From: Candidatus Altimarinota bacterium | GTDB taxonomy: Bacteria; Patescibacteriota; Gracilibacteria; BD1-5; UBA6164 | Direction: 5' to 3' | Assembly: GCA_019454605.1 (NCBI GenBank) | Contig: JACFNZ010000006.1 | Location: forward strand, 1-58,322 | DNA: 58,322 nucleotides | Shown here: positions 1 through 58,322 of the stretch, one piece after another | Layout: each line of letters opens with the position of its first letter | Numbering within the stretch: the first letter of the stretch is position 1 | Position numbers and translations under genes: made by a program | Notes under the pieces: generated by a model | Seen by the model: the letters and a program-made list of their open reading frames with translations, nothing else | Database searches by the model: none | Told to the model about the DNA's origin: nothing

Positions 1-1
1 T

Positions 2-712
2 TATTATTGACTTATGTATGTAATTGGATTTGTATCTTGATATTATTATATTTTGAAAAAAAATATAATATCAAAAGAAAAACTTGATGATTTATTTTTT
101 TTAGTTGCTCTTTGAGTAATATTATGAGGTAGAGTTTGATATATATTATTTTATGATTTTTCTTATTATTTATCAAATCCTATTGCTATTTTTGAAGTTT
201 GGAAGTGATGAATGAGTTTTCATTGATGATTTTTATGAGTAGTTTTAGCTGTAATATATTTTAGTAAAAAAAATAAATTAAATTTCTTTAAAATTATTGA
301 TGAAATAGCTGTAATAGTTCCTATTTGAATATGAGCTTGAAGAATATGAAATTATTTAAATAAAGAATTACTTTGATTTTCAAATTATAATTGATTTTTA
401 GCAGTTGAAAAAAATTGACTATCTTACTTCCCTTCTCCTTTAGTTGAAGCATTTTTAGAATGAATTATTTTATTTATAATTTTATATTTTATAAATAAAA
501 ATAAAAAGTTTTTTTGAAAAACAAGTGCTTATTTTTTAATATTTTATGCTATTTTTAGAATATTTGTAGAGGTATTTTTTAGAACTCCTGATGCTCAAAT
601 ATGATATATATTTTGATTTTTAACTATGGGGATTATCTTAAGTATACCAATGTTTTTACTTTGAATTATTATATTAATAAAAAATTATAAAAATGAAGTT
701 ATCAATAAGTAA
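2..712 (+). CDS. lgt: Prolipoprotein diacylglyceryl transferase (5' end outside window)
   Basis: Transfers diacylglycerol from phosphatidylglycerol to the lipobox cysteine of prolipoproteins at the inner membrane. 236 codons are visible; roughly the first 30-40 residues of a usual 260-280 aa Lgt lie upstream of the window. The family signature LGGRVGYILFYDF and the downstream FHGGFLG segment are clear, followed by several hydrophobic helices. Most Gly positions of the signature are TGA codons, which supports code 25. The stop overlaps the start of the rhomboid gene by 20 bases, so the two are probably translated from one message. Confidence 0.9.
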
Positions 713-1241
713 TGCTTTAATATTTTTATCTACATTAATCACTATTTTGTCATATTTTAATAATGATTTACTTAGTTTTTGATTAAATCATTTTTTTTTA
801 GAATCTGGGAATTATAAAGTTGTTATATTACAATTTATATTATATAGTTTTTTGCATTGATGAATTTTTCATTTATTATTTAATAGTTTATTTTTATATA
901 TTTTTTGAAATCAAGTTGAATATATTATTTGAAAAAGATATTATTTAATATTTTTTATTTTTATTACAATATTTAACTGAATTTCTTTAATTTTTTTAAC
1001 AAAAATTTGAACAAATACTATTTGAATTAGTTGATTTGGACTTGCTATACTTTCTTTTTTAACTATTTATTTATATGAAAAAAAAGATGCAGAATATAAG
1101 TGATGAATAACTTGAATTGTTTTAAATATTTTAGTATGATTTTCTGCAAAAATAAGTCTTATATGACATTTATTTTGAGCTATATGATGAGGAATTTTTT
1201 ATTTTATTTATAAATTTTTAAAATCAAAATCACATTTGTAA
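693..1241 (+). CDS. Rhomboid-family intramembrane serine protease
   Basis: 182-aa integral membrane protein. Helix 2 carries the His/Asn cluster HGGIFHLLFNSLFLYIFGN, a later helix has the catalytic-serine motif GISGFG (GxSG), and the last helix has IGHLFGAIGGG with the presumed catalytic His. Six hydrophobic segments fit a minimal rhomboid core without extra domains. The family cleaves substrates within or near membrane segments; no substrate can be named. The ATG at 693 lies inside lgt in another frame. The 3' end overlaps by 24 bases the end of the convergent exonuclease gene. Confidence 0.85.
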
Positions 1242-2468
1242 TTTATCTTCTAAAAAAATATTTTCCTCATTTTTATTTAAGAAATTTTGTATAATTTCTA
1301 AATCATATTTTAAGTTGTGTCATATTATTTTAATATCTAGTAAAAATAAATTAGTAAAAAAATCTTTTAATCATTTATTTGAAACTTTATCTCAAATATG
1401 TCAAAAATTAATATAATATATATTTTTTTCATCTAAAAAAATTGAAACTCAAACTAAATTTGCTTGCATAACTTGAAGTGATGTTGTTTCTGTATCTAAA
1501 ACAATTTCTTTAAATAACTTTATTTTATCAAACAATTTCTCTAAATCTAAATCATTTGTAATTAAATTTACATTTAAATTTAACTCATCCCAAGTTTTAA
1601 GTTTCTTTTCTTCTTTATATAAAGAGTAAAATTCATATTTTGTAAAAAACTCTTTTGAATTATCATTTAATAAATTATTTTTAGAAAATTTATAATCTTC
1701 TAAAAAAAAGTTTTTTAAATTTACATTTTTATCTATTGTTGCTAATTTTTTTGATAAAAAAGCTATTTCTTTATTTTCTTTTAAAATATCTAAATTTTTT
1801 TTAGTGATTATAAAATCTCTGTCATCTATGTGATTATAAATCTCTTCTAAACTTCAATAAGTATTAATTAAAGATATTGCTTTTCTAGGTCAAAATCATG
1901 GTATTCAAGGAATATTGTCTGACATATCTCAAACTATTGAAAGATAATCGATTATATATTTTGATGGGATTTCAAATTTTTTTTGGGCTTCAATATCATC
2001 ATATATTTTTTGTTTTTGAGTATCATAGATTTTAACATTTTTAGTTGTTAAACTAAATAAATCTTTATCTCAAGAAAGTATAAAAACTTCAAAATCATTA
2101 TTTTGTCATAACAAAGTAGCTAAAGTTCAGATTATATCATCAGCTTCAAATCAAGGTTTTTCTATTGATTTAATATTTAAAGAGAGTAAAAGTTTATCGA
2201 TTAAAGACATTTGTGATTTTAAATTATCAGGCATTTTATCACGAGTTGCTTTATAATCTTTATATATTTGGTGACGGAAATTTTCTCATTTAGCATCTTT
2301 TACAAAAATTATATAATCTGGATTTTCCTTAACAAATTGATTTAAAAATAACTTTGCTATACCAAAAACAGCATTAACAACCTCTCAAGAAGTTGTAGAA
2401 AATTCAGGCAATGCAAAAAACATACGATAAATAAATGAACTTCAATCTATTAAATAAATTTTTTTCAT
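1218..2468 (-). CDS. PolA-like 5'-3' exonuclease with partial 3'-5' exonuclease domain, no polymerase domain
   Basis: 416 aa. The N-terminal half is a complete 5'-nuclease: YLIDGSSFIYRMFFALP at the start, then a FEADDII segment, LSGDKDLFSL, the DYLSIVGDMSDNIPGIPG stretch, and the helix-hairpin-helix GFGPRKA. A Klenow-type DEDD exonuclease begins afterwards, with Exo I (VLDTETTSL) and Exo II (HNLKYDLEII). The frame then stops, before Exo III and the whole polymerase domain. A full PolA is about 850-930 aa. Downstream DNA is the rhomboid gene on the other strand, so no missing half lies next to it. It may supply primer removal and flap processing. Whether this is a stable short form or a decayed gene is open. 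Confidence 0.85.
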
Positions 2469-2538
2469 AGATATTTGTATTTTTTTAAAATTTAAATATA
2501 TTTTTATTATATTAATAATTAACAATTTACAAAATATT

Positions 2539-3120
2539 ATGAATATATTTGCAAAAGTGATTTATACAACAAATAATGATATAGAAAAAAAATTAGTAGA
2601 GTTTTTTAATTTAACAAAAGTAAAAACTGGTGAAGTAAATATTTATTCAAAACTAGAAAATGATTTTAATATAGTTTTAATAAATGAAGAAAATATAAAA
2701 AAATGATTTGATTATTTATTAAAAAATTATGAAATAATAAATTTTATTTGAGTTTGATTTTCGCTACCACTTGATACTTTAGAGTTAAATTTTTGAGATA
2801 TAATAATTCCAAATACTTTTATAAATCAAAAAAATGAAGTTGTTTTTTTAGAAAGTATAACAACTTCAAATTATGATTTAAATAGTTTTTGACTTATATT
2901 AAATTGAATTTGTATCTCAATAGAAACTGAATTTAAAAATGAAAGTGATTTTGAAAAACTAAAAGATTTTCAAGCTCAAATATATGACAAAGAAAGCTTT
3001 GAAATAGCCAAAACACTAAAAGAAAATAATTTAGATAAAAGTTCTTTAATAATAAAAATAGTTTGAAAAGATTTATCTTTTATAGATAATGTCAAAATTA
3101 TTTTAGATTTAATGATTTAA
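2539..3120 (+). CDS. Divergent nucleosidase/phosphorylase-superfamily protein (MTA/SAH nucleosidase-like)
   Basis: 193 aa. The stretch FIGVGFSLPLDTLELNFGDI resembles the 'TGVAG...LKVGDIV' core of 5'-methylthioadenosine/S-adenosylhomocysteine nucleosidases. The later IYDKESFEIAKTLKENN segment occupies the place of the family's 'DMEsaAiAq' helix. The protein is shorter than typical MTAN (about 230 aa), and several catalytic positions are not obvious, so activity is uncertain. It is divergent from the exonuclease gene and convergent with the next hypothetical gene, whose stop it overlaps by a few bases. Confidence 0.55.
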
Positions 3121-3611
3121 GTTTTTATAATATTTTTAACTAAATTTCTATTATCATAAGGAAATTTATAATTTTCTAAATACCTAATTATTGCGTAATA
3201 CATAGACCAAGAATTATTTTCTTTATATAAAAAGCTATTCCCCTCACTAGTTAGTGGATTAAACTCTTTTAATATACTTGATAAATAGTTATTTTCAGGA
3301 ACTATTGGAGTAATTCAATTTTTTAAATATTGTTGTAGTGAGCTTTCTTTATTATCTGTTACTACAAAATCAAATCAAGATAAAAAATCTTTTGAAATTT
3401 CATTAGTTTTTATGATATTTATTTTTTTACCCATTTCAGATTTTGTTTTTATAACGAAATCACATGATAATTGTTCAAGTCAATCAAGTAAAAAATCAAT
3501 ATTTTCTTCATTTTCAACTATAATCAATCCTGTTGGTTTATTTTTTAATTTAAAAAAATCTTTTAATATTTTTGAATTATTTTTTTTCTCTAGAAATATA
3601 TTTTCAGTCAT
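3117..3611 (-). CDS. Hypothetical protein, 164 aa
   Basis: No family recognised. The predicted protein is soluble, without signal peptide or membrane segment. It begins MTENIFLEKKNNSKILKDFF and has alternating beta/alpha character (GLIIVENEENIDFLLDGL, FDFVVTDNKE, GITPIVPENN), loosely like a Rossmann or glycosyltransferase half-domain. The C-terminus ends FPYDNRNLVKNIIKT. Three TGA codons read as Gly. It lies head to tail downstream of recG on the same strand, about 74 bases away. Confidence 0.7.
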
Positions 3612-3685
3612 ATAATTTTTTTAAAATCTAATATAAATGTATTTTATCACATTATTTTCTAAAAATAAAATATTATGGTTTGACT

Positions 3686-5686
3686 TTACTTATTTTTAAC
3701 TTTTAATAACTCTTCAATATCTTCTCTTATTTGTCCTACAAGTTCTAAATCTTTAATATCTGCTATTTTAAATTCAGGGATTCCTGATTGTCTTACTCAA
3801 TAAACTTCTCCCGGTCATCTTAATTCTAAATCAATTTCGGATAATTCAAATCAATTGTTTGTTTTTTCCATTGCTTTTAATCTATCTGTTTTTTGTCAAG
3901 AAGTTGGAAATAAATAACAATAACTTTGATACTTTCCTCTTCAAACTCTTCATCTAAATTGGTGTAGTTGAGACAATCAAAACCTCTCTGCTCACTCAAT
4001 ACACATAATAGTTGCATTTGGAATATTTACTCAAACTTCAACTACAGAAGTAGATGAAAGTATCTGAATTTCATTATTTTTAAATTGTTTCATGATTTCT
4101 TCTTTTTCTTTTGCTTTCATCTTTCAATGCAAAAGTCAAACTTTAAAATCTCTAAAAATTTCTTTTAAATTTTCAAAAGTATTTACAGCATTTGCTAAAT
4201 CTATTTTTTCTGATTCTTCAACTAAAGGAGAAATCCAAAAAACTTGTCTTCAAGATGTGATTTGATTTTCTATAAATAATTCTATTTGGTGTCTATGGTT
4301 ATTGTTTACAATTTTTGTTATAATTTCTTTTCTTCAAGATGGCATTTGAGAAATAATTGACAAATCTTGGTCTCAATACAAAGTAATTGCAAGAGTTCTA
4401 GGAATAGGAGTTGCAGTCATATTTAAAACATGAGGAAAAACTCAAAATGAATTATTTTTTTCTAAAATATTTCTTTGAGAAACTCAAAATCTATGTTGTT
4501 CATCAATAATTACAAGTCATAATTTTTTAAAAATCACATCTTCTTGTAAAATAGCATGTGTTCAAATAATTATATCAAAATCTTGATTTCTTATTTTTTC
4601 TTTTATTTCTTTTTTTTCTTTAGCTTTAGTTGATCAAACAAGAAGTGTTGTTTTTAATCAAAAACTTTCAAAAAAATCTTTTAATCATTCAAAATGTTGT
4701 CTTGCTAAAATCTCTGTTGGCGCTAAAATAGAAGCTTGAATTTTGCCTTGTCCCTTTGATTCTAAAATACTATGAATTATTGAAATTCAAGCTACAATAG
4801 TTTTTCAACTTCAAACATCTCATTGTAAAAGCCTTTGCATTGAGTGTGTTTTTTCTATATCTTTTAATATTTGAAATAATGAAATTTTTTGATGATCTGT
4901 TAATTTGAAAGGAATTTTTTGTAAAATATCTTTTATTAAATCAGGATTTAAAGGAATAGGTACTGATTTTCACTCACTATTTTCTTGTCTATTTAATTTA
5001 TTTAAAATTGATTTATAGTTTATTTCAAATAATTCTTCATAAGCAAGTCTATTTTGAGCTATTTCAAAATCATTTTTTGAAGATGGAAAATGAAGCAATT
5101 CTATTGCTTTTGATTTTGGGATAAAATTATATTTTTTTATAATTTTTTCTGGAAGTGTTTCATCAATACATTTTGTATAATTTTTTAAAAATTCCATTTT
5201 TGATGAAATCCAACTTCAAGGAATATAATTAAAATCACTATAAATAGGTATAACTTCTCAATTTACTTTTGATAAATTGGTTTCTATTTCAGGAGAGATA
5301 AAAGAAAGTTTTCAAAAATCATATTTTACTTTACCACTTACTATTACTTTTTTTTGAATTAATTTTTTAAAATTTTTTGATAAATAATCTCTATTAAACC
5401 AAACTCATTCACTTAAAAATCAATTTTTATCCTCAAATACTACTTTTGTAAGGAGTTTTTTATTTGAAGTTTTTGTATTTTCAACAGAAATTATTTTTAC
5501 TAAAATAGTATTTTTTTCTTTTATATTAATATATGAAAAACTATCTAAAACAATAGATCTATCTTCTAAATTTTTTGGAAAAAAAAATAACATATCTTTA
5601 ATGGTTTCAATTCATCATTTTTTTAAAGATTTTATATAATTATCTGTAGTATGTAGTATTTCTTTTGTTAAAATAGTTTCAAGCAT
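3686..5686 (-). CDS. recG: ATP-dependent DNA helicase RecG
   Basis: 666 aa, close to the family's usual 680-700. An N-terminal wedge/OB region is followed by the helicase core with Walker A in LQGDVGSGKTIVA and a DEQH box in VIIDEQHRFG. RecG reverses stalled replication forks and processes branched recombination intermediates. The start ATG at 5686 gives MLETILTKEILHTTDNY. The gene heads away from uppS on the same strand with about 60 bases between. All conserved glycines of the Walker A loop except one are TGA. Confidence 0.95.
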
Positions 5687-5749
5687 TTAGATAAATAAAA
5701 AAATATTATACTTTTAATATAATATTTTTTTATTTAAATTCAATTTTAA

Positions 5750-6421
5750 TTATTTTCAGAATCTTCTATCACTTTTACTATAGCTATTTAATGCATTATT
5801 AAGCTCTTTTTCATCAAATTCTGGCCAAAATTTACTTGAAAAATAATACTCACTATAAGCACTATCATATAAAGTAAATCATGAATGCCTAAAATCTCAT
5901 CCTGTTCTAATAATTAAATCTATAGGTGATAAAAAATAAGTATCTAAATATTTTCTAAACTTCTTTTCATCTAAACTATTTGGGTCAATATTTTGACTAA
6001 TAATTTTTTTTGTAGCTCTAACTATTTCATCTTGTCATGAGTATACTAAAGCTATTGTTATAATTTTTTCTTGAAAAATGCTTGTTTCATCTTTCATTTT
6101 TTGTAAAATTTTTCTTGTTTTTTCTGGTAATTTACTTATATCTCAAATAGTTTCAAATTTTGCTTGGTGTTTTTTAAACATAGGCAAAAAGTCAACAAAT
6201 TTATCTATAAGTTTTATAATTCAGTTAATTTCATCTATATCTCTTTTTTCTAAGTTTTCTTTAGATAAGGCCCACAAAGTAATTTGTTTAACTCACTTTA
6301 TAAAAGACAAATTTACAATATTTTCAGCATTTTTAAATCAAGCATTATGTCAATAAAAACTTGATTTTCACATATTTTTTGCCCATCTACGATTTCAGTC
6401 CATTATTATTCAAATATGCAT
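5750..6421 (-). CDS. uppS: Isoprenyl (undecaprenyl) diphosphate synthase
   Basis: 223 aa cis-prenyltransferase that makes the C55 lipid carrier for peptidoglycan and glycan export. The N-terminus MHIGIIMDGNRRWAK holds the catalytic Asp and diphosphate-binding loop. The C-terminal part has DLIIRTGGDFRHSGFTLYDS and the YSEYYFSSKFWPEF stretch typical of the family. It is transcribed from right to left downstream of secF with a 28-base gap, so the pair may be co-transcribed. Confidence 0.93.
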
Positions 6422-6449
6422 TTTAAAAAATTAAAAATAAATTATAAAA

Positions 6450-7460
6450 TTATACAACTATTTTATCTTCAGCTGTTAATTTTACTTTTTTCTCTATTTT
6501 TAATTCTTTATTTTTATTGAATTCATAAAGTAAAGCTCAAGCTATTGTTAAAGAAGAGAAAATTCAAAATAAAACTCATATCATCATAACAAGCATAAAT
6601 CATTTTAATGTTTCAGGTCAAGCAAAAAATATAGTTATTAACACAAAAATAACTGTTAAGCTTGTATAAATACTTCTTTTTATTGATTCATTTATTGATA
6701 TATTGATTATTTCATATAATTTTTTTGTTTTTAATAATTTTTTAATATTTTCTCTCACTCTATCAAAAACTACAATTGTATTATTTATAGAATATCATAA
6801 AATAGTTAAAAGTGCTGTTATAAAAAAAGTATCCACTTTAAACTCTAAGAAAAATTTTCCAAAAAATACATAAATTCAAGATGCTACAATTACATCAATA
6901 AATTGAGTAATTAATACAATTATAGCAAATGATAAAGCAGGAATTCAAGCAGTAACTCCAAAAAATGCATATCAAACATAAATTGTTATTCAAACAAGAG
7001 AAATTGCAAGAGTTAAAATAGCTGTTTTTTTAATATATTCTCAAAAAGATTGCCCGATATTTGTATATTTATGAAGATTAAAAGAAGGATTATCTTCTAA
7101 TAATAAATTAGAAACTAAGTCTTTAAAATTATTTTTTATTTTATCTCATTTTATTTCATCTGTTATGTGATTATATCAAACTTCAACTACTATTTTTTGT
7201 TCTCAAGTAACTTGATAAACTGAAATTGAATTTAAAATATTATCGTTTATTTTATTAAATTCATCTTTTTTATCTTCAAGTTTCTTTATAATATTTTCTA
7301 AATTTATATTTCAATTATTATAAGAGTATTCGCTTTGAGTTCATCATGTCATATCTATTCAATAGTTTTTTGATGAAAAAATTAAAAAATATAAAGAAAA
7401 AATAATAAAAATAGATAAAATAATAAAATTTATTTTTCTGTGTTTTAAAATATCTAACAT
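6450..7460 (-). CDS. secF: Protein translocase subunit SecF
   Basis: 336 aa RND-like membrane protein: one N-terminal transmembrane helix, a periplasmic domain of about 100 residues, then five helices. The diagnostic helix reads TILGYSINNTIVVFDRVREN. SecF partners SecD in proton-driven late steps of Sec export. No secD is adjacent on either side, so SecD must be encoded elsewhere. The start ATG at 7460 gives MLDILKHRKINFIILSIF, the normal short cytoplasmic tail and first helix. Confidence 0.93.
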
Positions 7461-7557
7461 ATTTGGAAAAAATAATTAATAAAAAATTTAATAAAAAATT
7501 TGATTTTATTATAGATTAAATACAATAAAGTCAATTTTTATTTATAAGTTTTTTATA

Positions 7558-8364
7558 GTGTTAAAGAGTTTTTTAAAAATATTTTTTAAAATATTAAATA
7601 TAATTTTTATTGTTTTAAGCTTTATACTAGCTTTTATTGCAATTTTTAAAAAAGAATGGTTTGAGTTATTTATAGAGTTTATGAGATGAATTATAAGTTC
7701 TTTAGGGTATTATAATTATGTAATAATTTTTTTCAGTTGACTTATTGAGGCTTTTCCTGTTTTATGAATTTTAATGCCTGGGCAAAATATACTTTTAATA
7801 GTTTCTTGATTTTTTATACTTTGAACAACTAGTGAAGTTGTTGTAAATACACCAATTAGTGAAATAAATTTTTTAATATTTTTTTTAGTTGTATTTATTT
7901 CTTGAATTTGATCAGTTTTTTGAAATTATATTTGATATATTTTATGAAAAATATATTGAGATACATTTTTTGAAAAATATTGAATTTGGTTTGGTATATG
8001 AAAGACTGAAGTAAGTTATTTAGAGAAATGAATAGAAAAATGGTGAGCTTTATGAATAACTTTTTGAAAATTTCATCCATTAACAAGGTCATTTTTACCA
8101 TTTATTGCTGGACAAGCAAAAATGAAATCAAAAAAATTTATGTTATATAATACTATTTGATCTTTTTTATGGGCTTTTGTAATGGTTGTTTTATGAGTAA
8201 TTTTTATAAATTATTATAAAGTATTTTTAGATAATGTTTGAACTATTTCATTTGTTATAATATTTTCTATTTGAATTTATATATATTTTTTTAAGAAAAA
8301 AGAATTTTTGAAATATTTGGATGAAAAAAATAAAGAAATTGAAAATATAGCAAGTAAAAAATAA
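7558..8364 (+). CDS. DedA-family membrane protein
   Basis: 268 aa with five or six hydrophobic segments. The DedA/VTT core is visible: IEAFPVLGILMPGQNILL near the middle and a helix with a conserved Arg in KFHPLTRSFLPFIAGQAKM. DedA proteins act as flippases for polyprenyl phosphate or phospholipids, and a role beside the UppS pathway is plausible but inferred. No ATG lies upstream in frame near the conserved start; GTG at 7558 is chosen. The C-terminus is a Lys/Glu-rich cytoplasmic tail. Confidence 0.85.
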
Positions 8365-8369
8365 AAAAT

Positions 8370-8397
8370 TTGATTTTAAAATATTTTTTTATATACT
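8370..8397 (+). promoter_or_regulatory. Sigma70-type promoter of tRNA-Leu
   Basis: -35 TTGATT at 8370-8375 and -10 TATACT at 8392-8397 with a 16-bp AT-only spacer, ending 17 bases before the tRNA. Confidence 0.65.
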
Positions 8398-8414
8398 TTT
8401 TTTGCTTTATTTTT

Positions 8415-8501
8415 GCCCTGATGGTGGAATTGGTAGACACGTGGGACTCAAAATCCTATTCCGTCAATGGAGTGCGAGTTCGATTCTCGCTTGGGGCACC
8501 A
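8415..8501 (+). tRNA. tRNA-Leu(CAA)
   Basis: 87 nt with encoded CCA. The acceptor GCCCTGA pairs with TTGGGGC (with G-T pairs). The anticodon stem TGGGA/TCCTA encloses loop CTCAAAA, giving anticodon CAA for UUG codons. A long variable arm (about 8482 upstream) fits a class II tRNA. Its own promoter lies just upstream; the L,D-transpeptidase start is 15 bases downstream. Confidence 0.95.
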
Positions 8502-8516
8502 TAAATAATAATTAAC

Positions 8517-9470
8517 ATGAATTTAGACAGAAGAACTTTTTTAAAAACCGCTTTAATTTTATGATGAATTACTAAAACATCTTTAGTTTTTGCTTCAAAA
8601 ATGCCAAATGAAGAAGTAAAAGATGATGTTGAACAAATCATAACAAATGAAAATAAATTAAAATTTGAAAAATCAATATTAGCAGTTTGAGAAAATGAAG
8701 TTAATTTCTTTTTGACTTTTTTTAATTTAAAAACTAAGGAATCAAAAATTGATGACTTTGTAGAAACTGTTAATATACTACAAAAAGAGTTTTTTTCTAG
8801 TTGAAAAAGTATAGATTGAATTTTATGAAGTGATACATTAAAACAAATATATTTAAACTATTATTTAAAAAAATTAGAAAAATTAGACCAAAATCAATTA
8901 AAAAGATTAGAAATTTATCAAAAAATGCTTTGATATGAAAAAAAATCTGGTGCTTTATATAGATGATTGAATGTATTTAATTACATGACCTATTATTGAA
9001 AATGAAATAAAGAACCAAAAGAAAATACATTTATAAGTCAAGATTTAATTTGAAAAATACCAGAAAATATTGGTTCAAAAATAAATAAAATTTTAGTTTA
9101 TAAATTAAATAAAAAAACTATTTTAACTTTTTATATAGATTGAAATCTTTATTTATCAACTTATGTTTCTGCTTGAACTCTAAAAAATAAAACTCCAAAA
9201 CTAAATACTTTTTGACAAAAAAAACCTGATTTATACCATACTTCTAGCGAATATCCTAAGAGATGATGAAGAAAATGATGAGCAATTATGCCTTATGCTG
9301 TTCACATAGATTGACCTATTTGGCTTCATTGAAGTGATTGACAAGTAGATTGAATGCCTCATTCACATTGATGTATAAGAGTCCCTTTATTTTATATAGA
9401 TGAAATTTATACTCAGGTTTCAAAACTATGAATCAAAAATGTTTTAATTGATACTAAAAATATTTACTAA
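8517..9470 (+). CDS. L,D-transpeptidase (YkuD domain) with Tat-like signal
   Basis: 317 aa. The N-terminus MNLDRRTFLKTALILGG looks like a twin-arginine signal followed by a hydrophobic core, then an Ala-x-Ser exit. Residues ~95-130 (GKSIDGILGSDTLKQIYL) resemble a peptidoglycan-binding helical repeat. The C-terminal catalytic motif HGSDGQVDGMPHSHGCIRVP is a full HGS...SHGCIR signature with the nucleophilic Cys. The enzyme makes 3-3 crosslinks in peptidoglycan or anchors proteins to it. It starts 15 bases after tRNA-Leu, so it may be read from the tRNA promoter. Confidence 0.92.
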
Positions 9471-9473
9471 AAT

Positions 9474-9500
9474 TTGATTTTTTTAAAAAAATAATATAAT
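9474..9500 (+). promoter_or_regulatory. Promoter of ndk
   Basis: -35 TTGATT at 9474-9479 and -10 TATAAT at 9495-9500, 15-bp spacer, 33 bases before the ndk start. Confidence 0.6.
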
Positions 9501-9533
9501 TTCAATGCTTTTTTAATTTTTAAAATAAACAAA

Positions 9534-9980
9534 ATGGAAACTACATTAGTGTTATTAAAACCAGATACTGTTCAAAGAGGACTAATTGGTCAAATTATTT
9601 CAAGATTTGAAAATAAATGACTAAAAATAGTTTGATTAAAAATGATATCTTTATCTGAAGATATAGTAAATGAACACTATGATTTTTTAATGGATAAACC
9701 TTTTTTTCCAAAAATAAAATCATATATGACTTCATCTCCTGTTGTTGCCTTAGTACTAGCTTGAACAGATGTTGTAAAAACTGTAAGAAACTTAACTTGA
9801 GCTACAAATCCTTCAGATGCATTACCTGGATCAATTAGATGAGATTTTGCTCTTACTATAGATGCTAATATAATTCATGCTTCTGATTCAAGAGAAACAG
9901 CTGCAATTGAAGTAAAAAGATTTTTTAAAGAAGATGAAATAACTTCTTATGAAAAAATATCTGATAAAATAGTTGGATAA
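9534..9980 (+). CDS. ndk: Nucleoside diphosphate kinase
   Basis: 148 aa, normal family length. It transfers phosphate among (d)NTPs through a phosphohistidine. The N-terminus [32 protein letters not shown] and NIIHASDS with the catalytic His are all present, and the C-terminus ends at the usual position. It has its own promoter and ends in a strong hairpin, so it is probably monocistronic. Confidence 0.96.
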
Positions 9981-10010
9981 AAAAATAAATGCTTTAAAGC
10001 ATTTATTTTT
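9981..10010. terminator. Bidirectional terminator between ndk and the MATE gene
   Basis: A perfect inverted repeat of 15 bases per arm (left 9981-9995, right 9996-10010), A-rich on the left and T-rich on the right. It serves both convergent genes. Confidence 0.8.
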
Positions 10011-11417
10011 TTATCCTTTTGCTGGTTCTTCAATCATAATTCACTCTATAACATCTTTTTCTAATTTTTCATCTTTTGTCATATTTGATTTACTCCAATC
10101 TATTTTTAACATTATAATAAATACTATTATTGTCATAATAATTGACACAATAGGATCACTCCACCATACTCAACTTAGTTTTAAAAAAGTATAGTGTGAT
10201 AATAAATATGCTATTGGTAATTTTAAAATCCATTGAGATAATATTGTAGTTATCATAGGAATTTTAGTTTTTCAAATAGCTCTTAATACTCAAGTAAATG
10301 ACATTTGCACTCAAATAAGTCCAAAAAATAATGATGAGATTCTAATTATTTCACTTCATATTAAGACTACTTCATTATCATTGGGGATAAAAAATTTAAC
10401 AATATTTGGAGCAAAAATAAATGAAATTATTCAAAGTGATGTCATTAATCAAAAAGAAACGAGCGCACTTATAAAGTTTACTTTTTTAGCTTTTTTAATA
10501 TTTCAAGCTCAGATATTTTGTCAAACAAGTATAGAAGTTGCCATAGAAAGCCCCATTGCAAAAATTATAACTACTTGTAATACATTTCAAGCTGCTCAAA
10601 ATCAAGCAATAGCTTTTGTTCAAAATAAAGCAACAATTCAAGTAACAATTAAAATTCATAAACTTCTTGCTATCATTTCAATTGATGATGGGTATCATAA
10701 TAAAAATGATGTTTTTATTGCCTTTTTATCAGGAATAAAGTCTTTAAAAGATAATTTGATTCAATACTTTCAAGAAAAAAGAATTAAAAATCATATAATT
10801 GTAGCAATTGATTGGCTAATTAATGTAGTTATAGCTGATCAAATAACTCAAAATTTTAAAGTCCAAATTAAAAAAGGGTTTAATAAAAAATTAATTATAA
10901 GAGTAAATCAAACAATAAATATTGGTATATTTGGTCTTCATATTCATCTCATGATTGATTGAAACATAAAAAATGAAAATGAAAATATAAGTCAAATAAA
11001 GTTTATTCTAACAAAAGAAACTGTTTGTGAAAGTATATTTTCATCAACTCAAATAATTAAAACTATTTGTTTAGCAAAAATAAATCAAATTACTCATAAA
11101 AATATTGATGTAAATATTATCATAAGTAGTGTTTGTCGTGCTATATGATTAACTTTTTGCCACTTTTTTGCTCCAAAATATTGTGCTATCAAAATAGATC
11201 AAGCTATAGATAATCAACTTCATAATGAAATTGTTAAAAAAATAACCATTCAAGCAACAGTTACAGTTGCAACTGCATCAGCTCAAAGATGTCATATCCA
11301 GTAAGCATCTGTTAATTGATATGCTGTTTGAAGTAAATTTGATATTACAATAGGTAGTGACAAAATAAATAAAGCCTTTCAAATAGGCATATCAGTTAGT
11401 AAGTTCTTAGAATTCAT
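10011..11417 (-). CDS. MATE-family multidrug/toxin exporter
   Basis: 468 aa with twelve hydrophobic helices. The N-terminal half starts with PIGKALFILSLPIVISNL and LQTAYQLTDAYWIGHLGAD, the usual MATE opening. A second repeat begins near RSLGILIVTGIVALFGTKA. MATE transporters extrude cationic drugs or metabolites in exchange for Na+ or H+. The start ATG at 11417 gives MNSKNLLTDMP. A long open frame on the opposite strand (10381-10962) is only its antisense shadow. Confidence 0.9.
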
Positions 11418-11482
11418 ATAATTTAAAATAAAATAAACGATTTATTAAGTATAGTATTTTTTTTTAAAAAGCAATTTATTTT

Positions 11483-11510
11483 TTGACTTTTGTTAAAGCA
11501 TTTATATATT
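11483..11510 (+). promoter_or_regulatory. Promoter of the small secreted protein
   Basis: -35 TTGACT at 11483-11488, -10 TATATT at 11505-11510, 16-bp spacer. Confidence 0.5.
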
Positions 11511-11554
11511 AAATATCCTTTTATAAAATTAAAGGGATATTTAGAAAAGGAGGT
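11511..11554 (+). promoter_or_regulatory. Structured leader plus strong Shine-Dalgarno
   Basis: A hairpin in the leader (arms about 11511-11522 and 11530-11542, AAATATCC against GGGATATTT) is followed by AAGGAGGT at 11547-11554, three bases before the ATG. This is the only near-perfect Shine-Dalgarno seen before a gene in the window. Confidence 0.6.
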
Positions 11555-11557
11555 AAA

Positions 11558-11770
11558 ATGAAAAAGTTTTTCTTTTTAATTATTTTTTGTTTTTGTGTCA
11601 ATTCTTATGCTAGTGGTGATTTTGGGATAATATTTACTCAAAGTTTAAATGATAGCATAAATACTGAAACAAAAATAAAAAAAGAAGATAAAAAAAATGA
11701 TATACAAAAAACAAATTTTGAAATTTTGTTTTTATATATAAAAAATACTTTATTAAAAGATATTTTTTAA
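11558..11770 (+). CDS. Small secreted protein, 70 aa
   Basis: Function unknown. A classical signal peptide MKKFFFLIIFCFCVNSYASG with probable cleavage after YAS is followed by about 50 residues, Lys/Asn-rich in the middle (KIKKEDKKNDIQK) and with an amphipathic C-terminal stretch ILFLYIKNTLLKDIF. It has no TGA codons. It has its own promoter, a hairpin leader, a strong Shine-Dalgarno and a strong terminator, so it is a self-contained and probably well-expressed gene. The C-terminal helix could associate with membranes; this is inference. Confidence 0.75.
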   Translation: MKKFFFLIIFCFCVNSYASGDFGIIFTQSLNDSINTETKIKKEDKKNDIQKTNFEILFLYIKNTLLKDIF

Positions 11771-11771
11771 T

Positions 11772-11800
11772 AAAAAGCACTGCTAAAGCAGTGCTTTTTT
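11772..11800. terminator. Strong intrinsic terminator
   Basis: A 12-bp stem AAAAAGCACTGC / GCAGTGCTTTTT with a TAAA loop and a T tract. It lies between the small secreted protein and the convergent TPR gene. Confidence 0.9.
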
Positions 11801-12667
11801 CTACCATCAATCACCTTTTTTTAATCAATTTTCATCAAAATATATATTATTATTAAAAATATCAAAAATATCTTGTGGTTCACTTTTTCCCTCCTTATTT
11901 AACTCTAAATTTTGTTTTTCATCTTCTTTTAATCACTTTATATATTCTTTTATCTTTTCTTTTTCTTCATCACTTAATTTTTGTCATTTATCAATAGCAT
12001 TTTCATCTATATTCATAGAAGGACCTTTGGGTTGAATTTGATCTTTTTCTCAAGAATTATTTTCCTCTTGCTCTTTTTTATTTTCTCACTGTTTTTGTTT
12101 ATTATCATCATTTTTTTCTTCTTTTTCTCAAGAATTATTTTCTTTTTCGTTTTTATCTTTTTGTTCTTGTCTTTCATTATTTTTATCTCCTTCCTCCTCT
12201 TTTTTTTCAGGCTCTTGTAATTTTTTTAACTTATCTAGCACAAAATCATAATTTTTTTGGGTTTCAGTATCATTTTTTATATCAAGTGCTTTTTGATAAT
12301 AAGTTAGCGATTTTAAATAATACATTGATTTATCTATTTTTGATAATTGTTCCTCTCAAATTTTAAATAAAGTATTTCATAAATTATGATTTAATTTAAA
12401 ACAATTTTCATCACTTTTACAATTTACTTTATTATATTTTTGTCAAGCTTTTTCATAATCTCAAAGTCTATAATAAAAATCTCAAGTTTTTAATAATAAA
12501 TACTCATTTTTAGGAAAAACTTTAAGCAAAATATTATTTATATAATTTCAAAATATAAAATTATTTCAAACTCAAAAAGATAAATTTTCTCATAAAAATA
12601 ATAAACTTGGTATAAAAATAATAAAGAGTATCAAAAAAAATATAAGTAATTTATTTTTTAATTTCAT
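11801..12667 (-). CDS. TPR-containing membrane-anchored protein of a Bat-like operon
   Basis: 288 aa. A hydrophobic N-terminal helix (KNKLLIFFLILFIIFIPSL) is followed by TPR-like repeats (YLLLKTGDFYYRLGDYEKAG; MYYLKSLTYYQKALDI), then a highly charged Glu/Lys/Asn linker (about 145-215) and a short C-terminal domain ending GLKKGDGW. TPR proteins of this kind accompany vWA proteins in Bat/aerotolerance operons, and two vWA genes lie directly upstream. Its start overlaps the end of the vWA gene by 10 bases. No MoxR ATPase is present in the window. Confidence 0.75.
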
Positions 12668-13638
12668 TTTCTATCAAAATAATAAAATAATATAAGGTAT
12701 CATAAAAAGAAAATATATGAAATAATCATAATATATCTAGAAATATCTTGTTTATTTTCTATATTTTCTTGTTTTAAACTACTTGGTATATTAGTAAATG
12801 AAATATTTTCTAAGTCTTTTTTTTGTGAAATAATATAACTTTCTCAAGAAAATATATTTTTTATCTTATCTAAAAAGTTTAAATCAAGTTTTGTAACAAC
12901 TTCATTGTTAAAAAAATCTCTTAAAAAAATAGGATTATTTAATATATCTACTCAAGTAAATATTTTATTTCATTTAGAATTTCAAACTCATATAAAATAT
13001 GTTTTTATATTTTTCAAAATAAAATCTTTATTTAATTCTTTTAATTTATCTAAAGTATATTCTATTTCTTTTTTAGTATAATTTCAATTATTATTTGTCG
13101 GCTCAAAATCACTTAAAATAATTATTCATCATCAATTTTCTCAAGTTAAAAATCTTTCTTTTGATGACTTTAAAGCTTTATAAAAATCAGATCATCAAGT
13201 TAAAACTGATTTCTCATCTACAGAATTTAAAAATGTTAAAAATAAATCTTTATCTAAAGTAAAAGGAATTATATCAACTACATCTCAAGCAAAAACACTA
13301 AGTCCATATTTATTATTTGGGTTATTTGAGATATAATTTATAATAAATTCTTTTGACATATTAAGCCTTGAAATATTTTTTTCATAATCAAGTGCATTCA
13401 TACTTTTTGAAACATCAAGTAAAAAAAGTATATTTGATGTATTTAAATTTTGCTTTTTATTTAAGGAAAAATTATATGAAAAAAATCAAATAAACACTAA
13501 TATTAAAGAAATAATTAAAAAAATATTTGGTAATCAAGATATTGAAAATATTTTATTTTTTTCTTTTTTATAAGTTAAAAATAAAACAACTCAAATAATT
13601 ATTAAAACACTAAGTGCATAAAAAATATAAAAATCCAT
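12658..13638 (-). CDS. vWA-domain membrane protein (BatB-like)
   Basis: 326 aa. Two N-terminal hydrophobic segments precede a von Willebrand factor A domain with MIDAS motif LFLLDVSKSMNALD (DxSxS), followed by a C-terminal transmembrane helix (IMIISYIFFLGYLILF). Such proteins pair with a second vWA protein and a TPR protein in membrane complexes of unknown substrate. The start overlaps the stop of the preceding vWA gene as TAATG, a sign of translational coupling. Confidence 0.82.
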
Positions 13639-14642
13639 TATCTTCTTAAATAATAAAATAAATTAAATAATACATAAATCCCTATTAAATAAAAAAGCAT
13701 ATAAACAAAATCTTTATAATATGGTGTTAAATATTCAAATGTTTTAACTTTAATTCAATTTTTTGAAAGTAAATCAAGTTTATCAAAAATTTCTTTAAAA
13801 GTCTCTGTGGTATTAGCTTTATAGTATTTCCCACCTGTTAAATTTGCAATTGCTTTTAAATTTTCTTCATCAATTCATCAAACTTCTACTTTTTGGTTTC
13901 AATAAATTGTTTTAAAATTTACATATGTATCTTTATTTCATCATATTCAAACAGTATAAACTTTGATATTTTTAGTATTTATATATTTTATAGCTTCAAG
14001 TGGGTCTATTCCTCTGTTTGCTTCTCAGTCAGTAAATAAAATTATAACTTTTTCTCTTTTATCATTATCATTAAATAAATTAGCTCAATAAAGTAGCCCA
14101 TCTCAAATAGCAGTTCATTGCAAATGTCAATAATTTTGATTTATAGTTTTTATTGAAATATTTTTTATATAATTAGTTATAAATTCATAATCAAAAGTTA
14201 AAGGAACTGAAGTAAATGGAGTTCAAGAAAATAAAACAAGCCCCACTCTATCAGTTTTTATACTAGAAGTAAAATTTGAAATAACTTCTTTTGCTACTTC
14301 AAGCCTATTTGGTTTTATATCTTCAGCAATCATACTATAAGATAAATCTAAAACAATTGCAATATCTATTCAATTTTTTATATTCTCTGTTTGTTTATTT
14401 TTAATCATAGGATTTGCAACTAGTCGGGAAAAAGTTATTATAATCAAGAAAATTAATATAATATTAATAAAAAAATATTTTTTTGATCTTCAAAAAACTT
14501 TTTCAATATCTTTTATAAATTGAAACTTAATTCAATTTTTTCTATTTGATATATAATACAAATAAAGAAATATCACTCATATAATAAATGATAAAAATCA
14601 AAATAAGTAAGATGTAAAAACAATATTTTTTATACTATCCAT
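13638..14642 (-). CDS. vWA-domain membrane protein (BatA-like)
   Basis: 334 aa. Layout: N-terminal transmembrane helices, a vWA domain with MIDAS motif IAIVLDLSYSMIAED, and a C-terminal helix ending FYYLRR. The acidic loop LFTDGEANRGIDP corresponds to a later MIDAS position. It is paired with the following vWA gene and separated from holA by a single base, so the whole block from the DUF4153 gene to the TPR gene is likely one operon. Confidence 0.85.
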
Positions 14643-14643
14643 A

Positions 14644-15585
14644 TTAAATAATTATTACTTTTTCAAGTTCATAAAATAAATCCTTTTCATCATTTCAAAT
14701 CATTTTTCAAGTTTTTAATTTTTCATCTAAAGATATTAAATTTTCATAAAACTTTAAAAAACTATTATAATCAATATTATATTTTTTTGAAATTAAAAAA
14801 CTTCTATTTCATAGATTTAAAATTTTTTCTATTTCAAAATTAGTTTTATTTAAAGTTTTTAATTTAAAAATATAAAAATAAACTCTAAAATTAGAAACTA
14901 ACATATTATAAATTAAATAAAAATTTTGAAAGAAATTATTTAATTCTCTTAACTTTAAAATAGCCTCTTTTTTATTTAAATTTAGAATATCATTAATAAT
15001 TTCAAATATATTTTCCTCAATATCTTTAGATATATATTTTAAATCTCAAATATCTATAAAATCCTTTGAAATTAATAATTTATCTATTTCATTTGATATT
15101 TTAGAGAAATTTTGTCATTTTAATTCAATTAGTTTATTTATTGATGTTGTTGAGATTTTTCAATCATAAATTTCATTTAATTTATTTTTTAAATCATTTT
15201 CATTTAAAATAGTAAAATCTTTTATTTCTCAATATTTTTCTAATTCTTTAAATATTTTAGATCTTTTATCTATTTTTTCAACATTAAAAATAACTATATT
15301 TTCATCTATTATTTTTGGTAAAATATTTAAAAAATAATTTTCTATTTTTACTAAATCATCATTTTTTTTCTCTAAAAAATATGGGAAATCATCTATAATA
15401 AAAAGATTTTTTGATGCAAAAAAAGAGCTTGATAATAAGTTTTGCTCATAAAATAATAATTCATAATCAAGTATATTTTTAACATGTATTATATTATGAA
15501 TAGAGTATTTTTCTTCAAAAGCTTTTTTCCAAGTATTTATAAGTTTTTGTCTAAAATATCTTTCTCAAACAAATAAGTAAATCAT
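14644..15585 (-). CDS. holA: DNA polymerase III delta subunit
   Basis: 313 aa, close to the usual 330-340. HolA opens the sliding clamp as part of the clamp loader. The N-terminus MIYLFVGERYFRQKLINT, a central FIIDDFPYFLEKKN (AAA-like domain without a real P-loop), then VIFNVEKIDKRSKIFKELEK and a helical collar domain at the C-terminus match the family. The gene follows the truncated mutS by 6 bases. Confidence 0.82.
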
Positions 15586-15591
15586 ATTTTT

Positions 15592-16782
15592 TTATTTTAA
15601 AATTTCTTTTAATTTTATATTATCATAATTTTTTATTAAATCAATAACTTCTAAAATTGAAATTAAAGATTGTTTTAAATTAAGTAAATCTCTAGGACTT
15701 GCTCTATCTAAAGATAACCTATTTAAAATAATTTCTACATCACTAACATAAGATAACTTTTCTCTAACTTTACTTAATAATATCTTATCTTTAAAAAATA
15801 TTTCCACAAAATCTTGTCTTTTTTGTATTTCTTTTATATCATAAAGTGGATTAAGTATAGATGACTTTAAAAGCCTTTTTCCCATCGAAGTTTTTGTGTT
15901 ATTTAAAACTCAAAATAAAGTTCAAATCACTTCACTTCAAGTTAAAAAATTATAAACCAAATCAAGATTTTTTATAGTTTGATTATCAAGTTTTAAATAA
16001 TTTAAATCATTATAAACTCAAATACTTTTTAATATACTTAAAGAGTTTTTTTGATTTAGAGTTAAATAGTTTAATAATAAAGCTCAAGCTTCGATTCATA
16101 AATTTAATTTATCTATTCAAAATCAAGCTAAACTTTTTACTCAAAAATGATTCTTAAGTAATACTTCACTATCTCAAGAATTTTCAAAATAATAAATATT
16201 TAAACTATATTTTTTTTGTAGAGTTTGCTTTAAATCATCAAATCAAAATAATTTTTTATCTAAAATAACTTCTTTAGGATTTAGTTTAAATAATTCTTTT
16301 TCTAAACTTGAAAAATTATCAAATTCAGCTATTTGCCACTTATTTGACAATAAATCTAAAATTGAAAATCAATATTTTTTAGTTTTCTCTAGATAAGTAA
16401 TTGAAATAACTGTATTGTTATCAAAGTTATCAAAATTATCTCACTCTAAATTTAAAGTTGCTGGTGTTACCACTCTTTGAACTTCCCTTTTTACAATTCA
16501 CTTTAGTTTTGGATCTGAAACTTGCTCTACAATAGCTACTTTATATCAAGCATTTACTAAAATTGGTAAATATTTATCTTTAGCATGATATGGAATTCAA
16601 GCTAGTTTTTCAGGATTTAGTGCATTTTTATTTCTTGAGGTAATATTTATTCATAAAACTTTGTGTGCTATTTCAGCATCTTCTCCAAACATTTCATAAA
16701 AATCTCACATACGAAAAAATATAATAGAATCATCATATTCTTTTTTTATATCATAATATTGTGACATTGCTGGAGTTAACAT
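15592..16782 (-). CDS. MutS N-terminal half (mismatch recognition, connector, start of lever)
   Basis: 396 aa against about 850 for MutS. Domain I has FFRMGDFYEMFGEDA with the Phe-x-Glu mismatch wedge and KLAGIPYHAKDKYLPILV. The connector and lever follow, up to LNRLSLDRASPRDLLNLKQS. The frame then stops after LKEILK. The clamp, the ATPase (Walker A GPNMGGKS) and the helix-turn-helix parts are absent, and holA begins 6 bases later. Mismatch repair by this protein alone is impossible from known mechanism. It is either a decayed gene, one part of a split MutS, or a mismatch-binding regulator. Confidence 0.88.
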
Positions 16783-16784
16783 TT

Positions 16785-18623
16785 TTATTTTTTTAATAAG
16801 TATCAATTAATATTTAAGTTCATATTTTCATTTTCGAAATCAAAAGAAATATTTTCAAGTAAAAGTAGATATTTTCAATTTTTTCCAGAAACATCAAAAG
16901 TTAAATTATCTTTTTCAAATTCTGTATTTTTAGTATCTTTATAAGTTTTATCTATTTTTGTTAATACTTCTTCTAAATTTATTTCATCAACTAACTCACT
17001 TCAAGACATTATTTTTAAGATTTTTTTATCTATTTTAATTCATTTATCATCATAATTTCATATTTTATAAATCTTTGTATAATTTTTTAAATCTAGTGGG
17101 AAAAAGTCATCACTTCAAATTAAAGTTATATACAAAAATCAAGATTCTTCTGGTGATATTGGCTCGTAAGATCTAACTTTTAAAGTATCTCCTAAAAAAG
17201 TTATAAATCACCATTTTGGTGGTATTATTTCTTTTGAATTTAAAGATATTTTATTATTTTTTATAAAATCTTTTTTATATTTAATTAAATATTGGTCATA
17301 TAAATCTTTAAAAATAGTTTTTATTTCCCCACAATCATTAAAATTACAAGTATATTCTATTCAATTATAAATTTCTCTTGATAATTCTATATCTATATCT
17401 TCATATTTTGATAGAGGTTTTATTTTTCAATTATTTAAAATATGTGCTTGAATTAAATTTTTTTCAAGTCTATTTAATTGTCTATTTAATGGCATTTTAT
17501 AAACTCACCAAGGTCAAGCAGAAATAATAATTATAAATAAAGTTAAAAAAGATGTTATTATATAAAGATTTTTCTTTTTTGAAATTATTAAATAAAGTGA
17601 AACTATTAAAAGCCAAATTCAAAATACTACTACAAAATATCTATTTGTAGTTAAATCATATTGTCATATTCTCAAAAATATTGCATAAAATAGCATAAAA
17701 AGTTGAGGGGCAACAACAAATGGGAAATATTTTCTAAAATTTTTAATTAATTTGAAATTATCTTCTAAGTATTTTGATAAAATATAAAGTAAATATCAAA
17801 AACTACTAAATACTATAACAAGCCAAGAAACTTCTCACTTTGGCCAATCTTGAAAATTTAAAAATACTTTTAATGTATAAGCATAAAGTATAAAAAAATA
17901 AATATAAATAAAAGGAACTCAAATAAATTTAATTAAAAAATCATATAATTTACTTGTTTTTAGTTTTTCATCATAAATTCAGTTATTTTGTCATATTTGA
18001 AGTAAAAAATAACTAGGAGTAAATAAAGAAAAAACAATTATTGCTAAATCTCAATATATTTTATAGTATTCATAATCTTTTAAATCAAATAAAGTAAAAA
18101 CAGCAAAAACTCAAATGATACAAAGTAAGTAAAATAATCATCAAATAATAGAAGATGAAATAATTAAATAAAGAGTATGTCTAAATTGTAAATCATATTG
18201 AATTTTTAAATCTTTATATGATAAAATATCTCTTAAAAAAGGTGAAATAAATAAAAAAGATATAAATCAAATTAAAGTTAAGATAAAATACATAAAATTA
18301 TCTCAAGAATTTATGTCTAAATCAAAAGTGAAATAAAAAAATATTCAAAAAAGTATTGGAAAAATTTGTGGAATATGATTATTTTTTACTTTACAATTTA
18401 TTTTATTGTATTTTAAAAGATAAAATCATACACTTGCAAAAAAAGTAATTATTAAAGAAGAACTTATTTTTGTTAAAGTATTTATTATTTCATCATTAAA
18501 ATCTCATCTTAAAATTAAGAAATTTATAATAGTTGTAAAGATAATAATCAAAAAAGAAATAATATATTTTTTTAACATATCTTTTATAGACAAAGAAGAT
18601 AAAAAAGAAAATATTTTAATCAT
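16785..18623 (-). CDS. DUF4153-like polytopic membrane protein
   Basis: 612 aa. About twelve hydrophobic helices fill the first two thirds, with the sequence TPSYFLLQIGQNNGIYDEK and the helix VPFIYIYFFILYAYTLKVF, typical of DUF4153 proteins. A soluble C-terminal region of about 180 residues follows (from FLTLFIIIISAGPGGVYKMP onward). Function is unknown. It is the first gene of the mutS-holA-vWA operon, with 2 bases to mutS, and starts near 18623 opposite the promoter of the basic protein. Confidence 0.7.
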
Positions 18624-18716
18624 ATACTATAAAATTAAAAAGTATTAACTTTATTTTAAATTATTTTTTAATTTATCAAATTTTTTTAAATTTTTATAGC
18701 TTTTTTATAAAAATTT

Positions 18717-18743
18717 TTGCAAAAAAATATTTTTTTATATAAT
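18717..18743 (+). promoter_or_regulatory. Stable-RNA-type promoter of the basic protein
   Basis: -35 TTGCAA at 18717-18722 and -10 TATAAT at 18738-18743 with a 15-bp spacer. It is nearly the same sequence as the tRNA-Phe promoter at 34141-34167. Confidence 0.7.
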
Positions 18744-18783
18744 ATTTGCAATAATTTTACTTTTTTAAATTTTAATTAGAAAT

Positions 18784-19116
18784 ATGGCAAATAGTCACGG
18801 ACTTTCGTCAAGAGTAGTAAAAAAACAAGCTGCTGCTAGAAAGTTATCAAAAAATAAAAAATCTTCATATCAAGTTTATATATGAAATGAAAACCCACAA
18901 ACTAGAAAAAACATGTCTTATAAAGCAAGAACTCACTACTTTGAAAACAAACAAAATTTTCCAAAGAAAAAACTTGCAAGTAAAAATATTCAAACATTGA
19001 TAGAACAATGAATTATAGATGATAGAGGTTTTTTTAAAACTTGAAAGAAAAAAAATTTTATAACTAAATCAATGGTAGATTCTAAAGGTTTAGATTTTTA
19101 TGGTATGCCTAGATAA
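18784..19116 (+). CDS. Basic 110-aa protein, unknown function
   Basis: Not recognised. Strongly basic (Lys/Arg clusters in RVVKKQAAARKLSKNKKSS, RKNMSYKARTHYF, FPKKKLASKN), without signal peptide or membrane helix, ending DFYGMPR. It has its own tRNA-like promoter and its own terminator, so it is a monocistronic and probably abundant product. A nucleic-acid or ribosome-associated role fits the charge and expression signals but is inference. Confidence 0.75.
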
Positions 19117-19120
19117 TTTT

Positions 19121-19150
19121 AAAATCTTGACTTTAAAATCAAGATTTTTT
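19121..19150. terminator. Intrinsic terminator
   Basis: A 10-bp stem AAAATCTTGA / TCAAGATTTT followed by T residues, just after the basic protein. Confidence 0.8.
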
Positions 19151-19168
19151 TATTTATAATTAAAAACT

Positions 19169-19876
19169 ATGCAAAGATTTTATTTAAATACTGACATACT
19201 ATGAATTAATGAATTTATTTTAAAAGATGAGGAAATAATTTATCAATTATCTAAAGTTTTAAGAGCAAAAAAATGAGAAAAAATAATTTTTTTTGATTGA
19301 ATTAATTTAACTGACTTTATATATGAAATAAATTTAATTGAAAAAAAAAGTATTATTTTAAATTTTGTTTCTAAAATAAATAAAGAAAATATAAAAAAAG
19401 ATTTAAATCTATATCAAGCTTTACCAAATAAATTAGATAAAATTGAAGAAATAATTCAAAAATGAACTGAAATTTGATATAATAATTTTTATTTTTATAA
19501 AAGTAATAGAAGTCAAAACATACAATTATCTCCCAATAAACTTGTAAGATTAGAAAAAATAATAAAAGAAGCTACTGAGCAATCAAATAGAAATACTATT
19601 CCTAAAATAATATTTTTGACAAAACTTGATTTAATTAATATTATATGAGAAAATATTTTTTTCCATACTAATTTAGATAATTCTAAAAAATTAAGTGAAT
19701 TAAGTCTGAATTTTACAAAAAAAATAAATATATTTGTGTGACCTGAATGATGATTTGATGAAAAAGAAAATGAAATTTTCTTAAAAAATAAATTTATAAA
19801 AATAAATTTATGAAATAATATTTTAAGAACTGAAAACACACCTATTGTTGTTTGATTTTATATTTTAAATAAATAG
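19169..19876 (+). CDS. rsmE: 16S rRNA (uracil-1498-N3)-methyltransferase
   Basis: 235 aa SPOUT-family enzyme that methylates U1498 of 16S rRNA with SAM. The N-terminal PUA-like part starts MQRFYLNTDILG. The C-terminal knot holds VGPEGGFDEKENEIF and LGNNILRTENTPIV, the two diagnostic loops. The middle also has EIIQKGTEIGYNNFYFY (family 'EllqKatELGV'). Two small genes follow closely on the same strand. Confidence 0.9.
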
Positions 19877-19883
19877 TAAATAT

Positions 19884-20099
19884 ATGACTTGAAAAAATAC
19901 AAAAATAGAAGGAAATTATGATAATTTATTAAAAAATACTTATAGATGAGTAACTAAAACAGAAATAAAACAAACAATTTGAGAGATTGATAATATTATT
20001 ATATGACTGGAAAATAATATTAATAAAGAAGATATATCTAAAAAAATATTAAAAGATATGGAATATTATAAAAATAAAATAAATAATAATAAATGGTAA
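19884..20099 (+). CDS. Hypothetical protein, 71 aa
   Basis: MTGKNTKIEGNYDNLLKNTY and an amphipathic remainder rich in Lys, Asn and Ile, ending NKINNNKW. No membrane segment or known motif. It sits 7 bases after rsmE and overlaps the TraX-like start by 7 bases, which supports a real, translationally coupled gene. Confidence 0.55.
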
Positions 20100-20734
20100 T
20101 TATAATTGCATTTTTAACAATGTTAATAGATCATATTTGAATGATCTTTTTTCCTTATAATGAATATTTTAGAATTATTTGAAGAATATCTTTTCCTCTT
20201 TTTGCTTGGTGAATTGTTAGATGATTTAAACTAACTAAAAATAAAAATAATTATATTAAAAGGATTTTTATACTTGCTGTTATTTCTCAAATTCCTTTAT
20301 TTTTTTTCATAGAAAATTTTTATAATGTTTGTTTTACTCTACTTTTTTGATTATTATCTTTATTAATAATCGAAGAAAAAAACTTAAAAATATATTTTAA
20401 GTTTTTTTTCATTAGTTTATTATTATTTATATCTAATTATTTTAATTTTGATTATTCAATTTATTGAATTTTAACAATAATTTTACTTTATTTTACTTGG
20501 GATAAAAAAATATCTATAATTTACTTTTTTTTACTTACTATTTTATTTTATAATATTGACTTTAATAATTTAAAAATAGTTTACAATATTCAAATATATG
20601 CTATTTTTGCTTTAATAATACTATATTTAACTCCTATAAGGAAATATGATTTTAAATTAAATTTTTATTTTAAATACTGATTTTATCCAGTTCATTTAAG
20701 CGTTTTATATTTAATCCACTTTTTAATAAAATAA
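20093..20734 (+). CDS. TraX-family membrane protein
   Basis: 213 aa, seven or eight hydrophobic helices. The opening FLTMLIDHIGMIFFP, then FRIIGRISFPLFAW, and the late FYPVHLSVLYLIHFL match the TraX family, named for F-plasmid pilin acetylation but widespread in bacteria as an acyltransferase-like membrane protein. Its actual substrate here is unknown. The adjacent rsmE and 71-aa gene give no functional hint. Confidence 0.75.
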
Positions 20735-20740
20735 ATATTT

Positions 20741-21880
20741 TTATTTTTCAATTTCAAAAGTAATTTCATTTTTTTTATTTTTTAAAGAAACTCATTTTTT
20801 TCAAAATCAAAATACTTTTAAAAATATAAATTTAAATATAGCATAAATATCATATAAAAAATATATTTTATAATCTTTTTTTTCAAAATATCAGATAGAA
20901 AATGATATTAAAAATAATAGAAATAATAAATAAATATTTAATTTAAATATCAAAATTAAAATAAATAATACTGTTATAATAAATCAATTTTCAACATGAA
21001 ATTTATTTTTTGAATTTATATCTATAAAAGATATTAAATTAATTATAGGAATATAATAAAAAATTTTTTTTATTTTTCAATCTTCTAAACTAGATAACAT
21101 TTCTTTGTCTTTCAATTTATTTTCATTAAATTTATTTAAAGTTTCATCTAAAATAATTTGAAAAATCTTAAAGTTATTTGTAAAATAATTTTTTATATAT
21201 TTTATTGTAGTTAAAAATAAAATATATAACTCTTTGAAAGTTTTTATTTTTTCTAATTTAAAATTTATAACTTCTTTTTTTGTAATAATCATTACAGAAT
21301 AAAATCAAATAAAAATAAAATAAATCAATAAAAATAAAAATCAAATATTTTCAAAAGAAAATAAAAAAACTATTGATATAATCAATGTAAATATAAGATT
21401 AAATTTTATATTATTTTCTAAAATATTTGATTTATAATTATAAAATCTTCCTCTTAATGTAAATCAAATAATAGGAATCAAAGATAAAATGATAGTAAAA
21501 ATTCATTCTTGATTTAAATTTGAGTTTTTTAATTCAACTAAATTTTTAGCTTTTGTTTTTTGGGCTAAATCAGAAATTAATAAATCATCCCCTAAAGAAG
21601 CTTTATAAACTCAATACAATATTGCTCAAAAAAGTCATAGAAATATTGTAGTTGCAATAACATGATTTAAATAAAATCAAAATAAAGAATATCATCAAAG
21701 TAATTTATAATTTATAAATATTAAGTAGTTTAAAAACATTAAAAAATGTATAAATACTGCTGTTTTTGAGTGTTTTTTTACAAATATATTATTGATATTT
21801 TCTTTTTTTGAAGGCAATAATAATAAAAATCCTAGTCAAAAATAAGCACTAATTGCATTATTTATAATCTTTTTATCCAT
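20741..21880 (-). CDS. Hypothetical membrane protein, 379 aa
   Basis: Not assigned. Six or more hydrophobic segments: an N-terminal block (ISAYFGLGFLLLLPSKKEN, TAVFIHFLMFLNYLIFINY), a central pair after about residue 130, and a C-terminal block from about residue 290. The middle has a charged stretch (FNENKLKDKEMLSSLED). The N-terminal helices loosely resemble Tic20/DUF4870-type small membrane proteins. It is convergent with the TraX gene with 6 bases between stops. Confidence 0.65.
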
Positions 21881-21927
21881 TTTAAATTGTTATTTTTAAA
21901 AAATTTACTATATTATAACACAAATAC

Positions 21928-22536
21928 ATGTTAAAAACAAATTTAGTTATGAAAAATTTAGAAGTAAAGTTTAATAAATCTATATCTATTGAGAGTGAAA
22001 AAGTATCTTTAGATAACAAAAAACAAGTAGTTTTTATATGAAGATCAAATGTTTGAAAATCTTCTTTAATGAATGCTATTTTTAAAAGTAAAGATTTAGT
22101 TAAAACAAGTTCAATGCCTTGAAAAACAAAAACAGCAAATTTATTTAGAGTTGATAATAAATATGATTTTGTAGATTTGCCAGGTTATTGATTTGCAAAA
22201 TTATGACAAGAACAAAAAGTAAAATTAGATGCTTTAATAAGCTGGTATATAGAAGAATTTAGATATGATATAAAAAAAATTGTTATAGTTTTAGATTCTA
22301 AAATATGACCTACTCAAAGTGATATTGATATGTTTAATTATTTACAAGAATTACAAATTCCTTTAATTTTTGTATTAAATAAAATTGATAAATTATCAAA
22401 CAATGAAATAAATAAATCACTACTACACACAAAAGACTTATTTTTTTGACAAGAAATAATTTGAACTTCAGCAAAAAATAATATAAATATCGATGAGTTA
22501 AGAAAAATATTAATTGAAATATTGAAACAAAAATAA
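21928..22536 (+). CDS. engB: Ribosome biogenesis GTP-binding protein EngB/YsxC
   Basis: 202 aa, usual for the family. G1 FIGRSNVGKSSL, G3 DLPGYGFAKLG, G4 LNKIDKL and G5 SAKNNINI are all present. EngB assists late 50S subunit assembly. Two in-frame starts exist: ATG at 21928 and at 21949. The first gives a normal-length N-terminus, but the second cannot be excluded since no Shine-Dalgarno is visible. Confidence 0.93.
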
Positions 22537-22560
22537 GAGTTTTTAAACTCTTATTTTTGT
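22531..22560. terminator. Terminator at the end of engB
   Basis: A 12-bp stem AAATAAGAGTTT / AAACTCTTATTT with a 2-base turn and T-rich flank. The stop codons of engB and of the convergent membrane gene lie inside the hairpin. Confidence 0.75.
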
Positions 22561-23001
22561 TATTTTTTCTTTATATTTTAAACATTTTGTTGTTATACAC
22601 TTCCCTGTTATTCAAGCAAATAATGGTAATAATCACATAAGTCAAATTATTATATCAAAATCAAGTGTTGCACTATCTTTTATACTTCAAGCGATATAAA
22701 ACAAAACAATTGCAAAAAAAATTTGAAGCATTTTTAAGTATTTTTTCTTAAGTAAGCATATATTAGTTACTCACATAAATATTGGAATAATTCATAGTCA
22801 AGTAAATATATATTTTGTAATTAAAACTTGCTCTATACTAAGCTCTAAAAATCAAAAAAAATAAACTGAATCTATATCTTTATTTAAATAAATCAAGTTA
22901 TACCACATAATTGCAGTATATAAAACTCAAAAAGCAATTCTTCAAAAAAGTATTGTATTATCACTAGGTCTTTTTTGTAAAAATTTTATAATTCCTATCA
23001 T
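22543..23001 (-). CDS. Hypothetical four-helix membrane protein, 152 aa
   Basis: Four hydrophobic segments (IAFGVLYTAIMWYNLIYL; ITKYIFTGLGIIPIFMGV; MLQIFFAIVLFYIAGS; IIIGLMGLLPLFAGI), with a possible Cys pair CITTKC near the C-terminus and a basic tail KYKEKITKIRV. No family assigned. It overlaps the engB terminator. The start is about 120 bases from tRNA-Gln on the opposite strand. Confidence 0.65.
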
Positions 23002-23064
23002 TTAAAAAAAATTAATTAATAATACATATATATTATAAAAAACTATGTAAAAATCAAAAAAATT

Positions 23065-23091
23065 TTGACAAATAATATTTTTTTATATAAT
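23065..23091 (+). promoter_or_regulatory. Promoter of tRNA-Gln
   Basis: Consensus -35 TTGACA at 23065-23070 and -10 TATAAT at 23086-23091, 15-bp spacer. Confidence 0.75.
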
Positions 23092-23123
23092 TTAGCAGTC
23101 AATTAATTATTTTAATTAAGTAT

Positions 23124-23198
23124 TGGGATGTCGCCAAGTGGTAAGGCATCGGACTTTGACTCCGACATTCGTAGGTTCGATCCCTACCATCCCAGCCA
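23124..23198 (+). tRNA. tRNA-Gln(TTG)
   Basis: 75 nt with CCA encoded. The acceptor TGGGATG pairs with CATCCCA and the discriminator is G. The anticodon stem TCGGA/TCCGA encloses CTTTGAC with anticodon TTG. The U1-A72 pair fits glutamine identity. Confidence 0.96.
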
Positions 23199-23309
23199 AA
23201 GTAAATTAAAAAAGTTTTTATAAGATATAAAAAATAAGAAAAATTTGGGTTTTTATTTTTTAAATTTTATAAAATTTAAAAAATATTAATTATTAATTTT
23301 TTATTAAAT

Positions 23310-23621
23310 ATGTTAGCAGTTATTGAATTAGGTTGAAATCAATTTATCGTTAGAAAAGGTGATGTTATTGATGTAAAAAAATTAGCTAAAGAAGTAAATG
23401 ATACTTTATCAGTTGAGGCTATGTTAATTTCTGACGAAGAAGGAAAAGATGTAAAAGTTTGAGCTCCTTTATTAAATGGTTCTAAAGTAGAATTTAAAGT
23501 TTTAGAACAATTTAAAGATGAAAAAGTTAGAGTTTTTAAAATGAAAGCCAAAAAAAGATATGTTAGAAATATTTGATTTAGAGCAAGTATGACTAAATTA
23601 GAAGTATTAAATATAGCATAA
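23310..23621 (+). CDS. rplU: 50S ribosomal protein L21
   Basis: 103 aa, standard length. MLAVIELGGNQFIVRKGD, GAPLLNGSKVEFKVLEQ and MKAKKRYVRNIGFRASMTKL are typical L21 segments. It lies about 110 bases after tRNA-Gln and could share its promoter. L27 (rpmA), a usual neighbour, is not adjacent. Confidence 0.95.
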
Positions 23622-23624
23622 TAA

Positions 23625-23655
23625 AAAGGAGGTGGTTTTATACTACCTTTTTTTG
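23625..23655 (+). terminator. Terminator after rplU
   Basis: GGTGGT (23631-23636) pairs with ACTACC (23642-23647), followed by an eight-T tract. Confidence 0.65.
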
Positions 23656-23680
23656 ACTAATTTAATTTTTAAAAGAAATA

Positions 23681-24799
23681 ATGCGATCCAATATTAATTT
23701 AAAAGCAAAAATAGACAGACATTCAAGAATATTAAAAGAAAATTTATGAAATAAAAATAACTTTAGAAGTTTTTATCATAAAATTAATTATAATATTGTT
23801 TTTTTATTTGTAGTTTTTTTATTTCCTATATATCCTTTATTTTCATCATTTTTTTATGAAAATACTACTTATGATTTTTATAGATGAGATATAGATGAGA
23901 GCTCAATTATTGATTCATATACAAATACAGATGATAATTCTATAATAGTTTCAAATGATTCTTTTATATCAATAAATACATTAATGGATTGAGATAGAGA
24001 TGTAAGTTGATATAATGAAGTTATCAAATATGAAGTTAAACCTTGAGATAGTGTTGCGCTAATAGCCCAAAATTTTTCAGTAACTACAAATTCTATATTA
24101 TGGGCAAATAATTTTGATTCAAAAAAAATTTTACACCCAGGTGAAATAATAAAAATCCCTCCTGTTTCGGGGTTAATTCATAAAGTAACTTCTTGAGAAA
24201 CAATCTCTTCTCTTGCTAAAAAATATAAAGTAGATGAAGATAAAATTATTGCTCAAAATAATCTTTCTTGAGCCTCTTCAAGTATAAATATATGACAAGA
24301 GTTAATTATTCCTTGAGCTATAAAAGATATTCCAAAACCTGTTATTGTAGCAAATAAACCTATTGTTAAAAACAATAACACAAAAAATAATAATAATAAG
24401 CAATATTCATTTACATCTTGATGAAATTCTGAATTTATAAATACAAATTGAACTTATAAACTAGTAAAAAGAACTCCTCAATGGACTTTTTATTGGTGAA
24501 ATTGTACTTGGTTTGTAGCTCAATATAAAAATGTAGACTGGTCTTGAAATGCAAAAGATTGGCTTGCTAACGCAAGGAATAAATGACACGAAACTTGATC
24601 TACTCCTTGAGTTTGATCTATAGTAGTATTTCATTGAAAATGATACAATCCTATTTATTGACATGTTTGAATTGTTATTGACATAACATCAACTGATATA
24701 ATTGTAAAGGATATGAACTATCGTAGATTAAATGAAGTGACTACAAGAAAAGTTCCAAAAAATGATAGAGCAATAAAATGATATATATATGTTGATTAA
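23681..24799 (+). CDS. Cell-wall hydrolase with two LysM domains and a CHAP domain
   Basis: 372 aa. An N-terminal membrane helix (YNIVFLFVVFLFPIYPLF, about 45-62) is followed by an acidic linker, then LysM 1 (YEVKPGDSVALIAQNFSV), LysM 2 (HKVTSGETISSLAKKYKV), an Asn-rich linker and a CHAP domain with catalytic Cys in GNCTWFVAQY and His in IYGHVGIV. LysM binds glycan chains; CHAP is an amidase or endopeptidase that cuts peptidoglycan. A role in division or wall remodelling is likely. Confidence 0.9.
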
Positions 24800-24815
24800 G
24801 AAATAAGTTTTTTTA

Positions 24816-25022
24816 TTATTTAATTCAAACTTGTTTTTTAAAATCTAAAAATTTTTTATTATTAAAATCTCGTTTATTTTTATTTTCCTCTACTTGATAT
24901 ATAATTTCTAAAATCTTTAAAGATATTTCTTCTCATAACATACTAATAGGCATATTATAACTTTCAGCTATAGTATGCATAACATCATATGCAATTTCTA
25001 ATTTTTTATCTATTTCACTCAT
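24816..25022 (-). CDS. Small hypothetical protein, 68 aa
   Basis: MSEIDKKLEIAYDVMHTIAE, then SMLGEEISLKILEIIYQVEE and a basic tail. Predicted all-helical and cytosolic. No family recognised. Last gene of a three-gene minus-strand group that begins with the pilus ATPase, 23 bases after the secreted protein. Confidence 0.55.
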
Positions 25023-25045
25023 AATAAATTAGTTAATAATTAAAT

Positions 25046-25915
25046 TTATTTTTTCATAGCATTTGATATTTTATAAACTACTTGGTTTATAGGATTTAAA
25101 ACTTTATGTAGTTTTTCTCTAAATACATAAAAATCTTCTCTAAGTAACATCATTAAAAAATGAATTGGAAAATTATTTTCATACTCACTATAAGCATGGT
25201 ATGCTATTGGAAAAATTTTATAAGCATTAGATACTTCTGTATCTATATCACTTTTTATAGAAGTTATAATCCTTGATGCTTCTAACATAGAATACTCTTT
25301 AGTTTCTTTTGTTGTATTATTTAGATCTTTTTCGTCAATTCACAATGCATTTGCAGGATTTTTATAATAATTTTTTAAATATTCCATATAAAAACTATAA
25401 TCACAAGTTAGATATGTAGTTTGATTTAGTATAGATAATTTATTATAAATAGTTTCTTTATCAATATTTAAACATTTATTCTCTGATAATTTTTTATTAA
25501 TTTTTTGTAAATTTTCTTCTAATTTTTGGCTAAAGCTTGTTTTTACATTTTTATTTGTAGGAAGTTTTTTTAGTTTTAATAATGAATTCTTTTGAGCTCA
25601 AAGTATAGAGCATTTATATATATTATTCATATTACTTTTATATATATCAACTGTTTTTTTTATTCAAAATACTCAATTTCAAGATGATAAAAAAGAAGTT
25701 ATTTTATTTGTTTCATTTTCTTTATAACTTTCAATAGGTTTATAACTTTCTGTATTAAATACTTTTTTATTATCATTATAAACTTCACAAGTTTTTTCTA
25801 CTCTACATTTATATTTTTCAAATTCATCTTCTATAGTTTCACAGTCTTTTGCAAAAGATTTTAAAAAAAATATTTGTGATATTATAAATATAATTACTAA
25901 TTTATTTTTTCTCAT
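25046..25915 (-). CDS. Secreted Cys-containing protein next to the pilus ATPase
   Basis: 289 aa. Signal peptide MRKNKLVIIFIISQIFFL...SFA, then a mature part with Cys residues in CETIEDEFEKYKCRVEKTC and again in CSILGAQ, KCLNIDK and LTCDYS. Mostly helical, with a conserved-looking C-terminal region (AYKIFPIAYHAYSEYENNFP; FPIHFLMMLLREDF). No family recognised. It starts 13 bases after the GspE/PilB gene, which suggests a pilus or secretion role in the envelope. Confidence 0.65.
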
Positions 25916-25928
25916 CTTATTTTTTAAA

Positions 25929-27227
25929 TTAAATAATTTTTAATACTTCTTGAATTGTTGTAAATCATTTTAAAGATTTTAAAATACCATCTTCTTTCAT
26001 AGTTATCATATCAAGCTTTCTTCAAGTAGATATGATTTCTTGGGCAGATGCTCCACTTCTTATTAATTCTCTAATCTCATCATTTAACGAAAGTATTTCA
26101 TAAATTCAAATTCTTCATTTATATCAGCTATTATTGCATTTCTCACATCAAAGTCAAGTAAAAAGTTTTATATTATCTGCTGGTAGAGAATTCATTCAAA
26201 TTTCTTTCATCATATGTTTTATTATTTGAGTTTCTTCTTTTGATTTTTTTGTTTCTACTTTACAATTTTCACATATTTTTCTAACAAGCCTTTGAGCTAT
26301 TATTGTATCAAGTGCTGAAGCTAAAATATAAGGCTTTAATCACATATTTATAATTCTATCTAGTGTATCTCAAGCACTTTTTGTATGCAAAGTTGATAAA
26401 ACAAGGTGTCATGTAAGTGATGCTTGAGTTGCAATATCTAAATTTTCTGCATCTCTTATTTCTCACATCATTATTATATCTGGATCTTGTCTAAGTAAAG
26501 CTTTTAATCACATAGAAAAATTATATCAATTTTTTTCATTTACTTCTGATTGAATTACTCAAGGCAATTCATACTCTATGGGGTCCTCAAGTGTAATAAT
26601 TTTTCTATCCCTTGAGTTTAGTTTTGATAATATTGTATAAAGTGTTGTTGTTTTACCTGAACCTGTTGGTCAAGTAACTAAAATAAGTCAATTTTTTTTA
26701 GAAATAGCTTTTTCAAGCATTCTTTTTGTAGTCCAAAAAAATCAAAGCTCATCAAAATCAATAATTGCTTTTTTAGCATCAAGTAATCTACAAACAGCAT
26801 TTTCTCAATAAGGAGTTGGAAGAGTTGAAACTCTTACATCTATTTTTTTATCTCATAAATCAACTGAATGTTTTCAATCTTGAGGAATATTTGTAATATT
26901 TAGCTTTAAATTAGATGAATGTTTTATTTTCTCAAGCAATAATTTATAATATTTTTTTTCTAAAGCAAAAATATCAACCAAAACTCAATCTATTCTAAAT
27001 CTAACTATAATATCTTCTACTCTATGGTCATAATGAATATCTGAGGCTCATAAATTTATAGCTCAAAGAGTTATAGTTTTTAGAGTATTTTCACTATCTT
27101 GTCTTTGAATAAATCATTTTACTATATTTTCTAAATCTGCAAATTTTGAAGAATTATATTCTTTTTTTTCTTCATTATTTAAAATAATTTCTTTTAATTC
27201 TTCATTATTTATTGAATTGTCTTGCAT
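25929..27227 (-). CDS. Type II secretion / type IV pilus assembly ATPase (GspE/PilB)
   Basis: 432 aa, lacking the far N-terminal domain of full PilB (about 560 aa). Present: [34 protein letters not shown], Walker [17 protein letters not shown], Asp box and Walker B PDIIMMGEIRDAE, and the His box [13 protein letters not shown] region. The zinc tetracysteine is complete: ICENC and later GCEKCNNSGYKGRIG. The hexamer powers pilus extension or secretion. It is divergent from a pilin-like gene. Confidence 0.9.
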
Positions 27228-27278
27228 TTTTTATATAATTAAAAATATTTAAAAAATTATATCATAATTACTTTGAAA

Positions 27279-27752
27279 ATGCAAAAAAATATTAAATGAT
27301 CTATTTTAATTTGGAGTGTTTTTTTAATATGATTTTTATCTTTTTCTTTTTTATATATTAGCCTAAAAATTCAAAATCAATTAACAAAAAATTCTCAAGT
27401 TCAAGAAACTAGTCATAAAAACAAAATAATTATACCAAATGAGTTTTTGTTAAAAAAAGATGAAGAAATAAAGTTTAACTTTTTAGAAAATAATTCATGA
27501 AGTTTAGAAATACTTTATTGAGGCCCTATAGAATATAATAGTTGATATTTACTTCCTGACCAAGAGATTTTTCTAAACAACTTATCTTGAGATTTTTTTA
27601 TAAAAAATATTGCTTGATTGACTAAGATAAAATTTAATTTATCTACAAATAGTTGAGTGACATATCCTTATATTATAGAAAAAAAATATACTAATATATG
27701 ATGAGTTGATTTTTTAGAAAGTAGTCAATTTATTTATAATTTCAAAAATTAA
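27279..27752 (+). CDS. Pilin-like or PilX-like single-pass protein, 157 aa
   Basis: A short charged N-terminus MQKNIKGSILIWSVFLIG leads into one long hydrophobic helix (about 7-32), then an exported domain with beta-rich segments (SGSLEILYGGPIEYNSGYLL; GVTYPYIIEKKY). This shape resembles minor pilins or PilX-type proteins, and the gene is divergent from the pilus ATPase, 51 bases away. No Gly-Phe-Thr prepilin cleavage motif is obvious, so the assignment is tentative. Confidence 0.5.
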
Positions 27753-27760
27753 TTGACTTT

Positions 27761-27796
27761 AGTAATAATTTATTTATAAATAAATTATTACTTTTT
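27761..27796. terminator. Perfect 16-bp inverted repeat terminator
   Basis: Arms 27761-27776 and 27777-27792 followed by TTTT. It separates the pilin-like gene from the AAA+ gene. Confidence 0.7.
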
Positions 27797-27808
27797 AATT
27801 AATATCTT

Positions 27809-29656
27809 ATGACTTCATTAGGTAGATTAAATCAAATAAAAGAAATCCAATCTAATTTTGATGATAGAGCTTCTTTAGAGGCATCAATTATTGATTTGAA
27901 TATAAAAACAACAAAAGAAAATAAAGAGATTATAAATATAATTGAAAAATATATTGAAAATTTTATAAAAAGTGATGATTTTTCTCTTGATTATATACTT
28001 GATTTATTAAAAAAATTAAAAGCATATAAATGATACCAATTTCAAACAGATATTTCACTAAATAAAATGTTATTTACATTAATTTATTCTCTTGTTTTAT
28101 TACCAAATTATTTAAAAACTGAAAAAGAAGTTGAAAACTATAATGAACTAAAAAAAATTATTGATGGTTATTTAATTAATTTTAATAAAGAAATTAATTT
28201 ATTACAAGAAAATAGGTTTCATTTAGAAATATGAAATACTTTCCGATTAAGAAAAGAAATTGATGAAAATATTGAACTTTGAGAAGAATATCCAATAGAT
28301 ACAAGAGTTTTTGAAATTTGAGAATGATTTTGAAATAATATATTTTGTATAAATGAAGAAAATTGATTATTTTGCTTTAAAATTCCTATAAATATTGATT
28401 TAAAAAATAAAAAATTAAAAAGAAAAATTAATGATAAGATTTTATTAAATATTTTAAGTAAATTAAAAGAAAAAGCTTTAACTCAAATAAATACTAATTG
28501 ATTAAATATTTCATTAGTAAAAGAAGTTGACTCTTCTCAAGTTTATTGAGAAGATAATAACAATTATTTAACCTTGAACATATCTAAAAAGAAAAATGTT
28601 GAAAACTTTCAAGATATAGTATCATATCTAAATGATTTAATTAAAATAAATAATTTTTTTATAAATGAACTAGCAATAGAGTTTTGACTTGAAATAGATA
28701 AAAAAATAAATTTTTTCTCAAGTTGAGAAACTATAAATATAACTATTAATAAAAAAGATAAAATTAATTCAGATAATCAATATAGTGAAAATGAAGAAAA
28801 AAATATTGATTTTAAACAATTTCAAATTCCTCAAAATAAAAAACTCTCTTTATCTGATATTTGATGATTAAGTGAAGCAAAAAAAGAAATTGAAACTATT
28901 ATAAAATTAATTAAAAATAAAGATACTGTAAATAACTGGTGAGCAAAAACAACAAAATGAATTATATTTGAATGACCAACTTGAACTTGAAAAACTCTAC
29001 TTGCTAAAGTAATTGCAGGTGAAATAGATGCTGATATTTATAATATAAAATTAACTGATATTTTATCTGGAGCATATTTAAATGAATGAGCAAATAATAT
29101 TAAAAATTTATTTACTTTTTTAAGAAGTAAATCTAAAAAAGATGATAAAAAAATAATTGTTATATTAGATGAACTAGATGCTTTATTTTGAAAAAGGTGA
29201 AGTTGAGATTTACATCAAGAAGATAAAAAAATAGTTAATACTTTTTTATCCGAAATGTCTTGAATGGAAGATTTGGAAAATATAATTTTCATATGAACAA
29301 CTAATTTAATTGAAAGTATTGATAGTGCTATAATTCGTTCTTGAAGGATGGAAACAAAAATACATGTTGGGCTTCCAAATTTAAAAGATAAAATTGAGAT
29401 TTATAAAATTCATATAAATAAATTACCTCCTAAAGCAAAAGAGGCTTTTAATAAAGTAAATTTAGAAGAAGTAGCTAAACTTTGAGAAAATATATCTTGA
29501 GCAGATATTGAAAGTATAATAAATAAAATAGTTACAAAAAAAGCTATGGAAGAAATAGATACTAACTCTATATCTGATATATCAATAGAAGATTTTAAAG
29601 TAATTATAAATTGACTAAAAAGTAGTGACAAAAAGAAAACTATTTGATTTTTATAA
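27809..29656 (+). CDS. AAA+ ATPase (FtsH/CDC48-type core) ending in an IGF-like tail
   Basis: 615 aa. The N-terminal ~360 residues are helical and unrecognised. The classic AAA core follows: SDIGGLSEAKKEIETI, Walker A FEGPTGTGKTLLAKVI, Walker B IVILDELDALFGKRG, a second region of homology around FIGTTNLIESIDSAIIRSGR, and GADIESIINKI in the lid. There is no zinc-protease domain, unlike FtsH. The extreme C-terminus is KKKTIGFL, and clpP starts 74 bases downstream. ClpX and ClpA dock to ClpP through an [LIV]-G-[FL] tripeptide, so this protein may be a ClpP unfoldase. That link is inference. Confidence 0.85.
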
Positions 29657-29673
29657 TAAAAAAATAAAAAAAT

Positions 29674-29700
29674 TTGATAGTATTTATTTTTAACTATAAT
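29674..29700 (+). promoter_or_regulatory. Promoter of clpP
   Basis: -35 TTGATA at 29674-29679, -10 TATAAT at 29695-29700, 15-bp spacer, 30 bases before the clpP ATG. Confidence 0.65.
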
Positions 29701-29730
29701 TTAGTAAATTTAATTATTTATTAAAAAATT

Positions 29731-30330
29731 ATGATAAAAAATACATTAATTCCAACTGTTATAGATAAAGTTCCAGGTTGAGAAAGAGCTTATGATATTT
29801 ACTCAAGACTTCTTGAAGATAGAATAATATTTTTATGAGAAGCTATTGATTCACATGTTGCAAATACTATTGTAGCACAATTGTTATTTTTAGAAAAACA
29901 AGATCCTAAAGCTCCTATCACTATTTATATAAACTCTCCTGGATGACATGTAACTGCTTGACTTGCAATATATGATGTTATGCAATATGTAAAATGTGAC
30001 ATAATTACAGTATGTATATGACTTGCTGCTTCTATGTGAAGTATAATTCTAGCTTGATGAACTAAAGGAAAAAGATATTCTTTACCTAATTCTGAAATAA
30101 TGATCCATCAACCATTATGATGAGCAGAAGGACAAGCAAAAGATATAAAAATTGCAGCTGAGAATATTATTGAAACTTGAAATTTACTTTATTCTATTTT
30201 AGCAAAACATACTTGAAAAGATATAAAACAAGTAGAGCTTGATTGTGATAGAGATAATTATATGAGACCTGAAGAAGCTTTAAAATATGGACTTATTGAT
30301 AAAATAATTGTTAATAAAAAAGATTTATAA
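29731..30330 (+). CDS. clpP: ATP-dependent Clp protease proteolytic subunit
   Basis: 199 aa serine protease forming a double heptamer. [20 protein letters not shown] at the N-terminus, nucleophile Ser in GLAASMGSIIL, catalytic His in [10 protein letters not shown], and Asp in the [11 protein letters not shown] region are all present. TGA must be Gly at several invariant positions, which makes this gene the clearest proof of code 25 in the window. It lies between an AAA+ ATPase gene and a terminator; no clpX is nearby. Confidence 0.97.
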
Positions 30331-30331
30331 T

Positions 30332-30364
30332 AAAAAAAATGGATTTTAAAAATCCATTTTTTTT
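30332..30364. terminator. Bidirectional terminator clpP / glutaredoxin
   Basis: Arms AAAAAAAATGGATTTT and AAAATCCATTTTTTTT with A- and T-rich flanks. The glutaredoxin stop lies inside it. Confidence 0.8.
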
Positions 30365-30615
30365 AAAACCTCATCTAATTTACCACTATTTTTTAATTTT
30401 TCTAAATCAGTATATCATCCTATCAAATTCTCTTTTTTAACTTCTCAAACAAATATTTGAGGTAAAGTTCTAAGTCAAGACATATTTGCAAGTTTTATAA
30501 TTTCATCTTGTTTTCAAGATAAATCAACTTCTATAAATTCTAGTTTTAAATTTTCAAGCAATATTTTTGCTTTATGACAATAAGAACAAGTATCTTTTGA
30601 GTAAATTGTTATCAT
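30346..30615 (-). CDS. Glutaredoxin-like protein
   Basis: 89 aa thioredoxin-fold oxidoreductase. MITIYSKDTCSYCHKAK has the CxxC (CSYC) active site, then TLPQIFVGEVKKENLIGGY with the cis-Pro and the Gly-Gly glutathione-side loop. It follows the dUTPase-ferredoxin gene by 2 bases on the same strand, so the two redox-linked genes are probably co-expressed. Confidence 0.9.
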
Positions 30616-30617
30616 TT

Positions 30618-31382
30618 TTAATAAAAAGTTTGTAAAATAATCTCTCTATTTGGGTCATGCTCTAAAACTTCTTTATTAAGTCATCAAACACAAGTTAAAA
30701 TTTCTTCTTCTGCTAGAGGTAATCCTGGCTCCATAAGTAAATCTTTTTTTAAAGCCTCTCCCCCTGTTTCTATGGTACACATACAAGCTCAACAAATTCC
30801 ATTTGAACAAGCATAAGGGATATCAATTCAAGCATCTTGAATTTGTCTTAGTAAATTTTCTCAAACTCTAACATCTATCTCTTTTAAAAATACTCAAGAA
30901 CTATCTTTTATAGTTATTTTTTTTGTTTTAATTTCTTGTTTTGTAGTTAAATTTTCTTTAGTTCAAGTTGTTCAAAATCCTCCTCTGTCTTTATTTCACA
31001 TACTTTCTACTACTTCAAAATCAGCTTTTTCAATTTTAACAAGAAGTCCTTGTCATATACGAGTTCCATCTTCAATTATTTGTCTTTGTCATGACATATT
31101 CATATATGGGAATTTTATAGTATCATTATCTCAAGCATAGTCTCGGTCAATAATTCAAACAGAATTTACTTGTATAAGTCAATGTTTTTTATATGTTGAG
31201 CTTCTTGGAACTATTTGTAAAACGTGTCACACTGGCACTTCAACAACTGTTCAAGTTTCAACGAGTTTAAACTCTCCGGGTTCAAAAATATGTTCTCAAA
31301 CACATTTAAAGTCAAATCAACAAGCTCAAGGAGTTTCATAAAAAAGAGGCTCATTATCTGGTGTTTTAATTCTTACTTTCAT
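30618..31382 (-). CDS. dUTPase fused to a C-terminal [2Fe-2S] ferredoxin domain
   Basis: 254 aa in one unbroken frame, checked codon by codon. Residues 1 to ~150 are a trimeric dUTPase: TPGACGFDF (motif 1), VPRSSTYKKHGLI (2), NSVGIIDRDYAGD (3), DGTRIGQGLL (4) and NKDRGGFGTTG (5). Residues ~165-254 are a plant-type ferredoxin with YACSNGICGACMCTIETGG and a fourth Cys in EEILTCVGG. The dUTPase hydrolyses dUTP to dUMP. Why it carries an iron-sulfur cluster is unknown. Flanked by metG upstream and glutaredoxin downstream. Confidence 0.9.
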
Positions 31383-31400
31383 TTTTTTATTTTTTAAATA

Positions 31401-32978
31401 TTAAACTTCAAATCTATCATATAAATTAGATCCTTTTTCTAAAATATTAAAAGTTTCTTGTTTATTTTGTAAATTTATTAATCATCAATTTTCTAAAACT
31501 TCTTTATAATCATTCAGTCAAAACTTTTTAAACATTTCTTCCATTTTTTCTGGGAAAAATGGAAATAAAATAAGTCAAACTTGTCTTAATCATTCAGCAA
31601 TAGTGTATAAAATTTCTTTAGTTTCTTCTAATTTTGTTTCATCTTTTATAGTTTGCCAAGGTTCTTTTTTGGTAGTGAAATCATTGAGTTTATCAAGAAA
31701 TTTAAAACTATCATCTAAAACTTGTTTTAAGTTATAATTTTTAAAATTATTATTTGAATCTTTAGTTAATTTTTTAATATCTAAAAATGATACATCTCAA
31801 CTTTTTAATTTTCATCAAATTTTCAAACTTAAAACAACGACTCTATTTACTAAATTTCATAAATTATTTGCAAGTTTTGCATTGTATTGATTTATTGCAT
31901 CTTTTGTGTTAAAATCCCCATCTTGCCCGATATTTATTGAACTCATCATATACAAGGTAAGGAGATCTTTACTATATTTTTCACAAAATTCTACTGGGTC
32001 AATAGCATTTCAAAGAGATTTTGAAATCTTTTGTCAATCAAGAGTAAAATAACCTGTTGTTAGAATTTGTTTTGGCATTTCATATCAAGCTGATTTTAAC
32101 ATTGCTGGCCAAAATACTGCATGAAATCTAATAATATCTTTTGCTACTACATGTAAATTTGCTGGCCAAAACATCATATCATCTCCCCCATTATCTGGAT
32201 ATTTACATAAAGTAATATAATTAAATAAAGCATCAAACCAAACATAAGTAACTTGAGTTTCATCAAAAGGAAGTTTTATACCAAAGGTATTTGATTGTCT
32301 TGAAATTGAAAAATCTTCAAGTCATCTCTCTACAAAGGCAATAACTTCATTAAATCTGTTTTGAGGAACTACAAAATCTGGATTATTTTTATAAAAATCT
32401 TGCAAATATTTTTGGTATTTTGAAAGTCTAAAAAACCAATTTTTTTCTTTAATAATTTGAGGTTCCTTCAAATGATCTGGACAAACTTTTATGATATTTT
32501 CACTCATTTTTACTTTTGGAGAAAATTCAAAAGTTTCATTTGTAGTTTTGTTTAAACAAACAAGATCTTCATCTTTTTTAAATCCCTCACATCCTACACA
32601 ATACATTCATTCATAAACTCACTCATAAATATCTCAAGTGTCAAAGCATTTTTGTAAAACTTCTCTCACCAAATCGTGATGTCTTTTTTCAGTTGTTCTA
32701 ATAAAATCAGTATATCATATACCAAGTCAATCCCAAACATTTTTATGTTTTGAAGCCATCATATCAAGATATTGCATAATTTCCATTCAAGCTTCATTTG
32801 CTTTATCAAGTGCCTTTTGACTATTTTCATCAACTCAAGTTGCAAATTTTACTTTATCTCAAGAGATTTTATGATAAGTAGTTAATATATCACAAATCAA
32901 AGAAGTATAAGCATGTCATATATGTGGGATTCAATTTGTATAGTAAATTGGGGTTGTAGTGTAAAAAGTATTTTTCAT
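31401..32978 (-). CDS. metG: Methionyl-tRNA synthetase
   Basis: 525 aa class I synthetase without the C-terminal tRNA-binding extension of longer forms. YTTTPIYYTNGIPHIGHAYT holds the HIGH motif; the zinc-knuckle insertion has MYCVGCEGFKKDEDL; KMSKS appears as GQKISKSLGN. The start ATG at 32978 gives MKNTFYTTTP. The dUTPase-ferredoxin gene follows 18 bases after the stop. Confidence 0.95.
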
Positions 32979-33115
32979 TTATTAATTTTTAGTAATCTTT
33001 TAATTATAATATTTTTTTTTTACTAAAAATCAATATTACATATAAAAATTATTGTAAATAATAAAAAAATATGCTAAACTTATAAATATATTAATATAAT
33101 AATAATTCAACACGT

Positions 33116-34126
33116 ATGGAAACCCAAAGTTGTAATATTCAAAATGATTCTCAAAAATTAAGTAATTTAATAAATAAGATATCTTCTGACAATAAAATTA
33201 ATTGAGCTGATAAACAAGAATTAAATGAGCTTATAGAAAATTATGAAAATGAAAAAACCCAATGTTTACAAGAAACAAAAAATTCATTAAAAGATTTATT
33301 AAAAAAATCACTTGAAAATTGATTTTTAGTTAAAAATAAAAATGATTTTTTTGTTTTAAAACAAATGTTAAAAATTATTTGAAATAATTCAAATTTATGA
33401 GAGTTTGATAGAGCACAAACAAATCATGTAATTTGGTTAAAAAATGATGAGTTATTCCTATGAAAAAACAATATTTCAAATATTGATTTTTTATGAACAA
33501 GTTATTTGAGAAAATTTAATAACTGAATTTGGGAAGATATTTCTTTAGATATAGAATTTCAATTAAATAAAAATTCATTTAAGAAAGAAGATATTTGATT
33601 TATAGAAAATCATCAAATAAAATGAACTTCAAATAATCAAGAAGCTATTTTACCTTTAAAAGAGTTAGAAAAAATAGAAATTGCAAATAATACTAGTGTT
33701 AAAAAAGTAATTATAAAAAATACTAAAAAGAAAGAAATAACTCAAACTACTGATCTCATACAACCTACTCAAAAAATAGATGATAATAATACAAATGAAG
33801 ATAAAAAAATAACTATTGATATATCTTCTTGAATAACAATAGGAAATAAAGAACAATATGATAGAATTAAAAAATCTTTTAAACTTCCTGATTGGGAAAA
33901 ACTCCCTGATGAAATAAGAAATAAAACTAGCTCTCAAGTATTAACTTTAGCAGAAGATAAAGAAAAACAAGTAATTGACTTATACTTTTGAGAAAAAAGA
34001 ATTAATGATAATTGACAAGAATATGTAATGAAATACTGAAAAATAATAAATTGAGAGTTTGAAAAATCTTCTTTTTTTGAAAGAAATTTTTCTTGGGATA
34101 ACTTAGAAAATAATGTAAAAATTTAA
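33116..34126 (+). CDS. Hypothetical protein, 336 aa
   Basis: No family recognised. Soluble, without signal peptide or membrane segment. An N-terminal helical part contains SSDNKINGADKQELNELI, loosely like an EF-hand or dockerin loop, then a middle region with GIWEDISLDIEFQLN and a long Lys/Thr/Asn linker (about 200-245). The C-terminal part ends with short charged helices (FSWDNLENNVKI). It is the last chromosomal gene before tRNA-Phe and the integrated island. Confidence 0.65.
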
Positions 34127-34140
34127 TTTTTAAAAAAAAT

Positions 34141-34167
34141 TTGCAAAAAGATTTTTTTACATATAAT
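34141..34167 (+). promoter_or_regulatory. Promoter of tRNA-Phe
   Basis: -35 TTGCAA at 34141-34146 and -10 TATAAT at 34162-34167, 15-bp spacer; near-identical to the promoter at 18717. Confidence 0.75.
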
Positions 34168-36004
34168 AACAAGGCTTTAAAGCAAAAGCCGGGTTAGCTC
34201 AGTGGTAGAGCAGCGGACTGAAAATCCGTGTGTCGCAAGTTCGATCCTCGCACTCGGCACCATTTATGTTAAAAAAAAAATCTAATCCCTCGTTAAGCTC
34301 TAATATAACAGACTTACGAGGGGTTATTTTTATGTTCAAAAACAGAATTTCATTAATTTTTCTCTTTTGAACATAAGAAGCATTTTTATAGATTGTAGAG
34401 GCATTCTTAAGTAAATCAGTTATCACTTCATACTTAAATAAAATATCATTATTTTTTTGATTTAAACTACTCATTTCAGAATTTAAATCATTTAAAACCT
34501 TTTCTATTTTCTTTTTTTCTTCTTGATAGATTGTTTCTTCATTTTCATCTCTCATTTTTCAAAGATTATTTTTAATAAAATCTTTTAATTTGTTTTCCAT
34601 TTTTCAAATTTGTATATTTAACAACCTTTTTTGCTCTTTTATATCAAAATCCCCCCTATCAATTCTTTCTTTGATAAGGATTAACAAATTTCAATAATCT
34701 TCCTCTGTTATTTTTATTTTTTTCAGTAATTTTAAGATTTCTTTTTCTATTTCTTCGTATGTAATACTTAATTTTACTTGATTACAAGCATATTTTATCT
34801 GATGTGGTTGAACTATATCTCAATAATCAAGATTAGTATTCCCTGTTTCTTGTTTTAGTTCTTTCAGTTTAGGAACAAATCTTTTTTCGAAATTTGGTAA
34901 AGTACAATTAAAATTATACTTTCCATCTTCTGTTATAAGCATTTCATTATGTATTGCCATTATATTATCAATATGAGGTTTTACTTGATTATGAGTTTTT
35001 ACTAATTTTCATTCTCATACTCATCAAATTTGATATATAAGTTGAGTAAATTCATCTTCTGTTATAAGAGGTTCATAATAATCATTTTTCTCTCTTAAAT
35101 CTACTTCCTGTTTTCAATAGACAAAAACTCAATAGTAAAAAGAGTCTCTCCAGACTTGATAAAGTTTCGTATCCATTGCTTTTCACTCTCTTCATTTATC
35201 ATTTTTAAATTCCCTTTTAAATCAATTATCATTTAAATATTTTGCAATATTTTCATCACTTTCATTTTTTAGTTTCATCATAAAAGCTTCTCTCATAAGG
35301 GGGAAATTCACTGGATGTGGCATATGATATCCTGTTTCCTCATCTATGTAATACCCCATTTTATAAATTCAAACAGCTTTTCATTTTGCGTGGGCTGAAT
35401 AACTTCATCTTGCACTATCCTCACTTAATTTATCTGAATATTGTTTTGAGAAAACAAACCACATTCATAGCATCATTTTTCCTGAAGCATTATTTTCAAA
35501 GTGAAAGTTGGTATATTTTAAATCAACCTTTCCTTCATCTACCAAATTGATAATCTCTCATCATTCTACCATATTTCTCGCTTGTCTGTCTGGTGAATAT
35601 GATAAAATTCATTTAACTTTTCAAGCTTTAATGAGTGAAATAAGTTTTAACCATTTTTTCCTTATTCAAGGTGTTTTTCAAGATTTTTGTTCTTCAATTA
35701 TAAATAATTTTTGAGTTTTTTCCCTTAAAGCTTCATCCTCGATGGTTTCAGTACTGGTTTTCTTTTTTAATCAAAGAAATTCATTTTCTTTAAAATCAAA
35801 ATGAGAAAAAAGTGAGTTTTTCTCCATTAATTTAATATTGTTAACCAAAGCAAAATTATAACAATATCTGATTTGGTCTTCGATGGATTGTGTTTGTTTT
35901 CCCGATGCTTCATCAGTTGATTTTCTCACATAAATTACATATTCAATTTCTTCAATATTTTCTATTTTTTTGATTTTAGTTCTCGATGCTTTTGATATTG
36001 CCAT
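34157..36004 (-). CDS. Large serine recombinase (integrase) of the island
   Basis: 615 aa when read with code 25. N-terminal resolvase domain: EYVIYVRKSTDEASGK with nucleophile Ser at about residue 29, and ILSYSPDRQARNMVEGGEI. A recombinase domain and a long coiled-coil region follow (EEKKKIEKVLNDLNSEMSS). The C-terminal ~35 residues are encoded by the antisense strand of tRNA-Phe (AECEDRTCDTRIFSPLLYH), and with TGA as Gly the frame runs to 34157, past the tRNA. The true functional end may be near 34263, with the tail being a product of integration. Confidence 0.9.
34188..34262 (+). tRNA. tRNA-Phe(GAA), target of the island
   Basis: 75 nt with encoded CCA. Acceptor GCCGGGT/ACTCGGC, anticodon loop CTGAAAA giving GAA. 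The island begins at its 3' end: GCACCATTTAT (34257-34267) recurs at 51385. No terminator follows directly; the probable original one now lies beyond the right repeat at 51406. Confidence 0.96.
34257..34267 (+). repeat. Left attachment repeat of the island
   Basis: GCACCATTTAT covers the last six bases of tRNA-Phe plus five more. An identical copy lies at 51385-51395. The pair delimits a 17.1-kb island containing a serine recombinase next to this end. Confidence 0.65.
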
Positions 36005-36128
36005 ATAACATAAATTAAATTATAAATTGCTTTCGATTATACATATTTTTATATGAATGTATAGATAATTTAAAAATTTTTGTGTGTTTAGTTTATGTGA
36101 CAGCATATATTTTATAACTTTCTTAAAA

Positions 36129-36704
36129 ATGTGAAAAATTAATAAAAATACTTTTTATATCAGGCAAATATTGTTTGTTGGTTGTTTAAGGGAAAATATA
36201 TTCAGAGAACAACTCTTTGTGAATACAGAAATTGATTTGATAATTTATTATGACAAAAATATAAATGACTTTAAATTCGGTAAATTTACGGATGTTAATG
36301 GGAAAAATATCGAAGTAATTTATACTTTACCGTGGTGATATTCTAGAGTAAATGAAACAGTAGATTTTTCTAATATGTATATGGATATTTATATAGATTT
36401 TTGTTCAAGTTCGAAAGATGAAATAAAAAAAATATTATCCCAAGAGATAAAATTTACTAATGAAGATTTTGAAAAGTTTTATGTAGAATTATTAAAACTA
36501 AAAGAAAAAGATTACTGAGATGATTGGCTTATTTTTTATATTTTCATCTCTGATTTAAGTGAAAAAAGTAAGCTTTTTAATAATTATTTTGATATCGTTC
36601 GTTTTAAAGAGTATATGAAGCAAAAAATTAAAAGCGATGAATTGAAAGATATTGAAGATATTGTTTTGAATTTTAGATACGAAAATGTATTTTCATATAT
36701 TTAA
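36129..36704 (+). CDS. Hypothetical island protein, 191 aa
   Basis: No family recognised. The ATG at 36129 gives MGKINKNTFYIRQILFVGCL; the body is acidic and mixed alpha/beta (VNTEIDLIIYYDKNINDFKF; EVIYTLPWGYSRVNETVDF). It is divergent from the recombinase (124 bases between) and ends at a strong terminator shared with hsdM. Cargo or regulatory role unknown. A later GTG at 36219 is an alternative start. Confidence 0.6.
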
Positions 36705-36708
36705 TAGC

Positions 36709-36736
36709 AAAAAAGACCTAAAATTAGGTCTTTTTT
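36709..36736. terminator. Bidirectional terminator between the 191-aa gene and hsdM
   Basis: 13-bp arms AAAAAAGACCTAA / TTAGGTCTTTTTT with two bases between. Confidence 0.85.
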
Positions 36737-36737
36737 C

Positions 36738-38162
36738 TTATTTTATTATCTTTCTCAATTCGCTAACCAACACTTTTATTTCATCATCATTTTTTTCAAT
36801 ATTTTCAATGATTTCAAGTGGGCTTCTTAATGCTTCTTCTTTCGCTTTATTTGGATTTTTCGCTGATAAATCATAATCTTTTATATCATTTACATTTATA
36901 ATCCAAGAATTTTCTGAAATTTCTCTTTTTTTGAGTAAATTTGGAATTTCTTTTATTTCTTCATAAGTGATAGGTTTATTTTTTGTGAGAGTTCTTCAAA
37001 GATTGATTTCGTAATACCAAATATCTTTCGTGCTTCATTCCCTATCAAAGAAAATCACATTTGTTTTTACTCAGCTGTAAGGCAAAAATACTCAAGCTGG
37101 AAGAGAGATTATACTATGAAGATTATAGTTTTCTAGTAGTTCTTTTTTAATATCCTGAAAAGCATTTCCCGTGTTAAATAGAACTCATTCTGGGATAATA
37201 ATTCAGGCTTTCCCTCAAAGTTTTAGATTTTTATAAATGTGTTGTAAAAATAACATTTCCGTTGCATTCGTTTTGAATGGAAAGTTATTTTGAATAAGTT
37301 CTTTTTCTTTTCATCAAAAAGGAGGATTTGCCAAAATGATGTCATATCTATCTTTTTCTTGAATTTGTCTAATATCTTGAGTTAAAGTATTCTTTTTACT
37401 GATATTTGGGTTATTAATCCCGTGTAAAATCATATTCATCACTCACATAATGTAAGCAAGTCCTGTTTTTTCGTTTCAGAAAAAAGTTTTATTTTTCAAA
37501 AATTCGAGCTCTTTATCATTTTTCTCTTGGCTATTCATATGATTGAAAGCCTCAATCAAGAAACCACAACTTCCCGTTGATGGGTCATAAACAGTTTGTC
37601 CAATTTTTGGGTCGATAGTATCCACCATTATTTTAATAATACTTCTTGGAGTATAAAATTCTCAACTATTTCATCAGTCATTCCCCATTCATTGAAGTAA
37701 ATCTTCATAAATATGAGAAAGTTCAAAAAGGTCTTCTTGTTTTTGAAAATTTAGGTCATCAATGATATCAAGTATTTCTCTTAGTGTATGTCCTGACTCT
37801 ATTCTATTATCAATGAAATGATAGATTTCCCCGATTTTATATTTGATTGAGTGATAATCTTCATTTATATTTCTAAAACTCTTTAAATACGGAAATAACT
37901 CTTTATTTACAAAGTCTTTTAAATCATCTCAGGTAATTTTTCAGTTTTGAAGATGTATCCAGTTTTTCCATCTGAATTTCTCTTCTAAAATGTAATTATA
38001 AGTTTTTCCATCTAAAAAAGCATTATCATTTTCTCTTTGTTCGTAATCATCTAAGAATTTTAAGAATAAAATCCAGCTGATTTGTTCTGTATAGTGCATA
38101 GCACCAGAAATACCATCATCTCTTCTAAGTATGTCTGTAATTCTTGAAATTTGTTGTTTCAT
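36738..38162 (-). CDS. hsdM: Type I restriction-modification methyltransferase subunit HsdM
   Basis: 474 aa N6-adenine methyltransferase subunit. The N-terminal helical domain starts MKQQISRITDILRRDDGISG. The SAM motif is YDPSTGSCGFLIEAF and the catalytic motif IV is IILANPPFGG. With HsdS it methylates the recognition site; with HsdR it restricts. Last gene of the minus-strand run; 3 bases after abiEii. Many glycines are GGN here, unlike the surrounding chromosome, a sign of more recent acquisition. Confidence 0.95.
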
Positions 38163-38165
38163 AGG

Positions 38166-39023
38166 TTATTTCTTAAAAGATAAAATAAATTCATATATTT
38201 CTTCAAAATCAAACGAAAAATCATTATTTAAAACTGGTTTTAGGTCTGTTTGTACTTGCTTTTTTAAATTTTCAAAATTTTCTTCAAGAGTGTATTCATA
38301 ATCTATTTCACTGAGTTTTATTTCAAGTAATTTTTTAAATTCTTTATCGTCAAAATCAAAATTTCAAAATTGTTTTACATACCAAATATCGAAAAAGTCT
38401 CTAATTGCTGGTGTTGTTCTCGTTAAACTTGCTCTTAGTTTTTCAGCTAATGCTTCTTGTAAATTGATACAATTTATAAAATGTGGTTGAAATATATTTT
38501 CTTCTAAAAAAGTATCTTTAAAATTTGATTTTATTTCTCCTGAAAAAGTTGGAAGGTATAATTTATTTTTGAGCGAAATATCTATTTTTATAGTTTGAGG
38601 TGAATTATTTAAAATTGAATTGTATTCAAAAGTAAACATTGCCAGTTTGTAACTATCAAACTTTGTTCTTTCTTCTTTTAAATTTATTCATAAGATTTTT
38701 AAATCTTCTATAAAATTATTTTCATATTCTTTCAATAATGTTTTTCTCGCTCTTGCTCATAAATCAGTATTTAAAACAAAGTCTAAATCTTCACTGAGTC
38801 TGAAATATGGAAAATAGACTTTATTTAAACAAGTTCATCATTTGAAGATTAAATCAGGGTATTTTTCTCAAAATTTTATCAAAATAAGAGTCAGTAAAAA
38901 ATCTTTTTCATATTTATAGATATCAAATTCTTTTTTATTGGAAAGATTTATAATTTTTATAAATTCATCTTTCTTGATATTTTGATAATCTTTTAAAAAA
39001 TCACTTATTTTTTCTATATACAT
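38166..39023 (-). CDS. AbiEii-type nucleotidyltransferase toxin
   Basis: 285 aa. The nucleotidyltransferase core LIFKGGTCLNKVYFPYFRLSE...DLDFVL has the GGT-xnK and R-x-S-x-DLDF signature of AbiEii/MenT toxins. LQEALAEKLRASLTRTTPAIRDFFDIW follows, in the usual position. These enzymes modify tRNA 3' ends or other targets and arrest growth during phage infection. It overlaps the antitoxin gene by 10 bases and sits inside the type I RM locus between hsdS and hsdM. Confidence 0.87.
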
Positions 39024-39598
39024 AATTTTTCTATTTTAGATATTATAGTTTTAGGTGCATATTTTTTCGCCATTTGTAAAAGATTTTCTTTATCAATATT
39101 TTTTGGTAATTCATTAAAGTTTTTTCACTCTTTTAGTAGTTGTATAAATGCTCTCTCTGGAGAAAATACCAAATATGAATTATCTCAAGATTTTTTCGTT
39201 ATAATTCAGTAAAAAAAATTTGGTTTTTGTTTTTTGAAAATAAATTTCGTTTTTCAAATAATTCTATCTCAGGAAATAAGTTTGTTATAAACAGTGTACC
39301 ATTCCACTACTTGTGTAGAAAATCAGTACATATTATACACTCAAAGTCATCCAAAAGCATAATCTTTTCACTGGAAATACAAATCTGCTATTACAAAAGG
39401 GTCTTCAATCTTATTTGAAAGATTATTTATATATATTTGTCATCTTTTTAGTGGAGAAATAAGTCATAACGAGGTTACATCTTTTATTTTATAACTTGGA
39501 GCAAATTTTGATAATAATTTATCTATTTTATCTTTTTCAATAAACTTTTCATCATAAAGTCTCAGTTTATCTCTTATTATTGATATTTGATTATTCAT
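39014..39598 (-). CDS. AbiEi-type antitoxin / transcriptional regulator
   Basis: 194 aa. The segment FAPSYKIKDVTSLGLISPLKR corresponds to the winged-helix region, and the C-terminal part has YLVFSPERAFIQLLKEWKNF and QMAKKYAPKTIISKIEKL, as in AbiEi-family regulators. It probably represses its own operon and neutralises the toxin encoded just downstream. Stop 39014-39016 lies inside the toxin gene's start region. Confidence 0.75.
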
Positions 39599-39668
39599 AA
39601 TATTAAAATTATAAAGTTCTAAGAAGTCAATAATATTATATCTTTTTTAGAACTTTTTACAAATTATT

Positions 39669-40865
39669 CTAATCTTTCACCAATCTTCCCTCAAAAGCAT
39701 CTTTCAATAAACTTTGTTTTAGTTCTTCTAGTTCTTTTAATTGCAATTCATATTTTGTTTTTAGTTCTTTATTTTTTGCAAAAACTTCATCTAAATATGA
39801 GACGATTTCTTTTTGTTTTTGAATATCAAATATAGGAACTTCGACCTCTTTAATTTCTTTTAAATGAAGATTTGGAACTCATACTCACTTTAATCTAGAA
39901 TTAAATTGTTTTTTAGCAGTAGGTGAATTTATAAAATAAAGTAAATATTTTGATAAAATAAAAGACTTTGGTCTTAACAAAGCAAGACTAACATAAATAT
40001 CAAAAATTTCATCTTTATCAACTATTGCTCAAACTCAAGTTGTTCAATTTTTTGCTAATAAAATATCTCATTTTTTAGGAGTTACTCTTTTACTCATTTC
40101 AATATGCTGTTTTTCATCAATATACTTAATATTATTCCAATCAATAAATCAAGAAGTAACATTTTTAGATGATAAAAAAATAACTCATTTTTCAAAGTAA
40201 GTTGGAGTTTGATGAGTTCAATCAGTAATCTTTTCACAAATATCATTCATTTTTCTTACTTCATATTCTCACTCACTAAAAACTTTTTCTAAAACACTTT
40301 TATTTAACTCTTCAATATTTTTTAGATTTTCTTTTGTGAGATTTATGTTTTTATCTATGTTTTCAAATGCTGAGTCTAGTTTTTGGACTATGAGTTTTTG
40401 GGTTGGAAGTGGGGGAAGTGGGATTTCACAATTTTCTAAATCTGAATTTTTTAAATTAAGTATATTAACTCATTGAGAAAAATTAAAAATATAGTTTTTA
40501 TATAAATCTGATTTTAAATAATAAGAAATATAATCTATATTATCATCTGTATTTTTTCTAAACATACTACAAAATGCTCAAAATGAAAAGTTATCTAAAT
40601 TTGAAACTCTTGCATTTTTTCAAACTAAATGTTTACTTCAACTAGACATACAAAAAATAATATCATCTTTTTGTAATATTTTGTCATTTTTTACAAATCA
40701 TCAAGGTAAATATTGTAAATCATCTAAAAACAATCAATCGTTTATATTATTTGCTCTTAGTAAAGTCACACATCATTTTTGGTAACTTTCTAATAAATCT
40801 CACTTATTATAAGTTATTCATCTATTAAAAATTCATATTTCTCAAAGTTTTTTTGTTGGGTACAT
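39669..40865 (-). CDS. hsdS: Type I restriction specificity subunit HsdS
   Basis: 398 aa with two target recognition domains: the first from KKLGEIGIFNRGITYNKGD, the second from VRKMNDICEKITDGTHQTP. Each is followed by a coiled-coil spacer (QKLIVQKLDSAFENIDKNIN; IQKQKEIVSYLDEVFAKNKE). The N-terminus MYPTKKLGEIG is shortened but typical. Nearly all glycines are TGA. It determines the bipartite DNA site of the complex. Confidence 0.93.
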
Positions 40866-40878
40866 AGGTTTATTTATT

Positions 40879-41376
40879 TTAAATTTTAAAAAGAAAAAAT
40901 ACTTTTCTTTCTTTGTTTATTTCTAATATTAATTTTTTAGATATTTTTAAAATTTCATTTTCTCTTGAATGTAGCGTTAAAGGATTTAATTCTAATTCTG
41001 GATTATGTTCTAATTCTATATCTGTGTATTTTCTAAAATCTTTTTCTAAAAATGGAAAATAGATATTTATTAAAACCCAAATTTCTTCTCTTAATTTTTG
41101 TTTTTTATCAGTTTCAAGAAAATATTTATTCATAATATTATTATATTTTTCTAAATCTTTTTCATCTTTTACACCAATACTTTCTATTTCAAAATTATCT
41201 TTTAAATCATCAACTTTTGATAAAATTCATTGATATTCATATAAAGTTTTTAATAATTCTTCTGATTTTTCTTGTAGTTTAAAAAATCTATCTTTTTTTA
41301 AATTGTAATAATACACAATTATTCAAGATAATCCTCATATAAAACCTCAAACAATTGCAATCAATAATTCTTTCAT
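40879..41376 (-). CDS. Membrane-anchored coiled-coil protein, 165 aa
   Basis: Function unknown. One Gly-rich transmembrane helix at the N-terminus (MKELLIAIVGGFIGGLSGII, about 4-24), then a cytosolic helical region (FFKLQEKSEELLKTLYEYQG; ETDKKQKLREEIWVLINIYF). It starts 17 bases after the KAP NTPase gene and ends 13 bases before hsdS, so it belongs to the same transcription unit. It may anchor the neighbouring NTPase at the membrane; this is inference. Confidence 0.7.
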
Positions 41377-41393
41377 ATTTTATCTTTTCTAAA

Positions 41394-42662
41394 TTAAATT
41401 AAATAATCATCAGTAACTCAAAAATAACTTTTAGTATCATCAAAACTATTTGTATAATAAAGAACTTTATCATCAACATTTACTTCTTTATAATTAATAT
41501 TACTTATCCTAAATGGAATTTTATAATTAAAAGTTTTTGGTTTTATTTCTTTTACATCTCAATTGTAATGTTCCTCATAAATACTATTATAAATACTTCA
41601 TCTAATTCTATGATTTTCTTGTATAGCACAATCTAATAAAGCAGAAAATATACTTTCATTTCATCAAATAGTTTTTCTTTTTATCCAATTACTAATATAT
41701 ATTTCTCATTGTTGATTTTTGATATATTTTGCAGTTTCAAATAAAATAGATAATCTCCAATCAATTCATTTAGTATGTTTCTTTAATAAAGCAATATAAT
41801 TCAGATTTGCATTTCTCAATATATGTTTTAATAGTCTCATAGTTATTTGCTCTGAAAATTCTATAAAAATTCATTCTAAAAATGTAGTAATTTGTCATTT
41901 TTTATTTGAGTCTCTTATTATTTCATCAATAAATAATTTTTCTACTAATAAATTTAATTTAACATCTTTTAAAGAAAAATTATAAAAATAATCTAGTGAT
42001 TTTAAATAAGATATTTTTAAACTTTCTTTTTCATAACTTTCTTGTCAAATAGGAACTATAACTATTATTCTTTTTTCTATTTCTATATTTTTTAAAAAGT
42101 GATTTAAAGTTTCTAAAAAATAAATTCAATTATCTCAGGAACGGTCAATATCTTCTAATATAATATAAATATTGTTTTCTTTAACTTGTGATAATAAATT
42201 TAATAAAATATTTTGTAGTTCTATAATCCTTTTAGTTGGGGAAGTTTTTAATAAGTCTGCAAAATTTCATATTCATAATCAAGAACAAAATTGGGTAAGT
42301 TTTTCAACCCAAACAGTAGGATTTTTTCATTCAATTTTCCTTTTAGAGCTTTCTAAATCTTCATTACTTATTTCTTCTGCTATATCTAAAATAAAATTTT
42401 CCCATAAATCCTGTCTTTCAGGATATTTCCAAGCATCAAACTCAAACCAATTAGCATCTTCACCATATTTAGTTTTAATTTGATTTAAAAAGTTGCTTTT
42501 TCAACTTCAAAATCTTCAAATAAATCAAACTAATGATGAAATTTCTATATTATCAATAAAAGTAGAAAATCTATCAATTTCAACTGATAAATCAAGTAAA
42601 TTATCTATTCTAGAATTTTCTTCTAAAAGTTTTTTATCTTTTATAAATCATTGTGAAAACAT
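41394..42662 (-). CDS. KAP-family P-loop NTPase
   Basis: 422 aa. Walker A LVGFIGRFGSGKSNFLNQI, then the family's FEFDAWKYPERQDLWENFIL, and Walker B NIYIILEDIDRSGDNGIYF. KAP NTPases often sit at membranes and occur in phage-exclusion systems such as PifA. This copy lacks the four transmembrane insertions of classical KAP proteins, but a separate membrane protein gene follows. The STAND-like NTPase gene precedes it by 14 bases. C-terminal region (about 330-422) unrecognised. Confidence 0.85.
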
Positions 42663-42676
42663 AATTATTTTTAAAG

Positions 42677-44872
42677 TTAATTGGCTAATAATTTATTTGG
42701 TGTATAATCAAATCAAAGAAGCTTAGATAGTTGTTGACGAAGTCTAAAATCAATATCGTTATGAGTATTTAAATAAAATTGAATAAAATATGATAAACTA
42801 CGAATAGCCCAAGTATTTTTTTCATCACTATATTTTTTATGTAAATCTTTAACATCCTCTATAGTAATTTTTCAAAAATTGATATTAAACAATAAATTTA
42901 ATAATTCATAAGATGCATATGGATTATTTTTTGTAATATCTTTTTGTAAAAGTAATAATTTATCAATTCATACAGATTGAAAAATTTTAAATAAAATTCA
43001 ATGAATTGTTCACATAGCCATAATTTGAACAAATTTTTCAATATTTTTTCTTTTTTCATCTGAACTTAAATATTTGTTTTTTAATTCTTTTTCTTTCTCA
43101 ATAATATCAATCTTTCTCTCAATTGAGTCAAAAAATTCTTGACTTTTAATCGTTCAAAGTAGAAAAGTCATTAATCTCAATCATAAATTTTCAACTTCAA
43201 GTAAAAGTTCCTTAACCTTTTCTTTTTCTAAACTTCCTGCTCTATTTTTTAAAATTTGTCATAAAACTTCAATTATTTTAAAAGATTTATTTAATTCCAT
43301 CAATTCATCACTTTTTTCGATTTCTTCATCATCTAATTCTTTTATATTTTTTTCTTGTTCATCTTTTAATTTTCTTTCATTAATTCTATTTTCTCAAGTT
43401 GACTTTTTTTCAATAATTGTAGTAGGTAATTCTCTTATAATATCAGTCATAAAATTAGTTTCTTCAGTTGAAAGTTTTGAAATAGAATGATTTTCAAAAG
43501 ATACCATACAATGCATTTGTATTTCATCTAAAAGATTACTATCATCAGTATGATGAATTGTGAATACTAATATATGTGAACTAGACTTCTTATAAATAGA
43601 TAAACATAATTTTTCAATATCATTATTTTCATCTTTTTTGTCTGCTAAATATTTTCAAACAAAATAATAATAAATATATTGAAATTCAAATTTTACATTT
43701 TCACTTATTTTTATAATTGGATATTCTTTATTTTCTAGTCTAGATAATATTGAACTATTAAGAGGTATATATTTAATTCAATAATCTGCTTTTATTTGAT
43801 TATACTGCTCTAAAGTAATATTTTCACTTCAAGTTTTGTTTAATGCAAAGATTTTATATGCTAAAAATGTCAAATAATTATAACAATCTTGAATTTCAGT
43901 AGGATTAATTCATTTTTTAATTAATTGTGATGTAATTAAAGCATTATAGCAGTGTCAATATGATGTTATTTGTAGATTTGTGGGAGATAAATTTTCAAAG
44001 GTCTGTATTATTGATAATATATAAAAAGGAGTTTTAGGAACTATATGATTTTTAGTTATTATATCATCTATTTTATTTTCAATAATATCAAAATCTTTAT
44101 TATATATTTCTTCCTCATCTCAATAATCTGTTTTAAACCAATTTGATATTAAATTATGTTGTTTTGTATAGTTAAAAAACTTTATTGAATAGACATCAAT
44201 ATCAGCAAAATTTTTATTATCTCTAAAATAAAGCATATATTCTTCATCTAAAACCAAAAGTATTACTTTAGAAAAAAATTGTTTAGAATATTCTAAAAAT
44301 GAGTTTGAGATTTTATGATGATAATTATCAATTATCAATATTTTTTTATTATCATTTGATATAAAACTATCGTAATCTGAATTATACTGTTCTTCAAAAG
44401 ATTTTTTTAAGATTTTTTCATATTTATTAGTTCAATTAGATATTGTATCTCAATCTATAATTAAAGTATAGATATTTTTTTGAAAACTATCTATGAAAAT
44501 TTTCCTTCATATACTTGTTTTTCAAGAAAGTTCAATTCATTTAATAAAAGATACTTTATTTGTAAAATCTAAAAAAATATCTTTATTTCAATCAATATCT
44601 TCTTCTTTTCAATCTTTAGATATAAAAGAGAAATTAGGATAAACAAAAGTTTTCTCAAGAGTTAGCTCTTTTATTGTTGAAACAAAATTAACTTTATTAA
44701 TTATATCAATATATTCTTGTTTTGGTTGTATTCAAATAGTATTAGCTCAGTCTATTTTTTTAGTTTCCGAGGTATTCGCATAAATAGAAATATTATAAGT
44801 ATTTCATACAGAATTTGAACTTCACTCTACATTAGTTGAATTTCAATCAACTATTTTCTTTTTTTCAAACAT
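42677..44872 (-). CDS. STAND/NACHT-like NTPase with N-terminal amyloid-like motif
   Basis: 731 aa. Residues ~4-27 carry the motif KIVDGNSTNVEGSSNSVGN, shared with the adjacent 79-aa membrane protein. The NTPase has a Walker A-like FIKGIELSGKTSIGRKIF (about 100-118) and Walker B-like KKILIIDNYHHK, then FNYTKQHNLISNGFK in the winged-helix linker position and FEFQYIYYYFVGKYLADKK, similar to the end of NACHT modules. A helical C-terminal sensor-like region of about 300 residues follows. This is the layout of a bacterial NLR-like sensor signalling by amyloid templating; the function is inferred. Confidence 0.7.
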
Positions 44873-44894
44873 ATTTTTAGAATAATATGATAAA

Positions 44895-45134
44895 TTATTT
44901 ATTAATTATATTTCAAACTGAATTTTTATTTCACTCAATATTAACTGCTCATCAAGAAACTATTTTTATATTAGACTTCTGAGAGTCACTAAATTTATTT
45001 TTAAGGTAAAAATATAATATTATCAATAAAATAATAATTATTATAAAATATACATAAATTGGTATTGTTTTAAAAAAAGTAACCACCTTTTCTTGATTAT
45101 CAATAAGTAATAACAAATCTTTTACTATTTCCAT
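44895..45134 (-). CDS. Small membrane protein with C-terminal amyloid-like motif (candidate effector)
   Basis: 79 aa. An N-terminal helix of 20 residues, a transmembrane helix at about 25-44 (PIYVYFIIIIILLIILYFYL), a short basic linker, and the C-terminal motif KIVSGGAVNIEGNKNSVGN at 57-75. The motif matches the N-terminus of the next gene's product at about 14 of 23 positions. Short membrane proteins with a terminal amyloid motif act as cell-killing effectors in known bacterial NLR pairs. It starts 5 bases after hsdR and ends 22 bases before the NTPase gene. Confidence 0.75.
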
Positions 45135-45139
45135 AAAAA

Positions 45140-47464
45140 CTATTTAACATATAAACTCTTCTGTAGCTCATAATAAGCATTCTTAAGCTCCTGCATTCAC
45201 CCGAAAGTTTCTGCAATTTCCCTTGGTTGACCTTGATTAAACAAAGCAATCTTACTTGCTAGTCCATCTTTTCTAAATTCTAAAATTCCATTTTTTACAT
45301 AAAGCCCCAGCAAAAACTCTAAAAATTCTTTTGCTTTTAAACTTTGGTATTTTTCAACCGTTTCTTCTCAATACTGAGACCTTTCAGCTCTAAACTTAAT
45401 ATCACTGTTAAAAGAAATATGAGCCAAAATATCAAAAATATCAGATTTTTCAGCTTCAAACATCTTTTTTAAATCTTCGAATTGCTCACTATCGAGTCAA
45501 ATGTTCGCTAAATTGTGAAGTAATTCTTCTCTGGTTTCAGGATTAGACCATAACATCCTGAGTTGATGCTCATCCTGATAAATACTCGGCAAATCTCCAA
45601 TAATTCTTTTTAAGAAATCATTTGAATTTAAATGCTTTCCAGTTGTCGGGTCAAGATATCTTGTTTCAATATCAATAACTTTTACTTCTCTATTTGGTGC
45701 TAGTTTTACCACTAATTTTTCTTTTTTCTCAAAATCATTTTCTTTGGTATCAGTTGGAAAATCTTTTTTGGTATTTGGTTTGTATTCTTCTTTTTTTGGT
45801 TCTATTTCATCCGATAAATCTTCTTCTGGTCATCAGTCCCACAACTCATCACTAAAATCATTGGTAGCTCAAACAAAATCATAAATAGTAAAATAATCCT
45901 TTCAGTCAAAAAGTCTTGTTCATCTTCAAACAATTTGCTTGTATTCAACAATACTTCAAATATTTCTTACTAAAACGATGTTTCTTACATTGAGTGCATC
46001 CACTCAAGTAGTCAGCATTTGAGAGCTCGTTAAAATTACTGGAATATCTTTGTCATTATCCTGAAATCTTTCGAGATATTTTCTTCCTATTTCTCCTTCA
46101 TTACTGGTTACACGAACACAATAATCTGGGTCTTTTACTTCCTTATATTTATTTATACTATCCCTAATTCTCAGTGCGTGACTTTGGTCTACACAGAAAA
46201 TAATGGTTTTATCCATTTTATTTATTTGTTGTAATATCGTTTGAGCTATCAAATCCGACCTTTCATCGATTATAATCTCTTTTTCCATATCTTTTGTATA
46301 ATATACTTCCTTTTTTATTTCCCCAGAAACTACCTTATCTCAACTATTTAAAACCAGTTCATCTATATTAAGTTTAATTCTTTTTATCTTAAATGGTGTC
46401 AAAAATCCGTCATCTATTCCAGTTTTTAGAGAATATTCATATACTGGATTTCAAAAATACTTATAAGTATCGACATTATCATTTCTTTTTGGTGTAGCTG
46501 TTAATCAAATATGCACAGCACTATCAAAATATCTTAAAATTTCTGCCCAGTTTCCATCTTCTCTGGCTCATCATCTATGACATTCATCAATTATAATAGC
46601 ATCAAAAAAATCCCTATCATATCTGTTGTAATAGGCTTCTAGTGTTTCATCTGGGTTTTCCTCATCTACTCATCCTGCAAGTGCCTGATAAATAGCAAAA
46701 AATATATTTGCATTCGTTGGAACTTTCCCTCATCTTTTTTTTATTTCCGTTCCGTTGATTTTGATGATATCTTTTTCCAAAGGATTAAAAGTATTCATCG
46801 CCTGGTCTACGAGTATATTTCTATCTGCTAGAAATAAAATTCTTGGTCTTCTTACTCATATACCATCTTTCGACCATCTTGCATTAAATAATTTATACAC
46901 CGTTTGAAATGCAATAACGGTTTTACCGGTTCAGGTTGCAAGAGTTAGTAAAATCCTATTTTTTCAGTCTCAAATCGACTCCATTATTTTATTTATAGCA
47001 ATCTCTTGATAATATCTTGGTTTTCTTTCAGATAGATAAAATGGTTCTTGTAATAAAGTTTCTTTTGTATGATTTATTTCAGAAAATACTTTTTTATAGA
47101 GTTCTTCAGGAGTCGGATAATTATCAATATAATCCCCTTTTCCAATTTTTAGGTCAAATTCATAGGTTCTTTTTCAGTTTGAAGAGTAAACAAATCTGAG
47201 ATTTAATATCTTTCAGTATTCTTTTACTTGTTCTAATCCTTCTGTTGGTTCCAAATCTTTTTTCTTTGCTTCAATAATAGCGAGTTTTACTCATTTATAG
47301 GTTAAAACATAATCAGCAAATTTTTGTTTTCCTCTTTTTCATCAAAGCCCTATTCTTCCGTCAGTAAAAGAATGTTCTCTGATAATATTGATATCATTCC
47401 AACCATTATTTTTTAATTGTGGGTCTATATAATTTGCTCTTGTATCGCTTTCTGAATATGACAT
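45140..47464 (-). CDS. hsdR: Type I restriction endonuclease subunit HsdR
   Basis: 774 aa. N-terminal PD-(D/E)XK nuclease with FADYVLTYKGVKLAIIEAKK, then an SF2 translocase: Walker A LLTLATGTGKTVIAFQ, DECH box AIIIDECHRGGAREDG and LTATPKRND. The size and C-terminal part (YVKNGILEFRKDGLASKIAL) match EcoEI-like HsdR. It is the first gene of the long minus-strand run that continues through the embedded NTPase genes to hsdM. Confidence 0.95.
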
Positions 47465-47501
47465 TTTTCAGATAAAAAAAGAAATAAAATATATTTTGTT
47501 T

Positions 47502-47528
47502 ATTATAAGAAGAAATGTATTTTTTCAA
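47502..47528 (-). promoter_or_regulatory. Putative promoter of the hsdR operon
   Basis: On the minus strand: -35 TTGAAA (47523-47528) and -10 TATAAT (47502-47507) with a 15-base spacer, about 38 bases before hsdR. Same spacing class as the chromosomal promoters. Confidence 0.45.
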
Positions 47529-47548
47529 AATAAATTGATTTTTACAAT

Positions 47549-47587
47549 AAAAAAGACCTTTTAGAAATTCTCTAAAAGGTCTTTTTT
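47549..47587. terminator. Terminator upstream of hsdR
   Basis: A perfect 17-bp stem (47549-47565 with 47571-47587) with AAAAAAGACCT at one end and AGGTCTTTTTT at the other. It ends the RHH gene transcript. Confidence 0.85.
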
Positions 47588-47588
47588 A

Positions 47589-47753
47589 TTACTTATTTGA
47601 GTTCGCTATATACCATCTTATCATATATTCGATAGTTTTACTTCTTTGTAATCTACTATAATAAGGTCAATAGATTTTTTTACTCTCACTGTCAATCTTT
47701 AATAATAAAGTCTCATCTACATTGAAACTAATCTTTTTTTTAATTCAAAACAT
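47589..47753 (-). CDS. Ribbon-helix-helix regulator, 54 aa
   Basis: MFGIKKKISFNVDETLLLKI gives the beta-strand and first helix; RSKTIEYMIRWYIANSNK gives the second helix of a CopG/Arc-type fold. Such proteins control copy number or toxin-antitoxin promoters of mobile elements. It lies beside a repeat-rich non-coding region (48079-48221) that could hold its operators. Confidence 0.7.
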
Positions 47754-47763
47754 AATATAAAAA

Positions 47764-47982
47764 TTATAAGGTAAAGTTGTCATTTATTGAAATTTTCTCT
47801 CAATTTCTCAATCAGGAAACTTTATAATTTATCACAATTTTACCGTTTTGATTTAATTTACTTACTAAGGTAATATTGAAGTTTCATAAATAAAAATGTT
47901 TACTTATTTCTATTAAAATCTTATTTACCTCCTCTTTAGTCAAGACTCTATTGGTTCTTGCAACATTATTCATATTTCCCAT
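47764..47982 (-). CDS. Hypothetical island protein, 72 aa
   Basis: MGNMNNVARTNRVLTKEEVN (alternative start at 47973), then a beta-rich part (GNFNITLVSKLNQNGKIVIN; VSGLRNGEKISINDNFTL). No family recognised. It precedes the RHH gene by 10 bases and is probably co-transcribed with it. Confidence 0.55.
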
Positions 47983-48078
47983 AATTGTAAAATTAAAAAA
48001 TAAAAAGCTTTCGCAAAAAGAATACACACTTCCATTTTGGGTTCTTTTTTTATTATTTTTCTATGTTTTTATTTAAAA

Positions 48079-48094
48079 ATACCAAAGTTGGTAT
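48079..48094. repeat. Inverted repeat, possible operator
   Basis: ATACCAA / TTGGTAT arms with two bases between. A partial copy, GGTATTGGT, occurs at about 48184. Confidence 0.5.
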
Positions 48095-48109
48095 CAGATT
48101 AGGCATAAA

Positions 48110-48220
48110 TGTAGTATTACATTAGTATTACATAATTATTGGTGGTAAAATGAGGGACTGAATTAAATTTTGATTTTAACTGTGGTATTGGTGTAATTGT
48201 AGTATTACATTAATATTACA
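48110..48220. repeat. Pair of 23-bp direct repeats (possible iterons or operators)
   Basis: TGTAGTATTACATTAGTATT at 48110 and TGTAGTATTACATTAATATT at 48198, one mismatch across 23 bases, 88 bp apart. Each contains two copies of the GTATTAC/ATATTAC word. The regular spacing (about eight helical turns) and nearness to an RHH gene and a primase suggest an element control or origin region. Confidence 0.6.
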
Positions 48221-48252
48221 GTAATACCTTTTTAAGACAAAAAAAGTGGAAC

Positions 48253-48280
48253 TTGACAAAAGTTAAAAAAAGTATATACT
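48253..48280 (+). promoter_or_regulatory. Consensus promoter of the candidate RNA
   Basis: -35 TTGACA at 48253-48258, -10 TATACT at 48275-48280, 16-bp spacer. Confidence 0.75.
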
Positions 48281-48286
48281 GGCAAC

Positions 48287-48478
48287 ACTTAAATTTTATA
48301 TTTAAGTTTAAGTGTTTTGTTTTAAAAAATAACCAAAGCAAAAAATCCGTTTTCCTGATCAGGTTGTATGACCAAAATAATATAATTATATTTTTTAAAA
48401 TATTATTTTTTCATATTCCTGTTGGGAAAATGGATTTTTTTAATGTAAAAATAAGCCCCCAAAAGGGGCTTTTCATTT
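48287..48478 (+). ncRNA. Candidate structured non-coding RNA of about 190 nt
   Basis: A strong promoter leads to three structures. First a hairpin AACACTTAAA / TTTAAGTGTT (48284-48293 with 48307-48316). Then a long-range 16-bp stem AAAAAATCCGTTTTCC (48340-48355) with GGAAAATGGATTTTTT (48425-48440), one G-U pair, which encloses an AT-rich internal stem. Finally the terminator at 48453. No good reading frame spans it. The class is unknown; the closed rod with internal bubble recalls 6S RNA, but the 5' hairpin does not fit it. Confidence 0.6.
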
Positions 48479-48480
48479 TT
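48453..48480 (+). terminator. Terminator of the candidate RNA
   Basis: AAGCCCC / GGGGCTT stem, CAAAA loop, T-rich tail. GC-rich for this genome. Confidence 0.9.
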
Positions 48481-48550
48481 TCAAAATACACATTTTTTTA
48501 AAAAAAAGTGTGATATTAAATATTTTATTATTTAATATTTTGAAAAAAAT

Positions 48551-50263
48551 ATGGAAAAAAGAATTTTAAGAGTTTTACAAAATATAGTTTGTAAAAAAGA
48601 AATAGTTTGATTTTATTTAAAACCGAAAGATGATATTTACAATAAAACTTATGATAATAGAACTTTTTATATAAATGAATATTTTATTCAAGAAAATTGA
48701 AAGAATATATACTTCGAAGTTCAAGATTATTACAAATGAGAAAAAAGTATAGAAAATCTAAAGAATATAAACTCATTTTTGATTGATATTGATATTGGAA
48801 ACGATAAAAACTGTAAAAAAGAAGAAGATTTATTGAATAAATTAGAAGAATTAGAAAAAAAATATAATTTTATTCCTCATTATATAATAAAAACTAGGTG
48901 ATGATATCATATATATTATAATATAAAATCTTTAAATTATAAGAAACATAAAAAAGAAATTAATACTATTTATGAATTTCTAATAGATTTCTTAAATTGA
49001 GATAAAAAGTTTACTTGGCAAATTTGAATATGAAAAATTCCTTGAACAATTGACTATTCATATTGAGAATTATGCGAAATAAAAATACAAAAAAGAAATA
49101 ATCATAAAAAATACGATTTAAATGATATGTATAGTTTTTATGAGAAAATTACTTGAAAAAAGATAAACATTGAAGAAATAAAAGAAAAAGAAACAAAAAA
49201 AGAAAAAATAAAACAAGAATTTTATAAAAAAGTTAATGATATATGTGCTTTATCAATTTTAGATTTACTTTGATATAAAGTAATAAATAAAAAAGTATTA
49301 TGAGATAATTCATTGTGAGTATGATATAATCAAGAAACAAAAAAGTATTATTTAAATGATTATTCGTGAAGAGTTAAATGAAATTTTGATTTTATTTTAA
49401 AACATTTTTGACAAAATTTTAATGAAACTGTAAAATTCTTAAACAAAAAGTTTTGAATTATTTTTAATATCTGAGATTGATATATTGCAACTAATAATCT
49501 TATTTTTAAAGTTTTCACTGAAAATATAGTAAAAATTGATTATGAAAAGATTAAAAAAGATTTATGAGATAACTATGATGAGAAATTATTAAATAATTTA
49601 TTCAATAAAAATTGAACTTTAAGCAATAAAATAAACTTTTTATTACTAAATATTTTATCAAAAAATGAAAACTGAAAATTAAAAAATATTAAATTCAGCG
49701 AGATTTTTTCAAATTCATACTTAAAAAAAGAAAATATAAAAGTTCAAAAAAAAGAACTTATAAAATGTATAGAATTATTAAAATATCTATATATTGAAGT
49801 AAATGATTATAAGTATTACATAGAACCTGATACACTAGTTGAATTAAAAACTAAAAGAAAAGATGTTAAAATTTACATTTTAGACTATTTTTTAGATAAT
49901 TGAGATAAAACCTACTCTATATCAATATTTAATGGTTTAAATTGAATTTTTAGTGCAGAAAAAAATTATTATAAATATATTCCAAAGTCTTTTTTAGAAA
50001 ATAAATTTCATTTATTAAATTTAAGTATTTTTTGATTAAAAGAATACTTAAAAAATAAAAACAGAAAAAAGCAAAAACTTTTTCCAATTAGTTATGTTTA
50101 TAATATAATTGAAAGAACTTATAATAACGACTACTTTAAGGAGATGAAAAAAGAGTTAAATAAATGATTTATTGAAAAAATAAATAATATAAAAGATTTG
50201 AAATTTAAATTAGAATTATCACAAAATTGGCTTACATCAATTAGAAAAGAGGAAAAAATATAA
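48551..50263 (+). CDS. Archaeo-eukaryotic-type primase (PrimPol-like) replication protein
   Basis: 570 aa. The catalytic motifs of AEP primases appear in order: SFLIDIDIGNDKN (metal-binding DxD, about residue 85), KTRGGYHIYYNI (S/G-x-H, about 125) and GTIDYSYGELCEI (third acidic motif). The C-terminal half, from about residue 220, is helical and unrecognised, possibly a PriCT or helicase-loading region. It likely initiates replication of the excised island. Glycines are almost all TGA, so this gene has long lived under code 25. Confidence 0.8.
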
Positions 50264-50513
50264 GAAATAGGTAAAAATCTATTCCCCCAACAAATGAATA
50301 AAGGTAAAAAAGTTTTCACTAATAATGAGAACTTTTTCTTTATTTTAAAAGAAAATAATAAAATAAAACATACATATAAATAATGAAAAAGGATGCTACT
50401 ACAATAATAAGTCAAATAAAAATTATCAAATTATAACTCAAATAAAAAATTAAATTTATTTAGTGTGTTAATAAATGTAGACTTCTACATTTTATTTACT
50501 AACTTATTATATT
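50264..50513. other. Intergenic region after the primase
   Basis: No convincing gene; a 29-codon frame at 50294-50383 (MNKGKKVFTNNENFFFILKE) is possible but unsupported. An inverted repeat near 50467-50503 sits just before the next gene. Confidence 0.5.
50467..50503. repeat. Inverted repeat before the 152-aa gene
   Basis: AATGTAGA and TCTACATT arms around a one-base centre, extended with a bulge to GTTAATAA and TTATTTACTAAC. It lies 11 bases before the ATG, where it could be an operator. Confidence 0.55.
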
Positions 50514-50972
50514 ATGAGTAAAAAAGATATTACTATTACTGAAGTAACAGAAAATTATTTCTTACGCGAAAACAAAAAAATTAAGATTGTATTCAGCTAT
50601 GACTACTTTCAAGACTTTATCCAAAGAAATTGATTAGAAGAAATCTTTTCAAAAAAACTTTATCTAAAGTGATTTGATTTTGAAATCGCAAAAATATCTA
50701 ACCTAGATTTTAATCTTGATATGGAAAATCCTGATTTTCTAACTAAAATAAGAAATTATAAAGACCACTATATCTCAGAATGATTACTCTACTTGGGGAA
50801 TGACAAGTCAAAAAGATACTGATTTTTCTTTTTTCCTGACTATCTAAAAAACTGAGAAATGAAAAATGATTTTTTAAAAATAAAAAGCACTGAAATGATT
50901 GACTTAACAGATTATGCAACTTTTAATTGATTATATAAGAGAGATGGTATTGTAATAGCATTAAATATATAA
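50514..50972 (+). CDS. Hypothetical island protein, 152 aa
   Basis: Starts MSKKDITITEVTENYFLREN. Aromatic-rich (IVFSYDYFQDFIQRNGLEEI; YGFFFFPDYLKNGE), acidic, no membrane segment. No family recognised. Its own operator-like repeat upstream and terminator downstream suggest a separately regulated gene, possibly a counter-defence or control protein; this is a guess from position only. Confidence 0.6.
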
Positions 50973-50983
50973 AAGCAAACCAT

Positions 50984-51023
50984 AAAAAAGAGACTATTGG
51001 ACTAAAATCCAGGTCTCTTTTTT
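50984..51023 (+). terminator. Terminator
   Basis: Outer stem AAAAAAGAGAC / GTCTCTTTTTT with an inner TGGA/TCCA pair. Confidence 0.8.
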
Positions 51024-51101
51024 TGTGCTTATTTTTTAAAAACCCATTTTAACCCAAATTTGTGTGTATTCCTTTGTATTTTATTTTTTAACAATTTATA
51101 T

Positions 51102-51245
51102 ATGAAAAAAATACAAAGAGAAGAAATATTAGCAAATACTAATAACAATAAAGTTAGTGAAAGTATCTCCAATAAAAAAGAGGTAAGAAAAGATTATAAT
51201 AGACTGCTTGATTTAGTTTTAACACTAGATGAAATCAAAAAATAA
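51102..51245 (+). CDS. Small hypothetical protein, 47 aa
   Basis: MKKIQREEILANTNNNKVSE and a Lys-rich helical remainder ending LDLVLTLDEIKK. No motif known. The upstream in-frame ATG at 51060 would add an implausible hydrophobic stretch, so 51102 is preferred. Confidence 0.4.
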   Translation: MKKIQREEILANTNNNKVSESISNKKEVRKDYNRLLDLVLTLDEIKK

Positions 51246-51398
51246 CTATAAATACTTTTTAAGCAATTTTTCATCATATTTTTTTCAAATAACATTTATA
51301 TTGAAATAAATAATCCTTTTAAATAGAGAAAATTTTATTTTAGAAATTGATAAAAATAGTTGTTCAAAAGTTGCTCAAATCAATGCACCATTTATCAT
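51246..51398 (-). CDS. Possible 50-codon frame across the right attachment site
   Basis: MINGALIGATFEQLFLSISK, then a basic tail ending EKLLKKYL. Its start codon lies in the bases just after the right repeat, so it would form only on integration. Weak evidence; no family. Confidence 0.2.
51385..51395 (+). repeat. Right attachment repeat of the island
   Basis: GCACCATTTAT, identical to the 3' end region of tRNA-Phe at 34257. Similarity does not extend much further on either side. Confidence 0.65.
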
Positions 51399-51405
51399 AA
51401 AAAAC

Positions 51406-51436
51406 AAAAAAAAGATTTTAAAAAAATCTTTTTTTT
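51406..51436. terminator. Hairpin, probably the displaced terminator of tRNA-Phe
   Basis: AAAAAAAAGATTTT (51406-51419) and AAAATCTTTTTTTT (51423-51436). In the uninterrupted chromosome it would follow tRNA-Phe by about 16 bases. Confidence 0.65.
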
Positions 51437-51462
51437 GTAAAATAAAAAATATCTTATATAAT
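51435..51462 (+). promoter_or_regulatory. Promoter of trhO
   Basis: -35 TTGTAA at 51435-51440, -10 TATAAT at 51457-51462, 16-bp spacer. Confidence 0.55.
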
Positions 51463-51487
51463 AAATTTTTATTTTTTAAAAAAGTTT

Positions 51488-52606
51488 ATGGAAAATACCA
51501 ACATGCAATTGAGTAAAACTCATAAACCACAATACCACTTAATTACAGTGTATAAATTTGTGGATATTCCAAGTGAGGAATTAAAAAAAATATCTCAAGA
51601 ACATCTTGATTTTTGTAGAGATATTTGATTAAAATGAAGAATTTATATTGCAACTGAATGAATATCATCAACTGTTACATGATGATATTGGCAATGTGAA
51701 TCTTATAGATTATATTTAGAAAATTCAAAATATTTTAAAAATATTGAATGATTTTGGGAAAAATCAACTCCCGTTGATGGTCATAAATTTCCAAGAATGT
51801 CTGTAAAAGTAAAAGATGAAATAGTAAAGTTTTGAATAAAAACAAATAATAGAGATGTGGAAAAATACAAAAAGAAATTATCTCCTAAAGAAGTTAAAAG
51901 AATTATTGATGAAAAAGATGAAAATTATATAATTCTTGATATGAGAAATGATTATGAATATAGATTATGACACTTAAAATGAGCTATACCTGCTTGAACT
52001 GTAAATTTTAGAGAAGTTCCAAAACTACTTAAAAAATACTGAGAAAAAGCCAATTGAAAAAAAATACTTTGGTATTGCACTTGATGAATTAGATGTGAAA
52101 AAGCTTCAGTTTTAGCAAATAAAATTTGAGATACTGAGTATTATGCAATTGATGGATGAGTTATGTGATATGTAAATTCTTATAATGACTGAAATTGGCT
52201 TTGAAATCTTTATACTTTTGATGATAGAATTTCTACTTTTATTTGAGATAAAAATACACACACAACTATTTGAGAATGTGTTTATAGTAAAAAACTAACA
52301 GATAATTGTGAGAATTGTCGTTATAGTCCTTGTAATGCAAAACTTATAGCAGATAAAAAAGAATTTAAAAGTTATGCTTGATTTTGTAGTTTAGAATGTT
52401 TTGAAAAAGCAAAAAAAGATTTATTAATAAAAGATATATCTTGGGATAGTTTAAATTATCAAAAAATAAGGAATGACTCAAAATCAAATCCTAAAAATAA
52501 AGAAAAAAACTTAGAATTAGTTAAAAATCATTTAGATAAGACGCTTTGAAAAAAAGAATTTAATCACCTAAATTCTCAAAAAGAAACTGAAATTATTGAA
52601 TATTAA
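51488..52606 (+). CDS. trhO: tRNA uridine(34) hydroxylase TrhO (rhodanese domain)
   Basis: 372 aa. The N-terminal half has LKGRIYIATEGISSTVTGG, typical of the YceA/TrhO N-terminal domain. The rhodanese domain has IILDMRNDYEYRLGHLKGA and the active-site loop WYCTGGIRCEKAS. A Cys-rich C-terminal segment (CENCRYSPCN, FCSLECFEKA) is also family-typical. TrhO makes 5-hydroxyuridine at tRNA position 34 with prephenate or O2. It is the first chromosomal gene after the island. Confidence 0.9.
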
Positions 52607-52630
52607 AAAAACTCCAAATGGAGTTTTTTT
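52605..52630. terminator. Terminator between trhO and the reductase gene
   Basis: AAAAAAACTCC / GGAGTTTTTTT, loop AAAT. Confidence 0.85.
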
Positions 52631-53480
52631 AATTCAAATAATCTTCAAAATAAATATTATTATATCATTGTTTTATTAATACTTCTTTTGTGTCTTTAAG
52701 TAAAGATGGATTTCAACAAATATAAAACTCTGTATTTTCAGAATATTTTATATTATCTAAATTTATTCTTCAAAAATTATAACCTTCTAACTCTTCTCTT
52801 GATAAATATACTTTAAATTCTAAGTTTTTAATATTTTTTAATTTATCTATATAAAATAAATCTTTTTTAGTTCTTACTCAAAAATAAAGTGTTATTTTTT
52901 CTTCATTATTTAATGAGTTTATCATATTAAAAATAGGAGCTAGTCAAGTTCAAGAAGCAATAAAAATTTTTTGATTTTTTGATTTTTTTAATAAAAAATC
53001 ACCTGAAATATGAGTAAATCATAAATTATCTCATACTCTAGAATTTTTTAAAACTAAAGATCATCTTCAATCCCCTAATTTTATTAAAAATGTAAAAATA
53101 TTATTTTCTTTAGAAACTATTGAGTAAGTTCTTTGAATTATTCATTTTTCATCATTAAATACAAAATTTACAAATTGACCATTTTCATAATCTAAATCTT
53201 CCCCTAAATCCACTTTTAATTCTATAACATCATTAGTTAGATGATTTTTTTCTACTATTAATGAATTTTTAACTAAAACTCTTCTTTTTACAATTCTAAA
53301 AGCTGATTTTTTAGCTCAACAAACTGGACAAACCCAATTTTCTGGAATATCTTCAAATCTAGTTCAAGGAGCAATTCATCACTCAAGATCTCAAATATTT
53401 TCATCATAAATATATCAACATTTAGAACAAATCCATTGTGCAAAAAAACTAGATTCATCAAAGTTTTTTATACTTTTTTT
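52629..53480 (-). CDS. Rubredoxin-FNR reductase frame with no start codon of its own
   Basis: About 283 codons. Rubredoxin comes first: WICSKCGYIYDENIGD...[24 protein letters not shown] with both CxxC pairs. An FNR-like reductase follows: FAD-binding QRTYSIVSKE, NAD-binding IASGTGLAPIFNMI, and YFGVRTKKDLFY and YICGNPSLLKDTKEV. No ATG, GTG or TTG occurs between the upstream in-frame TAA (53481) and the first rubredoxin Cys. The preceding membrane gene ends on an A9 run 10 bases away, and a -1 shift there joins the two frames. It is thus probably the C-terminal part of one membrane-bound electron-transfer protein. Confidence 0.85.
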
Positions 53481-54055
53481 TTAGATTTAAAATAAGCTAA
53501 AATCCATAGAATTAACCATAAAATAAATATAGTTAAAGGCACAAAACTTAACATACTTGGATTTAAAAATAAGTGTATTGTAACTGTTACCATAAGTAAA
53601 TATGTAAGTCTTTGAGTTAGTTTCCACTTTTTTCAAAGTTTTTGTACAGCTAAACTATTTGAAGTTAAAAATATAGGAACTAAAACTATTGCTGAAATAA
53701 TTCACCAAAAAATAAATCAAGTATAATCACTTACAAAAGGTAAATTAACTATTTCTCACCAAGATTTATTTGGAGTAAATCATTTAAATTGTAAAACTTT
53801 TAAAACTCAATGTATAATAGCAAAAATAGCCATTAACCAACCTAAATATCTTCTATTTTCATTTCAAAATTGAAATAAATCCACTTTTGGAAATAAATCT
53901 TTTAATGGTCTAACATACATTACTAGTACTAAAAATAATACTGCTGATAATCAAAATGGAACTACATAGTCTCACTTATGATTTGTTTTTAAAAATATTA
54001 CTCAAAGTAATAATAAAATAATTACTCAAGATACATATCTTATGATTTTATTCAT
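53468..54055 (-). CDS. Ferric-reductase-like (MsrQ/YedZ-type) haem membrane protein
   Basis: 195 aa, six hydrophobic helices. RRYLGGLMAIFAIIHGVL and LTQRLTYLLMVTVTIHLFL carry the likely haem-ligand His residues, and FLTSNSLAVQKLGKKGKLTQ is the family's loop. Such domains pass electrons across the membrane through haem. The zero-frame product ends KSKKKV-stop on the run of nine A (minus strand; 53474-53482). Shifting -1 there continues into the rubredoxin-FNR frame. Confidence 0.82.
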
Positions 54056-54128
54056 AATTTTAAATTAGTATATAAAATATAGCTTTTTTACTATATTTAT
54101 AATGATTTATTAGTCAAGATTTTTTTTA

Positions 54129-54920
54129 TTATCTATATCCCCCATCAACCATATGGTCTCTTCATGAATTATATGGCAAAGTTAAGTATGCTAAAATATT
54201 TTTTGCTATTTCTTCTGGTGTAGCCATTCTTTTTGACCAAACTTTTTCCATTTCTGCATTCATCTCTTCAGCTGGGACACTATTATTCATTTCTGTTGCA
54301 ATCCATCCTGGTCAAATTCCGTTTACTGCTATTTGATGATTTTTATGAAAATCCTCTCAAATATTTCTTACCATATTTATCATTGCTGCTTTTGAAGCAT
54401 CGTATGGAGCTGAAAATATTCCATAACTATCTACTCCATTAGTAGAAGTAATTAAAACTATTCTTCATCTCACTTCATCAATTATATCTTGAGTTTTCAT
54501 TATATCTTTAGCATTTTTAAGTGCTAAAAAAGTTCATGTTACATTAGTTGCAAATACTTGATTCCAAAGCGTAGCTGTTTGCTTGTCAAAATCAGTATCT
54601 GGGCTAATTCAAATTCCATGTACTAAAAAATCTAATCTATTACTTATTTTTTTAACTTCATTGAAAAATTCTTTAACTGAAATCTCATCTTCTGCTTTAT
54701 ATGGAAGTGCTTTAACTAAAATATTTTTTCAAGCTTCATTTGCTGCTTTTGAAATATTTTCTACTGCTTTTTGGGTTTTTTCTTCACTTCTACTTGCAGT
54801 TACAATAACATCTCATCATGATTTTGCAATAAGCTCTGCTGTTGCTAAGCCTATTCCACTTGATCCCCCTGTTACTACTGTAGTAGTTCCTGAAAAATCA
54901 AAATTAATTCTTTGTTTCAT
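54129..54920 (-). CDS. Short-chain dehydrogenase/reductase (SDR)
   Basis: 263 aa classical SDR. Nucleotide-binding TVVTGGSSGIGLATAEL, catalytic Ser in IVLITSTNGVDS, and YDASKAAMINM with the YxxxK pair. The C-terminus NGIGPGGIATEM and DHMVDGGYR fits FabG-like members. The substrate cannot be told from sequence alone. It lies 73 bases upstream of the ferric-reductase-like gene on the same strand. Confidence 0.9.
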
Positions 54921-54935
54921 AATTTTATATTTAAA

Positions 54936-54966
54936 AAATAAAACTATACTAAGTATAGTTTTATTT
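54936..54966 (-). terminator. Terminator of the helicase gene
   Basis: A 15-bp stem AAATAAAACTATACT / AGTATAGTTTTATTT with a one-base centre. On the minus strand T residues follow. Confidence 0.7.
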
Positions 54967-55089
54967 AAATTTTGTCAAATAATATTTGATATATTTTATA
55001 TAAATTAATTTTCTAATCTCAAAGATTTTTTATGAATTTCACTCCAAATATTTTCTATTAAAAGATGGATTTATTCAAAGTTTTTTTCC

Positions 55090-58000
55090 CTAATTCCCCT
55101 CCAAAATCTCTTTCCAAAACTCTAAATTATTTATTTTATCCCGAGAATCTCTTAATTCATCTTTAAAATTATCATACTCTTCAGTACTAAAAGAAACAGG
55201 AATATATCTATACTCTCAAGACTTTCACTCTACAAAATCAAGAGCTAGTTCTCAAACTTCATAAATTCTAGAAAAATCACTTGATAATTCAATCATCAAT
55301 TTATAAAAAAGTAATTGTCTAAAATATTTTCATTCTCAAGGTTTTTTTACTCAAGATTTATCTAATCATTTAATATTTCAAGTAGTTTTTACACTTCATG
55401 TTTTATAGTCAACTAGTGCAATATTTGTTTTAAATAAGTTTCATTGTCCTAAAAAATTATTTTCTTTATTTGTTTCTCAAATAATTTCAATTTTATCTAT
55501 TTTTCAAGTAAGAGGAATACCATCAAATTCAATATCTTTAAATCTAAAATTTACTTCACATCATAATAATTCTCTATTATTTTTTAAAAAAATATCATAA
55601 TATCACAAAAGTCCATCTATTCATTTTTTTAAAAGTCTTTGTAATTCATCTTGTGTTAAATCATATTTTTTAAGTGATTCTATAAAAATATTTTGCAGAT
55701 CTTTAAGTGTTAATAAATTTCAATTTGCTTTTTTTGTATAAGCAATTTCTAAAACTTTATGATATACAGTTCAAAATATCAAATTTTCATTTGATAAAAA
55801 TGGATATTTATAAATTACAGATATTAAAAAGTTTTTAGGATCTTCTATAAATGTATTTAAATCAGTTGGAGAAAGTTTATAGCTTTGTAAAAAAGTTTTT
55901 ATAAATTCTATTTCTTCTATAGTTGTTTTTATAAGTTTTTTATCTTGTCATTGGTTAGTTAGATATTGTTTTAATTCATCTTCACTTATTTCAACTTCTT
56001 TTATTTTTATTTCTTGCCTTGTTTCAATAGCAAAATTTGAGGCAATTAATAATTTTTCTTTAAAGCTTGGATATGTCAAAAAAAGTCATTTTTTAGCTCT
56101 AGTTAAAGCGACAAAAAATAATCTTCTTTCTTCTTCTTTATCTATATTTTTTAACATATTATCAAGTTCTTTTTTTGAAAGTGATGAAAATTGTAATCAA
56201 TCTCAAGATATTCAGTTTGGTAATTTTAATTTATCTCAAATAGATCTTGCACCCCAATTTCATTCATAACATTCAGGTATAAAAACATAATCATATTCAA
56301 GTCATTTTGATGAATGAGCTGTTAATATTTCTATATTTGAATTATTTGAATATATTGTTTCCCTATTTATAGAGATATTAAATTTTTTATATAATTCAAT
56401 TTTTTGTAAAATATCTTTTAATCTTAAATTTTGATTATTTTCTACATACAACTTTATTTTATTTATTAAAGTAAATATATCTTGCAAATCATTAAAATTT
56501 CAATTTTGATTAATAAATTCATATAAATCTAAATACTCTATAATTTTTGATAAAAATAAAGTCATTGACGTGTTTCACAAATCATTTTGTAAACCTAAAA
56601 TATCACCTCTAAATTCAATAATTTTTTCTAAATTTTTAATATTTTTTAGTGCATAATCATCTGTTTCTATATCTTTTAAAATATCCCAAATTCAAAGTGG
56701 AAATTTTTGTCTTGAATAATTTTTTTGATACAAACTTCTTGCAATATAAATTACATCTATATTTTCTATTTTACATAAAGAAGACCTCATAAAATCAAGT
56801 AATTTAGCGTCATCAAAATAAGGATTTATTACAAAATTTAAAAAATCTAAAAATAACTTAACATAATGATTATTTAAAATATCAACATTATTTTTTGATA
56901 TAGTTTGAAGTCATTTTTCTTTTAAAAATTTTGACCATTCTTCAACTTGTTTATTTTTTTTAACTATTATAGCAATAGTATTTTTTTCTTTATTTAATCT
57001 TAAAATTTCATTATAAACAAAAAATCTCTCTTTTATATCATTTTCAAACCCATAAAAATAATTCTCTTCTAAATCTTTGAATTCAGAGGATGCTCTTAGT
57101 GTTTTATTAAGTCCTGAAACTCTTGAAGTAATTCTTTGACTATTATTTTCTATTAAATTTCATGAAATATCTAAAATACTTTGACTAGAACGATAATTTT
57201 GAGTTAATACTATTTTTTCTGTATCAGGATATTTTAGTACAAAATCAAGCATATTTTCAATATTTGCTCATTGAAAACGATAAATTGATTGATCATCATC
57301 TCAAACAACCATAATATTTTGATTTTCTTTATTATAACCTAAAATCATATCTATAATGGTATTTTGTGCGTTATTTGTATCTTGAAATTCATCAATCATA
57401 ATAAATTGATATTTTTCTGCATAATAAGCCAATATATCATCATCATTTTTAAATTTTTCTGTTACAAAAGAAATCATATCAGAAAAATCATAATATCCTA
57501 AAATACTCAACTCTCTTTGATAATCTAAAAAAATACTTTGTAATTCTCTTAATTTTTTTATATGTTTTTTATATTTTTCTAAATCAGTTTTTTTTCTTTT
57601 TTCTAAATCTTTTAATCTTTTATTGTTTTCTAAATCAAGTAAATCTTTGTTATATTGTTTTTCTTGCTCATTTATTATAACTTCAAATTTTATAGGATTA
57701 ATTCATTCTTGTTTAAGTTTTTTAATTCTAGAATTTATATCTTTTAAATAAAAAAATCTATCTGTTGTAGAAAAAAGCTCTGTAACTTCTCAAGATAATA
57801 TTTTTTCATCAAGCAATTTTGATAAAATCTCAAAGCTTTCAATATCATCAACAACCTTTAAAGCCCTTTGATCAATAAATTTTTCTGGAAAATCATCAAT
57901 AACTTCTTTTGAAAAAGAGTGAAAAGTAGTAACTTTTACTTTTGAAGCATCATTTTTTAAAAATTTTTGCAATCTTTTTTTTATTGCAATTACTCAAGCT

Positions 58001-58197
58001 TCAGTAAAAGTAGTTATCAAAATATTTTCTGGGTTTATATTTGCTTTTTGTATAATATTTGCTGTTTTTAAAGCTATTATTTGAGTTTTTCAAGTTCAAG
58101 GTCAAGCAATAACCATTGATGGTCAATAAATTCGCTCAACTGCTTTTTTTTGAGCTTCATTTAATAAGTTAAATTCCTTTAAAAAATCCTGCACCAT
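55090..58197 (-). CDS. UvrD/RecB-family helicase with C-terminal PD-(D/E)XK nuclease domain
   Basis: 1035 aa. SF1A motifs in order: I IAGPGTGKTQIIA, II FIMIDEFQDTNNAQ, III VVGDDDQSIYRFQGA, IV LTQNYRSSQSIL, V ILTAHSSKGLEYDYVF, VI RRLFFVALTRAKK. After about residue 750 a PDDEXK_1 nuclease follows with LVDYKTGSVKT. This domain pairing is that of AddA or RecB-like recombination helicase-nucleases. No AddB or RecC partner is in the window. The start ATG at 58197 gives MVQDFLKEFNLLNEAQKKAV. Confidence 0.92.
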
Positions 58198-58270
58198 AAA
58201 ATATCTCTTATATTATAATTATATACAATATATATAAAAATTTTTATTTAGCAAATTTATCTAAAAAATA

Positions 58271-58321
58271 TTATGCTTGTTTTTTTATAAAACTATTAAT
58301 TGTTTTTGGCATATTATTAAT
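58271..58321 (-). CDS. C-terminus of an unidentified gene running off the window
   Basis: The last codons read INNMPKTINSFIKKQA-stop on the minus strand. Too short to assign; it could also be a chance frame. Confidence 0.3.
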   Translation of the reverse strand: MNNMPKTINSFIKKQA

Positions 58322-58322
58322 A

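Follow-up and report, generated by a model that had tools for sequence, protein, structure and literature searches.

The window (the whole stretch of DNA analysed, 58,322 nucleotides) contains a single open reading frame that begins as a dUTPase and ends as a plant-type [2Fe-2S] ferredoxin. The question raised by this locus is whether the frame represents a genuine gene fusion and, if so, what is gained by joining a nucleotide hydrolase to an iron-sulphur protein. The gene belongs to contig C9, part of a 1.0-Mb genome, and its frame is open with TGA translated as glycine (NCBI code 25); 19 of its 254 codons are TGA, and under table 11 the locus has no such open frame, the longest frame being short. 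The features of the locus, listed in the direction of transcription, are as follows.

31401 to 32978, minus strand: metG, methionyl-tRNA synthetase, the upstream neighbour (gene context)
30618 to 31382, minus strand: fused dUTPase-ferredoxin gene, 254 amino acids plus TAA stop, code 25
30957 to 31382, minus strand: dUTPase domain, residues 1–142 (Pfam, alignment, fold match)
31305 to 31328, minus strand: dUTPase motif I, GACGFDFK, residues 19–26 (F23 and D24 invariant in alignment A3)
31176 to 31208, minus strand: dUTPase motif II, PRSSTYKKHGL, residues 59–69 (alignment)
31125 to 31163, minus strand: dUTPase motif III, SVGIIDRDYAGDN, residues 74–86, with the catalytic-type Asp79 (alignment)
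31038 to 31070, minus strand: dUTPase motif IV, DGTRIGQGLLV, residues 105–115 (alignment)
30963 to 30989, minus strand: dUTPase motif V, DRGGFGTTG, residues 132–140, just ahead of the linker (alignment)
30924 to 30956, minus strand: linker, ENLTTKQEIKT, residues 143–153 (11 residues), where the nearest relative has the dut stop and a spacer
30621 to 30923, minus strand: plant-type [2Fe-2S] ferredoxin domain, residues 154–254 (Pfam, alignment, fold match)
30690 to 30809, minus strand: cluster ligands C192, C197, C200 and C231, CX4CX2CX30C (alignment)
30346 to 30615, minus strand: glutaredoxin (CSYC), ATG at 30615, 2 bases past the stop of the fused gene (30618–30620)

The first-pass annotation had proposed an in-frame fusion at 30618–31382, with all five dUTPase motifs, a complete ferredoxin cluster motif, no stop or frameshift, and a glutaredoxin gene 2 bases downstream. 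The span proved exact; it may be added that the gene runs on the minus strand and that code 25 alone keeps it open. The other particulars were likewise recovered, both Pfam domains scoring above cut-off within one frame of 254 codons that runs without stop or frameshift across the roughly 100 ferredoxin codons. Judged from the sequence, two full domains sharing one frame cannot be put down to chance. A profile search of the genome returned one match to PF00692 and one to PF00111, in both cases the fused gene; within the sensitivity of that search, the organism seems to have no other dUTPase and no other plant-type ferredoxin.

Each domain was aligned with its relatives separately (A2, A3). The dUTPase half, of the trimeric type, was complete: the five motifs stand in the correct order at columns conserved among relatives, and free-standing dUTPase relatives terminate at the position equal to residue 142. 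Pfam dUTPase (PF00692) matched residues 15–139 (E 1.6e-17, 63.9 bits, cut-off 22); the NCBIfam dUTPase models gave 90 bits, short of their cut-offs of 102–103. The best PDB matches were Bacillus subtilis YncF and YosS (sequence E 4e-24), YosS also being the best fold match of the predicted structure (Z 17.7); in the model built with its own relatives, most blocks had a pLDDT of 60–90. The five motifs, including a GDND stretch past motif III, are common to YncF, YosS and the fused protein, but the chains of YncF and YosS end directly past motif V and carry no ferredoxin domain. The dUTPase half is predicted to hydrolyse dUTP and to assemble as a trimer.

In the ferredoxin half the four ligand cysteines occupy columns conserved in relatives, and other invariant ferredoxin residues are kept too; the last ligand gap is X30, against about 29 expected for plant-type ferredoxins. 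Pfam Fer2 (PF00111) matched residues 167–232 (E 1.8e-10, 41 bits, cut-off 21), whereas the free ferredoxin of the nearest relative, G424 of the same genus, scored 34 bits. PDB sequence matches were plant and algal ferredoxins, and the predicted structure matched plant-type ferredoxins in fold (Z 12.4, rmsd 1.8, 88 aligned), the fold-match lists being domain-limited so that a family missing there says nothing. The model built with its own relatives had a pLDDT of mostly about 90, dropping to 74 in a single block at the cluster loop. The fused domain thus resembles plant-type Fer2 ferredoxins in fold (Z about 12), ligand spacing (CX4CX2CX30C) and length (about 100 residues), and differs from them in standing C-terminal to a dUTPase and in having no start codon of its own. 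Fer2 is found as an attached module in benzoate dioxygenase reductase (1krh), toluene monooxygenase reductase (4wqm) and pectocins M1 and M2 as well, but there it is joined to a flavin reductase or to a bacteriocin domain rather than to a nucleotide hydrolase. The ferredoxin half most likely binds a [2Fe-2S] cluster and would serve in one-electron transfer.

How the two halves came together can be read from the congener G424, which has the gene order metG-orf-dut(TAA)-14 nt-fdx(ATG)-2 nt-grx, in which dut and fdx are two genes. In the fused gene the position of the dut TAA reads GAA and that of the fdx start reads AAA, and the 14-base spacer corresponds to 33 in-frame bases (junction peptide GTKENLTTKQEIKTKKITIK); both the stop and the start at the dut/fdx junction have been lost. 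Codons 143–200 of the fused frame contain no ATG, GTG or TTG, and the first ATG, codon 201, falls past three of the four cluster ligands, so the ferredoxin could not be produced separately from a standard start. The linker was of low confidence in the structure models. Since an unfused counterpart exists within the same genus, adjacency, loss of the stop and loss of the start can be followed directly as the steps of this fusion.

Other relatives place the junction in a wider gene order. In five of them (G403, G401, G412, G405, G400) metG is followed directly by fdx, with dut absent between the two; the genus of the window has dut placed between metG and fdx. G416 has the order metG-fdx-dcd-rnhA-thyA (gene identities read from the sequences), many relatives have metG-fdx-galU with no grx beside fdx, and fdx adjoins grx in G391, G392 and G398, the pair recurring in another genus. 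In another congener, G425, dut is present and no Fer2/fdx was detected.

The distribution of the fusion was determined in 696 distinct Patescibacteria genomes (380 from the phylum, 48 from the family, 77 from the order and 353 from the class), by a search that could miss a fusion with a very divergent ferredoxin. A full-length match was obtained in one genome only, that of the window. No record in phages and plasmids covered 80% of the fused query by tblastn; assembled genome contigs and viral contigs contained dUTPases that were unfused or distant, and no second fusion; and, leaving aside L109, whose tail reads as N, the inspected dUTPase frames that carry long extensions have no Fer2 tail. 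A literature search, in which few subscription journals were covered, found no published DUT-Fer2 fusion. The earlier statement that no such fusion is known therefore stands for the literature searched, the rest of the 696 genomes, phages, plasmids and viral contigs, while the conservation in related genomes that the annotation had asked about is absent. It had also been held that separate genes in the relatives would count against the fusion; dut and fdx are indeed separate there, which does not refute the fusion but restricts it to one lineage.

Fusions of dUTPase to another partner were encountered elsewhere in the phylum: at four loci (L107:656-1747, L108:41-1135, L112:522-1718, L113:239-1258) Pfam placed a dUTPase in frame with a domain of the dCMP/cytidine-deaminase type, three times in the order deaminase-dUTPase and once as dUTPase-deaminase. 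These deaminase-dUTPase proteins may be enzymes of pyrimidine deoxynucleotide metabolism that feed dUMP from a single chain. They resemble the dUTPase-ferredoxin protein in that a dUTPase is joined in frame to a protein of the same pathway, and differ in that the partner is of the deaminase type, in either order, rather than an iron-sulphur protein. Their occurrence indicates that dut fusions with pathway partners recur.

The reading preferred here, with a probability of about 0.6, is a recent, genuine fusion of adjacent operon genes whose domains are tethered yet carry out ordinary, separate jobs in deoxynucleotide supply. The dut gene would have entered between metG and fdx to give an ancestral metG-dut-fdx-grx operon; later, the stop of dut and the start of fdx would have been lost and the spacer turned into the 11-residue linker. 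Each dUTPase chain would then bear a C-terminal ferredoxin, and a trimer would bear three. The dUTPase half would supply thymidylate synthase with dUMP made from dUTP, and the ferredoxin half would transfer single electrons by means of its [2Fe-2S] cluster. The main effect of the fusion would be a 1:1 ratio and co-location of the two domains, and the simplest mechanism would be that of independent modules on a short tether. The fusion is known from a single genome and is probably an ordinary operon fusion; as far as known, the domain pairing is new and the process, stop-loss fusion, familiar.

That the joined frame arose in sequencing or assembly is scarcely credible, although the fusion rests on one assembly, a single draft genome in 11 contigs. 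The congener has the identical gene order, which would not result from a chimeric join, and to mimic a fusion an error must both delete stop and start and hold the frame across the 33-nt linker; a single sequencing error that removed the stop would leave the ferredoxin startless. Shared gene order together with the loss of both signals is a strong argument against an artefact, and the fusion is almost certainly real. A real fusion may still be of little use: since one genome only has it, it could be a dispensable accident, in which drift fixed the stop loss in an already reduced genome and the ferredoxin tail is tolerated with little or no function. This is unlikely, though it would fit a singleton among 696 genomes and a congener (G425) without detected Fer2. 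It would also fit the faster change of the ferredoxin domain, which has about 20–21 lineage-specific substitutions vs 3–7 in G424 (p 0.013 to 0.001, five outgroups). The corresponding counts for the lineage of the window and G424 were 17:9 in dut and 45:29 in metG, mostly not significant; as both lean the same way, the speed-up of the ferredoxin may partly reflect a generally faster lineage, and it is as compatible with relaxed constraint as with adaptation. Decay is countered by the retention of all four ligands along with the remaining invariant residues, by a Fer2 score above both the cut-off and that of the free congener protein, and by a confidently modelled ferredoxin with no stop or frameshift in its roughly 100 codons.

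Two further proposals assign a function to the tether itself. A redox-regulated dUTPase, the cluster of which would sense oxygen or electron supply and adjust the activity of the enzyme, for instance through the position of motif V, is improbable. Motif V of trimeric dUTPases is the arm that closes over a neighbouring active site, and the ferredoxin is attached directly behind it by a short linker that could influence the arm; against this, there is no relative with the fusion or with signs of co-evolution, the usual dUTPase residues are unchanged, and the sequence comparisons and models made lend the coupling no support. We know of no dUTPase that needs redox input. Also improbable is a broader scheme, whereby the C-terminal ferredoxin would tie dUTP removal to electron supply and one tethered assembly would coordinate dUMP production with activation of class I ribonucleotide reductase. 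The first-pass annotation had suggested that nucleotide-pool hygiene could be coupled to redox or oxygen state; for this no direct support was obtained, the fusion being a singleton with a short linker of low confidence and all dUTPase motifs kept. Its other suggestion, delivery of the cluster to a partner such as the glutaredoxin, likewise found no direct support. A relay in which the fused ferredoxin would reduce the product of the adjacent glutaredoxin gene, or load it, is improbable: grx lies 2 bases downstream both here and in G424, and fdx and grx are neighbours in G391, G392 and G398, but the fdx of many relatives (metG-fdx-galU) has no grx alongside, and the usual reductant of glutaredoxins is glutathione or a dedicated reductase. 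The recurrence of the pair in another genus makes a link between fdx and grx plausible without the dUTPase.

The genome offers a candidate partner for the ferredoxin. It encodes a class I ribonucleotide reductase (nrdA-nrdB), the R2 protein of which keeps the D...EXXH ligands and the radical-Tyr position, as well as ThyA (thymidylate synthase) and three FNR-type reductases; NrdI was not detected in the genome. In E. coli, the ferredoxin YfaE keeps the R2 cofactor active (Wu et al. 2007, as cited in PMC8463856). The present case is similar in that a small [2Fe-2S] ferredoxin occurs in a genome with a class I ribonucleotide reductase and undetected NrdI, and by analogy the fused ferredoxin might, tentatively, serve the reductase as YfaE does. 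It is dissimilar in its score with the YfaE model (NF007985; 26 bits against a cut-off of 75, the match being weak for all 16 ferredoxins of the set), in lying away from nrdB (nrdAB is on contig C6, so the YfaE-type adjacency is lacking), and in that many related reductase-bearing genomes have no such ferredoxin. The nrdAB genes, the R2 tyrosine, ThyA, the FNR-type reductases and the undetected NrdI permit a YfaE-like role but do not prove it, and the link to ribonucleotide reductase is at best a weak one.

R2 was present in 41 of the 47 genomes of the family and, by Pfam, a Fer2 protein in 18, so most genomes with this reductase manage without this ferredoxin, and the phyletic pattern does not support a tie between the two. 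No NrdI was detected in these genomes. Just upstream of nrdA-nrdB in the congener G424, a gene for a small ferredoxin of the [4Fe-4S] type (L068:8984-9217, minus strand) was seen by eye. A pyruvate-type oxidoreductase was rejected as the partner of the ferredoxin in this genome, which gave no match to POR_N.

Should the pairing reflect a shared function, it would point to deoxynucleotide supply as the process served by the Fer2 ferredoxins of these recoded bacteria, which are poorly understood. Similar fusions may go unnoticed, since a gene in which TGA encodes glycine is fragmented by standard annotation.

Several other features of the window, all on the minus strand, were noted. Two frames appeared truncated by eye: a DNA polymerase I-like frame (1218–2525, 435 amino acids) stops short of the polymerase domain, and a MutS-like frame (15592–16806, 404 amino acids) comprises the N-terminal half, the ATPase half seeming to be missing and another gene following directly. 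A Type I restriction-modification locus (36738–47464; hsdM, hsdS and hsdR, by eye) resembles a defence island; two P-loop NTPase genes and a nucleotidyltransferase pair of the AbiEii kind lie between its subunits. At 52629–54055, an FNR-type NAD-binding protein adjoins a ferric-reductase-like membrane protein (PF00175, PF01794), possibly an MsrQ-type pair.
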